64,000 nt of DNA from Shewanella putrefaciens (lineage in GTDB: Bacteria > Pseudomonadota > Gammaproteobacteria > Enterobacterales > Shewanellaceae), in NCBI RefSeq assembly GCF_016406325.1, contig NZ_CP066370.1, forward strand, positions 1,860,001 to 1,924,000. The letters are read 5' to 3'. Each line of letters begins with the position of its first letter. The stretch's first letter is position 1. The position numbers and the translations under genes are program-made. The notes below the pieces were generated by a model. It searched no databases and was not told the DNA's origin. It saw only the letters and a program-made list of their open reading frames with translations. This document shows, one piece after another, positions 1-64,000 of this stretch.

Positions 1-1
1 C

Positions 2-745
2 AATGATGTTAATCATAGGGAGTTGCGTACATTTTTAACTTCAGTAACAGCGCCAATGCCCACTCCGAAGGCGATTGTGTTGATCACTGCCCATTGGGAA
101 GAATCTGTGGTGACTTTGTCGAGTAGCCCAAAGCCAAGTATTTTGTATGACTACTATGGATTTCCACCTGAGGCTTATCAGCTGACATATCCTGCACCCG
201 GTGAGCCAGAATTAGCCGAACAGATTGCGAATATGCTAGCAGATAAGGGCATCGCCGCCCGCTTAGATAGCGAACGCGCATTTGATCACGGTACCTTTGT
301 ACCACTTAAGTTGATGTATCCTGAAGCGAATATTCCCGTGGTGCAGATGTCGTTAGTCCACAGCCTCGATCCTAAAATCCATATAGCGATTGGGGAGGCT
401 TTAGCGCCGCTGCGGGACCAAGGGGTGTTGATCGTGGGCTCAGGGATGTCGTTTCACAATATGCGGGCGTTTTTTTCAAGCGATCCCACGGTCCAAAGCC
501 GCAGCGCAGAGTTTGACTATTGGCTGACGCAAACTTTAACGGCAAGTGTTAGTTCTGCCGAGGTAAAAATAGCGTTAACTCATTGGCAATCAGCCCCTGA
601 AGCGCGTTTTAGTCATCCGCGGGAAGAACATTTATTACCGCTACATGTGTGTTTTGGTGCAGGCCATCATGGTTCATCCCATGCCGAACGTAACTTTAAT
701 GGTATTTTGTTAAACACGCTGATCTCTGGTTATATCTGGCAATAA
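2..745 (+). CDS. ygiD: YgiD-type extradiol dioxygenase (DODA family), 5' end outside window
   Basis: The protein resembles the LigB-like/4,5-DOPA dioxygenase family, non-heme iron or zinc enzymes that open catechol rings. Candidate metal ligands are the His residues in TAHWEES, FDHGTF, SFHNMR and REEHLLP. The first start-like codon is a TTG at 23, but the frame stays open to base 2, and family members have about 25-30 residues before the AHW motif, including a GSP segment that is missing here. The true start therefore lies left of the window and this is a 3' partial gene. It is followed by a bidirectional hairpin and a convergent menA. The physiological substrate cannot be read from sequence. 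Confidence 0.85.
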   Translation, partial: NDVNHRELRTFLTSVTAPMPTPKAIVLITAHWEESVVTLSSSPKPSILYDYYGFPPEAYQLTYPAPGEPELAEQIANMLADKGIAARLDSERAFDHGTFVPLKLMYPEANIPVVQMSLVHSLDPKIHIAIGEALAPLRDQGVLIVGSGMSFHNMRAFFSSDPTVQSRSAEFDYWLTQTLTASVSSAEVKIALTHWQSAPEARFSHPREEHLLPLHVCFGAGHHGSSHAERNFNGILLNTLISGYIWQ

Positions 746-804
746 ATGGGGGGGGATTTCCCTCGTCGATATTAAGCCAAATTGAAGTCGTGCTGCGGCC
801 AATA

Positions 805-841
805 AAAAAGGTTCGTATCTATCGAAGATATGAACCTTTTT
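805..841. terminator. Bidirectional terminator between ygiD and menA
   Basis: An inverted repeat with 16-base arms at 805-820 and 826-841 and a 5-base loop. It has a single G-T wobble, with A-rich left and T-rich right flanks. It serves the two convergent genes. Confidence 0.8.
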
Positions 842-889
842 ATATTCAGCATTGAGCTGTGGTGTAGCATTAGCTTAGCGGATTTACTC

Positions 890-1765
890 TTATGCGGTAA
901 ACACTAAACCCACGCTAAACAAGGTACTGAAAATCATGGTTAACTTAGCTGTGCGGCCGAGTAACGGATTTAAGGCTTCACCAGAAACGGCATAAAAATC
1001 GCTACTGAGTTTGCGGGCAATAAGCAGAGATAATCCCGCAAGTAGCACTGGTAAGCCGGGTAAAATACCGAATAAAAAGCCAGCGATGACTAAGCCAAAG
1101 GGCAAATAGATTAAGGCTTGATAAAGCACTTTTGCCTGAGCTTCGCCAATACGTACCGCTAGAGTATGTTTGCCCGCTTGGGTGTCGGTACGGATGTCGC
1201 GAGTGTTATTCACCAACATAATCGCAGCGTTAAATAAGCCAATCGCACAGCCTAATAACCACGCATTAATAGTCGTATCGCCCGCCTGCAGATAATAACT
1301 GCCCACCACTGCCACTAAGCCAAAAAAGACAAATGCCGCTACTTCACCGAGCCCATGGGAGGCGAGGGGATAGGGGCCACCGCTGTAGCCAAGAGCACCT
1401 AAAATAGCGGCTGCGGCGAGAATGGCGATGGGCCAGCCTCCGTGCCAAATCAGATACGAACCGACAGCGAGAGCAAGGATAAGACACAATATCATGGCAT
1501 TACGCACACTATTTGCGGGGATCATACCACTTTGGGTAACGCGAATGGGGCCAATACGTTCAGCAGTATCGATACCATTTTTAAAATCAAAGTAGTCGTT
1601 AGCAAGGTTAACGGCAACCTGCAACAATATGGCGCAGAGCATGGAGGTTGCAGCAATTAACCAGCTAAAACTGTTAAGGTGTAAGGCAAGTATATTACCA
1701 ATTAATAATGGCCCTATTGCCGCAGGAAGCGTGCGCGGTCTTATGGCTAAAATCCAAGGATTCAT
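890..1765 (-). CDS. menA: 1,4-dihydroxy-2-naphthoate polyprenyltransferase MenA
   Basis: Membrane UbiA-family prenyltransferase that attaches the polyprenyl tail to dihydroxynaphthoate in menaquinone synthesis. The first Asp-rich motif is NDYFDFKNGID (about residues 56-66) and the second is NNTRDIRTDT (about 186-195). Several hydrophobic segments span the rest of the 291 residues, the usual family length. The ATG at 1765 begins MNPWILAIRPRTLPAA, a typical MenA N-terminus. The gene stands alone, divergent from the dehydrogenase at 2162. Menaquinone is needed for anaerobic respiration, which fits a Shewanella-like host. Confidence 0.95.
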   Translation of the reverse strand: MNPWILAIRPRTLPAAIGPLLIGNILALHLNSFSWLIAATSMLCAILLQVAVNLANDYFDFKNGIDTAERIGPIRVTQSGMIPANSVRNAMILCLILALAVGSYLIWHGGWPIAILAAAAILGALGYSGGPYPLASHGLGEVAAFVFFGLVAVVGSYYLQAGDTTINAWLLGCAIGLFNAAIMLVNNTRDIRTDTQAGKHTLAVRIGEAQAKVLYQALIYLPFGLVIAGFLFGILPGLPVLLAGLSLLIARKLSSDFYAVSGEALNPLLGRTAKLTMIFSTLFSVGLVFTA

Positions 1766-2161
1766 GGCGTCCAGTCGTTATCTCGAAAATGAAATCGATA
1801 TTTAATTAGGAGTAGCATAACAATATTTTGCTCGAAAGTGAGCACTATCTAATAAACGCATTTAACAGAGTTTGAATTGGCGCACATATGTTGACTTATA
1901 TGGAATGATATTTGTCGCCAAGCTCAAAGAAAATCATAAAAGTCTGTGTTGTTATAGCACAAGGGTTAAATAAGCATTTACCTAAGATTTTATTAATTTA
2001 GGTAAATTGTTCAATGCACTCATTAGTTTGTAAACATCAAAGATGCCATGTATACCCAAGTGTTATCTAAAGAGAAGCACTTAGGTATCTATATTGATTT
2101 TACATAAGGTCCACACTCCAGATAATGTGAATTTGCATTATATCAATAAGGATACGTTCAG
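1766..2161. other. Intergenic region between menA and the dehydrogenase gene
   Basis: About 400 bases without a convincing gene, lying between divergent genes and so holding both promoters. It is AT-rich. The only clear structure is a perfect 9-base inverted repeat, TTTACCTAA at 1977-1985 and TTAGGTAAA at 1998-2006. No strong sigma-70 promoter was identified by eye. Confidence 0.6.
1977..2006. repeat. 9-bp inverted repeat upstream of the dehydrogenase gene
   Basis: The arms TTTACCTAA and TTAGGTAAA match perfectly around a 12-base AT-rich centre, about 155 bases before the start at 2162. It could be an operator or a chance AT-rich palindrome. There is no T-run suggesting a terminator. Confidence 0.45.
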
Positions 2162-3103
2162 ATGCGTTTCGATAAGAAAGTGGCACTGATCACCGGAGCG
2201 GGTTCAGGACTTGGCCGAGCTTACGCTATTATGCTGGCAGAGCGGGGTGCAAAAGTCGTACTTATCGATCAACCTACAGTTCACTGTGCTGAAGTCAGTA
2301 CAGATGCTCAATCTGTTACTCACTCCATCAATGACAACTTGAATCAAACATATGATAGTATTATTAAATTAGGTTGTGATTGCCTCCAGTTTGTCCTCGA
2401 TGTGAGTGACAAAGCGGCTGTAGATCGTATGGTTGATACCGTCGCGAAAAGCTGGCAACGGATTGATATTTTAATTAATAACGCGGGTATTTATGGGGCG
2501 TGTGCCTTTGAAAGGATCACACCAGAACAATGGCAGCGACAGTTAGATGTGGATTTAAATGGCAGTTTTTATTTGACTCAAGCGGTATGGCCATTAATGA
2601 AATTGCAAAACTATGGCCGTATTGTGATGACCACAGGAGTATCCGGGTTATTTGGTGATTTACATCAAGTCGGATTTAGTGCAGCCAAAATGGCTCTAGT
2701 TGGTATGGTTAACAGTCTGTCTATCGAAGGAGAAATGCATAATATTCGAGTGAACAGCCTATGCCCACAGGCGGTCACAGCAATGACAGAAAAACATTTG
2801 GCAACAGCAATTCAACCCTTATTTTCCTTCGATACCCTGACCGCCACGACCGCTTTTTTAGTCAGCGAACATGCACCCAACGGCCAGCATATTTTGGCGG
2901 GGGCAGGGAGTGTCAGCCATGGCATGTTTGCTGAGTTTTTGCCGATGTATTTTTGTGAAGGATTATGCACACCCCATAAATTGGCTCAATGTTGGCATCA
3001 AATTTATCAAGCGTTTCCCGTGAGTTTACATGCTTGTGGTGAGGATAAAGTGCTTTCTTGGTCAAAGCTCAGCGCATTAGAGCGCGATATTAAAATTGAT
3101 TAG
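2162..3103 (+). CDS. Short-chain dehydrogenase/reductase family protein with altered active site
   Basis: Rossmann-fold SDR protein of 313 residues, longer than the usual 250. The cofactor motif TGAGSGLG is near residue 12 and NNAG near 107. A Ser in TTGVSG is in the catalytic position. The YxxxK motif reads FSAAK: the catalytic Tyr is Phe172 (TTT at 2675-2677) while Lys176 is kept. The C-terminal 70 residues are extra and not recognised. The start ATG follows AAGGAT. Known SDRs rely on the Tyr for proton transfer, so this protein may be catalytically dead, use different chemistry, or act by binding. Substrate unknown. Confidence 0.85.
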   Translation: MRFDKKVALITGAGSGLGRAYAIMLAERGAKVVLIDQPTVHCAEVSTDAQSVTHSINDNLNQTYDSIIKLGCDCLQFVLDVSDKAAVDRMVDTVAKSWQRIDILINNAGIYGACAFERITPEQWQRQLDVDLNGSFYLTQAVWPLMKLQNYGRIVMTTGVSGLFGDLHQVGFSAAKMALVGMVNSLSIEGEMHNIRVNSLCPQAVTAMTEKHLATAIQPLFSFDTLTATTAFLVSEHAPNGQHILAGAGSVSHGMFAEFLPMYFCEGLCTPHKLAQCWHQIYQAFPVSLHACGEDKVLSWSKLSALERDIKID

Positions 3104-3220
3104 TGCTGAGTGAACAGCATTTTCGTTTTAGCATTATTTACTCAATGCTGGTCAGCCCTAGTAGAACTGAGTTACCCTTTAGTATTAATGGTTAACTATT
3201 CTGTAGGTCAGTAGGATCCC

Positions 3221-4087
3221 ATGAGTCAGGTATTAGACGATCTTTTATCATTACTTTCCCTTGAGCAAATTGAAATTGGCCTCTTTCGTGGTCAAAGCCA
3301 AGATCTGGGTTTTGGCCATGTGTTTGGCGGCCAAGTGATGGGGCAGGCCTTAAGTGCTGCTAAACAAACGGTTCCAGTTGAACGTAACGTACATTCTTTG
3401 CATTCCTATTTTTTACGTGCGGGCGACGAAAAACTGCCGATTGTTTATGAAGTGGAGAATATGCGCGATGGCGGTAGTTTTAGTGCAAGGCGTGTGAGTG
3501 CTATCCAAAAAGGACGCCCTATTTTTCATATGACCTGTTCTTTCCAAGAACCTGAAGAAGGCTTTAGTCATCAAGCGATGATGCCACAGGTTCCTGGTCC
3601 TGAAGGTTTATTGAATCAACAAGAACTTGCGATGACGATGCGGGATAAAGTTCCGGCTAAAATGCTGGAAAAGTTTATGGCCGATGCACCAATTGAGATG
3701 CGATTGGTCAATCCACTGCACCCTTTTGCGCCTAAAGAAACCGAGCCGTACCGTTATGTTTGGATGAGAGCTAATGGCCCTATGCCAAATGATGCCCATA
3801 TCCATGAATATTTACTTGCCTATGCTTCCGACTTTAACTTTTTAGTGACGGCAGCGCAGCCCCACGGTGTCTCATTTTTAAGTCCAGGTGTACGAATGGC
3901 GACGATAGATCATGCTATTTGGTTCCATCGACAAATCAATATGGGTGAATGGTTGCTTTACAGTATCGATAGTCCTAATGCCAGTGGTGGTAGGGGTTAT
4001 GTTAGAGGGCAATTTTTTAATCAACAGGGCGAGTTAGTGGCTTCTTCTACTCAAGAAGGTCTTATACGTATGGTAAAGGGAAGTTGA
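3221..4087 (+). CDS. tesB: Acyl-CoA thioesterase II TesB
   Basis: Double hot-dog thioesterase of 288 residues (E. coli TesB has 286) that hydrolyses medium- and long-chain acyl-CoA to free acid and CoA. Recognisable segments are FGGQVMGQAL in the N-terminal hot-dog and ATIDHAIWFHR and STQEGLIR in the C-terminal one, containing the Asp and Gln of the family's catalytic network. The start ATG at 3221 follows a GTAGGATCC segment. The next gene begins one base after the stop, so the two are almost certainly co-transcribed, as with tesB-ybaY in E. coli. Confidence 0.95.
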   Translation: MSQVLDDLLSLLSLEQIEIGLFRGQSQDLGFGHVFGGQVMGQALSAAKQTVPVERNVHSLHSYFLRAGDEKLPIVYEVENMRDGGSFSARRVSAIQKGRPIFHMTCSFQEPEEGFSHQAMMPQVPGPEGLLNQQELAMTMRDKVPAKMLEKFMADAPIEMRLVNPLHPFAPKETEPYRYVWMRANGPMPNDAHIHEYLLAYASDFNFLVTAAQPHGVSFLSPGVRMATIDHAIWFHRQINMGEWLLYSIDSPNASGGRGYVRGQFFNQQGELVASSTQEGLIRMVKGS

Positions 4088-4088
4088 T

Positions 4089-4493
4089 ATGGTTATGAAA
4101 ATCAAGTCGTTTGTAATATGTTCACTGATGGCTATCTTGCTTAATGGTTGTGTGACTGTACAGCCTGAACCACCGGTGATTATTAATGGTGCAGCGGGTT
4201 ATTTAGAGAAAATTCTCTTGCCTCAAGGTTGTGAAATTACTATTGCCATTATTGATCTTAATACACCAGGGGTTGTGATAGCACAAAAGACCTTTAATAT
4301 TGCCCGCGCCCCCGTGCCATTTAAATTTTCATTACCCGCGAAGTCTATTGATAAACGAATTCAGTACGGTGTTGTTGCCATGATCAAGTATCAAGATCAG
4401 GTTATATTCCAAACCTATGACCGTTATCCTGTGATCAATAATGATAAATACACTACTGAAGTGTTGATGAAAGCCGTTATGGCTAACCGATAA
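4089..4493 (+). CDS. ybaY: YbaY-like lipoprotein (YscW family)
   Basis: Predicted 134-residue lipoprotein. The N-terminus has a hydrophobic stretch ending in a lipobox-like LLNGC (Cys21 or so), followed by a beta-rich domain of the YbaY/YscW type. The start ATG at 4089 is just beyond the tesB stop; an in-frame ATG at 4095 (MKIKSF) is an alternative. Position next to tesB matches the E. coli order, which supports the name. YscW-family lipoproteins include pilotins of secretion systems, but YbaY itself has no firmly known role and none is inferred here. A terminator follows at 4509. Confidence 0.8.
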   Translation: MVMKIKSFVICSLMAILLNGCVTVQPEPPVIINGAAGYLEKILLPQGCEITIAIIDLNTPGVVIAQKTFNIARAPVPFKFSLPAKSIDKRIQYGVVAMIKYQDQVIFQTYDRYPVINNDKYTTEVLMKAVMANR

Positions 4494-4508
4494 AACTGAT
4501 AAGTGATT

Positions 4509-4538
4509 AAGCCCTTTTAGATTTGAAAGGGCTTTTTT
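4509..4538. terminator. Bidirectional terminator after ybaY
   Basis: Inverted repeat AAGCCCTTT (4509-4517) and AAAGGGCTT (4526-4534), followed by a T-run. It lies between convergent genes. Confidence 0.8.
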
Positions 4539-4539
4539 A

Positions 4540-5421
4540 TTAGCGATTCTTCATCAGAAACTCGACAAAAGCACGGTCGGCTTGACTGACTGGACGCTGT
4601 TTTTTCCACGCAATATGCAGATTTAAAAAGACGGGTGGATCGAAGGGTTTAGCTAAAATATCGTCCTTCGGGCTGATCGCCATTTCCAGCACACTGGTGA
4701 TACCAAAGCCTTGGGATACAATTTGTTTTATCAAGTTAATCAGATTGGTTTCAAAGGCAATATTGGGCTTTTTTCCTAACACTTTTGCCTGTGACAGTAT
4801 CCATTCACGGTGAAAATAACCTGTCTTAAACATCACTAATTCATGGTCAAAAAAATCGCTCAAGCTAACAGCATTATGTTCTGCTAATGGATGTTCTGTC
4901 CCCATTGCAATCACCATTTGTTCACGGATTAACAGTTGACTGTCAAAATCACTCTGTAGATCTTGGGCGGTAATAATCGCAATATCCACTTCTTCTTGCT
5001 GTAACATACGTAGTGCATCGCGGGTGCCGCCTTCAAACAGTGACAGTTTTAGCTCGGGGTATTGATGGCGAAAGGCCATTAACCGCGAGGGTAAATAGAA
5101 GGAACCGAGCATACCCGGCACTGCAATACGCACTTCACCCGAGGTGAGATTGGCCATTGCATGGATTTGTGCCTCGGCCTGTTTGATTTGCTTTAGGATA
5201 AGCGTGGCATGTTGATGGAGTACTAAACCTTCAGCGGTGAGGGCCAGTAGTTTGTCATTTTTATGGCTAGTACGATTGATTAAGGTAACACCTAGGGATT
5301 GCTCAAGACGTTTAATACTCTGACTGAGCGCAGGTTGCGCCATATTGAGTTTTTTAGCCGCAGCAGTAAAGCTGCCAGTGTTAGCAAGGGCGTCTAAATG
5401 TTTGAGTTGACGTATATCCAT
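4540..5421 (-). CDS. LysR-family transcriptional regulator
   Basis: LysR-type regulator of 293 residues. The N-terminal winged helix-turn-helix MDIRQLKHLDALANTGSFTAAAKKLNMAQPALSQ... (shown by its first part only) occupies residues 1-60. A periplasmic-binding-protein-like effector domain follows from about 90. The gene is divergent from the MFS transporter at 5547 with about 125 bases between, the classic arrangement for a LysR protein controlling its neighbour. The inducer is unknown. Confidence 0.9.
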   Translation of the reverse strand: MDIRQLKHLDALANTGSFTAAAKKLNMAQPALSQSIKRLEQSLGVTLINRTSHKNDKLLALTAEGLVLHQHATLILKQIKQAEAQIHAMANLTSGEVRIAVPGMLGSFYLPSRLMAFRHQYPELKLSLFEGGTRDALRMLQQEEVDIAIITAQDLQSDFDSQLLIREQMVIAMGTEHPLAEHNAVSLSDFFDHELVMFKTGYFHREWILSQAKVLGKKPNIAFETNLINLIKQIVSQGFGITSVLEMAISPKDDILAKPFDPPVFLNLHIAWKKQRPVSQADRAFVEFLMKNR

Positions 5422-5546
5422 CTATTGGCTCACACAGAGTTATTAATGAAATCTATCTATAACAAAAATCAATAATTACGATACTAATTATCTATTATTG
5501 TTATGTTATGCCCAGTGCTAACCTTTGTCTATCCTATGAGTGAGAT

Positions 5547-6809
5547 GTGATCGAGGCTAGCGTGCAAGCCGTGTTGGGCACTATGATTGACAATAAACAG
5601 CGTGATACCCGATTAATGTGGGCCCTGTGCGTGGCCTCCGTTGTGGTGTATATCAATTTGTATTTAATGCAAGGCATGTTGCCCTTAATTGCCGAACACT
5701 TTGCGGTATCCGGCTCTAAGGCGACCTTGATCCTCTCCGTCACTAGTTTTTCTTTAGCGTTTTCATTACTTATCTACGCGGTAATATCTGACCGTATTGG
5801 CCGGCATGCTCCTATTGTTGTGAGTTTATGGTTATTAGCGCTTTCAAATCTATTGCTAATTTGGACGCCGGATTTTAATGGTTTACTTTTGGTAAGATTG
5901 CTGCAAGGTGTTGTATTGGCTGCTGTTCCTGCTATTGCTATGGCCTATTTTAAAGAGCAGTTATCCCCCAGCACTATGCTTAAAGCCGCGGGCATTTACA
6001 TTATGGCTAACAGTATTGGTGGTATTGTGGGGCGTTTACTGGGAGGAATGATGTCGCAGTTTTTATCTTGGCAAGCATCAATGTGGTTATTGTTTTTAGT
6101 GACCTTAGCCGGGGTGGCGTTGACCAGTTATTTATTACCCTCAGGTGCAGATGCTCAAGCGATGTCCCAAGTCCATAAGCCTGAGCGCCTGTCCAAACGT
6201 GCACGTTTAATGCAAGACTTTCATGGTTTTAGCTATCATTTAACCGATCCTCAAATGCGTTTAGTCTACGCTATTGGTGGTCTCACTTTTATGATGATGG
6301 TCAATCAGTTTAGTTTTATCCAGTTACATTTGATGGCACCACCCTATGAATGGAGCCGTTTTCAAGCAACCTTGATTTTTCTGTGTTATTCCAGTGGGAC
6401 TGTCGCGTCATATTTTACCGCAAAATGGTTGGCAAAATTTGGTCAACACAAGCTATATCAATGGTCTTGGGGGTTGATGTTATTGGGCAGTTTACTGACC
6501 TTGTTTGATACGACGTTGACGATTTGTGCGGGGTTTTTAATGACGGCCTGTGGGTTCTTTCTGACTCACAGTTGTTGCAATTCCTTTGTAGCAATGCGTG
6601 CAAGCCGCGATCGCGCTAAGGCTACCTCACTCTATTTATGTTGTTATTATTTGGGCGCTGCGATGGGTGGCCCATATTTAATGCTGTTTTGGCATGAGGC
6701 AATGTGGCGTGGTGTGGTAATGGGATCTTTGACTCTATTAGCCTTGATTGCTTTAGCGATTACGCGTTTGCATTATCATCAGACACATATTAACAGGGTG
6801 TTAGTTTAA
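5547..6809 (+). CDS. MFS transporter (YnfM-like efflux permease)
   Basis: Major facilitator superfamily protein of up to 420 residues with about twelve hydrophobic segments. The loop SDRIGRHAP (about residue 80) matches the conserved motif A between helices 2 and 3. The start is uncertain: GTG at 5547 is used here, while ATG at 5583 (MIDNKQRDT) would give a more typical short cytoplasmic N-terminus; neither has a good Shine-Dalgarno sequence. Its neighbour is the divergent LysR gene, its probable regulator. Substrate not predictable. A hairpin terminator follows at 6877. Confidence 0.88.
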   Translation: MIEASVQAVLGTMIDNKQRDTRLMWALCVASVVVYINLYLMQGMLPLIAEHFAVSGSKATLILSVTSFSLAFSLLIYAVISDRIGRHAPIVVSLWLLALSNLLLIWTPDFNGLLLVRLLQGVVLAAVPAIAMAYFKEQLSPSTMLKAAGIYIMANSIGGIVGRLLGGMMSQFLSWQASMWLLFLVTLAGVALTSYLLPSGADAQAMSQVHKPERLSKRARLMQDFHGFSYHLTDPQMRLVYAIGGLTFMMMVNQFSFIQLHLMAPPYEWSRFQATLIFLCYSSGTVASYFTAKWLAKFGQHKLYQWSWGLMLLGSLLTLFDTTLTICAGFLMTACGFFLTHSCCNSFVAMRASRDRAKATSLYLCCYYLGAAMGGPYLMLFWHEAMWRGVVMGSLTLLALIALAITRLHYHQTHINRVLV

Positions 6810-6876
6810 TGATGTCGCTGAGATTGCGTTTGCTGCAGGAGCGATAAGCCGTTGCAATACTAAACGAATGTCGTCC

Positions 6877-6924
6877 AAAGGCTCGTATGATGCGGCGCTA
6901 GTTTTGTAATACGAGCCTTTTTCT
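6877..6924. terminator. Terminator between MFS gene and ppx
   Basis: Perfect inverted repeat AAAGGCTCGTAT (6877-6888) and ATACGAGCCTTT (6909-6920) with a 20-base loop and T-rich end. It separates convergent genes. Confidence 0.7.
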
Positions 6925-6943
6925 CTTGGGAGAATGGCGATGA

Positions 6944-8497
6944 TTATCCCACAGTGTCAGTGGTGATTTCTGGTTCAAGTGAGTGTTTATCGTTGTGGGA
7001 GGCGATACTCGACACTAAACGCAGATTTATTCCAAGAGCGGCCATTTGCTTTTGCTCTCGCTGTAAGTCTTTCATAAAAAGGCTTATTTTTCGTTTATGG
7101 CTGGGTAGCACTAACATAACGCCATCTGGAATAACTTGAATTTGCTCCAAAATCAATGATTTGGCGATACGGCCAAGATTGAGCAGAACAGCAAGGCGTA
7201 ATAGACAGAGTAAGCGAATGAGCGTCAATTTATGATTTGGCTCTAATTCAGCAAGCATTAACTCATAGGGTTTTTTACGATGGTTGACAATCAGTCGCGC
7301 TAGATCTTGCTGTAATGCCTCACTAAACCCTGGCATATCGCTATTACTGATGATGTAGGCGCCGTGTTTATGCAATGCCCTTGAATTTATGTGTAAACCT
7401 ATCTCATGTAAGGTGGCGGCATAGGCGAGTAATCGAGCATGGGGCCTTAATTGCCATTCATCGGCAACCTGTTCAAACAATGCCATCGCAGTATCTCGTA
7501 CCTTAATCGCGTGGGGCATATCGATATGGTAAAGCTGGGCAATGCTATCCACAGTGCGGTGGCGTATATCTTGATATTGGCCAATTTTAGCTAACTCATA
7601 TAACACGCCTTCTCGCAGCGCCCCAGGGCTAAACTCCAACTTTTCAACGGGTAAGCGTCTAAAAAAACTAATTAAAATAGCAAGACCAGCGGAGATTAAC
7701 GGTGTGCGTTTGTTATCCACATGGGTGAATTGGACATGATCAATGTGCCCAAATCTGATTAATTTCAACTTGAGTTGTTTCAGCCGCGTTAAGGTAATGA
7801 CTTCATCACCGTGATCTTCTTGAACGGCTTCACATATGGCTTTGACGGTTCCCGAACTGCCTAGCACTAAGTCCCAATGACCGCTGAAGTATTCTTTTGA
7901 TAAGGAAGCAAACTGCTTATCTGCAGCACTTTGTGCGGCGCGAAAGGAGGCTGGTGTAATATGTCCATTTGGGAAGAAGCGTTCGTTGAAACTGACACAG
8001 CCACAGCGCAAGCTGGATAAATGGGTGGGAGTATTTTTCTGTCCAAGCACGACCTCGGTAGAGCCACCACCAATATCGATAACGAGATTACGTTTTCCCA
8101 ATACTTGGCTTTGGGCAATACCGTTATAAATTAAGCGCGCTTCCTCATGGCCAGAAATGACTTCCACTGGATAGGGCAAAATGGCAAGCGCTGCTTCAAT
8201 AAACTGCTCACGATTTTTAGCCACCCTAAGGGTATGAGTTGCCACTAAACGCACTTGTGCTTGGTCAAGGTTTGAAAAGCGTTGATTAAAATCACGCAGG
8301 CAATTAAGGCCTCGTTCCATCGCCTCTTGGCTTAACATATTTTGTGTATCTAACCCAGTAGCTAGCTGAACTTGTTGTTTTTCTTTGTGTAATATCTGCA
8401 AACTGCCATCTTGCTCACGGGCAATAACAAGGTGAAAACTATTTGATCCCATGTCGATGGCGACAAAGTGTCGCGGTTGTGAATGTGTGGCAACCAA
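6944..8497 (-). CDS. ppx: Exopolyphosphatase Ppx (Ppx/GppA family)
   Basis: Releases phosphate from the ends of inorganic polyphosphate. The protein has 517 residues, close to the 513 of E. coli Ppx. Actin-like ATPase-fold motifs are visible: AIDMGSNSFHLV near the N-terminus and NLVIDIGGGSTEV about residue 140. The C-terminal half contains an HD-like segment (AATLHEIGLHI). It lies 43 bases downstream of ppk on the same strand, the usual ppk-ppx operon order. GppA (ppGpp precursor hydrolase) is the main alternative, but the ppk linkage favours Ppx. Confidence 0.92.
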   Translation of the reverse strand: MVATHSQPRHFVAIDMGSNSFHLVIAREQDGSLQILHKEKQQVQLATGLDTQNMLSQEAMERGLNCLRDFNQRFSNLDQAQVRLVATHTLRVAKNREQFIEAALAILPYPVEVISGHEEARLIYNGIAQSQVLGKRNLVIDIGGGSTEVVLGQKNTPTHLSSLRCGCVSFNERFFPNGHITPASFRAAQSAADKQFASLSKEYFSGHWDLVLGSSGTVKAICEAVQEDHGDEVITLTRLKQLKLKLIRFGHIDHVQFTHVDNKRTPLISAGLAILISFFRRLPVEKLEFSPGALREGVLYELAKIGQYQDIRHRTVDSIAQLYHIDMPHAIKVRDTAMALFEQVADEWQLRPHARLLAYAATLHEIGLHINSRALHKHGAYIISNSDMPGFSEALQQDLARLIVNHRKKPYELMLAELEPNHKLTLIRLLCLLRLAVLLNLGRIAKSLILEQIQVIPDGVMLVLPSHKRKISLFMKDLQREQKQMAALGINLRLVSSIASHNDKHSLEPEITTDTVG

Positions 8498-8540
8498 TCG
8501 GATTATCCTTAGGCAATCGAGATGATAATAAAGCCAGTGA

Positions 8541-10703
8541 TTAACTGGCTTTGGCCTGTAATTCTGGTTTTTTCTCTAGGGTAAACTCCCCGGAAGAAGT
8601 CGTTTGTGATGCTTCCATCAGGGCGTTAAATTCCTGTTGTTGTCGCTTCTCATAATTAATCAGATATTGATAAATGGCAATTTGAGAACGCACTTTACGT
8701 TTATTGCCGCGGTTTCGATAAGGATTACTTTGCTCCTTATTGATTATTCGGGCCTTAGTGTTGTCATTAAACTGTAAAGATAAAATATCCATCACCATTT
8801 GTTTTAGGCGCAGATCATAAATAGGTACACTGACTTCAACACGGTTATCAATATTACGGCTCATCCAGTCGGCCGAGCAGATAAAGAGCTTATTTTCGCC
8901 CCCCGCATGGAACAACATTACGCGGGAATGCTCGAGGAATCTATCCACAATACTGTAAACCTCGATATTGTCGCTGATGCCTGGTATTTGCGGGATCAGC
9001 GAGCACATTCCGCGGATTAACAACTTAATTTTTACGCCTGCAGCAGAGGCTTCATAGAGTTTTTGCACTAACGCATCATCGAGTAAGTTATTTAATTTTA
9101 AGGTAATAGCCGCCTTAATGTGACTCTGTGCGTTGACGATTTCTTTATCGATTAAGTAGGTGAGCTTTTGTCGTGCATCGTAGGGCGACACGATCAAATG
9201 TTGGAAGTTATCTCGGCGATATGGGTGTTCAATCAAGTCAAATACCTGTTCAACTTCACGGGCAATTTCTTGGTTTGCAGTAAACAATGATAAGTCAGTG
9301 TAGACCCGCGCTGTGCCTTCGTTAAAGTTGCCAGATCCCACGTGACAGTAGAGTTTGATTTCTCCTTGTTCTTCGCGACCAATTAAACAAAGCTTGGAAT
9401 GCACTTTTAAACTGGTGATCCCGTGGTGCACTTTTACGCCTGCTTCGGCCAAAATACGAGTCCACTCGATATTGGATTGCTCATCGAACCTTGCCCTAAG
9501 TTCAATCACGGCGGTAACTTGTTTGCCATTTTTAACCGCATCGATTAGTGACTGCATCACGTGGGATTTTTTTGCCACTCGATATAAATTAATGCGGATA
9601 AAACGTACTGCAGGATCGTAAGCGGCTTGGCGCACCATTTCGGTAAAGTGGGAAAACTTATGGTACGGGTAGTTGAGCATAATATCGCCCATTTTTATCG
9701 CATCAAAACTGTTGGCGCAGCGGCCAAATCCTGCGCTGTTGAGCGCGGGGAGTTTTTCGTTTTCGAGGTAATCACGGCTAGGATTCGGAAAACCGATAAA
9801 GTCTTTAAAACTGTGGTAACGCCCGCCGGGAATTAGGCATTCGGTTGAACTGATATTTAGATTCTCTTTGAGCATGACTAACATATGTTCGGGCATTTCT
9901 TTGTCATATACCAAGCGCACGGGTTCAGCCGTAAGGCGTTTTTTTAAGCCCTTAGTCATTTTTTCAAGCTGAGTTTGCTCTAACTCGTCTGTGATATCAA
10001 AATCAGCATCACGGGTAAGTTTCATTGAATAAACTTCAATCGCATCGTATTCGAAGAAGGGGCCAAAAAGTTCATCTACGCAGTGACGGATAATGTTATC
10101 GAGTAAAATAAGATACTTTTTCGCTTTACTTTTTTCCGCGGGAAGCTCGAGAAACCGTGGTACATTTTTTGTCGGCACTTCTACTAGGGCATACTGACGG
10201 CGGGCTTTGGTGTATAAGCACACACACAGATAGGTTGAATCATCATTGATATGTTTCACCAGATCGCGGTTATTACTGACGATCAGCGGGGCAATATGGC
10301 GTTTAAAATGGTCTCTAAAATGTTTTTTAAGCCAATTACTGTGAAACTCACTGAGTTGTTTCTCATTGATTAACAAAATATTACGACGAACGAGTTCTCG
10401 CATTAAATCCGTATAAATACTATCGAATCGTTCCTGTAATGCCATCACCTTAGATTGGATTTTGGCCATTAAATGGCGACTATTACTGCGGCCTTCCTGT
10501 AAGGCTGAAAGTAAAATAGATCGCCTAACAGCAGCAACGCGCACGCGGAAAAATTCATCCATATTATTGGAAAATATCCCCAAAAAACGTACCCGTTCAA
10601 CAAGGGGGACGTTAGGATCGCAAGCCTCTTGCAATACCCGCTCATTAAATGATAACCAGGAGAGTTCTTTATCAATCGATAATTTATCGGTATTCGGGGA
10701 CAC
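8541..10703 (-). CDS. ppk: Polyphosphate kinase Ppk1
   Basis: Makes inorganic polyphosphate from the gamma-phosphate of ATP. The 720-residue protein has the N-terminal domain (LSWLSFNERVL near residue 14) and two phospholipase-D-like catalytic domains. The autophosphorylated His falls in LKVHSKL at residue 435 and the second catalytic His in LEHSRVM at residue 592, the same numbering as in E. coli Ppk. The start ATG at 10703 follows an AAGGAGCTG segment on the minus strand. It is first in the ppk-ppx operon and is preceded by a PHO-box-like element at 10889-10917. Confidence 0.97.
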   Translation of the reverse strand: MSPNTDKLSIDKELSWLSFNERVLQEACDPNVPLVERVRFLGIFSNNMDEFFRVRVAAVRRSILLSALQEGRSNSRHLMAKIQSKVMALQERFDSIYTDLMRELVRRNILLINEKQLSEFHSNWLKKHFRDHFKRHIAPLIVSNNRDLVKHINDDSTYLCVCLYTKARRQYALVEVPTKNVPRFLELPAEKSKAKKYLILLDNIIRHCVDELFGPFFEYDAIEVYSMKLTRDADFDITDELEQTQLEKMTKGLKKRLTAEPVRLVYDKEMPEHMLVMLKENLNISSTECLIPGGRYHSFKDFIGFPNPSRDYLENEKLPALNSAGFGRCANSFDAIKMGDIMLNYPYHKFSHFTEMVRQAAYDPAVRFIRINLYRVAKKSHVMQSLIDAVKNGKQVTAVIELRARFDEQSNIEWTRILAEAGVKVHHGITSLKVHSKLCLIGREEQGEIKLYCHVGSGNFNEGTARVYTDLSLFTANQEIAREVEQVFDLIEHPYRRDNFQHLIVSPYDARQKLTYLIDKEIVNAQSHIKAAITLKLNNLLDDALVQKLYEASAAGVKIKLLIRGMCSLIPQIPGISDNIEVYSIVDRFLEHSRVMLFHAGGENKLFICSADWMSRNIDNRVEVSVPIYDLRLKQMVMDILSLQFNDNTKARIINKEQSNPYRNRGNKRKVRSQIAIYQYLINYEKRQQQEFNALMEASQTTSSGEFTLEKKPELQAKAS

Positions 10704-11147
10704 TGCACAGCTCCTTTAAGCAAGCGTCATGGCGCACTATACAATAGCATTCATCCACCGTTGTGCAATCAGATTTACGGCTGACAAGTGAAGGAATTTC
10801 AATGATAAATATTGTACAAGCGCCAAAATCGGTCGGGAATTTATCTTGGCTAAAGATACGAGGGAAATATGTCAGATTGATGACGAGTATGACAGAAATA
10901 TGACCTTAATATGAAAGCCACTTGATTTGCTTTAGAGCCATCGCTTTGGGTTATTTTGATGAGACTCCATCGCTTTGTGGTATCAACGCAATAATGGGCT
11001 TTGGCATTCGCTCATTGGTATACCTTGAATGAAAGCGCACTAAGTACTCATTAATGGGGGGCTCGTGTCGGTATATAAGCTAACTTCTTTGGGATCGACA
11101 CAAACTATGTTACCTTGCTCGGCTTTTTTATCGCGGGAGTGAAAGGT
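10704..11147. other. Intergenic region between ppk and yegD
   Basis: About 440 bases between divergent genes. It holds the PHO-box-like triple repeat at 10889-10917, oriented towards ppk. I see no additional gene. Confidence 0.6.
10889..10917 (-). promoter_or_regulatory. PHO-box-like triple direct repeat upstream of ppk
   Basis: Three 7-base repeats at an exact 11-base period: ATGACAG (10889), ATGACCT (10900) and ATGAAAG (10911), separated by AT-rich AAAT and TAAT. Read on the minus strand they are CTTTCAT, AGGTCAT and CTGTCAT, matching the known PhoB-box pattern CTGTCAT-N4-CTGTCAT. It lies about 185 bases before the ppk start and points towards it. PhoB control of polyphosphate genes is known in other gammaproteobacteria; here it is inferred from sequence. 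Confidence 0.72.
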
Positions 11148-12614
11148 ATGTTTGTCGGATTTGATTATGGGAGTGCCAACTGCGCCGTCGGCATTATGCT
11201 AGGCGAGAATGTCCAGTTGTTATCTTTATCAGAGCAGTCAGCGTATTTACCTTCTACGCTCTATGCGATGGATAGAGAGCTTATCGCTGAGGCGGTGTAT
11301 CGTGGGCTTCCTATTGAATTTAAAGCTGATTATGCAAAAAAACGTGCGGCTCAATTAAGTCGGGCACGTTTAGTGCGCCATGAATTAGATCTTGATACCG
11401 ATACCCAAGCTGTGTTTGTTGGAGAGCAGGCGATAAGCGCCTATTTAGAGATGCCAGAGGAAGGATTTTATGTCCGTTCGCCAAAATCATTTTTAGGAGC
11501 CTCGGGATTAAGGATTGAGCAAATTGCGTTGTTTGAGGATATTGTCACCTTGATGATGCAGCATATTAAAACCCGTGCAGAAGCTGTGTTAATTGAAAAA
11601 GGATTAGCTCAAGAGGGCGATGAGTCAATCATTACCCATGCGGTGATAGGTCGTCCTGTAAACTTCCAAGGTATCGGTGGTGAGGAAAGTAATAGACAGG
11701 CTGAGGCGATTCTAACTTTAGCGGCAAAACGCGCGGGGTTTATCGATGTGGCCTTTCTCTTTGAACCACTGGCTGCGGGTATGGATTATGAAGCGAGCCT
11801 TATCGACAACCAAACCGTGCTGGTGGTTGACGTTGGCGGCGGTACAACGGATTGTTCAGTCGTTAAGATGGGGCCAGCCCATAAAGCGAACCTCGATCGC
11901 GCAGCGGATTGTCTTGGTCACAGTGGTCAGCGTATTGGTGGTAACGATCTTGATATCGCCCTTGCCATGCATGCGTTTATGCCGCATTTTGGACTAGGTT
12001 CGTTAATGCTTAATGGTAAGCCTATGCCAAGTAACCCATTTTGGAATGCGGTTGCGGTAAATGATATCAGTGCCCAACGTGAATTTAGCACCTTAAGTAG
12101 CCGCAAATTGATCGACGAATTAATTAAAGATGCCGAGCAGCCCCATTTACTGCATCGCTTATTAAAAGTGCAGCAACAGCAGTTAAGCTATCAGTTAGTT
12201 CGCCAAGCGGAGCGTGCTAAAATTGGACTGTCGGACACCGAGCATACTGATATTAATCTGGATTTTGTCGATGCGGCATTACAGGTTGGGGTCAGTCGTA
12301 AATTGTTTGAAAATGCCATCGAACCCTCATTAACGAAAGTGGAAGCCCTGATGCACCAAGCGCTTGCGCAAGCCGCAAAAACCTTGGTAGCAACAAATGT
12401 CGCAGTAGACGGTCCAGATCCAGAGGATTTATCCGCTGAAGCTGAATGTAAACCCGATGTGATTTACGTGACGGGCGGGACAGCACGAAGTCCTGCCATT
12501 TATGCGAAAATTGCTGGCATTTATCCCGATATTCCCGTGGTGGTCGGCGATCACTTTGGCTCTGTGACAGCAGGACTTACTCGCTGGGCGCAAAAGCTAT
12601 TTGCTAAGCACTAA
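11148..12614 (+). CDS. yegD: Hsp70-family chaperone-like protein YegD
   Basis: Protein of 488 residues with an Hsp70/actin-type ATPase domain and no typical full-length DnaK substrate-binding domain. Motifs: FVGFDYGSANCAVG at the N-terminus (phosphate 1), VVDVGGGTTDCS about residue 230 (phosphate 2) and YVTGGTARSP near the C-terminus (adenosine motif). It strongly resembles E. coli YegD. The ATG at 11148 (MFVGFDYG) is chosen over an upstream in-frame start at 11115 because it follows GGGAG and matches the family N-terminus. creA follows after 31 bases. Function unknown beyond ATPase-fold homology. Confidence 0.93.
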   Translation: MFVGFDYGSANCAVGIMLGENVQLLSLSEQSAYLPSTLYAMDRELIAEAVYRGLPIEFKADYAKKRAAQLSRARLVRHELDLDTDTQAVFVGEQAISAYLEMPEEGFYVRSPKSFLGASGLRIEQIALFEDIVTLMMQHIKTRAEAVLIEKGLAQEGDESIITHAVIGRPVNFQGIGGEESNRQAEAILTLAAKRAGFIDVAFLFEPLAAGMDYEASLIDNQTVLVVDVGGGTTDCSVVKMGPAHKANLDRAADCLGHSGQRIGGNDLDIALAMHAFMPHFGLGSLMLNGKPMPSNPFWNAVAVNDISAQREFSTLSSRKLIDELIKDAEQPHLLHRLLKVQQQQLSYQLVRQAERAKIGLSDTEHTDINLDFVDAALQVGVSRKLFENAIEPSLTKVEALMHQALAQAAKTLVATNVAVDGPDPEDLSAEAECKPDVIYVTGGTARSPAIYAKIAGIYPDIPVVVGDHFGSVTAGLTRWAQKLFAKH

Positions 12615-12645
12615 CCTATAAGCAATAACATAAAAGGATGTATAA

Positions 12646-13134
12646 ATGAAAACTCTGTTGAAGTGTGCGTTTGTGGCCACTGTGGGTCTATTGCTCGCGG
12701 GTTGTGGTGACGATGTGGGTAAGGTGAGCCTTGGGCTTTTCACCACAAAGGATGTGATTATCGATGCTAAGCAGGATCCTAAAATCCCGGGTGTTACCTG
12801 TCATATTAGTCGTATCGAAGCCAATTTAGATTTTGCCGATCCATCAGATATGAGCATTAGTTGCCGCCAGACTGGGCCTATTACTCGTGCCGATCTTGCT
12901 AACATTGATATGGGAAAACACGGCGAAGTGATTTTCACTGAGTCCTTGAGTATTTTATTTAAATCATTAAAAGTGCGCAGAATTTACGATGCGCAAAACC
13001 AGACATTGCTGTATTTATCTTATTCAACAAAAGAGACTAACGGCAGCCATAAGCATGCGCTCTCAACTGTGCCGCTTTATGGTTCACAGGCTTGGGTTGA
13101 CCCTGTACTAAATGTAGGCACTAAAGCTAATTAA
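12646..13134 (+). CDS. creA: CreA-family lipoprotein
   Basis: A 162-residue protein resembling E. coli CreA, including VTCHISR, the SISCRQTGPI segment and FKSLKVRRIYDAQ. Unlike E. coli CreA, which has an ordinary signal peptide, it carries a lipobox-like LLAGC after a hydrophobic N-terminus, so it is probably a lipoprotein. The start follows AAAGGATG. It sits 31 bases after yegD and probably shares its transcript; a strong terminator follows. The role of CreA is unknown. Confidence 0.88.
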   Translation: MKTLLKCAFVATVGLLLAGCGDDVGKVSLGLFTTKDVIIDAKQDPKIPGVTCHISRIEANLDFADPSDMSISCRQTGPITRADLANIDMGKHGEVIFTESLSILFKSLKVRRIYDAQNQTLLYLSYSTKETNGSHKHALSTVPLYGSQAWVDPVLNVGTKAN

Positions 13135-13178
13135 TTGCAGCAAAGTGAATAGCTTAGATCTTCTGTTGCATAAGCATA

Positions 13179-13214
13179 AAAAGGGGCGGAATTTTCATTC
13201 CGCCCCTTTTGTTT
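13179..13214. terminator. Strong bidirectional terminator between creA and metC
   Basis: Perfect 14-base arms AAAAGGGGCGGAAT (13179-13192) and ATTCCGCCCCTTTT (13197-13210) with a 4-base loop. Confidence 0.9.
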
Positions 13215-13248
13215 TATGCCGCTAGCATCGAGCGCCTAAGCGACATAG

Positions 13249-14448
13249 TTACTTCGCTTTAGCTGTCATAACGGCGTTAAAGCGTTCAAATCCAGCACTG
13301 AGATCGGCGATTAAATCGGCGGGATCTTCTAAACCAATATGCAAACGGATTAAGGGTTTACTCGGATCCCATTTCGTTGCCGAGCGGATCCTGTCAATAC
13401 CGAAAATCCCTAAAATTAGACTCTCGTAGCCCCCCCAAGAAAAGCCCATTTTAAAGTGGCTCATATTTTCCACCAGCGCGGTGACCGCATCGGCATCACC
13501 TCGCTTTAATACAAAGGAAAACAAACCGTTTGAGGCACTAAAGTCGCGTTTAAAGAACTCATGCCCAGGGCATGTGTCAAACGCGGGGTGACGCAGATGA
13601 TCCACTTCTGGGCGGGTTTTCAACCAATTAGCGACTTGCATTGCATTTTTTTCATGCTGCGCCATACGCACGCCTAAGGTGCGCAGGCCGCGCGCGGCAA
13701 GGTATACATCATCTGGCGAGGTAGTTTGCCCCATCAAATAGCTGTGTTCACGCAGTTGCGGCCAGTATTTTTCGTTAGCGGTGGCGGTGCCTATCATCAC
13801 ATCCGAGTGACCGACAATATATTTAGTGGCCGCTTGAATGGAAATATCGACTCCCATTTCGAAAGGTTTGCTGTTGATGGGCGAGGCCCAAGTGTTGTCT
13901 AGTATAGTGACAAGCCCATGTTCGTGGGCGATACGGCACAAAGTTGGCACATCTTGCACTTCCATGGTGATAGAGCCCGGAGACTCTAAAAACAGCACCT
14001 TAGTATTGGGACGAATAAGGTCGCTAATGCCCGCGCCAATCAAGGGATCGTAGTAAGTGGTTTCAATACCAAAGCCCGCGAGAATATGCGTACACAGATC
14101 CCGCGTGGGTTCATACACGCTATCGACCATCAACAAATGATCGCCCGTTTTTAAAAATGACAGTAGTGCGGCACTGATCGCTGCCGCGCCTGAAGGGTAG
14201 AGCGCAGTACCGACCCCGCCTTCTAATTGGGCAATCGCAGCTTGAAAGGCAAAATGGGTTGGGGTGCCACGGCGGCCGTAAAACATCTCGCCATTGGTTT
14301 TATTTTTTGCGGCGTGGCGCATGTCTTCCATGGTATCGAAGACGATAGTCGAAGCGCGAAATACGGGTGGATTAATCACACCTTTGGTCCATTTTTTGTC
14401 TCGACCTAAGCTGACGATTTGGGTGGCTTGACGATGTTTGTCTGTCAT
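13249..14448 (-). CDS. metC: Cystathionine beta-lyase MetC
   Basis: PLP-dependent Cys/Met-metabolism enzyme converting cystathionine to homocysteine, pyruvate and ammonia in methionine synthesis. It has 399 residues. The Schiff-base lysine is Lys209 in QAATKYIVGHSD; LYPSGAAAIS and DNTWASP are typical of the family, and SWGGYESL near the C-terminus is the beta-lyase signature. The start ATG is at 14448. No MetJ box was recognised upstream, although a group of 13-base repeats (14468-14506) and a large fold-back (14552-14615) lie there. Confidence 0.93.
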   Translation of the reverse strand: MTDKHRQATQIVSLGRDKKWTKGVINPPVFRASTIVFDTMEDMRHAAKNKTNGEMFYGRRGTPTHFAFQAAIAQLEGGVGTALYPSGAAAISAALLSFLKTGDHLLMVDSVYEPTRDLCTHILAGFGIETTYYDPLIGAGISDLIRPNTKVLFLESPGSITMEVQDVPTLCRIAHEHGLVTILDNTWASPINSKPFEMGVDISIQAATKYIVGHSDVMIGTATANEKYWPQLREHSYLMGQTTSPDDVYLAARGLRTLGVRMAQHEKNAMQVANWLKTRPEVDHLRHPAFDTCPGHEFFKRDFSASNGLFSFVLKRGDADAVTALVENMSHFKMGFSWGGYESLILGIFGIDRIRSATKWDPSKPLIRLHIGLEDPADLIADLSAGFERFNAVMTAKAK

Positions 14449-14467
14449 AGAAGCATTACCTTGGCAT

Positions 14468-14506
14468 GTAGGTTGGATCAGTAGGCTGAATAAGTAGGTT
14501 GGGCAA
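14468..14506. repeat. Three imperfect 13-bp tandem repeats upstream of metC
   Basis: The core GTAGGTTG, GTAGGCTG, GTAGGTTG starts at 14468, 14481 and 14494, an exact 13-base period, 20-58 bases upstream of the metC start. Possibly a regulator site, possibly slippage. Confidence 0.5.
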
Positions 14507-14551
14507 ATTTTTACTCATCCCTTGTTATGGCGGTCATCTTAGCATTTACTC

Positions 14552-14615
14552 TGGCAAATGGCAGAGACGAAGTGATGAGTTTGGCTCATGTTCTTCGCCT
14601 CTGTGCCATTTGTCG
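14552..14615. repeat. Large fold-back hairpin between metC and the sensor kinase gene
   Basis: Outer arms CAAATGGCAGAGACGAAG (14555-14572) and CTTCGCCTCTGTGCCATTTG (14593-14612) pair with one mismatch and a small bulge. An inner stem ATGAG (14575-14579) and CTCAT (14585-14589) closes the tip, so almost the whole 60 bases fold on themselves. Neither side carries a T-run, so it is not a standard terminator. It may be a structured 3' end of the kinase transcript or a REP/MITE-like element. Confidence 0.6.
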
Positions 14616-14669
14616 ATAGATTCTGCATTATAAGGAGGACTCACTTTGACCAAGGGGCTACTTAATTTG

Positions 14670-16829
14670 TTAATTTAATGGCAGTGTGACTAGGATATCC
14701 ACACCATCGTGTTCGCTACGGTTACGGGCGAGAATTTTGCCTTGATGGAACTCAGCGACTAGCCGCGCAATATATAAGCCTAAGCCGAGGTGCGGTTTAT
14801 CTTGAGCCTGATTGATCCGCACTGACACCATAGAATCGAAAATCTGCTCCGACATATCAATTGGGAGTTCAGGCCCTAAGTTACTGATCAGTAATGTGGC
14901 TTGTTTACCTACTTGGGTGAGCGTCACTTCAATGGCGCTATCCTTGTGACAAAACTCAATCGCGTTGGCGATAAGCTTATCCATTAACTGAGCGATATAT
15001 TCGGGTACGCCTTGCATCATCAGCGGCTGTTCTGGCACTTTTACGCTAAATCGTTGTTCAGGATAAGTGATTTGATACCCCTGCATACAACCGCTGATCA
15101 CTTGAGACAGTGGAAACTTAGTGATATCAGCCTGCAATAAACTTTGCTCTAGGCGCGTTGCTTCGCTCATATTATTGAGCATCATGCTTAAGCGGCTCAC
15201 GCCTTCCTGCGCGCGGTCGACATATTTTTGCGCATCTTGATCTAAGGTTTGCAGGTTTAAATGCTCAAGGGACGATCGCACTACGGCGACGGGGGTACGG
15301 AGTTCGTGGGAGAGGCGCGACGACATATTTTCCAAATAATGGGTGTATTGGCCTAGGCGTCCGACGATACTCGAAAAACTACGCGAAAGATCGCCAATTT
15401 CATCCCGAGCCTTTGACGGTTTAAGGTTATTGCGCACTCGACCTTGGCTGTCGATGGCATTTTCTGCCTCATCCCGCAGTTTGCGAATTCGGTTTGAAAT
15501 ACTCGAAGCAAAGAAGAACAGCGCCAGTGTGCCCATGCTCATAATGGTCAAGATCACGTTAAAGAGTTTTTCCAAGGCACGGTTACGTAGAGTACGAATA
15601 CCGTGGGTGGTTTCTTCGGCAACGACGGCGCCCATCACATTGTTATCAATCCAGATAGGGCTCGCAGCGGCGAGTACTACCGCTTTGTTATCTGGGGTTA
15701 AGCGCCAAGTCGAACTTTGCTGACCCGAGAGCGCTTTTTGGATATGGCTGCCATCAAGTTCAGTAGAATCCTGCAGCGAATCAATAAAATCCTTGGGTGG
15801 TTTTGTCAGAATTTTGTAATACAGGGGATGCAGATAATCCCGTTTAAAGCTTCCCCAGAGTGAGCCTGGTGTTTCATCTTCTAAGGTGCGGGTCCAGACA
15901 CTGCTATTCGCGCGCAGATCTCCGGATTTCGCTAATACCCGCCCATGTTTGTCTACCACCCATACTCTTGAGCTATAGTGACTCATCCCTTTGATAATAC
16001 TTTCAATTTCTGGTGATGGAACTAATACAGTGCCGAGTTTATCGACGGTGTCCAAGGCGGATGTACCCACAATTGCGGTGATGTCGCGATATTTACTGTC
16101 ATTCACATCGGCAATGGCAAAGCCGAGTTTGCTACCGACCATATTAAGGGGAATACGCAGCTCAATATTGTAGCCCACATCGGTTGTTGCCCATTGTCCT
16201 TGGATACGCACTTCCGGGGTGACAGGCACCGTCAGCTTAGGATTAGCGGGTAATTCGAAGGCGCTGATCCAGCCTGGCTGAGTGGTGGCAACAATATAGC
16301 GTTTGAATTTATTGTCGGGTGACAATGTGGCGATGGATAAGTGATCATTTCTATCGACACTGAGGGCATTTTTGCCGCGAAACACCACATTAGGGTCAAC
16401 TACTTGGAAAAAGGCGTACAGGTAACCATCATATTGGCCGACCATATGGGTAAAACTTAAGGTTAAGGGCGTGGTTGGATCGGCGCGCATGATTTGATTC
16501 GCCTCTCCGTATTGGATAAATCTGTGCTGATATTCCTGCCACTCGTTAAGTTTTCCATCGAGTAATATTGCTCCCGCCAGTGGATAGGCGTAGAGATCGC
16601 GACTTTTTTCCACTTGCTTTAAAAAGCTCGCTTGGCCATCAAACAGCTTTGGGCGCTCGTGCAGCGCAGTTGCAAGCGCCTGTGTGGTTCCTTCTAAAGT
16701 ACGTTCTTGACCATGGCGTAAGTACTTTTCCATCTCCCAAACATATTGATACCCAAGCCAAGGTAGGCAGAGTAAAAATAGGCTAAGGCCAATGACTTTT
16801 GTGCGTAAGCCGAAGGGAAAACGTGTCAT
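14670..16829 (-). CDS. pdsS: Sensor histidine kinase of the proteobacterial dedicated sortase system
   Basis: A 719-residue inner-membrane sensor kinase. It has an N-terminal membrane segment (residues about 8-28), a long periplasmic region (about 30-425), and a second membrane segment near 430-450. A HAMP-like linker follows, then a HisKA domain with His508 in SRLSHELRTP, and a HATPase domain with the late glycine motif LGLGLYIARL. The periplasmic part starts with DGKLNEWQEY, which looks like the opening of a CBM9-type domain (inference). Size, architecture and location beside a class GN sortase fit the known dedicated-sortase kinase family. The regulator gene lies 32 bases upstream; they form one operon. 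Confidence 0.85.
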   Translation of the reverse strand: MTRFPFGLRTKVIGLSLFLLCLPWLGYQYVWEMEKYLRHGQERTLEGTTQALATALHERPKLFDGQASFLKQVEKSRDLYAYPLAGAILLDGKLNEWQEYQHRFIQYGEANQIMRADPTTPLTLSFTHMVGQYDGYLYAFFQVVDPNVVFRGKNALSVDRNDHLSIATLSPDNKFKRYIVATTQPGWISAFELPANPKLTVPVTPEVRIQGQWATTDVGYNIELRIPLNMVGSKLGFAIADVNDSKYRDITAIVGTSALDTVDKLGTVLVPSPEIESIIKGMSHYSSRVWVVDKHGRVLAKSGDLRANSSVWTRTLEDETPGSLWGSFKRDYLHPLYYKILTKPPKDFIDSLQDSTELDGSHIQKALSGQQSSTWRLTPDNKAVVLAAASPIWIDNNVMGAVVAEETTHGIRTLRNRALEKLFNVILTIMSMGTLALFFFASSISNRIRKLRDEAENAIDSQGRVRNNLKPSKARDEIGDLSRSFSSIVGRLGQYTHYLENMSSRLSHELRTPVAVVRSSLEHLNLQTLDQDAQKYVDRAQEGVSRLSMMLNNMSEATRLEQSLLQADITKFPLSQVISGCMQGYQITYPEQRFSVKVPEQPLMMQGVPEYIAQLMDKLIANAIEFCHKDSAIEVTLTQVGKQATLLISNLGPELPIDMSEQIFDSMVSVRINQAQDKPHLGLGLYIARLVAEFHQGKILARNRSEHDGVDILVTLPLN

Positions 16830-16861
16830 AGGTTATACATCAAAGCAGATCCCATCATTAC

Positions 16862-17554
16862 TTAGGCTAGGCTGTCCCAGCGGTAGCCCATGCCATAAAC
16901 CGTATCGATACAATCAAATTCAGGAGCAGAGGCGATAAATTTTTTCCGGATCCGTTTCACATGGGAAGTGATAGTGCTGTCATCAACAAAGATTTTTGCC
17001 TCTTGCATTAATTCGTGACGGCTACGGACATGGCCAGGGTGTTTTGCTAACGCATGTACCATCCAAAACTCGGTTACGGTCAGTTCGATAGGATGCTGGT
17101 TCCAATAGACCTGCATGCGATTAGCATCGATGGTTAAGGGACCTCGTTCGAGTAGGTTTTCCTGTGGCGTTTGACTGGCTGCGAGTTCAGAGCGGCGAAA
17201 TAATGCGGCTAAGCGTGCGGTCAAATGTGGAAAACTCACCTCTTTACTTAGGTAATCGTCGGCACCTAAGCGCAGGCCGCACACGGTATCAAAATCGCTG
17301 TCGCGGGCGGTTAAAAAGATAATCGGCAAGGTGTTCGACATCGCGCGGAGGGATTGACACAACATAAAGCCACCATCGATCTCATTGCCTAAGCCAATGT
17401 CGATAATCGCTAAATCGGGTAATCGCGTATTAAAGGCTAACATAGCCGATGGCCTGTCGGCATAAGTTTGTACGCTATAACCGTGTTGTTGCAACACATC
17501 CTTGTAATTTTCTCGAATGGCGGCTTCATCTTCCACTATGGCGATACGCTTCAT
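16862..17554 (-). CDS. pdsR: OmpR-family response regulator of the dedicated sortase system
   Basis: A 230-residue two-component regulator. The receiver domain has acidic residues in VEDE (8-10), the phosphorylation site Asp52 in LAIIDIGLG, and a Lys in LSKE. The C-terminal winged-helix DNA-binding domain spans about 135-228 (SRHELMQEAKIFVDDSTITSHVKRIR region). It is first in the operon with the kinase. It is divergent from the sortase target gene; the 275-base region between them is the likely site of both autoregulation and control of the sortase genes. Confidence 0.88.
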   Translation of the reverse strand: MKRIAIVEDEAAIRENYKDVLQQHGYSVQTYADRPSAMLAFNTRLPDLAIIDIGLGNEIDGGFMLCQSLRAMSNTLPIIFLTARDSDFDTVCGLRLGADDYLSKEVSFPHLTARLAALFRRSELAASQTPQENLLERGPLTIDANRMQVYWNQHPIELTVTEFWMVHALAKHPGHVRSRHELMQEAKIFVDDSTITSHVKRIRKKFIASAPEFDCIDTVYGMGYRWDSLA

Positions 17555-17635
17555 AGAGCCATATTCCTATTGACTTGGGGGATTAAGTTTTCGTGACTAT
17601 ACAGGATTTTACCTGAGAAAAAAGTGCCTAAATGC

Positions 17636-17680
17636 AATTGCCATTTTGTTGCCACAATTGATAGTTGCATTGCCATTTTC
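17636..17680. promoter_or_regulatory. Phased TTGCC repeats between pdsR and the sortase target gene
   Basis: TTGCC occurs at 17638, 17649 and 17670, 11 and 21 bases apart, i.e. on the same helix face. Two copies lie in a longer 11-base direct repeat, ATTGCCATTTT, at 17637 and 17669. OmpR-type regulators commonly bind such direct repeats. The site lies 83-128 bases before the pdsR start and about 150-190 bases before the target gene. Binding by PdsR is inferred. Confidence 0.4.
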
Positions 17681-17829
17681 CATCCCTGCTCGTGCCATTC
17701 TAACTGTGTTTAATAGCCCCATTCAGTTTTGCACCCCGCATGTTGAGTTGTGGGTATCGATGCGAGTGCAAGCTCAACTAAAGATTAAGTAGAACCAATA
17801 TCCATACTTACAAGAAGGAAGCCTTTGTG

Positions 17830-20103
17830 ATGGTCACAGGGAAAAGGATAAAAGAAGTCGTTGAAGCAGTCCTGATGGTTGTTGTCAGCATTGCTATTTT
17901 TTTGGGGTTACCATTTGCAGTCCTAGCATCGCCAAATACAGCAGTAACCTTATTTGGGTAACAAGATGCAACTCCTGCATTGGAAGTACACATTCCGCAG
18001 CAGCAACAAACATTAGATTACGATGATATTACTCAGGGGATGCTGTTGTATTTCATGCCAAATGGTGCCTTATTGCCTTCTTTACCCCTCGATACACAGG
18101 TGTCGATGCAAGTGTCGGGCTTAAATAATCGCGTTAGCGTGAAGCAGATTTTTACTAATAACACCGAATTTGTGTTAAACGGCCAGTATTTGTTTCCTTT
18201 ACCAAACGAGGCCGCAGTCGATTCGCTACGTATGCACATAGGTCAGCGGGTAATAGAAGGGCAAATTCATCCCAAAGCTGAGGCTAAGCAGATCTTTCAA
18301 CAGGCAAAAGCTGAGGGGAAACGCGCCAGTCTTGTCAGCCAAGAACGCCCCAATATGTTTACGACTGACGTGGCAAACCTTGCGCCAAATGAACAATTAG
18401 TTGTCGAAATTAGTTACCAGGAAAACATCAAATATGAGGATGGCCTATTTAGTTTGCGCTTTCCTCTGGTAGTGGCGCCGCGCTATATACCAGGTTTCAT
18501 CCACGATAAGGCTTCTGCCAATGACAATGCGGCTAACTCGCGTGTCACCAGTAGCGAAGTTTTTGATGCTGAACGTATCGTTGCGCCATTAAGAAGAGCC
18601 AATAGCAAACAAGATCCTGTGCTTAACGCCAATATTGAGGTGCGTCTTGCTAAGGGCGTTGATAAATCAACCATTGCAAGTCCTTACCATCAGATCAAGC
18701 TGGATGAGCCGCATCACGGCATCATCAATGTATCACTTACCAATAGCGTGGTCGCAAATCGTGATTTTGTGCTGCAATGGCGTGCTAAACAAGGCATGAG
18801 CCCAATGGCTTTAGTCTTTAATCAGCAGGGCAAAACCCATGGCGATGGTGCTTCTGAAGATAACGTCTCTGAAAACCGCCAATCAGATGATCACTACAGT
18901 CTTGTGATGGTGTTACCACCCAAGACTGATGAACACGCGTTGTCCACATTACCCCGTGAATTAATTCTAGTAATTGACACCTCTGGCTCCATGGCGGGGG
19001 ATTCGATAGTACAGGCCAAAAGTGCGCTTCTCTATGCGCTTAATGGATTAAAGGCTGAAGACAGTTTTAATATTATTGAGTTTAATTCTGAATTGACGCA
19101 ATTATCGCCAACATCATTGCCAGCAAACCAAACACATCTTGCCCGTGCAAGGCAATTTATTCATCGATTACAGGCTGATGGTGGCACAGAGATGGCGTTA
19201 GCACTGAATGCTGCCTTGCCTCGGGGTATAAACCGCTTGTCGGAATCATCTCAATCCTTGCGTCAGGTGATTTTTATGACTGACGGTTCGGTGGGTAATG
19301 AGCAAGCCTTATTTGATCTGATCCGTTATCAAATAGGTGAGAGTCGCTTGTTTACTGTGGGTATTGGCTCTGCGCCTAATTCGCATTTTATGCAAAGAGC
19401 TGCAGAACTAGGTCGAGGTACTTTTACCTATATAGGTAATGTGGATGAGGTTGAGCAGAAGATAAGCCTGCTGCTAAGTAAAATCCAGTATCCAGTATTA
19501 ACCGATATTAACGTGCGCTTTGACGATGGCGGGGTGCCTGATTATTGGCCATCACCCATCCCAGATTTGTACCGTGGTGAGCCTGTTGTTGTCAGCCTAA
19601 AACGCAGTGAGCGTGAGCCGCAGGAACTTGTGATTTCTGGTCGTCAGGGCCATAAAAACTGGCAACAGTCACTTTCGCTTAAAGATAGCCATGGTGGAGC
19701 CATTACCGAACCCGATGCAGGTTTAGATTTACTCTGGGCTAGAAAGCAAATTGCAGCACTGGAACTCAGTAAAAATGGCGCAAATGATGACAAAGTAAAG
19801 CAGCAGGTAACTGCATTATCAATGAATTACCACTTAGTCAGCCCTTACACCAGTTTAGTGGCGGTAGATTTAACGCCTATTGATTCCAGCGCCATGACGC
19901 GTGATGCCGTTGTACGCCAACACTTACCCTTAGGTTGGAAACCCTTTGGTGTATTACCACAAACGGCCACATCGAGTCGTTTCGATATGCTACTTGGTGC
20001 TGTCACTTTGATATTAGCATTGCTGTTAGCAGGCTCAATGCTGCGTCAACGCCGCAAAGAGAGAGCTGTCATTCTCGCTATCCCCTACAAACAAACATTA
20101 TGA
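17830..20103 (+). pseudogene. Sortase target protein (VIT + vWA domains), interrupted by in-frame stop after the signal peptide
   Basis: From ATG 17830 (GTG 17827 is also possible; AAGGA lies at 17815) the frame encodes a signal peptide with basic GKRIKEV, a hydrophobic core and an AVLA-type cleavage region. At codon 44 it meets TAA (17959-17961). The same frame then continues without another stop to 20103. That part has a VIT domain, a vWA domain with the MIDAS motif DTSGS (about 19000), and a C-terminal sorting signal: LPQTA at 19954-19968, a hydrophobic helix and a basic RQRRKER tail. One base change at the TAA would restore a complete exported sortase substrate. A start at TTG 17980 would make a protein without an export signal and has no Shine-Dalgarno sequence. 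Sequencing error cannot be excluded. Confidence 0.85.
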
Positions 20104-20115
20104 GCATTTAACCTT

Positions 20116-20730
20116 ATGAGTAGACAGCAGACACGGCGAATTTTGCTAGTGGGATTGTTATTGCTCGGCGGTACATTGTTAGGAAAAGGACTCTATATGC
20201 AAGCTAAAGCACATTTCGCACAATATTTGATAGAACAAGCATGGACTAAGACTCTGGCCGATGGACAATCCCACAAACCTTGGTCATGGGCCGATACCTA
20301 TCCTGTTGCTAAATTGTCTATTTATCAAAACCATAAATTGACACATTTTGATGAGATTGCCGCAAACGATAGCTTATATGTGCTTGCGGGAGCGTCGGGA
20401 CGTAACCTTGCGTTTGGCCCAAGTTTAGTGTTATCCAGTGCGTCAGCAGGCCAAGTAGGGAATACGGTTATTGCAGGGCATAGGGACACGCATTTTGCGA
20501 TATTAAATGGGATGAGTGTTGGACGAAAAATATCCCTACAAACGGCTTCGGGAAAAGACATTCTTTACCAAGTAGTGGCAACGCAGGTTGTGCACGAGTC
20601 ACAAACGGAGTTTATGGCACCTTCAGAAGATGAAAGGCTCACCCTTATTACATGTTACCCTTTTAATGACATTCAAGGCGGAGCCGAACTACGATTTGTG
20701 GTACAAGCCGTGCCCGTTTTATCCTCGTAA
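20116..20730 (+). CDS. Class GN sortase
   Basis: A 204-residue Gram-negative sortase, a transpeptidase that cleaves LPxT-type sorting signals. An N-terminal signal anchor lies at residues 9-27. The catalytic residues are visible: His122 in VIAGHRDTH, Cys180 in TLITCYPF and Arg193 in ELRFVV. It starts 12 bases after the stop of the vWA target gene, whose LPQTA motif is its probable substrate, so the two form one operon. The premature stop in the target might reduce sortase expression by polarity. The ATG at 20116 has a weak ribosome-binding site, suggesting coupling to translation of the target gene. Confidence 0.92.
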   Translation: MSRQQTRRILLVGLLLLGGTLLGKGLYMQAKAHFAQYLIEQAWTKTLADGQSHKPWSWADTYPVAKLSIYQNHKLTHFDEIAANDSLYVLAGASGRNLAFGPSLVLSSASAGQVGNTVIAGHRDTHFAILNGMSVGRKISLQTASGKDILYQVVATQVVHESQTEFMAPSEDERLTLITCYPFNDIQGGAELRFVVQAVPVLSS

Positions 20731-20797
20731 ATCACCTCGTTTCAGCTAAGGCGTGATGATGTTTCAAGTGCTAAAGCCATCTGAAATATCAACACGC

Positions 20798-21823
20798 CTA
20801 GTTACTTATTGGCATCACCCGATTACGGCCGAGTCGTTTGGCTTCATAGAGTAACTTATCCGCCTTTTCAATCAGTTGAAGCCCTGTTTGTTTTTCTTGC
20901 CATTGCGCGACACCAAAAGAGGCACTGATATTATCGATGCGTTCATCTTTACGTCTGTCTTTTAAGCTGAGCTTTTCAAGCCCTCTGCGCATGGCTTCAG
21001 CCAATTGACGGGCAATGCGTAATTGGCTCTTAGGCACGAGAATGGCGAACTCTTCACCGCCAAAGCGGTACAGTTTAATTCCATCACGGCAGGATTCTTG
21101 TAAGCGCTTAGCAACAGCACGCAATACCTGATCGCCCATTTGGTGACCATAGGAGTCGTTAAACACTTTAAAGTGATCGATATCGACCAAAATGACGCAA
21201 GTCCCTTCGGGAGCTTGGGTTAGCATACCGCTGAAGTCGGCATCAAATGCGCGGCGGTTAAGGCACCCTGTGAGCGCATCGTAAAGTACATCTTTTTCCG
21301 TTTGTTCGAGTTTTTTCTTAAGGGCATCGATTTCCGTTTGTGCCTTTTGTAATTGTCCGGTGAAAAATTCAGTGCTAGAACGAATATTGTCGGATTCTTT
21401 TACTAAACTCCGCACTAAATCGAGTACTTGCTCGACACTAAAACCTTCATCTTCAATACGATGGAGTTTCTCAAAATTGCTCTCAATACGGGATTGAAAC
21501 TCATGGGTATCAAGATTGGTGTCTTTGAGCGATTGCGAAAGCTCAGTCACCATGGCATCTAAATTTTGGCGCATTTCTCGTACGTCCAATTCGACGGGAT
21601 CGGCCACATATTGGCGGTAGAGCAACTCACTACTCACAGGCGGACAAGTATTGTATTGCGCGATAACAGTATCAAGCTGCTCATTTAATGCTGAATTTTG
21701 CTCCCCGACATAGGTGTACCAGAGTGCATAATTCACTGGTGTCGTGGGAATTTTATGTTTTAGCATTAGCGGAACGGCTTTTTTTAAATTTAATGCGGCG
21801 GTTTGTAATAATTCTCGTGACAT
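20798..21823 (-). CDS. Diguanylate cyclase (GGDEF domain)
   Basis: A 341-residue protein that probably makes cyclic di-GMP. The active-site motif is GGEEF at residues 255-259, with the metal-binding Asp in ILVDIDHFK (about 214). The usual inhibitory RxxD five residues upstream reads RDGI, so product inhibition at a canonical I-site is unlikely. The N-terminal 160 residues form an unrecognised helical domain beginning with TAALNLKKAVPLM; residues 155-180 look like a coiled coil leading into the GGDEF domain. No membrane segment is apparent, so it is likely cytoplasmic. Confidence 0.9.
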   Translation of the reverse strand: MSRELLQTAALNLKKAVPLMLKHKIPTTPVNYALWYTYVGEQNSALNEQLDTVIAQYNTCPPVSSELLYRQYVADPVELDVREMRQNLDAMVTELSQSLKDTNLDTHEFQSRIESNFEKLHRIEDEGFSVEQVLDLVRSLVKESDNIRSSTEFFTGQLQKAQTEIDALKKKLEQTEKDVLYDALTGCLNRRAFDADFSGMLTQAPEGTCVILVDIDHFKVFNDSYGHQMGDQVLRAVAKRLQESCRDGIKLYRFGGEEFAILVPKSQLRIARQLAEAMRRGLEKLSLKDRRKDERIDNISASFGVAQWQEKQTGLQLIEKADKLLYEAKRLGRNRVMPISN

Positions 21824-22011
21824 GCAGTGACCTTAATCAATAAAAACGACCAATAAGAGCGGTGGACTGAGTCGTTAGCGCCATTTATCGCTGATGTTAA
21901 ACAGCATGCCACCGATGTAAAACATATCCCAAGAGATCCATCACAAGCTGTGATGTATATGATAAAGTTTATCCGCAAAATTAAATAATGATAATAACTT
22001 GGGAGAAAGTC

Positions 22012-23610
22012 GTGAAAAATTTCATCCTAGTCAGTGTTCTTAGCGCCTTGCTAACTGTACCCGCTGACGCAGCCACATCCTTTACCGATAGCCTAGATCT
22101 GACCCAGTACCGTAATGATGTGAAAACCCTCGCCAGTGATGCCTTTGGTGGACGGGCACCTTTATCTGAAGGTGAACAATTAACTTTAGATTATCTTGAA
22201 AAAGCCTTTAAAGAGATGGGGCTTAAACCCGCGTTTGGTGACAGTTATTTACAAGCCGTGCCTTTAGCTAAAATTAGCGCGGATCAAAATATGCAGCTTG
22301 ATATTGGTGGCCTTAAATTGGCCAATGGCAGTGAATTTACCGCCAGAACCCAAAGGATTGCCGAAAAAGTCAGCTTAAAGAATAGTGATGTTGTGTTTGT
22401 GGGTTATGGCATTAACGCCCCTGAATACGGTTGGAACGATTATCAAGGCCTCGATGTAAAAGGCAAAACAGTGATCGTATTAGTCAATGATCCTGGTTTT
22501 GCTACCCAAGATCCAAACGTATTCAAAGGCAATGCGATGACCTATTACGGTCGCTGGACCTACAAATACGAAGAAGCGGCGCGCCAAGGGGCTGAGGCCG
22601 TGTTTATTGTGCACGAAACCGCACCAGCAGCTTACGGGTGGGGTGTTGTACAAAACTCCAATACGGGCACTAAGTTTACCTTGGTCGACGCTAATAATAA
22701 CCAAGAGCAAGTAGGTGTTATGGGTTGGGTGCAACATGATGTTGCCCAGAAAATCTTTGCCAAGGCGGGAATGGATTTTGATACCTTAAAACAGCAAGCG
22801 GCAAAACCCAATTTTAAAGCGTTGCCGCTTAAACTGCGGGCGACATTGACTTTAAATAATACTATCGAGCGGGCTGAGTCCCATAATGTGGCCGCGTTAT
22901 TACCAGGAAAAACTCGGCCTGATGAAGTGGTGATGATGCATGCTCACTGGGATCATTTAGGTACTATCATTGAAAATGGTAAGCCAGAAATCCTCAATGG
23001 TGCGGTTGATAATGCTAGTGGTGTTGCTGGGGTCTTGGCTCTTGCTCGGTATTTTAAGCAACAAGCCGAAATCGCCCCCTTGGAGCGTTCGATTATTTTC
23101 AGTGCTTTTACCGCGGAAGAAACGGGTTTGATTGGTGCACAGCATTTTGCGCAACATCCGAGTGTCCCCACTAAAGACATCGTCGCATTCCTTAATATCG
23201 ATGGAATGAACGTGGGACAGAGTGTTGATTATATTCTACGTTATGGTGACGGCGTTTCTGAGTTGGAGCAATATTTGGATAAAGCGGCCAAAGCCCAAGG
23301 TCGTCTAGTCAAAGCGGATCCTAGGCCACAAAATGGACTCATGTTTCGCTCTGACCATTTTGCACTAGCACAACAAGGGGTTCCTGGATTGTTATTTATG
23401 AGCCTTGGGGATACCGATCCCGATTATATTGCCCATAAATACCACCAAGGTGCGGATGATTACGATCCTAATTGGTCATTAGCTGGGGTAAGCCAAGATT
23501 TAGAGCTAATGGCGCAGATGTTAACAATGTTGGCGAATAGTCGTGATTGGCCCCGTTGGATAGAGTCGTCTGATTTTAAAGCTAAGCGCGAACAGGATGG
23601 CCGTAACTAA
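22012..23610 (+). CDS. Secreted M28-family zinc aminopeptidase
   Basis: Exported metallopeptidase of about 532 residues. A signal peptide (KNFILVSVLSALLTVPADA) is followed by a PA-like insert (about 130-250) and an M28 catalytic domain. The zinc ligands and catalytic residues are visible in HAHWDHLG, GAVDNASG, TAEETGLIG, LNIDGM and SDHFALAQ. GTG at 22012 is preferred to the ATG at 21988 because GGGAG lies at the right distance and the signal peptide then begins normally. It stands alone; a hairpin terminator follows at 23630. Confidence 0.9.
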   Translation: MKNFILVSVLSALLTVPADAATSFTDSLDLTQYRNDVKTLASDAFGGRAPLSEGEQLTLDYLEKAFKEMGLKPAFGDSYLQAVPLAKISADQNMQLDIGGLKLANGSEFTARTQRIAEKVSLKNSDVVFVGYGINAPEYGWNDYQGLDVKGKTVIVLVNDPGFATQDPNVFKGNAMTYYGRWTYKYEEAARQGAEAVFIVHETAPAAYGWGVVQNSNTGTKFTLVDANNNQEQVGVMGWVQHDVAQKIFAKAGMDFDTLKQQAAKPNFKALPLKLRATLTLNNTIERAESHNVAALLPGKTRPDEVVMMHAHWDHLGTIIENGKPEILNGAVDNASGVAGVLALARYFKQQAEIAPLERSIIFSAFTAEETGLIGAQHFAQHPSVPTKDIVAFLNIDGMNVGQSVDYILRYGDGVSELEQYLDKAAKAQGRLVKADPRPQNGLMFRSDHFALAQQGVPGLLFMSLGDTDPDYIAHKYHQGADDYDPNWSLAGVSQDLELMAQMLTMLANSRDWPRWIESSDFKAKREQDGRN

Positions 23611-23629
23611 TCGTTACTTCTACAGATTG

Positions 23630-23656
23630 AGAAGGGCGCATATGGCGCTCTTCTTT
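23630..23656. terminator. Terminator after the M28 peptidase gene
   Basis: Arms AGAAGGGCGC (23630-23639) and GCGCTCTTCT (23645-23654) with one G-T wobble and a 5-base loop, between convergent genes. Confidence 0.7.
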
Positions 23657-23667
23657 GAAATTACCCT

Positions 23668-24534
23668 TTAAAAGGTATAGCTCACTGAAAGCATCGGGCC
23701 TATAAAACTGTAATCAATATTGTAATCAGCAATTTTTGTGTCTTTACTGTCTGATTTTTGGGCAATATCGACGTCTACTTTATAGTAGTTGTAGGCCACA
23801 CTCATACGCCAATTGGCCGTAATTTGTGCGTCGATACCGACCTTTATATCTATCAATTCACCTTTTATATCATTCAGAGTGATAGAGAAGTATTGGAAAT
23901 GACTCGCTACTTTCCAACCGGCAATGAATTCATAGTTTGCATAGAGTCCTAAATTGGGTAATGGCGCAGTAACATTCTCGTCCACGATACGGGGGATTGC
24001 TTGGCTTGCACAAACATTGTTCAACAACTCGGAGGCATTACAAACGCCAATAACACCTTCAAACCCTGTTTTGATAAACATAGTGTGCAGGCCAATAGAA
24101 AGGCCAATATTGTAGTGACTGCCTTGGAAAACATCGTAACCATAACCGATACGTAGGATATCGATATTTAGGGTAGAATTAAGTTTGCCACCCATTTTGA
24201 TATCGTAAATGGTATCGTTAATTTCAATCTGAAAGGGTTGACTTAGGGCTTGCGTTTCTGCGCTGCGGTGAAGTTGTTTCCAGTCTAGGTAGATGTTATG
24301 ACGTTCGTTAAAGTGATAATTCCATTCAATAAAGGGTAAGAACTTATTTTCGGTTAATTGCAGATCAGACTCATAATCCAAAGTGTAATTACTCCCAGAA
24401 ATGGGATTAGTCACATCCATGCGCGTGTCAGATTGTGAGTAAAAACCACCTAACTCGACAGTAAAATCACTCGCCTGCACTTGGGCACTTACAAGTGTCG
24501 CGATCAATAGTGGGCACGAGCGGATTAACATCAC
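23668..24534 (-). CDS. Predicted outer-membrane beta-barrel protein, function unknown
   Basis: A 288-residue protein with a signal peptide ending around SAQVQAS. The mature part has alternating polar/aromatic strands typical of a transmembrane barrel and ends in Phe (LSVSYTF), the usual C-terminal signature of outer-membrane proteins. Two Cys in VCNASELLNNVC may form a disulfide in an extracellular loop. The start at 24534 (MMLIRS) could instead be the second Met. No family was recognised. It is alone, convergent with the M28 peptidase gene. Confidence 0.7.
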   Translation of the reverse strand: MMLIRSCPLLIATLVSAQVQASDFTVELGGFYSQSDTRMDVTNPISGSNYTLDYESDLQLTENKFLPFIEWNYHFNERHNIYLDWKQLHRSAETQALSQPFQIEINDTIYDIKMGGKLNSTLNIDILRIGYGYDVFQGSHYNIGLSIGLHTMFIKTGFEGVIGVCNASELLNNVCASQAIPRIVDENVTAPLPNLGLYANYEFIAGWKVASHFQYFSITLNDIKGELIDIKVGIDAQITANWRMSVAYNYYKVDVDIAQKSDSKDTKIADYNIDYSFIGPMLSVSYTF

Positions 24535-24856
24535 AAGCGTTACTCCAATATTTTCTTATTGTATTTGGCGCTAACATCAAACTTTAATGCCATAAAAAAG
24601 ACATCCGGAGTGTATCAGTAATTTTTTGTGTGTGAATAAAATGTATTTATTTTTATGCTTTTTTGTGATGAGCGACAAAGGTCGCACGCTTGCGCAACCG
24701 TTAACAGTAAAGTTGCGTTTAAGATCACAGCAAATAGTGGAGTAGAGCTGAGGTTTGCCAAAGGATAGAAATCAGGGAGGTTAACTGGATTGATAGCAAT
24801 CTGCGATGATCACATTGCTAATCATCGCAGATTATTAGAGCAAAACTTAATGGAGG
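24535..24856. other. Intergenic region between the barrel gene and the RimK-like gene
   Basis: About 320 bases with no convincing gene. It contains a perfect 12-base inverted repeat at 24799-24832 just downstream of the RimK-like gene. The remainder is AT-rich and holds the promoter of the minus-strand barrel gene. Confidence 0.55.
24799..24832. repeat. Perfect 12-bp inverted repeat after the RimK-like gene
   Basis: ATCTGCGATGAT (24799-24810) and ATCATCGCAGAT (24821-24832) around a 10-base loop, 24 bases past the stop of the minus-strand gene. It could be a transcript-end hairpin, but no T-run follows on either strand. Confidence 0.6.
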
Positions 24857-25852
24857 TTATTTCGTCTTGAGTGATACGAGTTTTGCCTCGGGTGAAGTTG
24901 GCTCAGTCTGAGTCATCGAGCCATCAGTACTGCTCAAGTCATCTTTATTGAACATTCCTAGACGGATGCGAATAAAGTGTAAAATTTGCGCAGCAATATC
25001 GACATTCAAACAAGATTCTAACCCTTCAAATCCCGGAGATGAGTTTGCCTCACAAATTTTATAATGGCCGTTATCAAATAAGAGATCGATGCCTGCTACA
25101 TCAAGATCGAGAATATTTGCTGTTTGTGTGGCTAGCCATTCAATTTCAGGTGTTATCTGGAAGGGACGCGCCGAACCTCCAGCACTGACATTGGCTTTAA
25201 AACTGTCTTCCTGACCACGTCTTTCATAACAACCTGCGACTCTGCCACCGATAGTGAATACCCGTAAATCGCGGCCATGGCTATTGGCAATAAACTCCTG
25301 CAAAATGATGTTAGCGTTTTTATTCGTCGCTTCAATCAATTGCATCAAGTCGTCAAATTCCCGTGCCTTATGGGATAAAAACACACCGCTGCCCTGCGAG
25401 CCTGACAGCGTTTTTATCACCACAGGAAACCCTAAATGGCGTTCCACGAGATCGATATCGACTGGAAATTTAACCAACATGGTTTTGGGTGTTGGCAAGT
25501 TTTTCTCGGCCAGCAACTGCTGGGAGAAGAGTTTGTCTTTTACAATTTCGATCGCTTTAGAGGGGTTAAGGCAATACACCCCTAAACGCTCTAAATGGCG
25601 AATAATGGCCAGGGCAAAATAGGTCGTCCCTGAACCCATTCTTGGAATGATAAAATCAGGCAGCTCAACGGCTTGCCCATTCAATAAAATACTCTTGTTA
25701 TCTTCTCTAGTGACCGTAAGATCAAATTCATCAGGGGCGTAAACTGTTAGCTCTATATTGTCAGCCTTAGCCGCAGCCAGCAGACGCTCAATTTCATACC
25801 ATTCAGGTTTTAGCTGAGTCGCGGTTTCTTTATATAAAATCCAACCGCGCAT
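24857..25852 (-). CDS. RimK-like ATP-grasp ligase
   Basis: A 331-residue ATP-grasp protein related to RimK, which adds glutamates to ribosomal protein S6, and to other amino-acid ligases. Visible motifs are VVIKTLSGSQGSGVFL (ATP-grasp, about residue 145), ILQEFI, DLRVFTIGGRVAGCYERRG (RimK-like) and CEANSSPGFEGLE near the C-terminus. It starts 20 bases after maoP on the same strand, so the two probably share a transcript. Family assignment is strong; the peptide or protein substrate is unknown, and it is not necessarily RimK itself. Confidence 0.85.
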   Translation of the reverse strand: MRGWILYKETATQLKPEWYEIERLLAAAKADNIELTVYAPDEFDLTVTREDNKSILLNGQAVELPDFIIPRMGSGTTYFALAIIRHLERLGVYCLNPSKAIEIVKDKLFSQQLLAEKNLPTPKTMLVKFPVDIDLVERHLGFPVVIKTLSGSQGSGVFLSHKAREFDDLMQLIEATNKNANIILQEFIANSHGRDLRVFTIGGRVAGCYERRGQEDSFKANVSAGGSARPFQITPEIEWLATQTANILDLDVAGIDLLFDNGHYKICEANSSPGFEGLESCLNVDIAAQILHFIRIRLGMFNKDDLSSTDGSMTQTEPTSPEAKLVSLKTK

Positions 25853-25872
25853 TTAGTCGCAAACCTTAATTT

Positions 25873-26319
25873 TCATGCTTTATCCTCGGGTTCAGGCTCA
25901 TCCTGAACGTCATCTTCAATATCAACATCAAATATCACTTCTGGCTCGACTTCAGGCTTAGTTGCAGGCAAATGCACCGTACCAACCACGGCATAAAAAG
26001 GCTTACCTTGGGCGAGTTTGCGGTACTTTAACCAGATCTGCTCCAACAAGCTACTGGGAGCGATATTTCCTTTAGCGACTTCAACAAATTGTGCTTCGTC
26101 GGCAGTACAAGGAAGTGCCTTTCCTTCGGCGAGATTTTTCATTGCATGACCATGCAATTCAAGGAGTTCAGCCTCTTTACTGGTAAAGTCACCACTGCGT
26201 TTAAAGCCCTTGGGAAAGTTTGTATCGTCATAGAATCGTTTGTGCGATACAAAACTGGCAGCTGAGCCGTTAACCGTCTCAGAACCCTTGTTAGCGTTTG
26301 AAATAGACTGTTCAGACAT
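25873..26319 (-). CDS. maoP: MaoP-like protein (DUF413), with acidic C-terminal extension
   Basis: The 148-residue product contains a DUF413 domain: KRFYDDTNFPKGFKRSGDFT, the KEAELLELHG segment and LEQIWLKYRKLAQG. E. coli MaoP (YifE, 112 residues) organises the Ori macrodomain with a DNA site, maoS. In E. coli it is also next to, and divergent from, hdfR, as here (hdfR starts at 26428). This copy has a 20-residue N-terminal tail and an acidic C-terminal tail rich in Asp, Glu and Pro that the E. coli protein lacks. No search for a maoS site was possible. The function is inferred from synteny. Confidence 0.85.
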   Translation of the reverse strand: MSEQSISNANKGSETVNGSAASFVSHKRFYDDTNFPKGFKRSGDFTSKEAELLELHGHAMKNLAEGKALPCTADEAQFVEVAKGNIAPSSLLEQIWLKYRKLAQGKPFYAVVGTVHLPATKPEVEPEVIFDVDIEDDVQDEPEPEDKA

Positions 26320-26427
26320 GGCAGTTACCTTCTAGTTTTTGATAAACAAAGATTTGCAACTGGAGTATTGGCTAGTATTATTGATTTATAAATCAAAAAA
26401 ATTTGCCAATGTTGGTCAAGAATTTTT

Positions 26428-27276
26428 ATGGATACTGATTTACTCAAGACATTTCTCGAAGTTTCCCGTACTCGCCATTTCGGCAAGGCGGCTGAAAATT
26501 TGTATCTCACGCGCAGTGCGGTGAGTTTTCGCGTTAAGCAGCTCGAAGGGATACTTGGCGTTGCGTTGTTTGAACGGCAACGTAACAATATTCAACCTAC
26601 GCCTGCCGGGGAGCGAATGTTAGGCCACGCCGAAGCCGTGTTAACCGCGTGGGAGCGTGCTAAACAAGATGTCTCCTTGAGTCAGTTACAATCGACTCAA
26701 TTGGCAATAGGAGCGGGCCCCAATATTTGGGATGCGTATCTTCAAGGACATTTGCAGGATTTGCATATTGGCTTACCGGGTGTCGCTTTGCGCACGGAAG
26801 TATTGCCACTGACGGTAATGACTCGGCAATTGATGGATAGAACGCTGGATATTGCGATTTCCTTTGACCCACCCAAACTTGATCAATTTGAGCTAGTGCA
26901 ATTAGGACAGATTAATTTATTGTTGGTGTCCAGCTTGGCCGATATGGCTGTCGATGGGGTATCTTCAGGGCAATATGTAAAGGTGGATTGGGGCACGGCT
27001 TTTAATATTATCCATGCGCAGGAATATGCCGCGTTGCCTGTTCCTAGCCTACATACCAGTTCTGCACGTATTGCCTTAGATTTTATTTTAAATAATGGGG
27101 GTTGTGCATTTTTACCTGAACATCTTATTCAGCCATTGCTGACTAAAGGGATGTTGCATTTGGTCGCAGGAGCGAACGCGATTTCCCGTAGCGTTTATGT
27201 CGCTTATTGGGCAGAGAATGACAGGCTAGAGCAGATTAAACAGGCAATCACATTTCTTATTGATGATGGACAATAA
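26428..27276 (+). CDS. hdfR: LysR-family regulator HdfR
   Basis: A 282-residue LysR-type regulator close to E. coli HdfR, including MDTDLLKTFLEVSRTRHFGK at the N-terminus and FERQRNNIQPTPAGE. The helix-turn-helix spans about residues 15-60 and the effector domain about 90-280. E. coli HdfR represses flhDC; the target here is unknown. It is divergent from maoP with about 110 bases between, the same arrangement as in E. coli. A hairpin terminator follows at 27299. Confidence 0.9.
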   Translation: MDTDLLKTFLEVSRTRHFGKAAENLYLTRSAVSFRVKQLEGILGVALFERQRNNIQPTPAGERMLGHAEAVLTAWERAKQDVSLSQLQSTQLAIGAGPNIWDAYLQGHLQDLHIGLPGVALRTEVLPLTVMTRQLMDRTLDIAISFDPPKLDQFELVQLGQINLLLVSSLADMAVDGVSSGQYVKVDWGTAFNIIHAQEYAALPVPSLHTSSARIALDFILNNGGCAFLPEHLIQPLLTKGMLHLVAGANAISRSVYVAYWAENDRLEQIKQAITFLIDDGQ

Positions 27277-27298
27277 ATCAAAAATAATTTAACTGAAT

Positions 27299-27331
27299 AT
27301 GCCTTTAGTTTTGTTAACTTAAGGCATTTTA
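27299..27331. terminator. Terminator between hdfR and dgkA
   Basis: ATGCCTT (27299-27305) pairs with AAGGCAT (27321-27327). An inner AGTT/AACT extends the stem with one T-T mismatch, and TTT follows. Confidence 0.65.
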
Positions 27332-27355
27332 GGGCCAGATCAGTAGGTCAAAAGG

Positions 27356-27727
27356 TTAAAGAAATAAGGGGGCTAAGATACTCAACCAAGTAATACCGCA
27401 CAGCGTCAGGCTTATAAATACTGCCGCCGATGCAATATCTTTAGCTTGGCCACTTAATGGATGAATTTCACTGCCGACGCGATCAACTACAGCTTCAATT
27501 GCGGAGTTTAATAGCTCAACAATCAATACGATAAACAGTGTGAAAATCAGCATTAGACGTTCAATAGTACTGATATCGACCAGTAAAGCGATAGGTAACA
27601 TCACTAGACACAGTACTAATTCTTGTCTAAATGCGGCTTCGTGAGTCCAGGCCGCTTTTAACCCTTTCATCGAAAATCCAGTCGCTCTAAAAATACGCTT
27701 AATACCATGATTATTAGCTGGTTTCAT
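27356..27727 (-). CDS. dgkA: Diacylglycerol kinase DgkA
   Basis: A 123-residue integral membrane kinase that phosphorylates diacylglycerol to phosphatidic acid for phospholipid recycling; the E. coli enzyme has 122 residues. The amphipathic N-terminal helix (GFSMKGLKAAW) and conserved HEAAFRQELVL are followed by three membrane helices. The signature ELLNSAIEAVVDRVG (about 67-81) carries the catalytic Glu. It is convergent with hdfR and monocistronic. Confidence 0.95.
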   Translation of the reverse strand: MKPANNHGIKRIFRATGFSMKGLKAAWTHEAAFRQELVLCLVMLPIALLVDISTIERLMLIFTLFIVLIVELLNSAIEAVVDRVGSEIHPLSGQAKDIASAAVFISLTLCGITWLSILAPLFL

Positions 27728-27985
27728 TGTGTTTCCATTAACATTAGCTTATTGGTTGCTAAGGGGAGTCGTTCAAATAAAGCTGTTAAAATAGGCCTAT
27801 AACATTGGGATATTTAAACGAATGCATAAAAGTGGCCGCAGTATAGCCCGAGTTGAAAACCGCATAAATAGTTAACTGTGCAAATTATCAGGATACCTCT
27901 AAGTGTTAGCGCTTATCCGCTAGCCATCTTGGAGACTTCAATCTAAGCTTGGTATTGGAACATAATTCACCATAAGGACATGGGA

Positions 27986-28915
27986 ATGACTCATACAAGC
28001 CAATTATTTCTTTTAATCTCTAATTCTTTCATTCTGTTGCGGTTATTATCAGTTTCCTTGCTGCTGGTATGTCTATCGGTTAATGCCAACCCCAGTGCGC
28101 CTAAGATCCAACTTGCCACAGAGCTGACTGCCGACAAGACGAGTTATGATATTCGCGAGTTTTTAATCAGTGAAAAGTTAGATGGTGTTCGTGGATACTG
28201 GACTGGGCATAGGTTAGTCACCCGTCAAGGATATCCCATTAATGCACCCGTATGGTTTACTGCTGACTTTCCCGCAATTCCTATTGATGGAGAGTTGTGG
28301 CTTGGGCGAGGGCAGTTTGAAGCTATTTCAAGTTTAATCCGTCAATCCTCTCCCAAAGAGGACGCATGGCGTAATGTACGCTTTATGGTATTTGACTTAC
28401 CCAAAGCGGAGGGGAATTTTGAGCAGCGCTATCGATTGGCGATAAAGATGTTTGCAGGTAAATCTGCTTATATTGAGGTCATTGAGCAATTTCAGCTTGA
28501 TAGTATTGAGGCTTTATACCAAAAACTAGATAGCCTTGTGGTTTTAGGTGCTGAAGGGTTAATGCTCCATCGCCGCAGTGCATACTATATTGCAGGCCGA
28601 AATCCAAACTTGATGAAGTTAAAACCCTACTTTGATGCAGAAGCTAAAGTCATTGCACATATTGCAGGTAAAGGTCAATTTGCAGGTCAGATGGGTGCAT
28701 TAAAAGTGCAAACGCCAGACGGCCGAATTTTTAGTATTGGCACAGGTTTTAGTCTCGCAGAGCGCCAACATCCCCCCGCAGTGGGCACTATCATCACCTA
28801 TAAATACCTTGGGCTTACCGTTAACGGTTTACCGCGGTTTGCCAGTTTTTTACGGGTAAGAACCGATATAGTCGAGTCCCCATTGGACGGCGGTGTTGAC
28901 CGTTCTGGGCAATAA
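27986..28915 (+). CDS. Secreted ATP-dependent DNA ligase (LigE type)
   Basis: A single-domain-plus-OB ATP-dependent DNA ligase of about 309 residues with an N-terminal hydrophobic export signal ending near SVNANPS. Nucleotidyltransferase motifs are visible: motif I with the AMP-accepting Lys in SEKLDGVRGYW, motif III in IDGELWLG, motif IV in EGLMLHR and motif V in LMKLKPYF. The OB domain follows (KVQTPDGRIFSIGTGF region). ATG 27986 is chosen over 27980 because AAGGA sits seven bases before it. Related Gram-negative ligases are thought to act in the periplasm, possibly on incoming DNA; that role is inferred. Confidence 0.88.
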   Translation: MTHTSQLFLLISNSFILLRLLSVSLLLVCLSVNANPSAPKIQLATELTADKTSYDIREFLISEKLDGVRGYWTGHRLVTRQGYPINAPVWFTADFPAIPIDGELWLGRGQFEAISSLIRQSSPKEDAWRNVRFMVFDLPKAEGNFEQRYRLAIKMFAGKSAYIEVIEQFQLDSIEALYQKLDSLVVLGAEGLMLHRRSAYYIAGRNPNLMKLKPYFDAEAKVIAHIAGKGQFAGQMGALKVQTPDGRIFSIGTGFSLAERQHPPAVGTIITYKYLGLTVNGLPRFASFLRVRTDIVESPLDGGVDRSGQ

Positions 28916-28968
28916 GCCTATATACCCTTGCCCATACGAACTAGGCTGCGAGTCTTAAAGGAAAACGA

Positions 28969-29451
28969 GTGTTAAAAATGCAATATAATTATCGGATCTT
29001 GATGGTATGTATGGGCAATATTTGCCGTTCGCCCACAGCAGAGGCCGTCTGTCGCGCTAAAATTCGTGAGCGTCACCTTAATATCGAAGTCGACTCGGCG
29101 GGAACTATTGGTTATCACCAAGGGGATAAGCCCGATAGCCGCGCTATTGAGGCTGGTAAAAAGCGGGGTTTTAGTTTCGAGGGCATGCGGGCGCGGCAGG
29201 TGGTGAATGCTGATTTTGAGCATTTTGATTTAATTCTAGCTGCGGATAATGCCAATTTGGCGGATCTGCTTAGCCGTTGTCCAGTTGAGTATCAACACAA
29301 GTTACAGTTAATGTTGTCCTATGCTGATACGCAAATAACGGAAGTACCAGATCCTTACTATGGCGGTGCACAGGGTTTTGAACTAGTGCTCGATCTCCTC
29401 GAGCAGAGTATGGAAGCTTTATTAGATCAATTGACCGAAAAGTTCCGTTGA
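28969..29451 (+). CDS. Low-molecular-weight protein tyrosine phosphatase
   Basis: A 160-residue LMW-PTP family phosphatase. The P-loop CxxxxxR is in MVCMGNICRSPTAEA (about residues 14-28), and the general-acid Asp lies in VPDPYYGG (about 125). GTG 28969 is chosen because AAGGA is six bases upstream; ATG at 28978 is the alternative. Such enzymes often control polysaccharide export through Wzc-like kinases, but no such gene is nearby, so the target is unknown. It follows the DNA ligase gene by 53 bases, possibly in one transcript. Confidence 0.92.
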   Translation: MLKMQYNYRILMVCMGNICRSPTAEAVCRAKIRERHLNIEVDSAGTIGYHQGDKPDSRAIEAGKKRGFSFEGMRARQVVNADFEHFDLILAADNANLADLLSRCPVEYQHKLQLMLSYADTQITEVPDPYYGGAQGFELVLDLLEQSMEALLDQLTEKFR

Positions 29452-29514
29452 GATACGTATTGCCATTTACGGTTTGGGTTTTATGATAAGTTCGGGTAAA
29501 TCCCCTTATGCGAG

Positions 29515-29817
29515 ATGACGATGAAAGTAATGGATTCTGAAAACCGAGTATGGTTCCTTTTGGAGCATGAAGGTCGTTTGTACTTGAATGCAAATTGCAA
29601 CATGAGTGCATTTGGCTATAGCTATATGATCCAGCTCAATGATCAGGAACTGCAAAATTATGAAGGTGGTGGCCGCGAGTATCTAAATAATCTTGCTCAC
29701 GATATTCACTATTCTGTTCCAATCGCAAAAGACACATCGTCAATTTACAGAGGTCGTGAAGTCTCAAAACAGCTAGCTGGTTTAGCAACAGGAGCGATTA
29801 AAGCGTGGCGTGCTTAA
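29515..29817 (+). CDS. Conserved hypothetical protein, 100 residues
   Basis: A soluble 100-residue protein with an EHEGRLYLNANCNMSAFGYSY segment and a YSVPIAKD segment. It has no signal peptide or membrane helix and no family was recognised. ATG 29515 or ATG 29521 could be the start; neither has a strong ribosome-binding site. Its coding character (regular codon use, no overlapping strong gene) supports a real gene. It lies just after the LMW phosphatase gene in the same direction. Confidence 0.6.
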   Translation: MTMKVMDSENRVWFLLEHEGRLYLNANCNMSAFGYSYMIQLNDQELQNYEGGGREYLNNLAHDIHYSVPIAKDTSSIYRGREVSKQLAGLATGAIKAWRA

Positions 29818-30115
29818 AATCGGTTAACTTTAAAATGCCCCAAAGCTTGTTTCAAAGTTTAAAATGCAAGTAGGGCGAATAAAGTTGTGGCTATAAAAAA
29901 GCTAATGTGATGAGGTTACTTTCAACCTAGAAGTCATGCCCGTCCGAACTTTCAATAAAGCCACAGCAAAGTAAACATCATCATAAAGTCATTAATAGAT
30001 ATCAGTATAGTTTGACTACAAACATCAATGGTTGTGGGCTGCTTACCTTGTCAGGTTTAGTTGGTAAGATGTTGTTCATAAAGAAAATCAAATCGTTGTA
30101 CATTTAAGGACATAT

Positions 30116-30583
30116 ATGGAAATTTCATTACTTGCCGATAATCCATCTGCGATAGACACGGTAGCTAGATGGTATTTCAATGAATGGTGCCAAGACAATG
30201 GTAGTTATACCGAGGAGGAAGTCGTTGAAAAAGTCTCTGCATCAATAAATCGAGATACTGCGCCTATTCTGATCGTCGGAAAAGTAAGTGGTGTTCTTGC
30301 TGGTTCAGCAGAGCTAAAAATTCGAGAAATGGACATATACCCAGAATTTGAGTTTTGGCTTGGTGGTGTTTACGTCACTCCGCAGGCCAGAGGGCAGGGT
30401 GTCGCCTCAAAACTTGTGAAAGAGATAATATCGCTAGCACATAAAATAGGCGTGAAAAAATTATATCTTCAAACAGAAGATTTAACCGGAGGTTTGTACC
30501 TACATCATGGATTTAAGCCTATAGAACAGGTGAATTATAAAGGCATAAATGTATTGGTTATGGGCGCAAACATCGGTGAATAA
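30116..30583 (+). CDS. GNAT-family N-acetyltransferase
   Basis: A 155-residue acetyltransferase with the acetyl-CoA-binding motif A, VYVTPQARGQGVASKLVKE (about residues 85-103), and a typical C-terminal YLHHGFKPIEQVNYKG strand-loop. The substrate is unknown. The gene and its flanks are AT-richer than neighbouring housekeeping genes and it is flanked by about 300 and 390 bases without genes, which may point to recent acquisition. The ATG at 30116 follows AAGGACAT. Confidence 0.88.
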   Translation: MEISLLADNPSAIDTVARWYFNEWCQDNGSYTEEEVVEKVSASINRDTAPILIVGKVSGVLAGSAELKIREMDIYPEFEFWLGGVYVTPQARGQGVASKLVKEIISLAHKIGVKKLYLQTEDLTGGLYLHHGFKPIEQVNYKGINVLVMGANIGE

Positions 30584-30975
30584 CAAGTGTGTGAAGGTAC
30601 ATTGTGGCTCAATTGTATAAAAGCGGTCAGCGAAGAATCTGGGTGGGTACCATTAAAAACTTGAAAGAAGTGGTAGATCTATCCCGCGACTAAAGCCCCC
30701 TTGCCACACAGTCAAATCCAAAATGGCTCTTCGGTGTATTGTGCCAAGAGGGTGATGACTGACGGATATTGAGAGCTTATATTAGGCACGCAGAAGTTAT
30801 TGGCGTAAAAGTGTTTTTAACGCGAAAGTTCTGTTTCTGATAATAAAAAAGCCAGTATATTCAATATACCGGCTTTAAATTTAATGAATGAGCGCACTAA
30901 GCTGGAATATAAAAGTCATTAGCGTCTTGTCTTTAGCAAAATCTGCGTCCTATATTCCAAATGCAGAGTGGCTGA
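30584..30975. other. Intergenic region between the GNAT gene and the RbgA-type gene
   Basis: About 390 bases. It contains the terminator at 30848-30876 and otherwise no gene I can support. Confidence 0.5.
30848..30876 (-). terminator. Terminator for the RbgA-type GTPase gene
   Basis: AAAGCCAGTATAT (30848-30860) and ATATACCGGCTTT (30864-30876) with one A-C mismatch. The A-run at 30845-30850 becomes a T-run on the minus strand. Confidence 0.6.
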
Positions 30976-31917
30976 CTAATCGTTATGGCGTTTGCCTGAA
31001 CGTTTCAGTCTCTCTGCTGCCAGTTTGGCTTCTTTCTCTGCTTCTTTTTCGGCCATGATACGGGCGACTTCAATCTTTTCAAGTTCGGCCATCGCAGGCG
31101 TTTCTAACGAGAGTAAGCCTATTTTTCCTGATCGGTATTCATGCAGTAATAACTCTGATGCCTTGTGCATATCGATGCGGCCTCCGGGACGCAGCGCACC
31201 ACGTTTACGGCCGATTTCCTCGAGAAGTGCGACATCATCCTTGGGTAATTCACTTAAGTTATAGCGCTCACAAATCTCTTTTGGATAAGCGGTTAAGAAA
31301 TACTTGGCGGCGAACAGGGCCACATCTTCATATTCCATCGCCGTATCTTTAATGGCGCCAGTGACGGCAAGGCGATAGCTGCTGGCTTCGTTATCCACTT
31401 TGGGCCATAAAATACCTGGGGTATCCGACAGCACGATACCGTTACGTAAATTGATCCGTTGCTGGGTTTTGGTTACCGCAGGTTCGTTACCGGTTTTGGC
31501 GATAACACGACCAGCTAAGGTATTGATGATGGTGGATTTCCCAACGTTGGGTATTCCCATGATCATAGTGCGAATGTCTTTTTCGGTTTTATCGCGACTC
31601 GGCACTAGCTTACGGCAGAGATCAGGAATTTTTTTCACCATTGCCGCTTGAAGTGTGGTGATCGCCGTGGCTTTGACGCCTTGCTCACGCTCTAAGTATT
31701 CAATCCATTGTGCGGTGATCTCTGGATCGGCCAAATCAGATTTATTGAGCAGTTTGATACAAGGTTTGTCGCCTCGAAGCTGAGCCACCATGGGGTTTTC
31801 GCTACTGTAGGGAATACGCGCGTCCAGCACTTCGATAACAAGATCGACCTGAGGCATTGCCTCTTCAATCTCCTTGCGTGCCTTGTGCATATGCCCCGGA
31901 TACCACTGAATTGCCAT
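30976..31917 (-). CDS. Ribosome biogenesis GTPase, YlqF/RbgA family
   Basis: A circularly permuted GTPase of 313 residues. The order G4 (LLNKSDLAD, about 60), G1 (MGIPNVGKST, about 125), G3 (SDTPGILWP, about 165) is typical of the YlqF/RbgA family, which acts in late large-subunit assembly. The N-terminus IQWYPGHMHKAR is also diagnostic. The C-terminal 40 residues are strongly charged (lysine/glutamate-rich helix). The start is ATG 31917. It is monocistronic, convergent with the GNAT gene. Confidence 0.9.
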   Translation of the reverse strand: MAIQWYPGHMHKARKEIEEAMPQVDLVIEVLDARIPYSSENPMVAQLRGDKPCIKLLNKSDLADPEITAQWIEYLEREQGVKATAITTLQAAMVKKIPDLCRKLVPSRDKTEKDIRTMIMGIPNVGKSTIINTLAGRVIAKTGNEPAVTKTQQRINLRNGIVLSDTPGILWPKVDNEASSYRLAVTGAIKDTAMEYEDVALFAAKYFLTAYPKEICERYNLSELPKDDVALLEEIGRKRGALRPGGRIDMHKASELLLHEYRSGKIGLLSLETPAMAELEKIEVARIMAEKEAEKEAKLAAERLKRSGKRHND

Positions 31918-31981
31918 GATAACGCCTTGTCCTAAATAACTTAAAGAACGGCTATTCTACCTTGATGGTGGTGAATGTCAT

Positions 31982-32005
31982 AAAAAAAGCGCCCAAAGGC
32001 GCTTT
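31982..32005 (-). terminator. Terminator after the 2OG-Fe(II) oxygenase gene
   Basis: AAAGCGCC (31986-31993) and GGCGCTTT (31998-32005) with a CAAA loop. The A-run at 31982-31988 is a T-run on the minus strand, where the oxygenase gene ends at 32068. Confidence 0.75.
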
Positions 32006-32067
32006 AATTGCTTAATCCGTGACTGTCTCTTGCGATTGTCACTTGGATTAATAGGCTGAATTAGGGC

Positions 32068-32907
32068 TTAGATCACCCCGAGTTCGCGCAATCTCTCCAT
32101 CAGATAACTGTCGGCGGTATAACGATCTGATAGCACTACTGCAGGGTTTGGATGTAAAAATAACGGCAAAGAGATCCGTGACTTGGTTTTATCCGTACCT
32201 TCAGGATTGATGACGCGGTGTGACGTCGATGGGAAATAGCCGCCAGAGGCTTCCTGTAACATGTCGCCGATATTGATAATAATGTTGCCAAAATCGCTTG
32301 GGACATCTAACCAAGTGCCATCTTTGGCTTTTACTTGCAATCCAGGCTCATTGGCTGCAGGTAACACTGTAATAAGGTTGATATCTTCATGGGCTGCAGC
32401 GCGAATGGCGCCCATTTCTTCAGTGCCCGTCATTGGTGGGTAATGCAGAATGCGCAGTAAGGTTTTTTGGCTATTGGCGATCATTTCTGGCAATGGCATC
32501 GAAAACTTGGCTTTTACGTCTTCTGGTGAGTAGGTTTCGATCCACTCTAATAGTTCTGCAGCCAGCGCGTTAGCTTTATCATAATAGGCGAGAATATTGG
32601 CACGTAGTGAGTCGGGTATACGGCCCCAAGGATACACGTGGTAGTACTCTTTAATGTCTTTGACTGTGTTGCCTTTGGCGGTTTCAGAAATCGATGCAGG
32701 GAAGAAACCGTCGTGGGTTTCCTTTTTAAACATATAGTTGTTTTTGGCTTCTGAATTAAAAAAGGCTTGCCACTCGGTGTAGATGTCTTCAACTAAGCGC
32801 TTATCAATCGGATGATTAGATAAAACACCAAAGCCAGTTTCTCTAAGTGATTCAACAAATTGCTGCGCACTATTTTCAGCACGGTAATCAATGGTTTCTA
32901 ATTTCAT
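32068..32907 (-). CDS. 2-oxoglutarate/Fe(II)-dependent oxygenase, isopenicillin-N-synthase-like
   Basis: A 279-residue member of the isopenicillin N synthase-like superfamily. The iron triad is visible as His and Asp in AAAHEDINLIT (about 177-179) and His in STSHRVINP (about 231). The Arg of the co-substrate site is in KSRISLPLF. The N-terminal segment ETGFGVLSNHPID is characteristic of the family. The substrate cannot be inferred; no biosynthetic neighbours are present. It is divergent from msrBA, with a CRP-like site between them. Confidence 0.88.
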   Translation of the reverse strand: MKLETIDYRAENSAQQFVESLRETGFGVLSNHPIDKRLVEDIYTEWQAFFNSEAKNNYMFKKETHDGFFPASISETAKGNTVKDIKEYYHVYPWGRIPDSLRANILAYYDKANALAAELLEWIETYSPEDVKAKFSMPLPEMIANSQKTLLRILHYPPMTGTEEMGAIRAAAHEDINLITVLPAANEPGLQVKAKDGTWLDVPSDFGNIIINIGDMLQEASGGYFPSTSHRVINPEGTDKTKSRISLPLFLHPNPAVVLSDRYTADSYLMERLRELGVI

Positions 32908-32993
32908 ATTGGTTTCTACTTGTTATATTTAGTTGTAATTTGACCCGCAGCAAGTGTAGCCGTGCGGTGAGGTGGGTGCAAATACTCAGCGAC

Positions 32994-33009
32994 TGTGATC
33001 TGGATCAAC
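32994..33009. promoter_or_regulatory. CRP-like binding site between the oxygenase gene and msrBA
   Basis: TGTGATCTGGATCAAC fits the known CRP pattern TGTGA-N6-TCACA except in the last half-site. It lies 87 bases before the oxygenase start and about 280 before msrBA. Confidence 0.4.
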
Positions 33010-33046
33010 TGCCGTATTTTCCGTCATTTATGTAGTCGCTTATATT

Positions 33047-33085
33047 GAGTACTTAATATGAGCACTTATATTAGTACTTACTTGA
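33047..33085. repeat. Short tandem repeats upstream of msrBA
   Basis: GAGTACTTAATAT (33047) and GAGCACTTATATT (33060) are 13 bases apart, and a third shorter copy (AGTACTTACTT) follows. AT-rich DNA, so moderately likely to be chance. Confidence 0.35.
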
Positions 33086-33288
33086 GTGGTAAGATTTTAG
33101 TCACCAAATCCGTTAGTATGGGCATTAGATTTGTTGTGATTGGATTGATGTCAGCCGCATTTTGAAGCCGAGTGCAAGAAATCTTGCTTGGAGTGGGTCT
33201 TATGTTGGCTTCCTTATAAATCAGCTTCTTAATCAACTTAATTGAGAGTATCGAAATAGACAACGACGTGAGTCGAAAGGGCATAAAT

Positions 33289-34194
33289 ATGAACAAACTG
33301 ACCGATTTTGAACGCTATGTTATCGAAGAGAAAGGCACTGAACGCCCTTTTAGTGGCGAATATTATAAGCACGACGCTAAGGGATTATATTTATGCAAAA
33401 AATGCCACGCTCCTCTTTATCGATCTGATGATAAATTTAATGCTCATTGTGGTTGGCCTGCTTTTGATGATGAGATTCAAGGCGCTGTAACTCGCCATAT
33501 CGATGCCGATGGTCATAGAACAGAAATCGTTTGTAGTCAGTGTGGTGGTCACTTAGGTCATGTATTTGAAGGGGAGTTTTTGACGCCTAAAAATGTTCGT
33601 CATTGTGTTAACTCGATTTCACTTATATTTCAGGGATTGGAGCAGACCTATACGCCGTCATCGAACCAATTTGCGACTTTGGGGGCGGGCTGTTTTTGGT
33701 GTGTTGAGGCCATCTTTAAAAATCTGAAGGGCGTTGTCAATGTGACCTCAGGGTATTGTGGTGGCGAAGCCCATGATGCCGATTATAAATCTGTTTGCTC
33801 AGGCCAAACCGGCCATGCTGAGGTTGTGCATATTGAGTTTAACCCAGAGGAAATTGATTTTACGACATTGTTGCAAGTGTTTTTTGAAAGTCACGATCCA
33901 ACCACGCTTAACCGCCAAGGTAATGATAAGGGGCCACAATATCGTTCGGTCGTTTTTGCTCATAACGCGGATCAAATAGAACAAACTAATGAAATGATTG
34001 CAAAATTAGAGTCAGCTAAAGTTTTTGATGCGCCTATTGTGACGCAGATTTCAGCCTTTGAAACTTTTTATCCTGCTGAAAATTATCATTATGATTATTT
34101 TGCTTTACATGGCGAGGAACCCTATTGCCAAATAGTGGTTCGACCTAAAGTGGAGAAAATCAAAGCCCTATTTGCAGCACTGCAGAAGGCTTAA
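33289..34194 (+). CDS. msrBA: Bifunctional methionine sulfoxide reductase MsrB-MsrA fusion
   Basis: A 301-residue fusion that reduces both stereoisomers of methionine sulfoxide. The N-terminal MsrB domain (about 1-125) has zinc-binding CKKC and CSQC pairs and the catalytic Cys in VRHCVNSISL. The C-terminal MsrA domain (about 135-300) has the catalytic Cys in GAGCFWCVEA and the QGNDKGPQYRS signature. ATG 33289 is preferred to the GTG at 33268 because MNKLTDFERYV is the natural domain start. Without a signal peptide it is probably cytoplasmic. A terminator follows. Confidence 0.95.
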   Translation: MNKLTDFERYVIEEKGTERPFSGEYYKHDAKGLYLCKKCHAPLYRSDDKFNAHCGWPAFDDEIQGAVTRHIDADGHRTEIVCSQCGGHLGHVFEGEFLTPKNVRHCVNSISLIFQGLEQTYTPSSNQFATLGAGCFWCVEAIFKNLKGVVNVTSGYCGGEAHDADYKSVCSGQTGHAEVVHIEFNPEEIDFTTLLQVFFESHDPTTLNRQGNDKGPQYRSVVFAHNADQIEQTNEMIAKLESAKVFDAPIVTQISAFETFYPAENYHYDYFALHGEEPYCQIVVRPKVEKIKALFAALQKA

Positions 34195-34233
34195 TTTACG
34201 CCATTCCTCAAGACATGTAAGGCTAAAGCAATA

Positions 34234-34262
34234 AAAACGCCACCCAATTAAGGTGGCGTTTT
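34234..34262. terminator. Bidirectional terminator between msrBA and hemB
   Basis: AAAACGCCACC (34234-34244) and GGTGGCGTTTT (34252-34262), perfect arms with a 7-base loop. Confidence 0.85.
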
Positions 34263-34286
34263 GTTAGTTGTTAAGTGAAAACACCG

Positions 34287-35273
34287 TCATTGATGGTTTT
34301 CAGCTAACCACTGGGCATACTGTTTGGTGTAATAGCTGACAATCAAATCTGCACCCGCCCGCTTTAAGCCGATAAACGTTTCTGTCACCACGGCACGCTC
34401 ATCCAAGGCGCCTGCAAGGGCGGCAAACTTGATGCCAGCATATTCGCCGCCGACTTGATAGGCGGCGAGTGGTAGGTGGGTTTCTTGTCTTAACCGGCTT
34501 AACACATCCAAGTAGGGCGTACCGGGTTTAACCATCAGGATATCGGCGCCTTCGGCTTCATCTAATAAGGCCTCTAACAGGGCTTGACGACCATTAGCAT
34601 AATCCAGTTGATATCCCTTGCGATTTCCGCTGAGTTCACAGTCAACCGCCGCTCTAAAAGGACCGTAAAAAGAAGAGGCGAATTTTGCCGAGTGGGCCAG
34701 AATCGCCACATGTTCAAAACCTGCGGCATCAAGCCCTTGGCGAATGGCTTTCACTTGTCCGTCCATCATGGCCGATGGCGCTAACATATCGGCGCCAGCT
34801 TTGGCGGCCGTCACCGATTGCTTAACTAAATTTTCGACGGTGAGATCGTTGCAGACTTCATTATTGTGCACCACGCCGCAATGGCCGTGATATGTGTATT
34901 CACAAAAGCAAATGTCGGGGATCACCATCATCTCGGGCACTGCGGTTTTAATTGCGCGCACCATACGGGCGAGTAACCCATTGTCATCCCAAGTGTCGCT
35001 GCCTTTATCATCTTTTGTATGGGAAATTCCAAAGGGCATCACATAGCGAATACCGAGTGCATAAAGTTCACGAACCTCATCGGCTAATGCGCTTTCAGGA
35101 AGACGACTAATTCCAGGAAGAGTCGAAATGGGTATCGCATGATTGATCTGTTCTTCAATAAATAGCGGGTGGATTAAATCTGATAATGATATTTGGGTTT
35201 CGCGCAGCAGATCGCGCATCGCTTCTGAGCTACGTAAGCGTCTTAGGCGACGCAATGGAGGCGTGTTTAACAT
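34287..35273 (-). CDS. hemB: Delta-aminolevulinic acid dehydratase HemB
   Basis: Condenses two 5-aminolevulinate molecules to porphobilinogen in heme synthesis. The protein has 328 residues. The zinc-site cysteines are in DICFCEYTYHGHCG (about 119-132). Schiff-base lysines are in LAHSAKFASSFYGPF (about 200) and ILMVKPGTPYLD (about 255). The start ATG at 35273 gives MLNTPPLRRLRRLR, a normal N-terminus. It is monocistronic and divergent from tsaB; a CRP-like site lies 126 bases upstream, relevant for cytochrome-rich anaerobic growth. Confidence 0.96.
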   Translation of the reverse strand: MLNTPPLRRLRRLRSSEAMRDLLRETQISLSDLIHPLFIEEQINHAIPISTLPGISRLPESALADEVRELYALGIRYVMPFGISHTKDDKGSDTWDDNGLLARMVRAIKTAVPEMMVIPDICFCEYTYHGHCGVVHNNEVCNDLTVENLVKQSVTAAKAGADMLAPSAMMDGQVKAIRQGLDAAGFEHVAILAHSAKFASSFYGPFRAAVDCELSGNRKGYQLDYANGRQALLEALLDEAEGADILMVKPGTPYLDVLSRLRQETHLPLAAYQVGGEYAGIKFAALAGALDERAVVTETFIGLKRAGADLIVSYYTKQYAQWLAENHQ

Positions 35274-35664
35274 GACATTTCCTTATCGAAGGTGGAGCGT
35301 AATACAGTGGTTCAATCTAGGTGCAGGTGTTAGCTCTGACAGATATAAGCTAAAAAGTTTCCTCATTTTATCGAGATCTTTTGCTGCATTTGCCGTTAAG
35401 TGACTTATATCACATTGCATTACATAACATTGGTATTGGATTTGGGCTGATAGTTTAAGGCTGAAAGCTGGCAAATCAAGGCCAGCGAAATGAATGATGG
35501 GATACATTATGACTATTTTACCGTGGACAGGGCTTTACCCTTTGTTTTCGTGAATTTGATGTTATCATTTGCGCCAGTTTTTAATGGTGCATTGGCACAG
35601 TATTTCGCCCCGTCGCGAACCACTGAATATAGTGCAAATGCTTGCCCGATTATCCGGTTTTTAA
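35274..35664. other. Intergenic region between hemB and tsaB
   Basis: About 390 bases between divergent genes. It has the CRP-like palindrome at 35399-35414; I see no other structure and no credible gene in the open frames. Confidence 0.5.
35399..35414. promoter_or_regulatory. CRP-like palindrome upstream of hemB
   Basis: AGTGACTTATATCACA contains the perfect core GTGA-N6-TCAC of the CRP pattern. It is 126 bases before the hemB start and 250 before tsaB. In Shewanella, CRP is known to control anaerobic respiration; this use here is inferred. Confidence 0.5.
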
Positions 35665-36375
35665 ATGACAATAGACAAACTTTCAGCGTGTATTCTTGCC
35701 TTAGACACTTGTACCGAAGCCTGTTCTGCGGCGCTGTATTATCAAGGACAAATATTTTCTGAACTGGCTGACGCACCCCGTGAGCACAGTCAGCGGCTAT
35801 TACCTATGGTAGATTCCGTTTTAAAAGAGGCTGGCATTGGTCTAGATAAGGTTGAAGCGATTGCCTATGGTCGCGGCCCAGGGAGCTTTACTGGGATACG
35901 TATTTGTACCAGTATGACTCAAGGTCTGGCACTGGGCTTAGATTTACCTGTGATTGGTATTTCAACCTTAGCGGCAATGGCCCAAATGGCGATAGCTGAA
36001 CATAACGCCGAACAAGTGCTCTGTGCTATCGATGCGCGCATGGGCGAAGTATATTGGGGACAATTTGCCGCGGTTAACGGCATTGCGACCTTAGTTGCTC
36101 AAGAAGTGGTGAGTGCACCCTCTGAGGTTATCCTTAGTTTAGATCCACTCAAGCCTATTTATGGATGCGGTACGGGTTTTGATGCCTATCCAGAATTACT
36201 GGCTATCGGAAAGGGGATTTTAGTCATTGATGCCGTGAAATATCCCGATGCACGGGCTATGCTAACACTTGCCGATGTAGGAATTAAATCAGGGTTTAGT
36301 ACGACAGTGGATGAACTCGAACCGGTTTATTTGCGTGATACTGTGACGTGGAAAAAATTACCGGGCCGAGAATGA
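35665..36375 (+). CDS. tsaB: tRNA t6A modification protein TsaB
   Basis: The 236-residue protein is a member of the TsaB/YeaZ family, an inactive Kae1-like ATPase-fold protein that with TsaD, TsaE and TsaC makes N6-threonylcarbamoyladenosine at position 37 of ANN-decoding tRNAs. The N-terminus ILALDTCTEACSAAL and the signature AYGRGPGSFTGIRICTS (about 70-86) are diagnostic. The ATG at 35665 overlaps no other gene. Downstream genes in the same direction are unrelated in function. Confidence 0.95.
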   Translation: MTIDKLSACILALDTCTEACSAALYYQGQIFSELADAPREHSQRLLPMVDSVLKEAGIGLDKVEAIAYGRGPGSFTGIRICTSMTQGLALGLDLPVIGISTLAAMAQMAIAEHNAEQVLCAIDARMGEVYWGQFAAVNGIATLVAQEVVSAPSEVILSLDPLKPIYGCGTGFDAYPELLAIGKGILVIDAVKYPDARAMLTLADVGIKSGFSTTVDELEPVYLRDTVTWKKLPGRE

Positions 36376-36481
36376 AATACAGCTTAATCGGTGTTGTAGG
36401 TGATTATTGTAACTCATGCTCTGTCGGGGTGTGGATTGAAAATAACGAATGGCAGAACATAAAGACTAACGTAAATTGAGT

Positions 36482-36805
36482 ATGAATGTAGGCACCTTGA
36501 TGCAGATTAATACTAATCAAACCAGTTTGACGCAGGCCGTTGCAAGCAATCGCCCCGCCATTATTCCGGGGCTAGCAGCGGCTGAAAAGTTGCATCCAGT
36601 GATTGAACGAGATGATATCGAAGCATTAAGTCTAGATGACACCCCGAACGCTGCAGATAGCTTACAGTCAAGACTGGGTGCTCACCTTGAATATGAGCAA
36701 GATACTCGTGGACATCAAGGTGCTATCGCTCAATATTTACAAACACAACATGCCGCCAAGCGTGAAGAAATTCAGCAAATGGTCGGTGTGGATATTTATG
36801 CTTGA
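36482..36805 (+). CDS. Small conserved hypothetical protein overlapping the M50-like gene
   Basis: A 107-residue soluble protein, polar and Gln/Asn-rich (QINTNQTSLTQAV, then a GAIAQYLQTQHAAKREEIQQMVGVDIYA C-terminus of which only part is quoted elsewhere). It resembles small flagellar- or secretion-adjacent helical proteins only in composition; no family was recognised. ATG 36482 is the likely start. Its stop overlaps the start of the M50-like gene by 8 bases, which implies translational coupling and a possible functional link. Confidence 0.7.
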   Translation: MNVGTLMQINTNQTSLTQAVASNRPAIIPGLAAAEKLHPVIERDDIEALSLDDTPNAADSLQSRLGAHLEYEQDTRGHQGAIAQYLQTQHAAKREEIQQMVGVDIYA

Positions 36806-37514
36806 TCCTCAACATAGTGCCTCTTCCGTGGTAAAAAAAGACTCAGCCTATAGTTTGTCTTCTGGAGTCCCTAGCCGTGGGCTATTTATCATTGAATTGA
36901 TGTTAGCCTTACTGCTCACCCGTATACCTTATCTCAGTGTACCGTTTAAATGGCTCGAAAGTTATTTCCATGAGTTATCCCATGGTATTGCGACGCTATT
37001 AAGTGGCGGGATTGTTAGCCATATTCAATTGTTTCCTAATGGGGCGGGTTTTTGCTTTAGCCAAGGTGGTTCGCCATTATTTATTGGTTTTGCAGGGTAT
37101 TTTGGTGCAGCCTGTTGGGGATACTTGATTTATTTACTTGCTACTTGGCCTCGGGGGATCCGCGTTAGTTTTGCTTTGCTTGGTGGGCTAGTAGTGTTAA
37201 GCGGATTACTGTGGGGAAGGGATATCCTTACTTTGGCGATTTTAGCTTCATTGACTGTTATTTTTTTAATGCCATTAAAGCTCAACCAAAACAAAGTATT
37301 AACTCAGTTTCTTCGGGTTGTGGGTTTGATGATCATGCTTAATGCCCTTGCTAGTCCAACGGTGCTATTAGGACTTGATGGTCAAGGTGATGCCGTATTA
37401 TTGGCTGAACTTTCATGGATCCCCGCATGGATTTGGGTGATGCTATGGTTATTGACGAGTGCCTGTGCTTTATTCTTGGCTTGGCGTCGAGTTGATTCGA
37501 GAGCGTACCATTAA
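36798..37514 (+). CDS. M50-like membrane metalloprotease (M50B-type)
   Basis: A 238-residue polytopic membrane protein. The zinc motif HELSH (HExxH) is in ESYFHELSHGIATLLSGG (about residues 57-74), followed by at least five hydrophobic helices. This matches the small M50B-like family of predicted intramembrane proteases. ATG 36798 is chosen: it overlaps the previous stop and gives a normal membrane protein, whereas the longer frame from 36636 would begin inside the upstream gene in another frame. A substrate is unknown; the paired small protein upstream is a candidate partner. Confidence 0.82.
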   Translation: MLDPQHSASSVVKKDSAYSLSSGVPSRGLFIIELMLALLLTRIPYLSVPFKWLESYFHELSHGIATLLSGGIVSHIQLFPNGAGFCFSQGGSPLFIGFAGYFGAACWGYLIYLLATWPRGIRVSFALLGGLVVLSGLLWGRDILTLAILASLTVIFLMPLKLNQNKVLTQFLRVVGLMIMLNALASPTVLLGLDGQGDAVLLAELSWIPAWIWVMLWLLTSACALFLAWRRVDSRAYH

Positions 37515-37716
37515 TACTTCATTTATTTCATTTTTTATCAAGGGTTACCGTCATATTAGGTAAGTAGTTTTCATATCTTGTCATCAAACATTGTTATCCA
37601 ATATTGACAGTTTCCCCTCAACATTTGCAGGACTTAAGCCAAAGACTCTTCTATTTTCTTGGATTTTTGAACATTTGGCTGCTAGGTTAAGCCTTCGGTA
37701 TTCATGGAGAATTACA

Positions 37717-38529
37717 ATGAAAAAAGTCGCATTAGTTACCAGTATGCTCGTTGCGAGCCTATGTTCAAGCCTTACCTATGCTGATGAAGGTCTAGAAAAA
37801 GCCTTAAAAAGCGATTTTCGCCAAGCTAAAAATGTCAGCCGTGATATATATCGCCATCCTGCTGAGACTTTGAGCTTTTTTGGTATTGCACCTAATCAAA
37901 CCGTGATAGAACTATGGCCGGGTAATGGTTGGTATGCCGAAATTCTGGGTCCTTATTTAGCCAAAGAAGGTCAATATATTGCCGCGAGTTTTGAAACTTC
38001 ACCGACCACAGATACCCCTGGAAACCGTTATCGCTCCAATGCGGGGACTAAATTTGAAGCATGGATGACGGCGAATAAAGCGGTGTTGGGTAATGCGAAA
38101 ATTTTAACCTTTGATCCACCCAATAAAATGAACCTAGGTGTCGATGGCTGTGCCGATTTAGTCTTAACCTTTAGGAATTTGCATAACTGGGCATCGAGCG
38201 ATCAATTGGAAAATGTATTTGCGGCCTCTTATAAGGTGTTGAAAGAGGGCGGTGTGTTTGGTGTTGTTGAACACAGAGCAAACGAGGGAATGAATGTTAG
38301 CAGTGGCTATATGGATCAAGCGGCCATGGTCACCTTAGCCGAAAAGGTTGGGTTTACCTTAGAACAAAGTGCTGAAATTAATGCAAATCCAAAGGATACA
38401 AAGGATTACCCTAAGGGAGTGTGGACATTACCACCGTCATATGCGTTAGGTGATACAGATAAAGATAAGTACCAAGCAATTGGAGAGAGTGACCGCATGA
38501 CACTCAAATTTGTCAAAAAATCACGCTAA
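37717..38529 (+). CDS. Secreted SAM-methyltransferase-like protein (COG4798 type)
   Basis: A 270-residue protein with a class I methyltransferase fold: motif I VIELWPGNGWYAEIL (about 55-69), then LTFRNLHNW and GGVFGVVEHRA. Unusually, it starts with a signal peptide (KKVALVTSMLVASLCSSLTYA), so it should be exported, where SAM is not thought to be available. ATG 37717 is chosen for the GGAG upstream and the clean signal peptide; the longer frame from 37591 would be unusual. Either it binds another ligand or its function is not methylation. Confidence 0.82.
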   Translation: MKKVALVTSMLVASLCSSLTYADEGLEKALKSDFRQAKNVSRDIYRHPAETLSFFGIAPNQTVIELWPGNGWYAEILGPYLAKEGQYIAASFETSPTTDTPGNRYRSNAGTKFEAWMTANKAVLGNAKILTFDPPNKMNLGVDGCADLVLTFRNLHNWASSDQLENVFAASYKVLKEGGVFGVVEHRANEGMNVSSGYMDQAAMVTLAEKVGFTLEQSAEINANPKDTKDYPKGVWTLPPSYALGDTDKDKYQAIGESDRMTLKFVKKSR

Positions 38530-38550
38530 TTACCTGACATTAGAGGCATT

Positions 38551-39417
38551 ATGTGGCAATCTTCCGCCCCCGAAAATCAAATTGAGTTTGTTTTACCTCA
38601 TATCAAACTTGCAGGACGGTTATGGGGGGCGAAAGATAGACCACTGTTACTTGCTTTACATGGCTGGTTAGATAATGCCAATAGTTTTGAACCTCTTGCC
38701 GCCTATTTGATAGATTATCAAGTGCTTGCTATCGATTGGCCAGGGCATGGTTTTTCTGCACATAGGCCAGGTCATTATCCGTTACATTGGATTGATTATT
38801 TATATGACTTAGATGCCTTACTCGGGGTTTTACCTGTGCAGCCTGTAGCCATTATCGGTCATTCACTTGGTGGTATTATTGCCTCGGCTTATACAGCGGT
38901 ATTTCCTGAGAAGGTCAATAAACTCATCCTTATAGAAGCGCTGAGTCCATTATTTGAGCCAGTAACTCAGGCAAAATCACGATTAAGAAAGAGCTTTTAT
39001 CAGCATGAGAAATATCTTGCCCAAAAACAGCGGCAGCTTAAAGTCTACGACACTATTGATACCGCTGTTAGGGCGAGGGCACATCTTACCGGTCTTGCCG
39101 AACCTTGGTGTCGGTTATTGCTTGAGCGCAACATGCGAACTGAAGGTGGGGGAATAGGGTGGCGTAGCGATCCAAGATTGCGATTAGATTCGCCGCAGCG
39201 TTTAACTTTTGCTCAGGTTGATGCATTGATGCAGGACATTTCAGTGACCACATTACTGATTTGTGGGCGACAAGGATTTCATCAGTTGCAAAGCGCGTTA
39301 CCAAAGGCGCGCATGTGGTTCAAACATTTGTCGGAACAAACCATCGATGGTGATCACCATGTTCATATGGGTAATGCTTTAGGGGTTGCCGAGTTGATCA
39401 AATCATTTATTGAATAG
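38551..39417 (+). CDS. Alpha/beta-fold hydrolase
   Basis: A 288-residue cytoplasmic hydrolase of the alpha/beta fold. The oxyanion region is in LALHGWLDNANSF (about 33-45) and the nucleophile elbow is IGHSLGGIIAS with Ser about 106. The terminal His is probably the one in DGDHHVHMG near the C-terminus. It starts 21 bases after the methyltransferase-like gene and probably shares its transcript. The substrate is unknown. Confidence 0.9.
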   Translation: MWQSSAPENQIEFVLPHIKLAGRLWGAKDRPLLLALHGWLDNANSFEPLAAYLIDYQVLAIDWPGHGFSAHRPGHYPLHWIDYLYDLDALLGVLPVQPVAIIGHSLGGIIASAYTAVFPEKVNKLILIEALSPLFEPVTQAKSRLRKSFYQHEKYLAQKQRQLKVYDTIDTAVRARAHLTGLAEPWCRLLLERNMRTEGGGIGWRSDPRLRLDSPQRLTFAQVDALMQDISVTTLLICGRQGFHQLQSALPKARMWFKHLSEQTIDGDHHVHMGNALGVAELIKSFIE

Positions 39418-39462
39418 TGGCTTTTGCTAATGCAAAAAAGACACTAGGTTTTTTGTTTTTTT

Positions 39463-39478
39463 TATGTGATGATGATCA
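39463..39478. promoter_or_regulatory. CRP-like site upstream of fadD
   Basis: TGTGATGATGATCAAA lies about 140 bases before the fadD start and matches the left half and the start of the right half of the CRP pattern. E. coli fadD is CRP-dependent; this site is inferred and weak. Confidence 0.3.
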
Positions 39479-39543
39479 AAATTAAAACGCTCGTATGATT
39501 TATGACGAGTTAATCAATAACAAAAATGTAAGTCGGTATTTTA

Positions 39544-39561
39544 ACTCGGTATTTACCGAGT
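39544..39561. promoter_or_regulatory. Perfect 18-bp palindrome upstream of fadD
   Basis: ACTCGGTA (39544-39551) and TACCGAGT (39554-39561) flank TT, 55-72 bases before the GTG start of fadD. Perfect dyad symmetry at promoter distance suggests an operator. The known FadR and PsrA patterns do not match well. Confidence 0.45.
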
Positions 39562-39615
39562 GTTGACGGTTGTATGGATACCGTTTCCGCAGTTGTGGGG
39601 ATTTAGGAGAGAGTT

Positions 39616-41289
39616 GTGGACCAGCCTTGGATTAATCATTTGCCAAAAGATGTGCCTGCTGAAATCAATGTTGATCAGTATTCATCGCTTGTCGATATGT
39701 TCGAGACAGCGGTAGCTAAATATGCTGATCAACCTGCATTTATCAATATGGGTGCCACACTCACTTATCGTAAATTGGAAGAGCGCAGCCGTGCCTTTGC
39801 CGCTTATCTGCAAAATGAGTTAAAGCTCGAAAAGGGTGATCGTGTTGCGATTATGATGCCGAATCTTTTGCAATATCCTATTGCATTATTTGGTGTTTTA
39901 CGTGCAGGTATGGTGGTTGTTAACGTCAATCCGCTTTACACTCCCCGTGAGCTTAAGCACCAGTTAATTGATTCCGGCGCCAAAGCCATTGTCGTCGTAT
40001 CAAACTTTGCCCGTACCTTAGAAGAAGTCGTGGATCAAACGCCAGTCAAAAGTGTCATTATTACGGGGCTGGGTGATTTACTCAGCGCACCGAAGCGAAC
40101 TTTAGTGAATTTTGTTGTTAAATACATTAAAAAGCTAGTGCCTAAATATGATTTGCCCCATGCCTTATCAATGCGCGATACCTTAACAAGGGGGCGCCGT
40201 TTGCAATATATTAAGCCAATTATCACTAATGATGATTTGGCTTTCTTACAATACACAGGTGGCACAACAGGGGTATCTAAAGGTGCCATGCTGACCCACA
40301 AAAATGTGGTTGCAAACGTGCTCCAAGCCGATGGTGCGTATTCTCCAACCCTTAAAGATGGTAGTGAGTTTGTCGTCACAGCATTGCCTCTGTACCATAT
40401 TTTTGCGTTAACGGTGAATTGCCTATTGTTTTTACACAAGGGCAGCCAGAATCTTTTGATCACCAATCCCCGTGATATTCCAGCTTTTGTGGCAGAGCTT
40501 AAAAAATACCCTTTCACCGCATTAACTGGGGTGAATACCTTATTTAATGCGCTTGTGAACAGTGACGATTTTTCGCAACTTGATTTTTCCCGTTTAAAGC
40601 TGTCTATCGGTGGTGGTATGGCAGTACAAAAAGCGGTTGCGGATAAATGGCAAAATATTACTAAAACCCGCTTACTGGAAGGTTATGGTTTGACAGAGGC
40701 TTCACCTCTGCTCACTTGTTGCCCTTATAATTTAGATGGTTACAACGGTTCTATTGGTTTTCCAGCGCCATCGACCTTGATCCAAATACGGGATGATGCG
40801 GGTAATGTGTTGCCCCAAGGCGAAACCGGTGAGTTATTTGGTAAAGGCCCACAGGTGATGAAAGGCTACTGGCAGCGTCCAGAAGAAACGGCCAAAGTCA
40901 TTGATAAAGATGGTTGGTTAGCCACGGGCGATATTGGTTATATGGACGAAAAAGGCTTTTTCTATATCGTTGACCGTAAAAAAGATATGATTTTAGTCTC
41001 AGGGTTTAACGTCTTCCCTAATGAAGTAGAAGAGGTCGTTGCCCTGCATCCCAAGGTTATCGAAGTCGCGGCTGTAGGTGTACCAAATGAGGCTAGCGGA
41101 GAATTAGTGAAGGTTTTTGTGGTGGCAAAAGATAAATCGTTAACCGCAGATGACATCATTAAGCATTGTCGTATTCATTTAACGGGATATAAAGTGCCGA
41201 AGCTGGTAGAATTTAGGGACGAGTTACCTAAAACCAATGTGGGTAAGATCTTGCGACGAGAGCTTAGAGACGAAGTTAAGCGTACGTAA
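39616..41289 (+). CDS. fadD: Long-chain fatty acid-CoA ligase FadD
   Basis: Activates long-chain fatty acids to acyl-CoA for beta-oxidation at the inner membrane. The 557-residue protein has the AMP-binding P-loop [14 protein letters not shown] (about 213-226), the [11 protein letters not shown] motif (about 354) and the C-terminal [20 protein letters not shown] hinge region. The GTG start at 39616 follows GGAGAGA. Upstream lie a CRP-like site and a perfect palindrome; downstream is a GC-rich terminator before rnd. Confidence 0.96.
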
Positions 41290-41294
41290 GATTG

Positions 41295-41323
41295 AAGCCG
41301 GCAATTGCCGGCTTTTGTTTTTA
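41295..41323 (+). terminator. Terminator after fadD
   Basis: A 20-base perfect palindrome built on GCCGGCAATTGCCGGC, followed by a T-rich run. Confidence 0.8.
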
Positions 41324-41360
41324 TGGACTGTGATTGACCCCACGGGATCTGGAGAAGAAT

Positions 41361-42470
41361 TTGTCAGTGTTCCACTATGTGAGTGATGAAGTGAGCCTCA
41401 ACGCCCTCGTTGCTCAATATCAGCAAAGTAAAATACTCGTGTTAGATACCGAGTTTGTTCGTACCCGTACTTATTATGCAAAGTTAGGTTTGATCCAAGC
41501 TTATGATGGAAAAACCTTGGCGTTGATTGATCCTGTCGCGCTACCCGATCTCGCCAAATTCTGGGCTTTGTTGGCGAATCCCAATATTATTAAATTAGTG
41601 CATTCTTGTAGTGAAGACCTAGAAGTATTCGCGCACTATGGTCAGTGTCAACCTGTACCTTTATTCGATAGCCAAATTGCGGCATCTTTATGTGGTATGG
41701 GGCATGGTGTTGGTTATGCAAAGTTAGTTGAAACCTGTCTTGGCGAAGTGATTGATAAAGGTGAGTCACGCACCGATTGGATCCGCAGGCCATTAACCGA
41801 AGCGCAACTTGCCTATGCCGCAAATGATGTATTGTATCTGCATCAACTTTACCCTCAGCTTGAAGCTAAATTGGTCGCTCAGGGGCGCCTAAATTGGTTA
41901 TATGAGGAAGGGGTGAGGATGACGGAAGGGCGGCTAGATACGCCAGATCTCGATACCGCTTACTTAAAAGTTAAAAATGCCTTTCAGTTGACTGAAATTC
42001 AATTGGCTTACCTGAAAGTACTTGCCAAATGGCGTCTTGAAAAAGCCTTAGCACGTGATTTAGCTTTGGGATTTGTGATTAAAGATCATGGACTGATTGC
42101 ATTAGCTAAAAAACAGCCTAAAAGTATGACCGAGTTGCTTAAGCTAAACGACCTAACCGAGCAGGAAAAGCGTATTCACGGTAAAGAGATTTTGCGAGTA
42201 ATGCAAACCGTGGATTTGGTCAATCTACCAGAGCTTGTCGATGTGCTTGCACTTAAGCCGGGCTATAAATCTGCTTTTAAGCTGATCAAAAACTGTTTGA
42301 CTGAACTGTGTGAAAAGTATGAAGTTCCACTGGAAATGCTAGGTTCTAAGCGACATATCCATGAGTATTTACAATGGAGATGGGACGCAGAGCAGGGCGA
42401 TTTACCGATAATCTTAACTGGGTGGCGTGGCGAAATCGCCGCACAATCCCTCGCAAAGCTTGACGTTTAG
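41361..42470 (+). CDS. rnd: Ribonuclease D
   Basis: The 369-residue 3'-5' exoribonuclease matures tRNA and other stable RNA ends. The DEDD motifs are in VLDTEFVRTRTYY (about residue 26-38), HSCSEDLEVF and YAANDVLYLHQLYP. Two HRDC-type domains follow from about 200. The start is TTG 41361, with GGAG six bases upstream; the frame extends to a TTG at 41334 that lacks a ribosome-binding site. It is convergent with the min operon; a terminator hairpin lies between. Confidence 0.93.
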   Translation: MSVFHYVSDEVSLNALVAQYQQSKILVLDTEFVRTRTYYAKLGLIQAYDGKTLALIDPVALPDLAKFWALLANPNIIKLVHSCSEDLEVFAHYGQCQPVPLFDSQIAASLCGMGHGVGYAKLVETCLGEVIDKGESRTDWIRRPLTEAQLAYAANDVLYLHQLYPQLEAKLVAQGRLNWLYEEGVRMTEGRLDTPDLDTAYLKVKNAFQLTEIQLAYLKVLAKWRLEKALARDLALGFVIKDHGLIALAKKQPKSMTELLKLNDLTEQEKRIHGKEILRVMQTVDLVNLPELVDVLALKPGYKSAFKLIKNCLTELCEKYEVPLEMLGSKRHIHEYLQWRWDAEQGDLPIILTGWRGEIAAQSLAKLDV

Positions 42471-42504
42471 GTCTAACTGTCTAACTGAAAATCATGCAGC
42501 AAAA

Positions 42505-42532
42505 AGCGTCATCCTCACTTGAGGATGACGCT
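42505..42532. terminator. Bidirectional terminator between rnd and minE
   Basis: AGCGTCATCCTC (42505-42516) and GAGGATGACGCT (42521-42532), perfect with a 4-base loop and A-rich/T-rich flanks. Confidence 0.8.
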
Positions 42533-42542
42533 AAAACTCGAC

Positions 42543-42800
42543 TTATCTGTCTGGTAAAGTCACGTTAAGTTCGAGTACCGATAAGTTATCGTCGTTCTGA
42601 TCTAACTGCACAGACACTTGATCATCAGAAATCTGCACATACTTACGGATCACGGCAATAATCTCTTGTTTCATCTGTGGAAAGTAATCGGGGGTGTCCC
42701 GTTGTCCACGTTGATGAGCCACAATAATTTGTAAGCGCTCTTTTGCCATTACCGCAGTGCTAGGCTTTTTCTTGCTTTTGAAATAGTCGAGTAAAGACAT
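42543..42800 (-). CDS. minE: Cell division topological specificity factor MinE
   Basis: The 85-residue MinE stimulates MinD ATPase and drives pole-to-pole oscillation so that the Z ring forms at midcell. The N-terminal [10 protein letters not shown] membrane-targeting/anti-MinCD region is followed by [13 protein letters not shown] and the C-terminal topological domain. It is last in the minC-minD-minE operon, two bases after the minD stop. Confidence 0.97.
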
Positions 42801-42802
42801 AA

Positions 42803-43612
42803 TTAGCTACCAAATATCCGTTGTAAGAAACCTTTCTTCTCTTCCGTAATAAAGCGTAGTGGGACATCTTCACCCAATAAACGCGCGACTGTGTCACTAT
42901 AAGCTAAACCCGCATCACTTTCTTGATCGATAATCACTGGCACACCTGAGTTAGAGGCTTTCAGAACCGACTGGGACTCTGGAATAACGCCTAACAACTC
43001 AATAGCAAGAATTTCTTGAACATCATCAACACTTAACATCTCCCCCGATTTTACACGGCTTGGTGAGTAGCGAGTCAGTAACAAATATTCTTTTATCGGT
43101 TCTAGATTCAGTTCTGCGCGGCGTGATTTGCTTTGCAGCATTCCCAGAATACGATCTGAGTCGCGTACTGAGCTGACTTCTGGATTAGTGGTCACAATGG
43201 CAATATCGGCAAAATACAGCGCCATCATTGCACCTTGTTCAATGCCCGCAGGTGAGTCACAGATAATAAATTCAAAGTCTTTGGCTAAATCGTCCAGAAC
43301 ACGGCCGACGCCTTCTTTAGTTAATGCATCTTTATCACGGGTTTGTGAGGCCGGTAAAACAAACAGTTTTTCGCAGCGTTTGTCTTTGATGAGTGCCTGA
43401 TTAAGATTCGCTTCACCATTGATCACATTGACGAAATCGTAAACTACCCGACGTTCGCAGCCCATGATCAAATCTAAATTTCGTAAACCTATATCGAAAT
43501 CGATAACAACAGTTTTGTGCCCTTGCATTGCAAGGCCAGTCGCAATAGCAGCACTCGATGTGGTTTTACCTACACCGCCTTTACCTGAAGTGACAACAAT
43601 AATTTGTGCCAT
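42803..43612 (-). CDS. minD: Septum-site determining ATPase MinD
   Basis: A 269-residue deviant-Walker ATPase (ParA/MinD) with [13 protein letters not shown] near the N-terminus, the [13 protein letters not shown] switch I region, [11 protein letters not shown] and the amphipathic C-terminal membrane helix ([12 protein letters not shown]). It is almost identical in layout to E. coli MinD. The ATG at 43612 ([10 protein letters not shown]) is chosen over the in-frame ATG at 43639 because the family starts there and AGAGAG-type spacing fits. It lies between minC and minE. Confidence 0.97.
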
Positions 43613-43639
43613 GTTTCTCTCTATCCTTTTTTCTGCCAT

Positions 43640-44305
43640 TTAGAGGGGCAATGATTCAACCATAAGCGACTCGCCATTTAAGCGAATACAGCCGCTTTTA
43701 TCTGAGCTATGTTGTTGTAGATTTTCAGCGAGCCAATATTGCCCTGCTATCGAAACGAGTTCGGCCTCAAGAGAGTGGGCGATGATGACGGCTGTGGGAT
43801 CGCCCGCCGCGCCCGCCATGGCTTTCCCTCGTAATGCGCCATAGATATGAATGCTACCATCAGCAATGACTTCAGCGCCATTGCCTACCGCACCAAATAT
43901 GATTAAATCCCCATTTTTTGCATAGACCTGCTGCCCGGAGCGGATATTTTGTTTAACGATTTTAGTTTGGCGTGGCGCAGGGGGAGGCGTTGTGCTTTGT
44001 TTACCCGCTTTGACTATGGCAAGACCTAAGTCTTTGGCCTGCTTACTGAGAACGGTTGTCGCGCCCGTTATCCCAACAATCACTAATTGACGGGAGAGCA
44101 GTAGTTCCTTGAGGCCATGTAAATTAAAATCATTATGCTGGATGGCACTGAGATTGACCACCAAAGGCGCGCCCAGAAAAAATTGTGGGGCTTGTGCCAA
44201 TTTGCTATCTAATTCAGCCATGACTGCATTTAAGTCACTGCTATTAATGTGAAGCACTGAAAGAGTAAAAGAAGCTCCTTTTAACTCTAAGCTAGGTTTT
44301 GACAT
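43640..44305 (-). CDS. minC: Septum-site determining protein MinC
   Basis: The 221-residue FtsZ polymerisation inhibitor, activated and positioned by MinD. The N-terminal domain ([14 protein letters not shown]) is followed by a proline-rich linker (TTPPPAPRQ) and the C-terminal beta-helix with the repeats [29 protein letters not shown] (positions about 123-150; quoted in part). It is first in the min operon and divergent from ycgL. Confidence 0.95.
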
Positions 44306-44428
44306 CCCGGCACTCTTCTTAAGAAATCATCAGTCGGTTCGCTGATTTTGCAATTAAATTATTAGGCGACCATGTTATAGTGTGCCCCATTGGCTGGCAA
44401 GTTTGAACTATTGGATATTTATACTCTT

Positions 44429-44707
44429 ATGTTATGTACCGTTTATAAAAGTACCCGAAAGGCTGATACATATTTATTTGTGAAGAAACGAGATTGTTTT
44501 GACGATGTGCCTGAAGCTTTAATGGCAATGTTTGGTACACCTCAATTAGTGATGGTCTTTCCTATTGCGAAACGAGAATCTTTAGGAATGGCCGATATTC
44601 ATAAAGTCAGAGCCGCGATCGATGAAAATGGCTACTACCTGCAAATTCCACCTCCTCAAGTTAATTTATTGGCTGAACATAAACGCAATCTTGGGCTCCA
44701 AGATTAG
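44429..44707 (+). CDS. ycgL: YcgL-domain protein
   Basis: A 92-residue protein of the YcgL family, found next to minC in E. coli as here. Recognisable residues are CTVYKSTRKADTYLFV near the N-terminus, then LMAMFGTPQLVMVFP and GYYLQIPPP. ATG 44429 is chosen because the homologues begin at MLCTVYKS; the frame extends further upstream to 44390 without a ribosome-binding site. Its biochemical role is unknown. Confidence 0.92.
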   Translation: MLCTVYKSTRKADTYLFVKKRDCFDDVPEALMAMFGTPQLVMVFPIAKRESLGMADIHKVRAAIDENGYYLQIPPPQVNLLAEHKRNLGLQD

Positions 44708-44894
44708 TCGATACAACAATTGTTGCCGGATGGGTCATTGAAAGGGTGATTAGATCCCGTTTGATTGATTGCGCGGTAATTCTTTTGGTATTTCTATTGT
44801 GTATTATCGTCAGTAGAGAATTCAGTATCCATGTATAAATTAGTGTAAAATAGCCCGCATTATGCGGGATTTTATTGAGAAGAAATCGTTGAAC

Positions 44895-45335
44895 ATGGCA
44901 TTTTGGCAGAGCAAGACATTAGCGCAGATGAGCCCAACTGAGTGGGAATCCCTCTGTGATGGGTGCGGAAAATGTTGTTTGAATAAGTTGATTGATGATG
45001 AAACAGAAGATCTGTATTACACCAATGCGGCTTGTTTATTACTGGATCATCAAACGGCGAGTTGTCAGCATTACACCGACCGTTTTTCCCATGTACCTCA
45101 ATGCACAGTGATTTCAGTTGATAATGTCGATGAACTAACATGGTTGCCCGATAGTTGCGCCTATCGCCGGCTTGCCGCTGGGCGTGACTTGCCAAGCTGG
45201 CACCCCTTAATCACAGGCTCTAAAGAAGCGATGCATCATGCGGGGATGTCGATTCAAGGTAAAGTGATTGATGAGCGCAGGATAAAAGATATTGAAGATC
45301 ATATCGTGTTGTGGCCGCTCAAGGATATTGATTGA
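44895..45335 (+). CDS. ycgN: YcgN-family cysteine-cluster protein
   Basis: A 146-residue protein of the UPF0260/YcgN family. The N-terminal cluster [11 protein letters not shown] and the further cysteines in [22 protein letters not shown] and DSCAYRR suggest metal or iron-sulfur binding. The ATG at 44895 begins [13 protein letters not shown]. It follows ycgL in the same direction with about 190 bases between. The function is unknown. A strong terminator follows. Confidence 0.92.
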
Positions 45336-45347
45336 CCCACGATGAAA

Positions 45348-45380
45348 AACAAAGGGAGCGATAAGCTCCCTTTGTTGTTT
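45348..45380. terminator. Strong bidirectional terminator between ycgN and ppiB
   Basis: AACAAAGGGAGC (45348-45359) and GCTCCCTTTGTT (45365-45376), a perfect 12-base stem with a 5-base loop and T-rich end. Confidence 0.9.
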
Positions 45381-45402
45381 TACCCACCTTATTCCGTGAA
45401 AA

Positions 45403-45897
45403 TTACCCTGTAATGGTTACTTTTTCGATAATAATAGGTTCGCGCGGTACATCTTCATGGCCTGCGACTTTAGTGGTTTTGACCTTTTCAATTTGCTGTA
45501 CTACCTCAAGTCCCGCGACCACTTTACCAAATACGGCATAACCCCAACCGTTGTTTGTTGTGGCCGTATGATCGAGAAAATCATTATTCGAGGTATTGAT
45601 AAAAAACTGCGCCGTGGCGGAATGTGGGGCGTCAGTCCGTGCCATGGCAATCGTGCCTAAGGTATTGGAAAGACCTTTATTGGCTTCGTTGACTATGGGG
45701 TCGTGGGTCGGTTTTTCTTTCATCTTGGCGGTAAAACCACCACCTTGGATCATAAAGCCTTTGATCACGCGATGAAAAATAGTGTGCTCATAAAACCCTT
45801 CTTCACAATAACGGAGAAAGTTTTTGGCAGTGACAGGCGCTCGCTCAAAATCGAGTTCGATGCTGATATCCCCGATATTGGTAGTGAAAATAATCAT
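45403..45897 (-). CDS. ppiB: Cytoplasmic peptidyl-prolyl isomerase PpiB
   Basis: A 164-residue cyclophilin catalysing proline cis-trans isomerisation. The active-site Arg and neighbours are in [13 protein letters not shown] (about 41-53), with [11 protein letters not shown] and GYAVFGKV further on. It has no signal peptide and the same length as E. coli PpiB, so it is cytoplasmic. It begins 24 bases after the RhlE-like helicase stop and may be transcribed with it. Confidence 0.95.
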
Positions 45898-45921
45898 AGT
45901 ATTAGCTTCTATTCGATTGAA

Positions 45922-47325
45922 TTACTTGGTTTTAGGTCCGCTGGCCCATGGATTAAAAGGGGCACCACTGTCCTGTTGTTTTGGACTTCCCTCTGCCGTT
46001 CTTGTTGGACGTAAAGTCGCGTTCGTCCTTGGCTTTGGTTGCGACTTTGCACTGCGATGCTTTTTCGCCTTAGCCGTTTCAAAAGTCCCTTCCTTTGCAC
46101 TGCGGTAAGTTCCCGCAGCAGACTCTGTTGGGCGAAATGTTTTCTCCGGCTTATGTTTTGGCACAAAATCGAGAATGGAGATTGGCACTTCTTTTTTAGG
46201 AGCAAAGCCTTCGACTTCTTTACGCACTATAAGGTGACCTAAACGGCGCTCAATGGCACAGAGGTTCTTAAAATCATCCTTTGACACAAAAGATATTGCT
46301 TCACCATGCTCTCCTGCGCGACCTGTTCGACCAATACGATGAATATAATCATCGGCTTCATCGGGCAAGTCATAATTCACAACGCGGGTGAGGGCATCGA
46401 TATCGATTCCGCGTGATGCAACTCCTGTCGCCACTAAAAATGCCAGTTTACCGGATTTAAAATCGGCTAAAAGCTGCTCACGAACCGCTTGACTGCGGCC
46501 ACTGTGGAAGGCTTCGGCGCTAATATCACGCTTTTCAAGCTGACTAACTAATTTGGCGGCACCTTGTTTGGTCTGGATAAAAATTAATGCTTGATCCCAA
46601 GCTTGTTCTTTAATCAGATGGCTGAGTAACGCAGACTTTTTATCCTTATCAACTGTGGTGAGCCACTGATCAATTTGTGGTGCAGTGGCCGCGTTTCGTG
46701 CAATTTCAATCTCAACAGGATTTTCAACGGCAGTTTTCGCTAATACTCGAACTTGCTTTGATAAGGTGGCAGAAAATAATAGGTTTTGTCTTTGTGTCGG
46801 TAATTTCTCGATGATTTTATTGATATCTTCAATAAATCCCATATCGAGCATTCTGTCAGCTTCATCTAGTACAAGTACTGAAAGCTCATCGAAATGGATC
46901 GCTCTTTGAGTATACATATCAAGCAGTCGACCCGGTGTTGCGACTAAGATATCTACACCTTCAATCAGTTTTTTCTTTTGAGGTGCGGCATCGACACCTC
47001 CGTACATCGCCATAGAGGTGAGTGGCAGATATTTAGCGTATTGGCGGATATTTTCCTCAACCTGAACGGCAAGTTCACGGGTCGGTGTAAGGATAATGGC
47101 ACGTACACGTTTGGGGCGAATTTTTGGGGCATCAGCAAACATTTGCAATAGAGGTAACACAAAGCTGGCGGTTTTACCTGTGCCTGTTTGTGCTGCGCCG
47201 AGTACGTTTTTACCGCTTAGGATCACTGGTATCGCTTTGGTTTGAATGGGGGTCGGGCTTGCATAACCGAGTTCTGTGATGGCTTTTACAATCGGATCGC
47301 TTAATCCAAGTTTGGAAAATGGCAT
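45922..47325 (-). CDS. rhlE: DEAD-box RNA helicase, RhlE type
   Basis: An ATP-dependent RNA helicase of 467 residues. The Q motif is in YASPTPIQTKAIP, Walker A in GAAQTGTGKT, then PTRELA, VLDEADRMLDMGF, SATL and HRIGRTGRAG. The C-terminal 90 residues are basic, proline/alanine-rich and disordered, typical of RhlE. ATG 47325 (MPFSKLGLSD) is chosen over the upstream TTG at 47337. Several RhlE paralogues exist in Shewanella, so the exact gene name is tentative. Confidence 0.88.
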   Translation of the reverse strand: MPFSKLGLSDPIVKAITELGYASPTPIQTKAIPVILSGKNVLGAAQTGTGKTASFVLPLLQMFADAPKIRPKRVRAIILTPTRELAVQVEENIRQYAKYLPLTSMAMYGGVDAAPQKKKLIEGVDILVATPGRLLDMYTQRAIHFDELSVLVLDEADRMLDMGFIEDINKIIEKLPTQRQNLLFSATLSKQVRVLAKTAVENPVEIEIARNAATAPQIDQWLTTVDKDKKSALLSHLIKEQAWDQALIFIQTKQGAAKLVSQLEKRDISAEAFHSGRSQAVREQLLADFKSGKLAFLVATGVASRGIDIDALTRVVNYDLPDEADDYIHRIGRTGRAGEHGEAISFVSKDDFKNLCAIERRLGHLIVRKEVEGFAPKKEVPISILDFVPKHKPEKTFRPTESAAGTYRSAKEGTFETAKAKKHRSAKSQPKPRTNATLRPTRTAEGSPKQQDSGAPFNPWASGPKTK

Positions 47326-47704
47326 GGGGTGTCTCAAATAAAGAATGTCGTGGGCAAACTGTTAAAATGGGTTTAACAGTAAAGCAGGCTCATATTATAG
47401 CAGTAGCTATGGCAGAAAAGGCGAATATCTCAAATTCAGTAGCAATCGCTATCCATAATGTAAGCCGTATTCAGTCCTTTATTATTCAAATATCCCTTTA
47501 ATAGTTGGCGCACAAATTTGTAACTGAGCATGTATTCGCGGGTAACATTGCTGCAATTATTGAGGCGATATGATTAACTTAGTGCATTTTTAACCAAGAC
47601 TCATTTAGGTCACTTTGCTTGTTGCACTGTTCAAGTGATCTGGTTTAGCACCTTAGCTCGAATATCACAATATCGTTTATCACAATAATAAAGGACGAAA
47701 AATA

Positions 47705-49477
47705 ATGAAAAAAACGACGCTCTCCCTTGCGATTGTATTATCGCTAGCTGGTCTTGCTGGCTGTCAATCCCAGACGAGTACAACGGTTCCTTCTACCTCT
47801 GGTGAAGTACAAGCCACATCATTTGAACAATTCAGCGCCGCATTTATTGACTCATTATGGGCGTTATCACCCACGTGGGCACTTTACAGTGGTAAGCATG
47901 TGAATGATGGCTACTTAGAGATCCCCGATGATGCTAGTCGAGCCAAGACCTTAGCTTTTGTGAAAGCACAACAGGCAAAATTGGCACAGTTCGATCAAAA
48001 AACCTTAACCTCTAATGAGGTGATTGATTATCACCTGATAGATAATTTACTGAATAGCCTAGCTTGGGATATTACCACCTTTAAATCTTGGCAGTGGGAT
48101 CCAGCTAATTACAATGTTGCTGGCGGCTTTGCTCAAATCATCAATGAAAACTTTGCACCGTTGGATGATAGATTACGCTCAGTGCTCGCGAGAATGGAAA
48201 ATATTCCTGCTTATTATGCTGCAGCTCAAGCCAATATTAGCCAGCCGACCCTTGAACATACCGAGCTTGCTGTGTTGCAAAATCAGGGCGCATTTTCGGT
48301 ATTTTCTGATGATTTATTGAAACAAGTTACCAACTCTGGCTTGAGTGATGCTGAGAAAGCATTATTCAAGACCCGTTTTGATGCGGCGACAGTGGCCATT
48401 AATAACCATATTTCATGGTTAAACAGTTTGGTGACAACGCTTAAAAAAGAGGGCGCTCGTAGTTTTAGAATTGGTGAAGATTTATACGAGCAAAAATTTG
48501 CCTTTGATATTCAAGCCGGTATGACTGCAAAACAGCTTTATCAAAAAGCAGTCGCAGATAAAGACAGGGTTCAAGCTGAAATGGCAAAAATTACCGATAA
48601 GCTTTGGCCTCAATATTTCTCTACGCCGAAACCATCAGATAATAAAATTGCCATTCGTCAGTTGATTGATAAATTATCAACCAAACACGTTAAGCGTGAT
48701 GAATTTGTAGACGAAGTCCGTAAACAAATTCCCGAACTTATCGATTTTGTTAATCAGAAAAAGTTAGTAACACTTGATCCTAACAAACCCCTTGTTGTTC
48801 GTGAAACACCAGAATATATGCGCGGATATGCGGGGGCTTCAATTAGTGCCCCTGGTCCCTATGAAAAACTCGGTAATACCTATTATAACGTCACGCCACT
48901 TGATGGCATGACGGATGAGTCCGCTGAAAGTTACCTACGAGAATATAACCATTGGATTTTGCAGATCTTGAATATTCACGAAGCCATTCCAGGGCATTAC
49001 ACTCAGTTAGTTTATTCTAATGAATCGCCCAGCCTTATTAAAAGTCTATTTGGTAATGGCGCCATGGTTGAAGGCTGGGCGGTATACACGGAACGTATGA
49101 TGCTCGAGGAGGGGTACGGGAATTTCGAGCCTGAAATGTGGTTAATGTACTATAAGTGGAATCTTAGGGTTATCTGTAACACTATTTTAGATTACAGCAT
49201 TCATGTTAAAGGGATGACTGAGGCCGAAGCCATTGCTTTGATGATGGAAGAGGCATTCCAACAACAGGCTGAAGCAGAAGGAAAATGGCGCCGTGCAACA
49301 TTAAGCCAAGTGCAATTGACAAGCTATTACTCTGGTTACCGTGAAATATATGATTTTCGAGAAGAGTACAAGCAGACAAAAGGCAAGGATTTTGATCTTA
49401 AAACCTTCCACGAACAGTTTCTAAGTTATGGTAGTGCACCCGTCAAATATATTCGTCAGTTGATGCAAGCTAAATAA
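47705..49477 (+). CDS. DUF885-family lipoprotein, predicted metallopeptidase
   Basis: A 590-residue predicted lipoprotein. The signal ends in LAGLAGC (Cys20). The main part is a DUF885 domain; the zinc motif HEAIPGH (HExxxxH form) is in NIHEAIPGHYTQ (about residue 425), and a conserved VEGWAVYTERM follows. DUF885 proteins are related to zinc carboxypeptidases of the M32/M3 type, and a peptidase role is inferred. It stands alone between rhlE and a small unknown gene. Confidence 0.88.
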   Translation: MKKTTLSLAIVLSLAGLAGCQSQTSTTVPSTSGEVQATSFEQFSAAFIDSLWALSPTWALYSGKHVNDGYLEIPDDASRAKTLAFVKAQQAKLAQFDQKTLTSNEVIDYHLIDNLLNSLAWDITTFKSWQWDPANYNVAGGFAQIINENFAPLDDRLRSVLARMENIPAYYAAAQANISQPTLEHTELAVLQNQGAFSVFSDDLLKQVTNSGLSDAEKALFKTRFDAATVAINNHISWLNSLVTTLKKEGARSFRIGEDLYEQKFAFDIQAGMTAKQLYQKAVADKDRVQAEMAKITDKLWPQYFSTPKPSDNKIAIRQLIDKLSTKHVKRDEFVDEVRKQIPELIDFVNQKKLVTLDPNKPLVVRETPEYMRGYAGASISAPGPYEKLGNTYYNVTPLDGMTDESAESYLREYNHWILQILNIHEAIPGHYTQLVYSNESPSLIKSLFGNGAMVEGWAVYTERMMLEEGYGNFEPEMWLMYYKWNLRVICNTILDYSIHVKGMTEAEAIALMMEEAFQQQAEAEGKWRRATLSQVQLTSYYSGYREIYDFREEYKQTKGKDFDLKTFHEQFLSYGSAPVKYIRQLMQAK

Positions 49478-49491
49478 TCAATACTGACTCG

Positions 49492-49546
49492 TTTGGGTGA
49501 CTATTGATAACGATAGTCACCCAAATGATAACGATATTCACCCAAA
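49492..49546. terminator. Hairpin after the DUF885 gene with a duplicated right half
   Basis: The arms 49492-49504 (TTTGGGTGACTAT) and 49513-49525 (ATAGTCACCCAAA) form a perfect 13-bp stem with an 8-base loop. The 21-base unit 49505-49525, i.e. the loop plus right arm, is repeated at 49526-49546 with one change. Confidence 0.6.
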
Positions 49547-49737
49547 ATCACAGTTTGACATCCTAACTGTAAATCAATGGCTGTAAATAGGGATATTGAT
49601 TATTGTCATAATAATCAACCGAGCCATCTAATGATTGATGACGTTACATGGCGTAATACCAATATTTGTCATTACTATAACAGTGATATTCGAATTTAAT
49701 TTGTCTATAAAAAGAGAGTTAAATTTCAGCAACAATG

Positions 49738-50058
49738 TTATTTATTTCGGGCATTTTCAGCCATAAGCGCTAACACATCCTCGTAGGAAATGTTAAATTC
49801 TCTTGATAAATTAATGATTCTTGTTTTATAAGTTTGGATGTTTTCTTTCTGAGCGAGTTGATGTTTCTTTTCTTCAACAAGTTCGTTGACGGTTTCTTGC
49901 AATATCAATAATCGACGTAAGCTATAGTCGAGAGATTTGATATATTTTCCCATCTGTTGTTTATTGCGTGCTTGCTCAAGATCCGCGGAGACTTTTTTAT
50001 CATATCCATATTCATCAAGAGCTGCGATAGCACTCTGTAAATCAATATCAGTAGTCAT
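49738..50058 (-). CDS. Small helical coiled-coil protein, function unknown
   Basis: A 106-residue, charged, mostly helical protein with LRRLLILQETVNELVEEKK and NLSREFNISYEDVLALMAENA segments. The overall shape is reminiscent of the dimerisation part of H-NS-like proteins, but no H-NS DNA-binding motif is present, so this comparison is weak. It is flanked by about 260 and 230 bases of AT-rich DNA. The ATG at 50058 is preceded by AAGCG-type sequence. No family recognised. Confidence 0.65.
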   Translation of the reverse strand: MTTDIDLQSAIAALDEYGYDKKVSADLEQARNKQQMGKYIKSLDYSLRRLLILQETVNELVEEKKHQLAQKENIQTYKTRIINLSREFNISYEDVLALMAENARNK

Positions 50059-50291
50059 TTTGTTTTCGCTTTATAACAAGGAAGTATAGGAATTTAATTA
50101 CGAAATCACTTAGGTAGAAACCCAAGAAGGTGTCATGGGCTGTTAACTATCGCAGATTATAGTGGTTATGCCAATATTCACCAAGTGCTTAGTTGCTTAA
50201 AACCAATAAAAATGGGGGGTGTTTCTTATTTCAGCTTGTCGGGACTTAGAATTGTGAGTAGTCTAAAGTTTTAGTCTGCGCGGAGATACAA

Positions 50292-50786
50292 ATGCTTGAT
50301 CTATTACCAGATTTGTTCGACCACTACCCTTCAAAACTGACTTTATTACCCTTAGAGTTTAAGGCGTACGGTGGTAAGCGCCTGTTTTGGGGGGAAGTTG
50401 TAACGGTAAAATGTTTTGAAGATAACTCTAAAGTGAAGGAAATATTGGCCCAAGATGGTCATGGTAAAGTACTCGTTGTGGATGGCGGTGGCTCATCGCG
50501 TAGAGCATTATTAGGCGATCTTATCGCGCAAAGTGCTTTAGATCATAGTTGGCAAGGCGTTGTGATTAATGGGTATGTGCGTGATGTTGCTAGATTGGCG
50601 ACCTTTAATCTAGGGGTGAGTGCTCTCGGAGCCATGCCCATTAAGACTGAAAAGCTAAATCAAGGACAAATCAATGTGCCTATCGACATGGGAGGCGTTA
50701 TCGTTAAACCCGGCATGATGATTTATGCCGATGAGAATGGGATAGCAATCAGCGAGGAGTCGCTAAACTTTGCTTTTTTAAATTAA
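50292..50786 (+). CDS. RraA-family protein
   Basis: A 164-residue protein of the RraA family. The conserved core is VLVVDGGGSSRRALLGDLIA (about residues 57-76) and NGYVRDVARLATFNLGV (about 95-111). E. coli RraA inhibits RNase E; others in this fold are aldolases or were once misnamed menaquinone methyltransferases. A second, canonical RraA may exist elsewhere, so the name is left open. The ATG follows GCGGAGATACAA. The AsmA gene follows after 42 bases. Confidence 0.85.
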   Translation: MLDLLPDLFDHYPSKLTLLPLEFKAYGGKRLFWGEVVTVKCFEDNSKVKEILAQDGHGKVLVVDGGGSSRRALLGDLIAQSALDHSWQGVVINGYVRDVARLATFNLGVSALGAMPIKTEKLNQGQINVPIDMGGVIVKPGMMIYADENGIAISEESLNFAFLN

Positions 50787-50828
50787 AATTCGCTCAAAAT
50801 TCAAGATATTATTGATAAGGATGTTTGT

Positions 50829-52655
50829 ATGAAACTCATTAAGTGGTTTTTAGCTATTCTGGTGACATTAGCCTTGTTAGTCACCCTATACCTTACCGTT
50901 TTCTTCGACCCTAATGATTTTAAACCCGAAATTGTTAATGCTGTGAAAAAACAAACGGGGCGTGAACTCGTTATTGCTGATGATCTATCTTGGACGTTTT
51001 TTCCTGCGCTTGGCATTAACCTTGGAGGCATTTCATTATCAAATCCTGAAGGGTTTACGCCTAAATCAATGCTTGATGTGAACAAAGCTGTAGCGGAAGT
51101 AGCCTTAATACCATTGTTTCGTAAAGAGATCCAAGTTGCTCAATTAAGTTTGGATGGCGCTAACATTAATCTTGTGACTCGTAAAAATGGCAGTTCCAGC
51201 TTAGATGGGCTAACGGGAACTGATCCCAGTGTCAAATCTAGCTCCACAGCTGCGCCTGCTTCCTCTCCAGCCCAACTTGCGAGTGTTGAAGTGGGTGGCG
51301 TGTCAATTACCAACACACAAATTAATATGATTGATGAGACAAAGGGCGAAACTCAAACATTCACTTTAGACAGTTTGACTTTAGGTACATTTTCTTTAGA
51401 CAAATTTGCCCCTATTGCTTACGAATTCACTGCCACGTTATCCGATATGAAAATCACCAGTAAAGGTGAAGGTGAACTTAAGCTAAGTCGTGATTTTAAT
51501 CAGTTGGTGATAGAGAAACTAAAAATCGACACAGTGGTGGAAGGCAATAGTATTCCCAATCAAAAATTGACTACAGCGTTAAGTGTCAATACCGAAATTG
51601 CCTTAGATAAAAAGCAACTATTGGCGGATATAACCCAGTTAAACGCTGCGGATATTAATGCTTCTGGTAAGTTAACGGTGAATTATGGAACAAAGGTTCC
51701 ACAAATTAAGGCTGATTTCCAAGTTGGTGATATAGATGTCGATAGTCTCTTACCTAAATCAGAGACAACAGCAAATGGCGCTCCAGTATCTGCAGGGGCT
51801 GAGCAAGCAACGGAGCCGGATCTTAGTGCACTAAAATCACTCGATCTCAGTGTTAAACTGGCGGTGAAATCAATTAAAGTCGCTAATTTGTCGACCCAAA
51901 ATTGGTTACTCGATCTTGGGGTTAAAAATGGCATACTCGATCTTAAACAATTAACGGCTGATTTATATCAAGGAAAGTTATTGGTGAGTGCTCAAGTTGA
52001 TGCTCGCCAAACTGTCGCTAGTTATCAATTTGATAAACAAATAACAGGCGTGCAAATTCAGCCATTACTGAAGGATGCAGCCGATATTGACTTGTTAGCA
52101 GGGATGGCAAATTTCAATCTGAAAGGAAGAGGAAAAAGCTTACTTCCAGAGGCGCTAAAGAAAAATCTACTCGCTAATGGTCGTTTTGATATCACGGATG
52201 GTGCGCTTTATGGCGTCAATATTGCGCAGATGATCCGCAGTGCACAAGCTAAGTTAAAAGGTGATTTATCGGCTGATACGAAAGAAGAGCGTAAAACAGA
52301 CTTTTCGAGTCTGACAGGCACTTTTTCATTGGAAAATGGTGTTGCTACGAATCCTGATTTATCGATGGCATCTCCATTATTGCGTCTTGCGGGTAAAGGG
52401 AATGCAAATTTAATAACAGAGGCCCTCGATTATCGATTGACGGCTAGCCTTGTTAACTCATTAAAAGGACAGGGAGGCAGTGAGAAAGATGCTCTTGCGG
52501 GGGTTGATATTCCATTAGCGATAACTGGCACTTTCCAAAAACCAGAGTATGCATTGGATACTCAAGCTTTATTGAATAATCAACTGAAGGAAGAAACGGA
52601 TAAAGCGAAGGAAAAATTGAAAGATTCTCTGCTGAAAAAGCTTGGGGGCTTGTAG
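50829..52655 (+). CDS. asmA: AsmA-family envelope protein
   Basis: A 608-residue inner-membrane-anchored periplasmic protein of the AsmA family. A single N-terminal membrane segment (KWFLAILVTLALLVTLYLTVF) is followed by the N-terminal AsmA signature (DPNDFKPEIVNAVKKQTGRE) and a long beta-rich region. The C-terminus is a lysine-rich helix. AsmA-like proteins belong to the bridge-like group linked to outer-membrane lipid homeostasis; the exact paralogue is uncertain. The GTG of the next gene overlaps its stop by one base. Confidence 0.88.
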   Translation: MKLIKWFLAILVTLALLVTLYLTVFFDPNDFKPEIVNAVKKQTGRELVIADDLSWTFFPALGINLGGISLSNPEGFTPKSMLDVNKAVAEVALIPLFRKEIQVAQLSLDGANINLVTRKNGSSSLDGLTGTDPSVKSSSTAAPASSPAQLASVEVGGVSITNTQINMIDETKGETQTFTLDSLTLGTFSLDKFAPIAYEFTATLSDMKITSKGEGELKLSRDFNQLVIEKLKIDTVVEGNSIPNQKLTTALSVNTEIALDKKQLLADITQLNAADINASGKLTVNYGTKVPQIKADFQVGDIDVDSLLPKSETTANGAPVSAGAEQATEPDLSALKSLDLSVKLAVKSIKVANLSTQNWLLDLGVKNGILDLKQLTADLYQGKLLVSAQVDARQTVASYQFDKQITGVQIQPLLKDAADIDLLAGMANFNLKGRGKSLLPEALKKNLLANGRFDITDGALYGVNIAQMIRSAQAKLKGDLSADTKEERKTDFSSLTGTFSLENGVATNPDLSMASPLLRLAGKGNANLITEALDYRLTASLVNSLKGQGGSEKDALAGVDIPLAITGTFQKPEYALDTQALLNNQLKEETDKAKEKLKDSLLKKLGGL

Positions 52656-53260
52656 TGGCGGATAATACTTATTTTATTTGCGTGAGCATTATAGTCAGTA
52701 GCTTATTGGCTGGTTGTTCGGTTCCCGAAACGGCAGATACAAATGTTACCGCTATCGCAGAGAGTAAGATTGACACGGCTGTTCAGTCGGAGTTTGTTCG
52801 TGCGGCGGATCCTGTGCTCGAGCTTGCTACGGGAGCCTCAAGATTAAAGGTCGAGCAAGTGAAATCTGATAAGGTACAAGGGCTACTTCAAGGGGAGTTA
52901 GTGCTCGATCCTTTTGTCGACGTTAGGCAATCACTTACGGCTACTTTTACCGTAACGAATCCACAATCCTATCCAGTGTTGTTACGATATCACTCGGGGA
53001 TGACAGCGGATCTCTGGCTTGTCACTATGGAAGGAAAGCGTTTATGGGCTTGGTCGGATGAGATGATGTTCACACAGGCCATTCGTGATACTCGGCTTGA
53101 TGCTGGAGCTTCTATAACGGAGAAGTTTATCATTCCTGAAAACATCCTTGCCGCTATTTCAACCGATGGGGCTCGTTTAGAAGCCCACTTTGCGGCCAAG
53201 GTCATTGAGTCAGAGGTGCCAGTTATGATCCCCGTGGTGGTGTTGCTTCAATGGGAATAA
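52655..53260 (+). CDS. Predicted lipoprotein with BsuPI-like domain
   Basis: A 201-residue predicted lipoprotein. After a hydrophobic stretch the lipobox-like LLAGC (about residue 20) gives the acylated Cys. The second half (LTATFTVTNPQSYPVLLRYHSG region) resembles the BsuPI proteinase-inhibitor-type immunoglobulin-like domain. The GTG start overlaps the AsmA stop (TAGTG), so the two are translationally coupled, suggesting a shared envelope function. A terminator follows at 53289. Confidence 0.78.
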   Translation: MADNTYFICVSIIVSSLLAGCSVPETADTNVTAIAESKIDTAVQSEFVRAADPVLELATGASRLKVEQVKSDKVQGLLQGELVLDPFVDVRQSLTATFTVTNPQSYPVLLRYHSGMTADLWLVTMEGKRLWAWSDEMMFTQAIRDTRLDAGASITEKFIIPENILAAISTDGARLEAHFAAKVIESEVPVMIPVVVLLQWE

Positions 53261-53288
53261 CGGCGAGATTGTGTTGAATGTAGTACTG

Positions 53289-53324
53289 AAAAAGGCAGCG
53301 TTTCAAGGACTCGCTGCCTTTTTT
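53289..53324. terminator. Bidirectional terminator after the BsuPI-like gene
   Basis: AAAAAGGCAGCG (53289-53300) and CGCTGCCTTTTT (53312-53323) with an 11-base loop, between convergent genes. Confidence 0.8.
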
Positions 53325-53366
53325 GATTTATCTTTTGGGTTTGACCCGTCTTAAATAGCGTTGTCA

Positions 53367-54911
53367 CTAAGCGTTTAATTTGCTTTCATCGACAACCAGT
53401 TTTAATACTTGGCCAGGTTGTAAATATTGCGATTGAGTTAAGCTGTTCCATTCCAACAATTCAGTGACGGTGACGTTAAACTTGCTAGCTATTCGAGCCA
53501 ATGAATCACCGGATTTTACTTTATAGCTGACGGTACGGGTTTTTTCGGCAGTTTCAGTGTGTTTAGGCGCTAAAACGGCCAGCCTTTGCCCTGTTTGCAG
53601 TTTGCTATCTTCCTTTAAGTGATTCCATACAGTCAGTTGTTTGATTGTCACATTATACTTTTTTGCAATTTCCCACAGGGTGTCGCCGGATTGCACTTTA
53701 TGCGTCAGTTGAGCATTTGTTGAAGAGCGTAATTTCTTCGGTAATTTCTGGCTTGTCGATTGAGCGTATAACTGTTTATCATCCGCAGAAACTGGAATAA
53801 TCAGGTGCTTACCTGCAACAATCGTATTGTTTTTCATACCATTAGCGGCGCGAATTGCTGCTACAGTTGTATGGTGCTTTTTAGCGATCGCGCCAATACT
53901 GTCACCGGATTTGATGGTATATCGCAACCAGCTCATTCTTGCTTCGCTCTCTGTCTCCGCCAGTGCTTTTTTAAACTCTTCAGATTTATCTATAGGCAAT
54001 ACTAAGGTGTGTGGTCCCAAGGGCGACGTTGCCCAGCGATGATAGCCAGGGTTGAGTTTTTGTAATTCCATCGTTGTCATATTGGCAAGTCCTGCAGCCA
54101 TAGCAAGATCAATTTGGCTATCAATATCAACAACTTCAATTGAAGGGGTATTCTCTATTGGTGCTAAAGTAATACCATACTCGTCGGCATGCTTAATAAC
54201 CTCTGCAAGCGCGAGAAGCTGAGGCACATAGCGTTTAGTTTCTTTAGGTAGGTTAAGTGACCAAAAATCCGTTTTTAACCCTTTTGCCTCATTATTTTTT
54301 ATTGCATTGAGAACCCGTGATTCCCCAGAATTATAAGCTGCAAAAGCATAGAGCCAATTATTATTTGTTTTATCATAGAGATATTCCAACATATCCAATG
54401 CGGCAATCGTCGAGGCAGGTACATCACGGCGACCGTCATACCACCAGTTCATTTCTAATCCAAAATGATTGGCCATAGGTGTGGTAAATTGCCATAACCC
54501 CGAAGCGGCGCTGGCAGAGGAGGCAGATGGGTCGAAGGCACTTTCGATAATGGGCAGTAGTGCAATCTCAATCGGAAGATGACGTTTCTCAAGTTCTTCC
54601 ACAATCATATACATATAAGGAGCCGCACGCTCAGAAATAATTTCGAGATGTTTCGGATTCTTGATATACCAATCACGGTATTGATTGACTAATTTTTGGT
54701 CAGGGATAGGTAATTGCATTCCTTGACGAATTCGTTCCCATACATCGGTAATTTGCGCCGATTCAACCTCTGATGAGAGATAAAAGGGAGTGACGGTATT
54801 TGGTTTTGTGACGGCTTTAGCTTCTGGCTTAGTAAGCTCAGGGTTATCCAATGTCTGACAACCCGCGAGTAGGGCAAATCCCCCTACTACAATATAAAGT
54901 GATACTCTCAT
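53367..54911 (-). CDS. mltD: Membrane-bound lytic transglycosylase D
   Basis: A 514-residue lipoprotein that cleaves peptidoglycan glycan strands. The lipobox LLAGC is at about residue 18; the SLT domain has the catalytic Glu in LPIIESAFDP (about 122) and the SGLWQF and AFAAYNSGESRV motifs. Three LysM repeats follow in the second half (TIKSGDSIGAIAKK, KVQSGDTLWEIAKK and KVKSGDSLARIASK), binding peptidoglycan. E. coli mltD is next to gloB, as here. The ATG at 54911 is the natural start of the signal peptide. Confidence 0.95.
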   Translation of the reverse strand: MRVSLYIVVGGFALLAGCQTLDNPELTKPEAKAVTKPNTVTPFYLSSEVESAQITDVWERIRQGMQLPIPDQKLVNQYRDWYIKNPKHLEIISERAAPYMYMIVEELEKRHLPIEIALLPIIESAFDPSASSASAASGLWQFTTPMANHFGLEMNWWYDGRRDVPASTIAALDMLEYLYDKTNNNWLYAFAAYNSGESRVLNAIKNNEAKGLKTDFWSLNLPKETKRYVPQLLALAEVIKHADEYGITLAPIENTPSIEVVDIDSQIDLAMAAGLANMTTMELQKLNPGYHRWATSPLGPHTLVLPIDKSEEFKKALAETESEARMSWLRYTIKSGDSIGAIAKKHHTTVAAIRAANGMKNNTIVAGKHLIIPVSADDKQLYAQSTSQKLPKKLRSSTNAQLTHKVQSGDTLWEIAKKYNVTIKQLTVWNHLKEDSKLQTGQRLAVLAPKHTETAEKTRTVSYKVKSGDSLARIASKFNVTVTELLEWNSLTQSQYLQPGQVLKLVVDESKLNA

Positions 54912-55153
54912 GGAAAACGGTAGTCCTCTGTTAGTGCATTGTCAGTGCGCCATGCTTGTAGATTAAAAGCATGATTTTTAATAGGATAATGACAACACAG
55001 AGCGCAAAGTATTCACGCAAAAACGAGCCATTCTATGGGATCTTTTCGATCTTGTCCCTTAATTATCGTACATCTTGTAAGGCTATTTTTGACTTACATC
55101 ATCAAAAGTGGAAAAAACTGTATAAATTTCAATCTAAAAAGGATCGGTTGGTG

Positions 55154-55957
55154 CTAAAAAATATCTTTCCACTGCCGAAGGCGGGTAAAACAAGTGAGTT
55201 CATCTAGTTTGATAGGATCGGGATCATCAAAATGCTGTTTTATACTATCAATAATGCTTTGTTCTCCCACGCGCAAAAAAGGATTGATAGCTCGCTCCAA
55301 GGCAATACTTGAGGGAATTGTAGCGCTATTTTGAGCACGCATTTCTGTGGCTTTTTGCATATATGCCTGTAAATTTAGATTGTTAGGCTCGACTGTTAGA
55401 GCAAATTTAAGATTGGAGAGGGTATATTCATGGGCGCAGAAAACTCGAGTATTCGCAGGAAGTTTGGCTAATAGTGTAAGAGAGCTAAGCATTTGCTCCG
55501 CGGTGCCTTCAAATAGTCGACCACAGCCTGCACTGAATAAAGTATCACCACAAAAAAGCGCATCCTCAATGAAATAGGCAATATGTCCAGCTGTATGGCC
55601 TGGCACGTTCAGCACTTGTATTTGAGCGTTAAGGAAAGGAAGGGTGAGTTCAGTTCGCATTTCAGGATTAAGTGGTACATTGACATGAGCAATATTTTCT
55701 TTTTGTGGTCCGTAAACCTGCAGTGTTTGTGATGAAGTTTGCTCAACGTAACGTTTAAGTTCCCCGACACCGCCAGTATGATCTTGGTGATGGTGCGTGA
55801 GCAAAATACCAGCGAGTGCTAACTGATGGGAGACCAGATAGGCAATAACGACCTTAGCATCGCCAGGATCGACAACATAAACCTGCGAGTGGGGAGTTTG
55901 TTGTAACACCCAGATATAATTGTCATTAAAGGCTTTAATCGCTGTTATAGTGAGCAT
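55154..55957 (-). CDS. gloB: Hydroxyacylglutathione hydrolase (glyoxalase II)
   Basis: A 267-residue metallo-beta-lactamase-fold enzyme that hydrolyses S-lactoylglutathione, the second step of methylglyoxal detoxification. The metal motif [11 protein letters not shown] (about residues 55-65) and [28 protein letters not shown] and [11 protein letters not shown] are all present. Length matches GloB. It is in the same direction as mltD with about 240 bases between, and divergent from yafS, as in E. coli. Confidence 0.95.
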
Positions 55958-56122
55958 AGAACCACCTTATGGCTGTATTTCAATTTATAGATAAGGTTAT
56001 TATCCACAAGTCGATACACCTTGGCGACTTTTGCCATAATGGCATAGTGTTTTGTACATGGTTATATCAGTCAGCAAGGGTTTGGTTGAATTGCTATCGT
56101 ACAAGGGTAATGGAGAAACGTT

Positions 56123-56857
56123 GTGTCGTATTTCAGTACTGAATGCAAACCTGAACAATGGGAAGATTTACCCAATGGTGCTGCGCTAGAATTTGCAGTG
56201 GCAGAGAAATTAGCTCACTGGTGGCCGCGGGTATTTGGTTATCATTTACTAAAGCTCGGCCCCTTAAGTGCAGCCTTATCCAGTATGGAATCTCCTGTCG
56301 CGCATCACTTTTCCTTATCTTCAAGCCAAGATGCTTCAATTATTGGCGATTTTTGTCATCTTCCTCTGCAAAATGGTGTGATTGACGCTGTAGTGATGAG
56401 TTTACTGCTGGAATTTGAACCTGACCCCTACCGTATTTTACGTGAAACTGACCGAGTACTTATCGCTGGTGGCTATTTATTTATTGTAGGATTTAACCCG
56501 CTAAGCCCTGTTTTTTTAGGTAAATTGTGGCCTAAATATCAAGATTGTTTACCTTGGAATGGCCGTTTTTTTATGCCATCACGGGTGAGGGATTGGCTCG
56601 GACTTTTAGGATATCAAGTGGTAAGTGATGAGCGTTTGGTATACCACCCTTTGATTGGTGAATTTAATGAAGGACGTTTTCTACAACAAACATTAGCATC
56701 TTGGTTGCCTAGCACCGGGAGCTTATATTTGATCGTAGCGCGTAAGCTAGAATCCCCATTAACCCCGATCCGTGATAAACGTAAAGTATTACAGCCTAAC
56801 TGGAGCACCGCATCAAGCGCAGGCCGTTCTGGACATTTATCGGAACATTCCAAATAA
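56123..56857 (+). CDS. yafS: YafS-like SAM-dependent methyltransferase
   Basis: A 244-residue protein with a class I methyltransferase fold: after an N-terminal region, the segment LPLQNGVIDAVVMSLLLEFEPDPYRILRETDRVL (about 83-115; only partly quoted here) is typical of the methyltransferase-11 group, followed by GGYLFIVGFNPLSP. The GTG start follows GGAGAAACG. Divergence from gloB matches E. coli yafS. The substrate is unknown. Confidence 0.87.
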   Translation: MSYFSTECKPEQWEDLPNGAALEFAVAEKLAHWWPRVFGYHLLKLGPLSAALSSMESPVAHHFSLSSSQDASIIGDFCHLPLQNGVIDAVVMSLLLEFEPDPYRILRETDRVLIAGGYLFIVGFNPLSPVFLGKLWPKYQDCLPWNGRFFMPSRVRDWLGLLGYQVVSDERLVYHPLIGEFNEGRFLQQTLASWLPSTGSLYLIVARKLESPLTPIRDKRKVLQPNWSTASSAGRSGHLSEHSK

Positions 56858-56880
56858 CCGCGTGTACAAACGAGTATGAT

Positions 56881-57777
56881 ATGCGAATAACCTTGAGGCA
56901 ACTGGCTGTATTTGAAGCCGTAGCGCGAAGCGGTCAGGTTGCTAAAGCCGCGGAGCAAGTTAACCTTTCTCCCCCAGCGACTTCTATGGCATTGGCAGAA
57001 TTAGAAAAACAGCTAAATGCTAGACTTTTTGAACGAATTGGCAATCGTTTACAATTAAATTCCCAAGGCAATTTGTTACTACCTCTGGCAACGGATTTAT
57101 TACATAGAGTCGAGCAGATTGAACAAGCTTTTACTCAGCAAGATGGCGATCTTATTGGGCATTTAAGCGTGGGTGCTAGCTCGACAATCGGTAATTATTT
57201 ACTCGCCAAAGCCGCAGTGGCTTTTTGTCAGCAACATCTTCAAACCCACGTGGATGTCGCAATCACAAATACCCAAGATGTGATCCAATCGGTAGCACAA
57301 TTTCGTTCAGAAATGGGCTTTATTGAAGGCTATTGTACTGATAGTCGATTGAAGGTTGAGGTGTGGCATAAGGATACATTACTCGTGTTTTGTCATCCTG
57401 CGCACCCGCTTGCTGGCAAAATCGTAAAACCTGCCGCACTTAAAGGACAATCTTGGGTGCTACGAGAAGAAGGATCTGGCACTCGAGAATATTTTGTTAA
57501 TGCTGCCAATGAGTTAGATATGCGTCCCGAGGCTAAATTCTGCTTTTCTACGCCGGATGCGATTAAACATGCTGTCAAGCAAGGTGCAGGATTAGGCGTA
57601 TTATCAGAGCTTGCTCTAGATAAGGAGATAAGCCGAAAAGAATTGGCGATGGTGACAGTTGAAGGGCTGGTCCTAGAGCGGCAGTTTTATCGCATTACCC
57701 ATAAAAGCCGTCAAGCGACCTCTTTAGGGCAATCGTTTGTGCAGTTTTGCGGGAATTTCTTCAATATTGCTCACTAG
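56881..57777 (+). CDS. LysR-family transcriptional regulator
   Basis: A 298-residue LysR regulator. The N-terminal helix-turn-helix is in RQLAVFEAVARSGQVAKAAEQ and NLSPPATSMALAELE. The effector domain has VLREEGSGTREYF (about 198), a motif common in the CysB/YeiE branch. It follows yafS by 23 bases in the same direction, and could be co-transcribed. The target is unknown. Confidence 0.9.
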   Translation: MRITLRQLAVFEAVARSGQVAKAAEQVNLSPPATSMALAELEKQLNARLFERIGNRLQLNSQGNLLLPLATDLLHRVEQIEQAFTQQDGDLIGHLSVGASSTIGNYLLAKAAVAFCQQHLQTHVDVAITNTQDVIQSVAQFRSEMGFIEGYCTDSRLKVEVWHKDTLLVFCHPAHPLAGKIVKPAALKGQSWVLREEGSGTREYFVNAANELDMRPEAKFCFSTPDAIKHAVKQGAGLGVLSELALDKEISRKELAMVTVEGLVLERQFYRITHKSRQATSLGQSFVQFCGNFFNIAH

Positions 57778-57940
57778 GGTAAATACGTGACATCTGAAGT
57801 GATATCAACTGAAAGCCCCTCTAACGCGATGATGGGAAGGAGGCTTTTAGAGATTGATACCACACAATGTTTACGATAAGTGAGTGCGTAAAACAGAATA
57901 TTTATTATCTCGTTATCTCTAGTGATTTAGAGGAGTGTGC

Positions 57941-58414
57941 TTAAGGTTGATAACCTTCATCGATTTGGGTTGGATTCGCTTCAGCCGCGGAGCGTGCTAG
58001 GATATCACAACGCTCGTTTTCAGCATGGCCAGCGTGGCCTTTTACCCATTGCCAATCGATAGTGTGCATTTGCGATACTTTATCTAAGCGTTTCCAAAGA
58101 TCCACATTTTTGACAGGCGTACGGTTTGAGGTCATCCACCCTTTTTTCTTCCAACCGTGGATCCACGTCATTATGCCTTGGCGCATATATTGACTATCAC
58201 TGGTAAGAACGACTCTGCAAGGTTCTTTAAGACTTTCTAGGGCGATGATTGGTGCCAACAATTCCATGCGATTATTGGTGGTAAGTGCAAAACCGTCGGA
58301 CATCTCCTTTGTATGACCCTTATAATTCATTACAATGCCATAGCCACCGGGGCCGGGGTTGCCTAAGCAAGAGCCATCAGTGAAGATGTGGATCAGTTTT
58401 CGTTCAGTCATCAA
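57941..58414 (-). CDS. rnhA: Ribonuclease HI
   Basis: A 157-residue RNase HI that degrades RNA in RNA-DNA hybrids. The catalytic residues are in [16 protein letters not shown] (Asp about 12), [11 protein letters not shown] (Glu), [11 protein letters not shown] (Asp) and [17 protein letters not shown] (His and Asp). It is divergent from dnaQ with 67 bases between, the same head-to-head arrangement as in E. coli, where the two promoters overlap. Confidence 0.97.
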
Positions 58415-58481
58415 GTTGTTACCATTGCCGTGAATTTCGGCCGAGTATAACCAAAAATTGTCATAAGAAGCGCATAAAAGT

Positions 58482-59210
58482 ATGAATATTATTTCAAACG
58501 CCAGCCGCCAGATTGTGTTGGATACAGAAACTACAGGTATGAATCAAGGCAGCGGTGCTGTCTATTTGGGCCATAGAATTATTGAAATTGGCTGTGTGGA
58601 GGTTATCAATCGTCGGCTGACTGGACGTTACTTTCATCAATATATCAATCCAGGACAGGCCATTGATCCTGAAGCGATAGCTGTCCACGGTATTACCGAT
58701 CAGAGAGTTGCAAACGAACCACGTTTTCACCAAATAGCACAGCAATTTATTGAATTTATTGATGGTGCTGAAATCGTGGCCCACAACGCAAACTTCGACG
58801 TGAGCTTTATGGATCACGAGTTTTCGATGTTGCCTTCTAAAGGCCCGAAAACGATGGATATCTGCGATATTCTCGATACTTTAGAAATAGCTAAATTTTT
58901 ACATCCGGGGCAAAAAAATAACCTTGATGCCCTGTGTAAGCGATATGGTATTGATAACTCGCGTCGTCACTATCACGGCGCATTACTCGATGCCGAGATC
59001 CTTGCAGATGTTTATCTGATCATGACGGGTGGGCAAACGAAGTTTAATTTATCTAACGAAGAAGTAGGACAGGAAGCAGGGGGGATCCAGCGGTTTGCTC
59101 CCAATTCACTTAATCTTAAAGTGATCTCAGCATCGGCCGATGAACTAGCTATGCACGAACAACGCCTTGATTTAGTCGCAAAATCGGGAAAATGCCTCTG
59201 GAGAGGATAA
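58482..59210 (+). CDS. dnaQ: DNA polymerase III epsilon subunit (3'-5' proofreading exonuclease)
   Basis: A 242-residue DEDDh exonuclease, the proofreading subunit of the replicative polymerase. ExoI is in [11 protein letters not shown] (about 10-20), ExoII in [16 protein letters not shown] (about 97-112) and ExoIII in [16 protein letters not shown] (about 165-180). A C-terminal tail of about 50 residues should bind the polymerase alpha subunit. It is divergent from rnhA. Confidence 0.97.
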
Positions 59211-59220
59211 ATAATCTGTT

Positions 59221-60588
59221 ATGACGATTTCGCTTCCTACGCCCCTATTCAACACTGTTTTAATGCTCGGCACTTTATTGCTTGGCTCCAACGCTTGGGC
59301 TGCTAACCCGCCAGCACCGGGGAAGTCTTCAACACCGATGATTAAAGTGGTGCCATTAGAAACGGCATCTGAGCTTAAAAATCGCTTTAGAGTCGACCAT
59401 ATGGTTAGCAGTATGACGCTATTGATTGAGCGTGAGTATGGTTCAGCGCCTGTGGTCATAGTGTTGCCAGATGGCAGTAAATGGTATGCCAATCGTCATC
59501 CTGAGACGGTAAAATGGGTTGATGGTATTACAGGTGACATCATTCATATTGAATCTCCGCCAGTGGGCCCATGGCAACTGTTGGGGAAAGTGGTGCTGAC
59601 TTCAACCATTAAGAAAATCTCCAAGCTTGAAATTGAAGTGCAAGCACTGCCGCAGCCGCTATTTCAAGGCGAACAAATTAAGATCATTGCTCAACTGATG
59701 GGTGATGCCGAGCGTGTTCGTATGCCTGGTTTAGATTATTTAGTGGAATGGACAGCGCATTTTGTGAGTAAGCATCGTGCAGGTGATGAAAACTTTGCCG
59801 TTGGGGATATTATTGTTGGTTCCTATAAAGATAACGGTGAGAGTTTTGATGAAAAGCCTGACGATGGCATTTTCACCAGTAATATCAATATTAAGCAACC
59901 ATGGGGAGAATATGATTTTGTGGTTAAAGCACGTAATAACGTGTTTGAGCGCCAAGTGTCATTTCCTTTTAAGCTGTCGCCACGACCGATTAATGCCGAA
60001 GTGATCATTCCTGATGATCCTTTAACGGGTCCATGGAAAATTATGCTTCATGCCGATAGCAGTGTCCTACAGTTGGCAGAGACACACTTTTCATTTGAAT
60101 TAGTGGGGCCTGCGGGGTTGCAGCTTCCCATTATACTCAACGGGTTAACAGAGCCTGATACTGAGTTGCCATTACCGCCAGTGTCTGAATTTGGTAGTTA
60201 CCGCATTAAAGGTTTTGTGGCGACAACCACAGTAACAGGGCGGGAGATAGTGATTGATCTACCAGAACTCTTTTTCAATTTAGTTCAGCCGCCAGAACCT
60301 CCCCCGAGTGCTGAAGAACTTGCGGCTGTGGCGGCACAACAAGCGGCAGAAGAAGAAGCTCTTGCAAAAAAGGATGCCATCTTTTGGATTATTACCATTA
60401 ATGCAGTCTTACTGGTTTTAGGAATTGTGGCATTGGTTGTATGGCGTAAACGTCAAAGCCTTGCTCAAGCACTGGCCGCCGCAGAGCAGCGTCTTTTAGA
60501 TGAAGCAACGGAGAATAAATCAGCGATGCCATCCTTCGATGAAATTGATCTTACTATGCCTGATGAATTTGATAGTAAGGAGCGTTAG
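59221..60588 (+). CDS. Membrane-anchored exported protein, TIGR03503-like
   Basis: A 455-residue protein with a signal peptide ending near NAWAANPP, a long extracytoplasmic beta-rich region (residues about 40-350), an Ala/Glu-rich segment, one membrane helix (WIITINAVLLVLGIVALVVW, about 389-408) and an acidic cytoplasmic tail. I recognise it as the TIGR03503 type, found in Shewanella and Vibrio next to dnaQ; this comes from memory and was not searched. The function is unknown. The start at 59221 lies 10 bases after dnaQ, so the two are probably co-transcribed. Confidence 0.7.
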   Translation: MTISLPTPLFNTVLMLGTLLLGSNAWAANPPAPGKSSTPMIKVVPLETASELKNRFRVDHMVSSMTLLIEREYGSAPVVIVLPDGSKWYANRHPETVKWVDGITGDIIHIESPPVGPWQLLGKVVLTSTIKKISKLEIEVQALPQPLFQGEQIKIIAQLMGDAERVRMPGLDYLVEWTAHFVSKHRAGDENFAVGDIIVGSYKDNGESFDEKPDDGIFTSNINIKQPWGEYDFVVKARNNVFERQVSFPFKLSPRPINAEVIIPDDPLTGPWKIMLHADSSVLQLAETHFSFELVGPAGLQLPIILNGLTEPDTELPLPPVSEFGSYRIKGFVATTTVTGREIVIDLPELFFNLVQPPEPPPSAEELAAVAAQQAAEEEALAKKDAIFWIITINAVLLVLGIVALVVWRKRQSLAQALAAAEQRLLDEATENKSAMPSFDEIDLTMPDEFDSKER

Positions 60589-60710
60589 TTGAATTTTAAT
60601 CTGTAGCGGCTGAAATATTGTAATGACGTAATATTTTACTCTTAAATCAGATGGTTTCAGTTAGTGTGGCGAATTTTTAACTAAACGATCTCAGAGTGTG
60701 AAAAAAACGG

Positions 60711-60739
60711 TTGACGCTCGTTAAACCCATCCGTATTAT
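60711..60739 (+). promoter_or_regulatory. Sigma-70 promoter of the tRNA-Asp cluster
   Basis: TTGACG (60711-60716) and TATTAT (60734-60739) are separated by 17 bases, with the tRNA beginning 16 bases after the -10 box. Confidence 0.75.
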
Positions 60740-60755
60740 GCTGTGCAACTTGAGT

Positions 60756-60832
60756 GGAGCGGTAGTTCAGTTGGTTAGAATACCGGCCTGTCACGCCGGG
60801 GGTCGCGGGTTCGAGTCCCGTCCGCTCCGCCA
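60756..60832 (+). tRNA. tRNA-Asp (anticodon GTC)
   Basis: The cloverleaf is complete: acceptor GGAGCGG pairs with CCGCTCC, the D-arm has TAGTTCAGTTGGTTAGA, the anticodon loop CTGTCAC carries GTC, and the T-arm is CGGGTTCGAGTCCCG. The 3' CCA is encoded (60830-60832). Length is 77 bases. Confidence 0.97.
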
Positions 60833-60878
60833 GTCAAGTATTTGAAAATAGTCTATAATGCGACATTATTATAGTTAT

Positions 60879-60967
60879 GGAGCGGTAGTTCAGTTGGTTA
60901 GACTATCGTTTTGACATCGGCGGCCTGTCACGTCGGGGTTAGCGGGTTCGATACTCGTCAGATAATG
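60879..60967 (+). pseudogene. Degenerate tRNA-Asp copy between two intact genes
   Basis: It begins with the same GGAGCGG and D-arm as the flanking tRNAs. It then has about 15 extra bases (ACTATCGTTTTGACAT region), a recognisable GTC anticodon arm with weakened pairing, and a mutated T-arm (GGGTTCGATACTC). The 3' acceptor strand and CCA are missing, so the acceptor stem cannot form. It is a tRNA pseudogene or remodelled spacer. Confidence 0.75.
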
Positions 60968-60982
60968 GATACGGAAGAATTT

Positions 60983-61059
60983 GGAGCGGTAGTTCAGTTG
61001 GTTAGAATACCGGCCTGTCACGCCGGGGGTCGCGGGTTCGAGTCCCGTCCGCTCCGCCA
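60983..61059 (+). tRNA. tRNA-Asp (anticodon GTC), second intact copy
   Basis: The sequence is identical to the copy at 60756-60832, with an encoded CCA (61057-61059). It is followed directly by a terminator, so the cluster is probably one transcript. Confidence 0.97.
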
Positions 61060-61065
61060 AATTGC

Positions 61066-61100
61066 AAAAGCCCCATCGAAAGATGGGGCTTTTTGCTTTT
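61066..61100 (+). terminator. Terminator of the tRNA-Asp cluster
   Basis: AAAAGCCCCATC (61066-61077) and GATGGGGCTTTT (61082-61093) with a GAAA tetraloop and following T-rich run. Confidence 0.9.
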
Positions 61101-61160
61101 CTATTGTACTTATTTTTATTACGTTATCCTAAACTTCAACGATAAATCATCGAGCAAGAT

Positions 61161-62027
61161 TTATCGTTGTGCCTGTGGTGCGTTGGTAATAATCACTTCA
61201 ACTCTACGGTTTTGCTGGCGACCACTAGCGGACTCATTATTTGCAACTGGGAAGCTTTCACCTTTACCTTGGCTGCTGAGTCGACTGGATTGAACTCCTT
61301 GTGCCTGCAGAAAATTGCTAACACTATCAGCCCTTCGCTCCGATAGGCCAAGGTTGTACTCCTCAGTACCTACGCTATCGGTATACCCTTCAATGATGGC
61401 GCCACGTTGTGGATATTTACCCAGAAAGGTTGCTAGGTTTGTGAGATGCTGACTCGTCGATGACTTAAGATTGGCTTTTCCAGTATCGAATAAGACATCG
61501 CCCAAGGTCACAACCCAACCACGTTCTGACTCACGGGCATTAAGTAGAGCAAGCTGTGCTTGTGCATCATCGCTTTCTTGGCGAGCATCTGCAGCATCAG
61601 CACGGGCTAGGCGCGCATCCTGATGCGCTTGATTGGCCTCTGTTGTCCTTGCATCGAGTCTGGCATCATCACGGTTTTTTGCGAGAACCTTTTGCTGATC
61701 CTCTGCAAAGCGACTTTGCGCTTGGGCTAAGGCAATGTTGACTTTTCGGTCGGCAACAAACACGAGATGTTGTGATAGTTGCTCGTTTTTTACTGGTTGC
61801 TCAGCGGCACGTACCGCTTCTTCGGCTTGACTGATTGCAGCAGGAGCGAGGATTGCCAGCTCATTCTTTGCTTGCAGAGTGTTAAGTTCTGCACGTATAT
61901 CGCTGATGCCTTCAGCCATCTTAGGTGCGCTGCTGCAGGCTGCTACTGTGGTCAGCAGCAGGCTATATGACAGCAATTGACGGCTAAAACGCAAGGGGAA
62001 AACCGACGAAGCTTTAGGCATTTTCAT
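61161..62027 (-). CDS. OmpA-family lipoprotein with N-terminal DUF4398-like region
   Basis: A 288-residue envelope protein. The signal ends at TTVAACSS, a lipobox-like site, then a long Ala/Gln/Arg-rich helical region (residues about 35-165, DUF4398-like) precedes the C-terminal OmpA peptidoglycan-binding domain (FDTGKANLKSSTSQHL, GYTDSVGTEEYNLGLSERRA and NRRVEV). It is translationally coupled to the upstream DUF4398 gene by a 4-base ATGA overlap. It is probably an outer-membrane lipoprotein attached to peptidoglycan. Confidence 0.9.
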   Translation of the reverse strand: MKMPKASSVFPLRFSRQLLSYSLLLTTVAACSSAPKMAEGISDIRAELNTLQAKNELAILAPAAISQAEEAVRAAEQPVKNEQLSQHLVFVADRKVNIALAQAQSRFAEDQQKVLAKNRDDARLDARTTEANQAHQDARLARADAADARQESDDAQAQLALLNARESERGWVVTLGDVLFDTGKANLKSSTSQHLTNLATFLGKYPQRGAIIEGYTDSVGTEEYNLGLSERRADSVSNFLQAQGVQSSRLSSQGKGESFPVANNESASGRQQNRRVEVIITNAPQAQR

Positions 62028-62449
62028 TGCTGAATTCCTTTTGTGCGGCGCAACATTTCTTGTTGCAGAATGCTGATGTTGTTTTTCATTTCATCATTGA
62101 CGCTGTTGGCTTGTGCCAGTTCAGCACGGGCTAGCGCAAGCTCTGCGTCAAGGCTTGCCTCAATGGCATAACGATCGGCGTTGACGGTATCCTTTTTTAA
62201 CAATGCACTGTTTGCGGCTTGCAGTTTCTGCCTAGCCTGTGCAAGTTCATTTGATGCATATTGACCCGCTCTTGCTTGTTCGACACGAGCAATGGTTCGT
62301 TCTGCACGTTCCATTTCTGCCGTTTTAGCCAAAGGGGATGAACTGCAGCCGCTAATCGCTATAGCAATGAAGCCTGCTAATAAAAAGTGCTTTGCTCGTA
62401 GCAGACTGATTGATAACGGTTGTGGTTGTTGATTTTTTTTGATGTTCAT
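62024..62449 (-). CDS. DUF4398 lipoprotein
   Basis: A 141-residue predicted lipoprotein. The hydrophobic stretch FLLAGFIAIAISGC ends at the lipobox Cys, and the mature part is an Ala/Glu/Arg-rich helical DUF4398 domain (ARQKLQAANSALLKKD region). ATG 62449 is chosen because AGGAG lies at optimal distance; the frame extends upstream to 62515 without support. It overlaps the OmpA-like gene by 4 bases. DUF4398 pairs of this kind are often found together, here as a stress- or envelope-related operon. Confidence 0.88.
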   Translation of the reverse strand: MNIKKNQQPQPLSISLLRAKHFLLAGFIAIAISGCSSSPLAKTAEMERAERTIARVEQARAGQYASNELAQARQKLQAANSALLKKDTVNADRYAIEASLDAELALARAELAQANSVNDEMKNNISILQQEMLRRTKGIQQ

Positions 62450-62564
62450 TTGTAACTCCTTTACAAGACACAAACTACCGAGTGTGGTTCTAACGTCAGT
62501 TATCCAACGATTCACCGTTAATCATATTGGTGAATAGCACTATTTTTGAGAGTGTCGATATTGA

Positions 62565-63392
62565 TTAGAATGTTAATGCTTTGGATGTGACACTTTTAAC
62601 ACCACGGATATTCTGTGCTGTTTCAACAGCTAATGATTGTTCACTGCCGCTGGCAACTTTACCTGTCAGTGTTACTATGCCGTTATTGGTGCTGACATCA
62701 ATGTCAGAGCCATTAATATTGCTTGAATACATAAAGCTGGATTTTACTTTGGCGGTTATCCAACTATCTGAAATATTGTGACTTTCTGTTTCATTTTTCA
62801 GTTTTGCTTTTTCGTCTTTGCTTACCGTTGCGCTTTGAATTTTCAAATTATTGGTGACTGATTTTACGCCGCGAGTATTGAGTGCCAATCGATGAGTAAT
62901 GTCTTTTGCATTCTGGTTGTTTACAGTGCCATTTAGCGTGACTCGTCCGGATTTAGTCATGACTTCTGTGCCAACGTCATCGACATCTTTATTCCATTGC
63001 AATTTAGAGCGAATAGCGGCCGAGATATTGGCATCATCAATTTTGTCACCAAAACCATTTGAGTTAGCTTTCGGCATGTAATTAGCGTCAACGACTATCT
63101 GGTTATCAACATCTTTAATGCCTGATACGCCCTGAGCGATTTCACCCGCGAGTTCTTTGCTAATTTTTTCGTCCACTTGACCTGTCAACACTGCTTTACC
63201 TTTTTGTACTGTGACTTTTAGATCATTAGCGCGTAAATAGGGGTTGAGGGCATAACTTGTTGCAATTTGGCTTTCTTGGCGTACATCATCCATTGCTTTC
63301 GTTGCCGTATCAGCGGCTGATGCTGACTGTAGTGGTGACAGGGTGAGTAAGATGGCTAAGGTAAAAATAAATTTGCGATACGATAAATTCAT
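62565..63392 (-). CDS. Periplasmic protein with three BON domains
   Basis: A 275-residue exported protein with a signal peptide ending near LQSASAAD. Three BON repeats follow, each with a hydrophobic strand pattern: residues about 38-104 (VTVQKGKAVLTGQVDE), 118-190 (VMTKSGRVTLNGTVNN) and 203-272 (VSTNNGIVTLTGKVAS). BON proteins bind phospholipid or other membranes; OsmY is the best-known one. It is in the same direction as the DUF4398/OmpA pair, about 115 bases upstream, and may share regulation. Confidence 0.9.
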   Translation of the reverse strand: MNLSYRKFIFTLAILLTLSPLQSASAADTATKAMDDVRQESQIATSYALNPYLRANDLKVTVQKGKAVLTGQVDEKISKELAGEIAQGVSGIKDVDNQIVVDANYMPKANSNGFGDKIDDANISAAIRSKLQWNKDVDDVGTEVMTKSGRVTLNGTVNNQNAKDITHRLALNTRGVKSVTNNLKIQSATVSKDEKAKLKNETESHNISDSWITAKVKSSFMYSSNINGSDIDVSTNNGIVTLTGKVASGSEQSLAVETAQNIRGVKSVTSKALTF

Positions 63393-63483
63393 GATGGTAC
63401 TCCCTAACAGAAAGAGAACCAGTGCAGCAATAGCGACACTGGCCTAAGCTAAATACGGTTGTTATTCAGTACAACCGCAAGGT

Positions 63484-63852
63484 TTAGCATTTACATTTAT
63501 CAATAAAGCTTTTTACCTGTTTGCTCGAGTCATCTCGGCTCAATGAATAATGCTTTTGCACGAGTTCATTTAGGTTGGCTTCATTGCCGTTTGATTTAAC
63601 CAATTCAGCTTCGCTGATTTTGCTCCAATTACCTTTTGCTGCTTGGATCTGGTCTTGCCATTTACCGTTAAAGGCATCTTTTTGCTGATTTTCGGTATTT
63701 TTGCTCGTGCCAACCTCCTGTTTGTCTTTATCTCCTGCGATAATTTTGCCAGTTTGGTTGTTGCTAGCGGTGACCGGAGGATTGGCTTTGTTGGTTTTAG
63801 TATTCTGTTCATCTTTAACGATGGTTTTATTTTGTTCAGTGAATTTATTCAT
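63484..63852 (-). CDS. CsbD-like stress protein
   Basis: A 122-residue protein. The N-terminal half is polar, rich in Asn, Lys and Thr (disordered); the C-terminal half (KWQDQIQAAKGNWSKIS, then HYSLSRDDSSKQVKSFI) is CsbD-like, a family of small stress proteins. The ATG at 63852 follows GAGGT and is chosen over a start at 63882. It ends in KCKC, two cysteines that could be redox or metal active. It is the first gene of the minus-strand stress/envelope cluster. Confidence 0.82.
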   Translation of the reverse strand: MNKFTEQNKTIVKDEQNTKTNKANPPVTASNNQTGKIIAGDKDKQEVGTSKNTENQQKDAFNGKWQDQIQAAKGNWSKISEAELVKSNGNEANLNELVQKHYSLSRDDSSKQVKSFIDKCKC

Positions 63853-64000
63853 ATAAACCTCAAGTAATCCGGTGCAGTGCAAGAGTGCATGAACCGTATA
63901 TTCAGAATGACCTGTTAAATATTGAACGTCTGTGCGTTAGCGCGCATGCAGTCCGTGGCATTAGCATTTAGATGTAGGCACTTTGTGGATTTAAAGGAAA

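Follow-up and report, generated by a model that had tools for sequence, protein, structure and literature searches.

An in-frame stop codon just past the leader of a sortase target gene in Shewanella putrefaciens, probably a very recent strain-level nonsense substitution

The sortase locus examined here, which lies in a stretch of 64,000 nucleotides of Shewanella putrefaciens DNA (the whole stretch analysed, hereafter the window), raises the question of why a target gene that is otherwise open should be interrupted by a stop codon shortly after its export leader, right next to an intact class GN sortase gene. This sortase is described as dedicated and strictly Gram-negative, with its gene located beside that of its single target (PMC3237569), deletion of srtA in S. 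oneidensis did not raise current density (PMC8176591), the role of the Gram-negative sortase is called unknown (PMC10581121), a sortase target is merely named in an expression table (PMC6637203), and sortase background including the His, Cys, and Arg triad is provided (PMC1569441). Our literature search found no paper naming the sortase together with PdsO. Compared with the proteobacterial dedicated sortase system (TIGR03784, TIGR03788, TIGR03785/TIGR03787, and TIGR03789 for PdsO), the window locus has the same gene order and orientation, and all four genes found exceed the curated cut-offs, whereas the target has an early stop and PdsO is missing (Table 1). No match was obtained in the plasmid collection.

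Translation of positions 17830-20103 reveals that the frame opened by ATG 17830 consists of 43 codons encoding a signal-peptide-like leader, which by eye has a basic start, a hydrophobic core, and an AxA-type site after approximately residue 33. It is closed by the TAA at 17959-17961, which is the only stop before the end of the frame at 20101-20103 and is followed by 713 open codons in phase with the leader, so that signal peptide and mature part are not joined in one frame in the window. Considering that these 713 codons belong to an 836.5-bit match to the marine proteobacterial sortase target family (TIGR03788, cut-off 551.65) and that relatives contain both parts in one frame, the shared frame of leader and target is beyond chance. 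The LPQTA motif is followed by a hydrophobic stretch and the basic tail RQRRKER, the layout of a C-terminal sorting signal, and the VIT and vWA domains of Pfam are precomputed for P0001, a 757-residue full-length homologue (from a cluster of 57 members) that is 99% identical to the window target. The signal peptide, the stop, the in-phase open frame, the VIT and vWA domains, and the LPQTA signal had been proposed in the original prediction, as had the integrity of the adjacent sortase, which begins 12 bases after the target and has an intact open frame of 204 residues. The same prediction placed the stop exactly between signal peptide and mature protein; it is indeed near this junction, but it sits about 10 codons past the likely cleavage site, i.e., inside the mature part, within a stretch that is variable in sequence and length across relatives.

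Table 1. Features of the sortase locus, with positions counted from the first letter of the window
Feature	Position	Strand	Basis or remark
Histidine kinase	14670..16829	-	TIGR03785, over cut-off
Response regulator	16862..17554	-	TIGR03787, over cut-off
Intergenic region between regulator and target; pdsO site in most relatives	17555..17829	.	Locus comparison
Truncated frame, 43-residue signal-peptide-like leader and TAA	17830..17961	+	Translation; leader kept in S. profunda and other relatives
In-frame stop TAA	17959..17961	+	Missing from S. profunda and P0001
Remainder of sortase target, 713 codons and stop	17962..20103	+	TIGR03788
TTG, earliest possible in-frame start past the stop	17980..17982	+	No Shine-Dalgarno-like sequence ahead; CTG in S. 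profunda
LPQTA sorting motif; hydrophobic stretch and basic tail come next	19954..19968	+	Sequence read
Class GN sortase	20116..20730	+	TIGR03784, 249.6 bits, cut-off 158.25; open frame

Comparison of the site in close relatives supports a recent loss, one of the options raised at the outset. The target of S. profunda DSM 15900 is 92% identical to that of the window and its frame is open through the stop site, and P0001 has no stop at this position either. The window target and P0001 differ at 6 of the 757 aligned positions, at four of which S. profunda agrees with the window and at two (the stop and residue 433) with P0001. Because S. profunda sides with P0001 at these two, only they, and hence the stop, belong to the window's own short branch. 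Between the window and S. profunda, the target has a dN/dS ratio of 0.139, compared with 0.137 and 0.166 for two pairs of intact targets (G114-G120 and G114-G123, respectively), and the sortase one of 0.047. When target changes were polarised with three outgroups (90 of them were unresolved), 34 silent and 14 replacing changes were assigned to the window branch and 28 silent and 22 replacing changes to the S. profunda branch; decay preceding the stop is not indicated by any of these figures. Older decay was rejected because change is not accelerated on the window branch, and phase variation by slippage was rejected because the alignment of the window with S. profunda shows no change in length around the site.

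We consider it quite probable that the class GN sortase has lost its one dedicated substrate through a nonsense substitution of very recent origin, confined to this strain or its close lineage. Translation from 17830 would then produce the 43-residue leader fragment and halt at the TAA, the codons past the stop would be untranslated or read solely from rare internal starts lacking an export signal, and the sortase, whose own gene is open together with both two-component genes, would receive no substrate. The full-length protein is presumably absent, and the living strain itself, rather than the consensus sequence alone, presumably carries the change. The event itself is most likely an ordinary one with no new mechanism: a nonsense allele at the strain level, in a system that is known but has received little study. 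Like an ordinary strain-specific nonsense pseudogene, it has one premature stop that is missing from its close homologues, open frames in relatives, and no conserved recoding signal found; there is no difference in kind, and the window case stands out solely by its position after the leader and by its youth.

The stop amounts to one differing base, seen in a single genome record, and an undamaged remainder of the frame also fits a base error. An erroneous base in the consensus, or a mutation that arose during laboratory cultivation, would leave the gene of the natural strain intact; the single differing base, the absence of other damage to the gene, and unrelaxed selection all accord with this explanation. 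Nevertheless, the genome is assembled in one contig (4,386,330 bases) with a listed completeness of 100% and contamination of 0.29%. An isolated wrong base would not be expected in such an assembly, and we regard this explanation as unlikely.

Profile searches of 129 Shewanella genomes and 14 control genomes were used to place the interrupted gene in its genus. The target exceeds its cut-off in 111 of the 129 Shewanella genomes and the sortase in 113, and none of the 14 control genomes exceeds either cut-off. Among the 111 genomes with a target, the open frame beyond the family-matched length is shortest in the window genome (65 residues; next 79, median 113). The possibility that homologues lack the upstream signal-peptide segment, considered in the original prediction, was not borne out: 53 of 55 inspected Shewanella loci (some genomes being present twice) possess an in-frame hydrophobic leader, the two exceptions being the window and a frame-split copy (L079). 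Measured as the best 15-residue mean hydropathy, the leader reaches at least 1.78 in the 53 loci and 1.21 in the window. Other broken targets among the 113 sortase-bearing genomes are frame-split (G001, G109, and G081) or cut by a contig end (G126). Given the completeness (99, 90, and 96, respectively) and contamination (4, 4, and 3) of the three genomes with frame-split targets, sequencing error is possible in these cases.

Other LPXTG-type substrates were also sought in the genome. The LPXTG_anchor family yields 15 weak matches genome-wide at E values up to 10; six pass, or are counted as passing, the low cut-off of this family, which is unspecific (matches in 14 of 14 control genomes, over cut-off in nine). 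The match to the window target alone begins at model position 1, the motif end, all others starting at position 5 or later, and among the eight of the 15 that were fetched only the window target has an LPxT/S motif near the match. Since only this gene among the 15 covers the motif end and only one of the eight has LPxT/S, the stop would, within these limits, leave the sortase with no detectable LPXTG-type substrate; to the same extent, the suggestion that the system lost its only obvious substrate holds. If the substitution is real, the strain is a naturally occurring knock-out in which the one LPXTG-type substrate that can be detected is lost while enzyme and regulators are intact, and might be convenient for asking what this little-studied Gram-negative sortase does, although no new mechanism is implied in itself.

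The absence of pdsO is more unusual than the stop itself. PdsO (TIGR03789) exceeds its cut-off in 115 of the 129 Shewanella genomes, but the window genome has no PdsO at the locus and no match above the TIGR03789 cut-off genome-wide. PdsO is also below the cut-off in G112 (S. profunda), G114, G120, and G123, and in all five genomes both sortase and target are above theirs (G126, cut by a contig end, was left out of this set). At the loci compared (window 17555-17829, L134 from S. profunda, L135, L091, and L092), pdsO is cleanly gone from between regulator and target, and the regulator start and the target position matching TTG 17980 are 425-460 bases apart in the five pdsO-less genomes, compared with 1236-1328 in the four PdsO-bearing genomes measured. 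In a tree of kinase and regulator genes, which comprised 16 rows out of a larger genus, the five pdsO-less genomes form two well-supported groups, a topology that would fit one or two losses of pdsO. In the four genomes besides that of the window, the target has remained intact despite the lack of PdsO, even though the targets of the two groups are only approximately 75% identical. A broader scenario can be drawn from these observations, in which Shewanella is losing its dedicated sortase system piece by piece: PdsO would have been lost first, in one or two lineages in which sortase and target were still under selection, followed now by the target of this strain, leaving the sortase substrate-less. 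The system would in that case be conditionally useful and repeatedly selected against. We hold this scenario to be rather improbable.

Two further explanations would retain a functional product in spite of the stop, both of them mentioned in the original prediction and neither gaining support here. In the first, internal reinitiation, for example at the in-frame TTG 17980, which is 18 bases past the stop, would yield a cytoplasmic form with a role of its own; yet no Shine-Dalgarno-like sequence is visible by eye before this codon, which is CTG in S. profunda, and the product would be devoid of the export leader kept by 53 of the 55 loci, making reinitiation very unlikely. The second, readthrough of the stop to full-length protein, is extremely improbable in spite of the frame past the stop being intact and under selection until recently: the stop is not conserved, being missing in S. 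profunda and P0001, no Rfam element reaches the gathering score at 17500-20800, and no stop-reading anticodon occurs among the tRNAs detected by ARAGORN (98 in the fetched stretches and two in the window). In bacteria, UAA as a rule terminates translation efficiently. A suppressor tRNA was rejected, none being present among these 100 tRNAs; the tRNA-family search gave 100 matches, with 150 of 294 first-look candidates scored.

Several minor observations were made at this and related loci. The simple pattern LPxTx was not found in the last 110 residues of eight targets (L010, L020, L022, L023, L025, L027, L049, and L050), implying that the sorting motif may vary among targets. One locus (L098, in G060) contains target and PdsO but lacks a sortase match, its target apparently being an orphan substrate, and another (L094, in G027) has a full PdsO match beside mere fragments of target and sortase, which represents advanced decay of the locus. 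A scan of promoter-like and terminator-like sites (3 and 8, versus shuffle means of 6.4 and 3.0, respectively) was uninformative overall. Upstream of the operon, the region 17560-17730 of the window is strongly conserved across the aligned pdsO-bearing and pdsO-less relatives, and it is possible that this region is a promoter region bound by the regulator.
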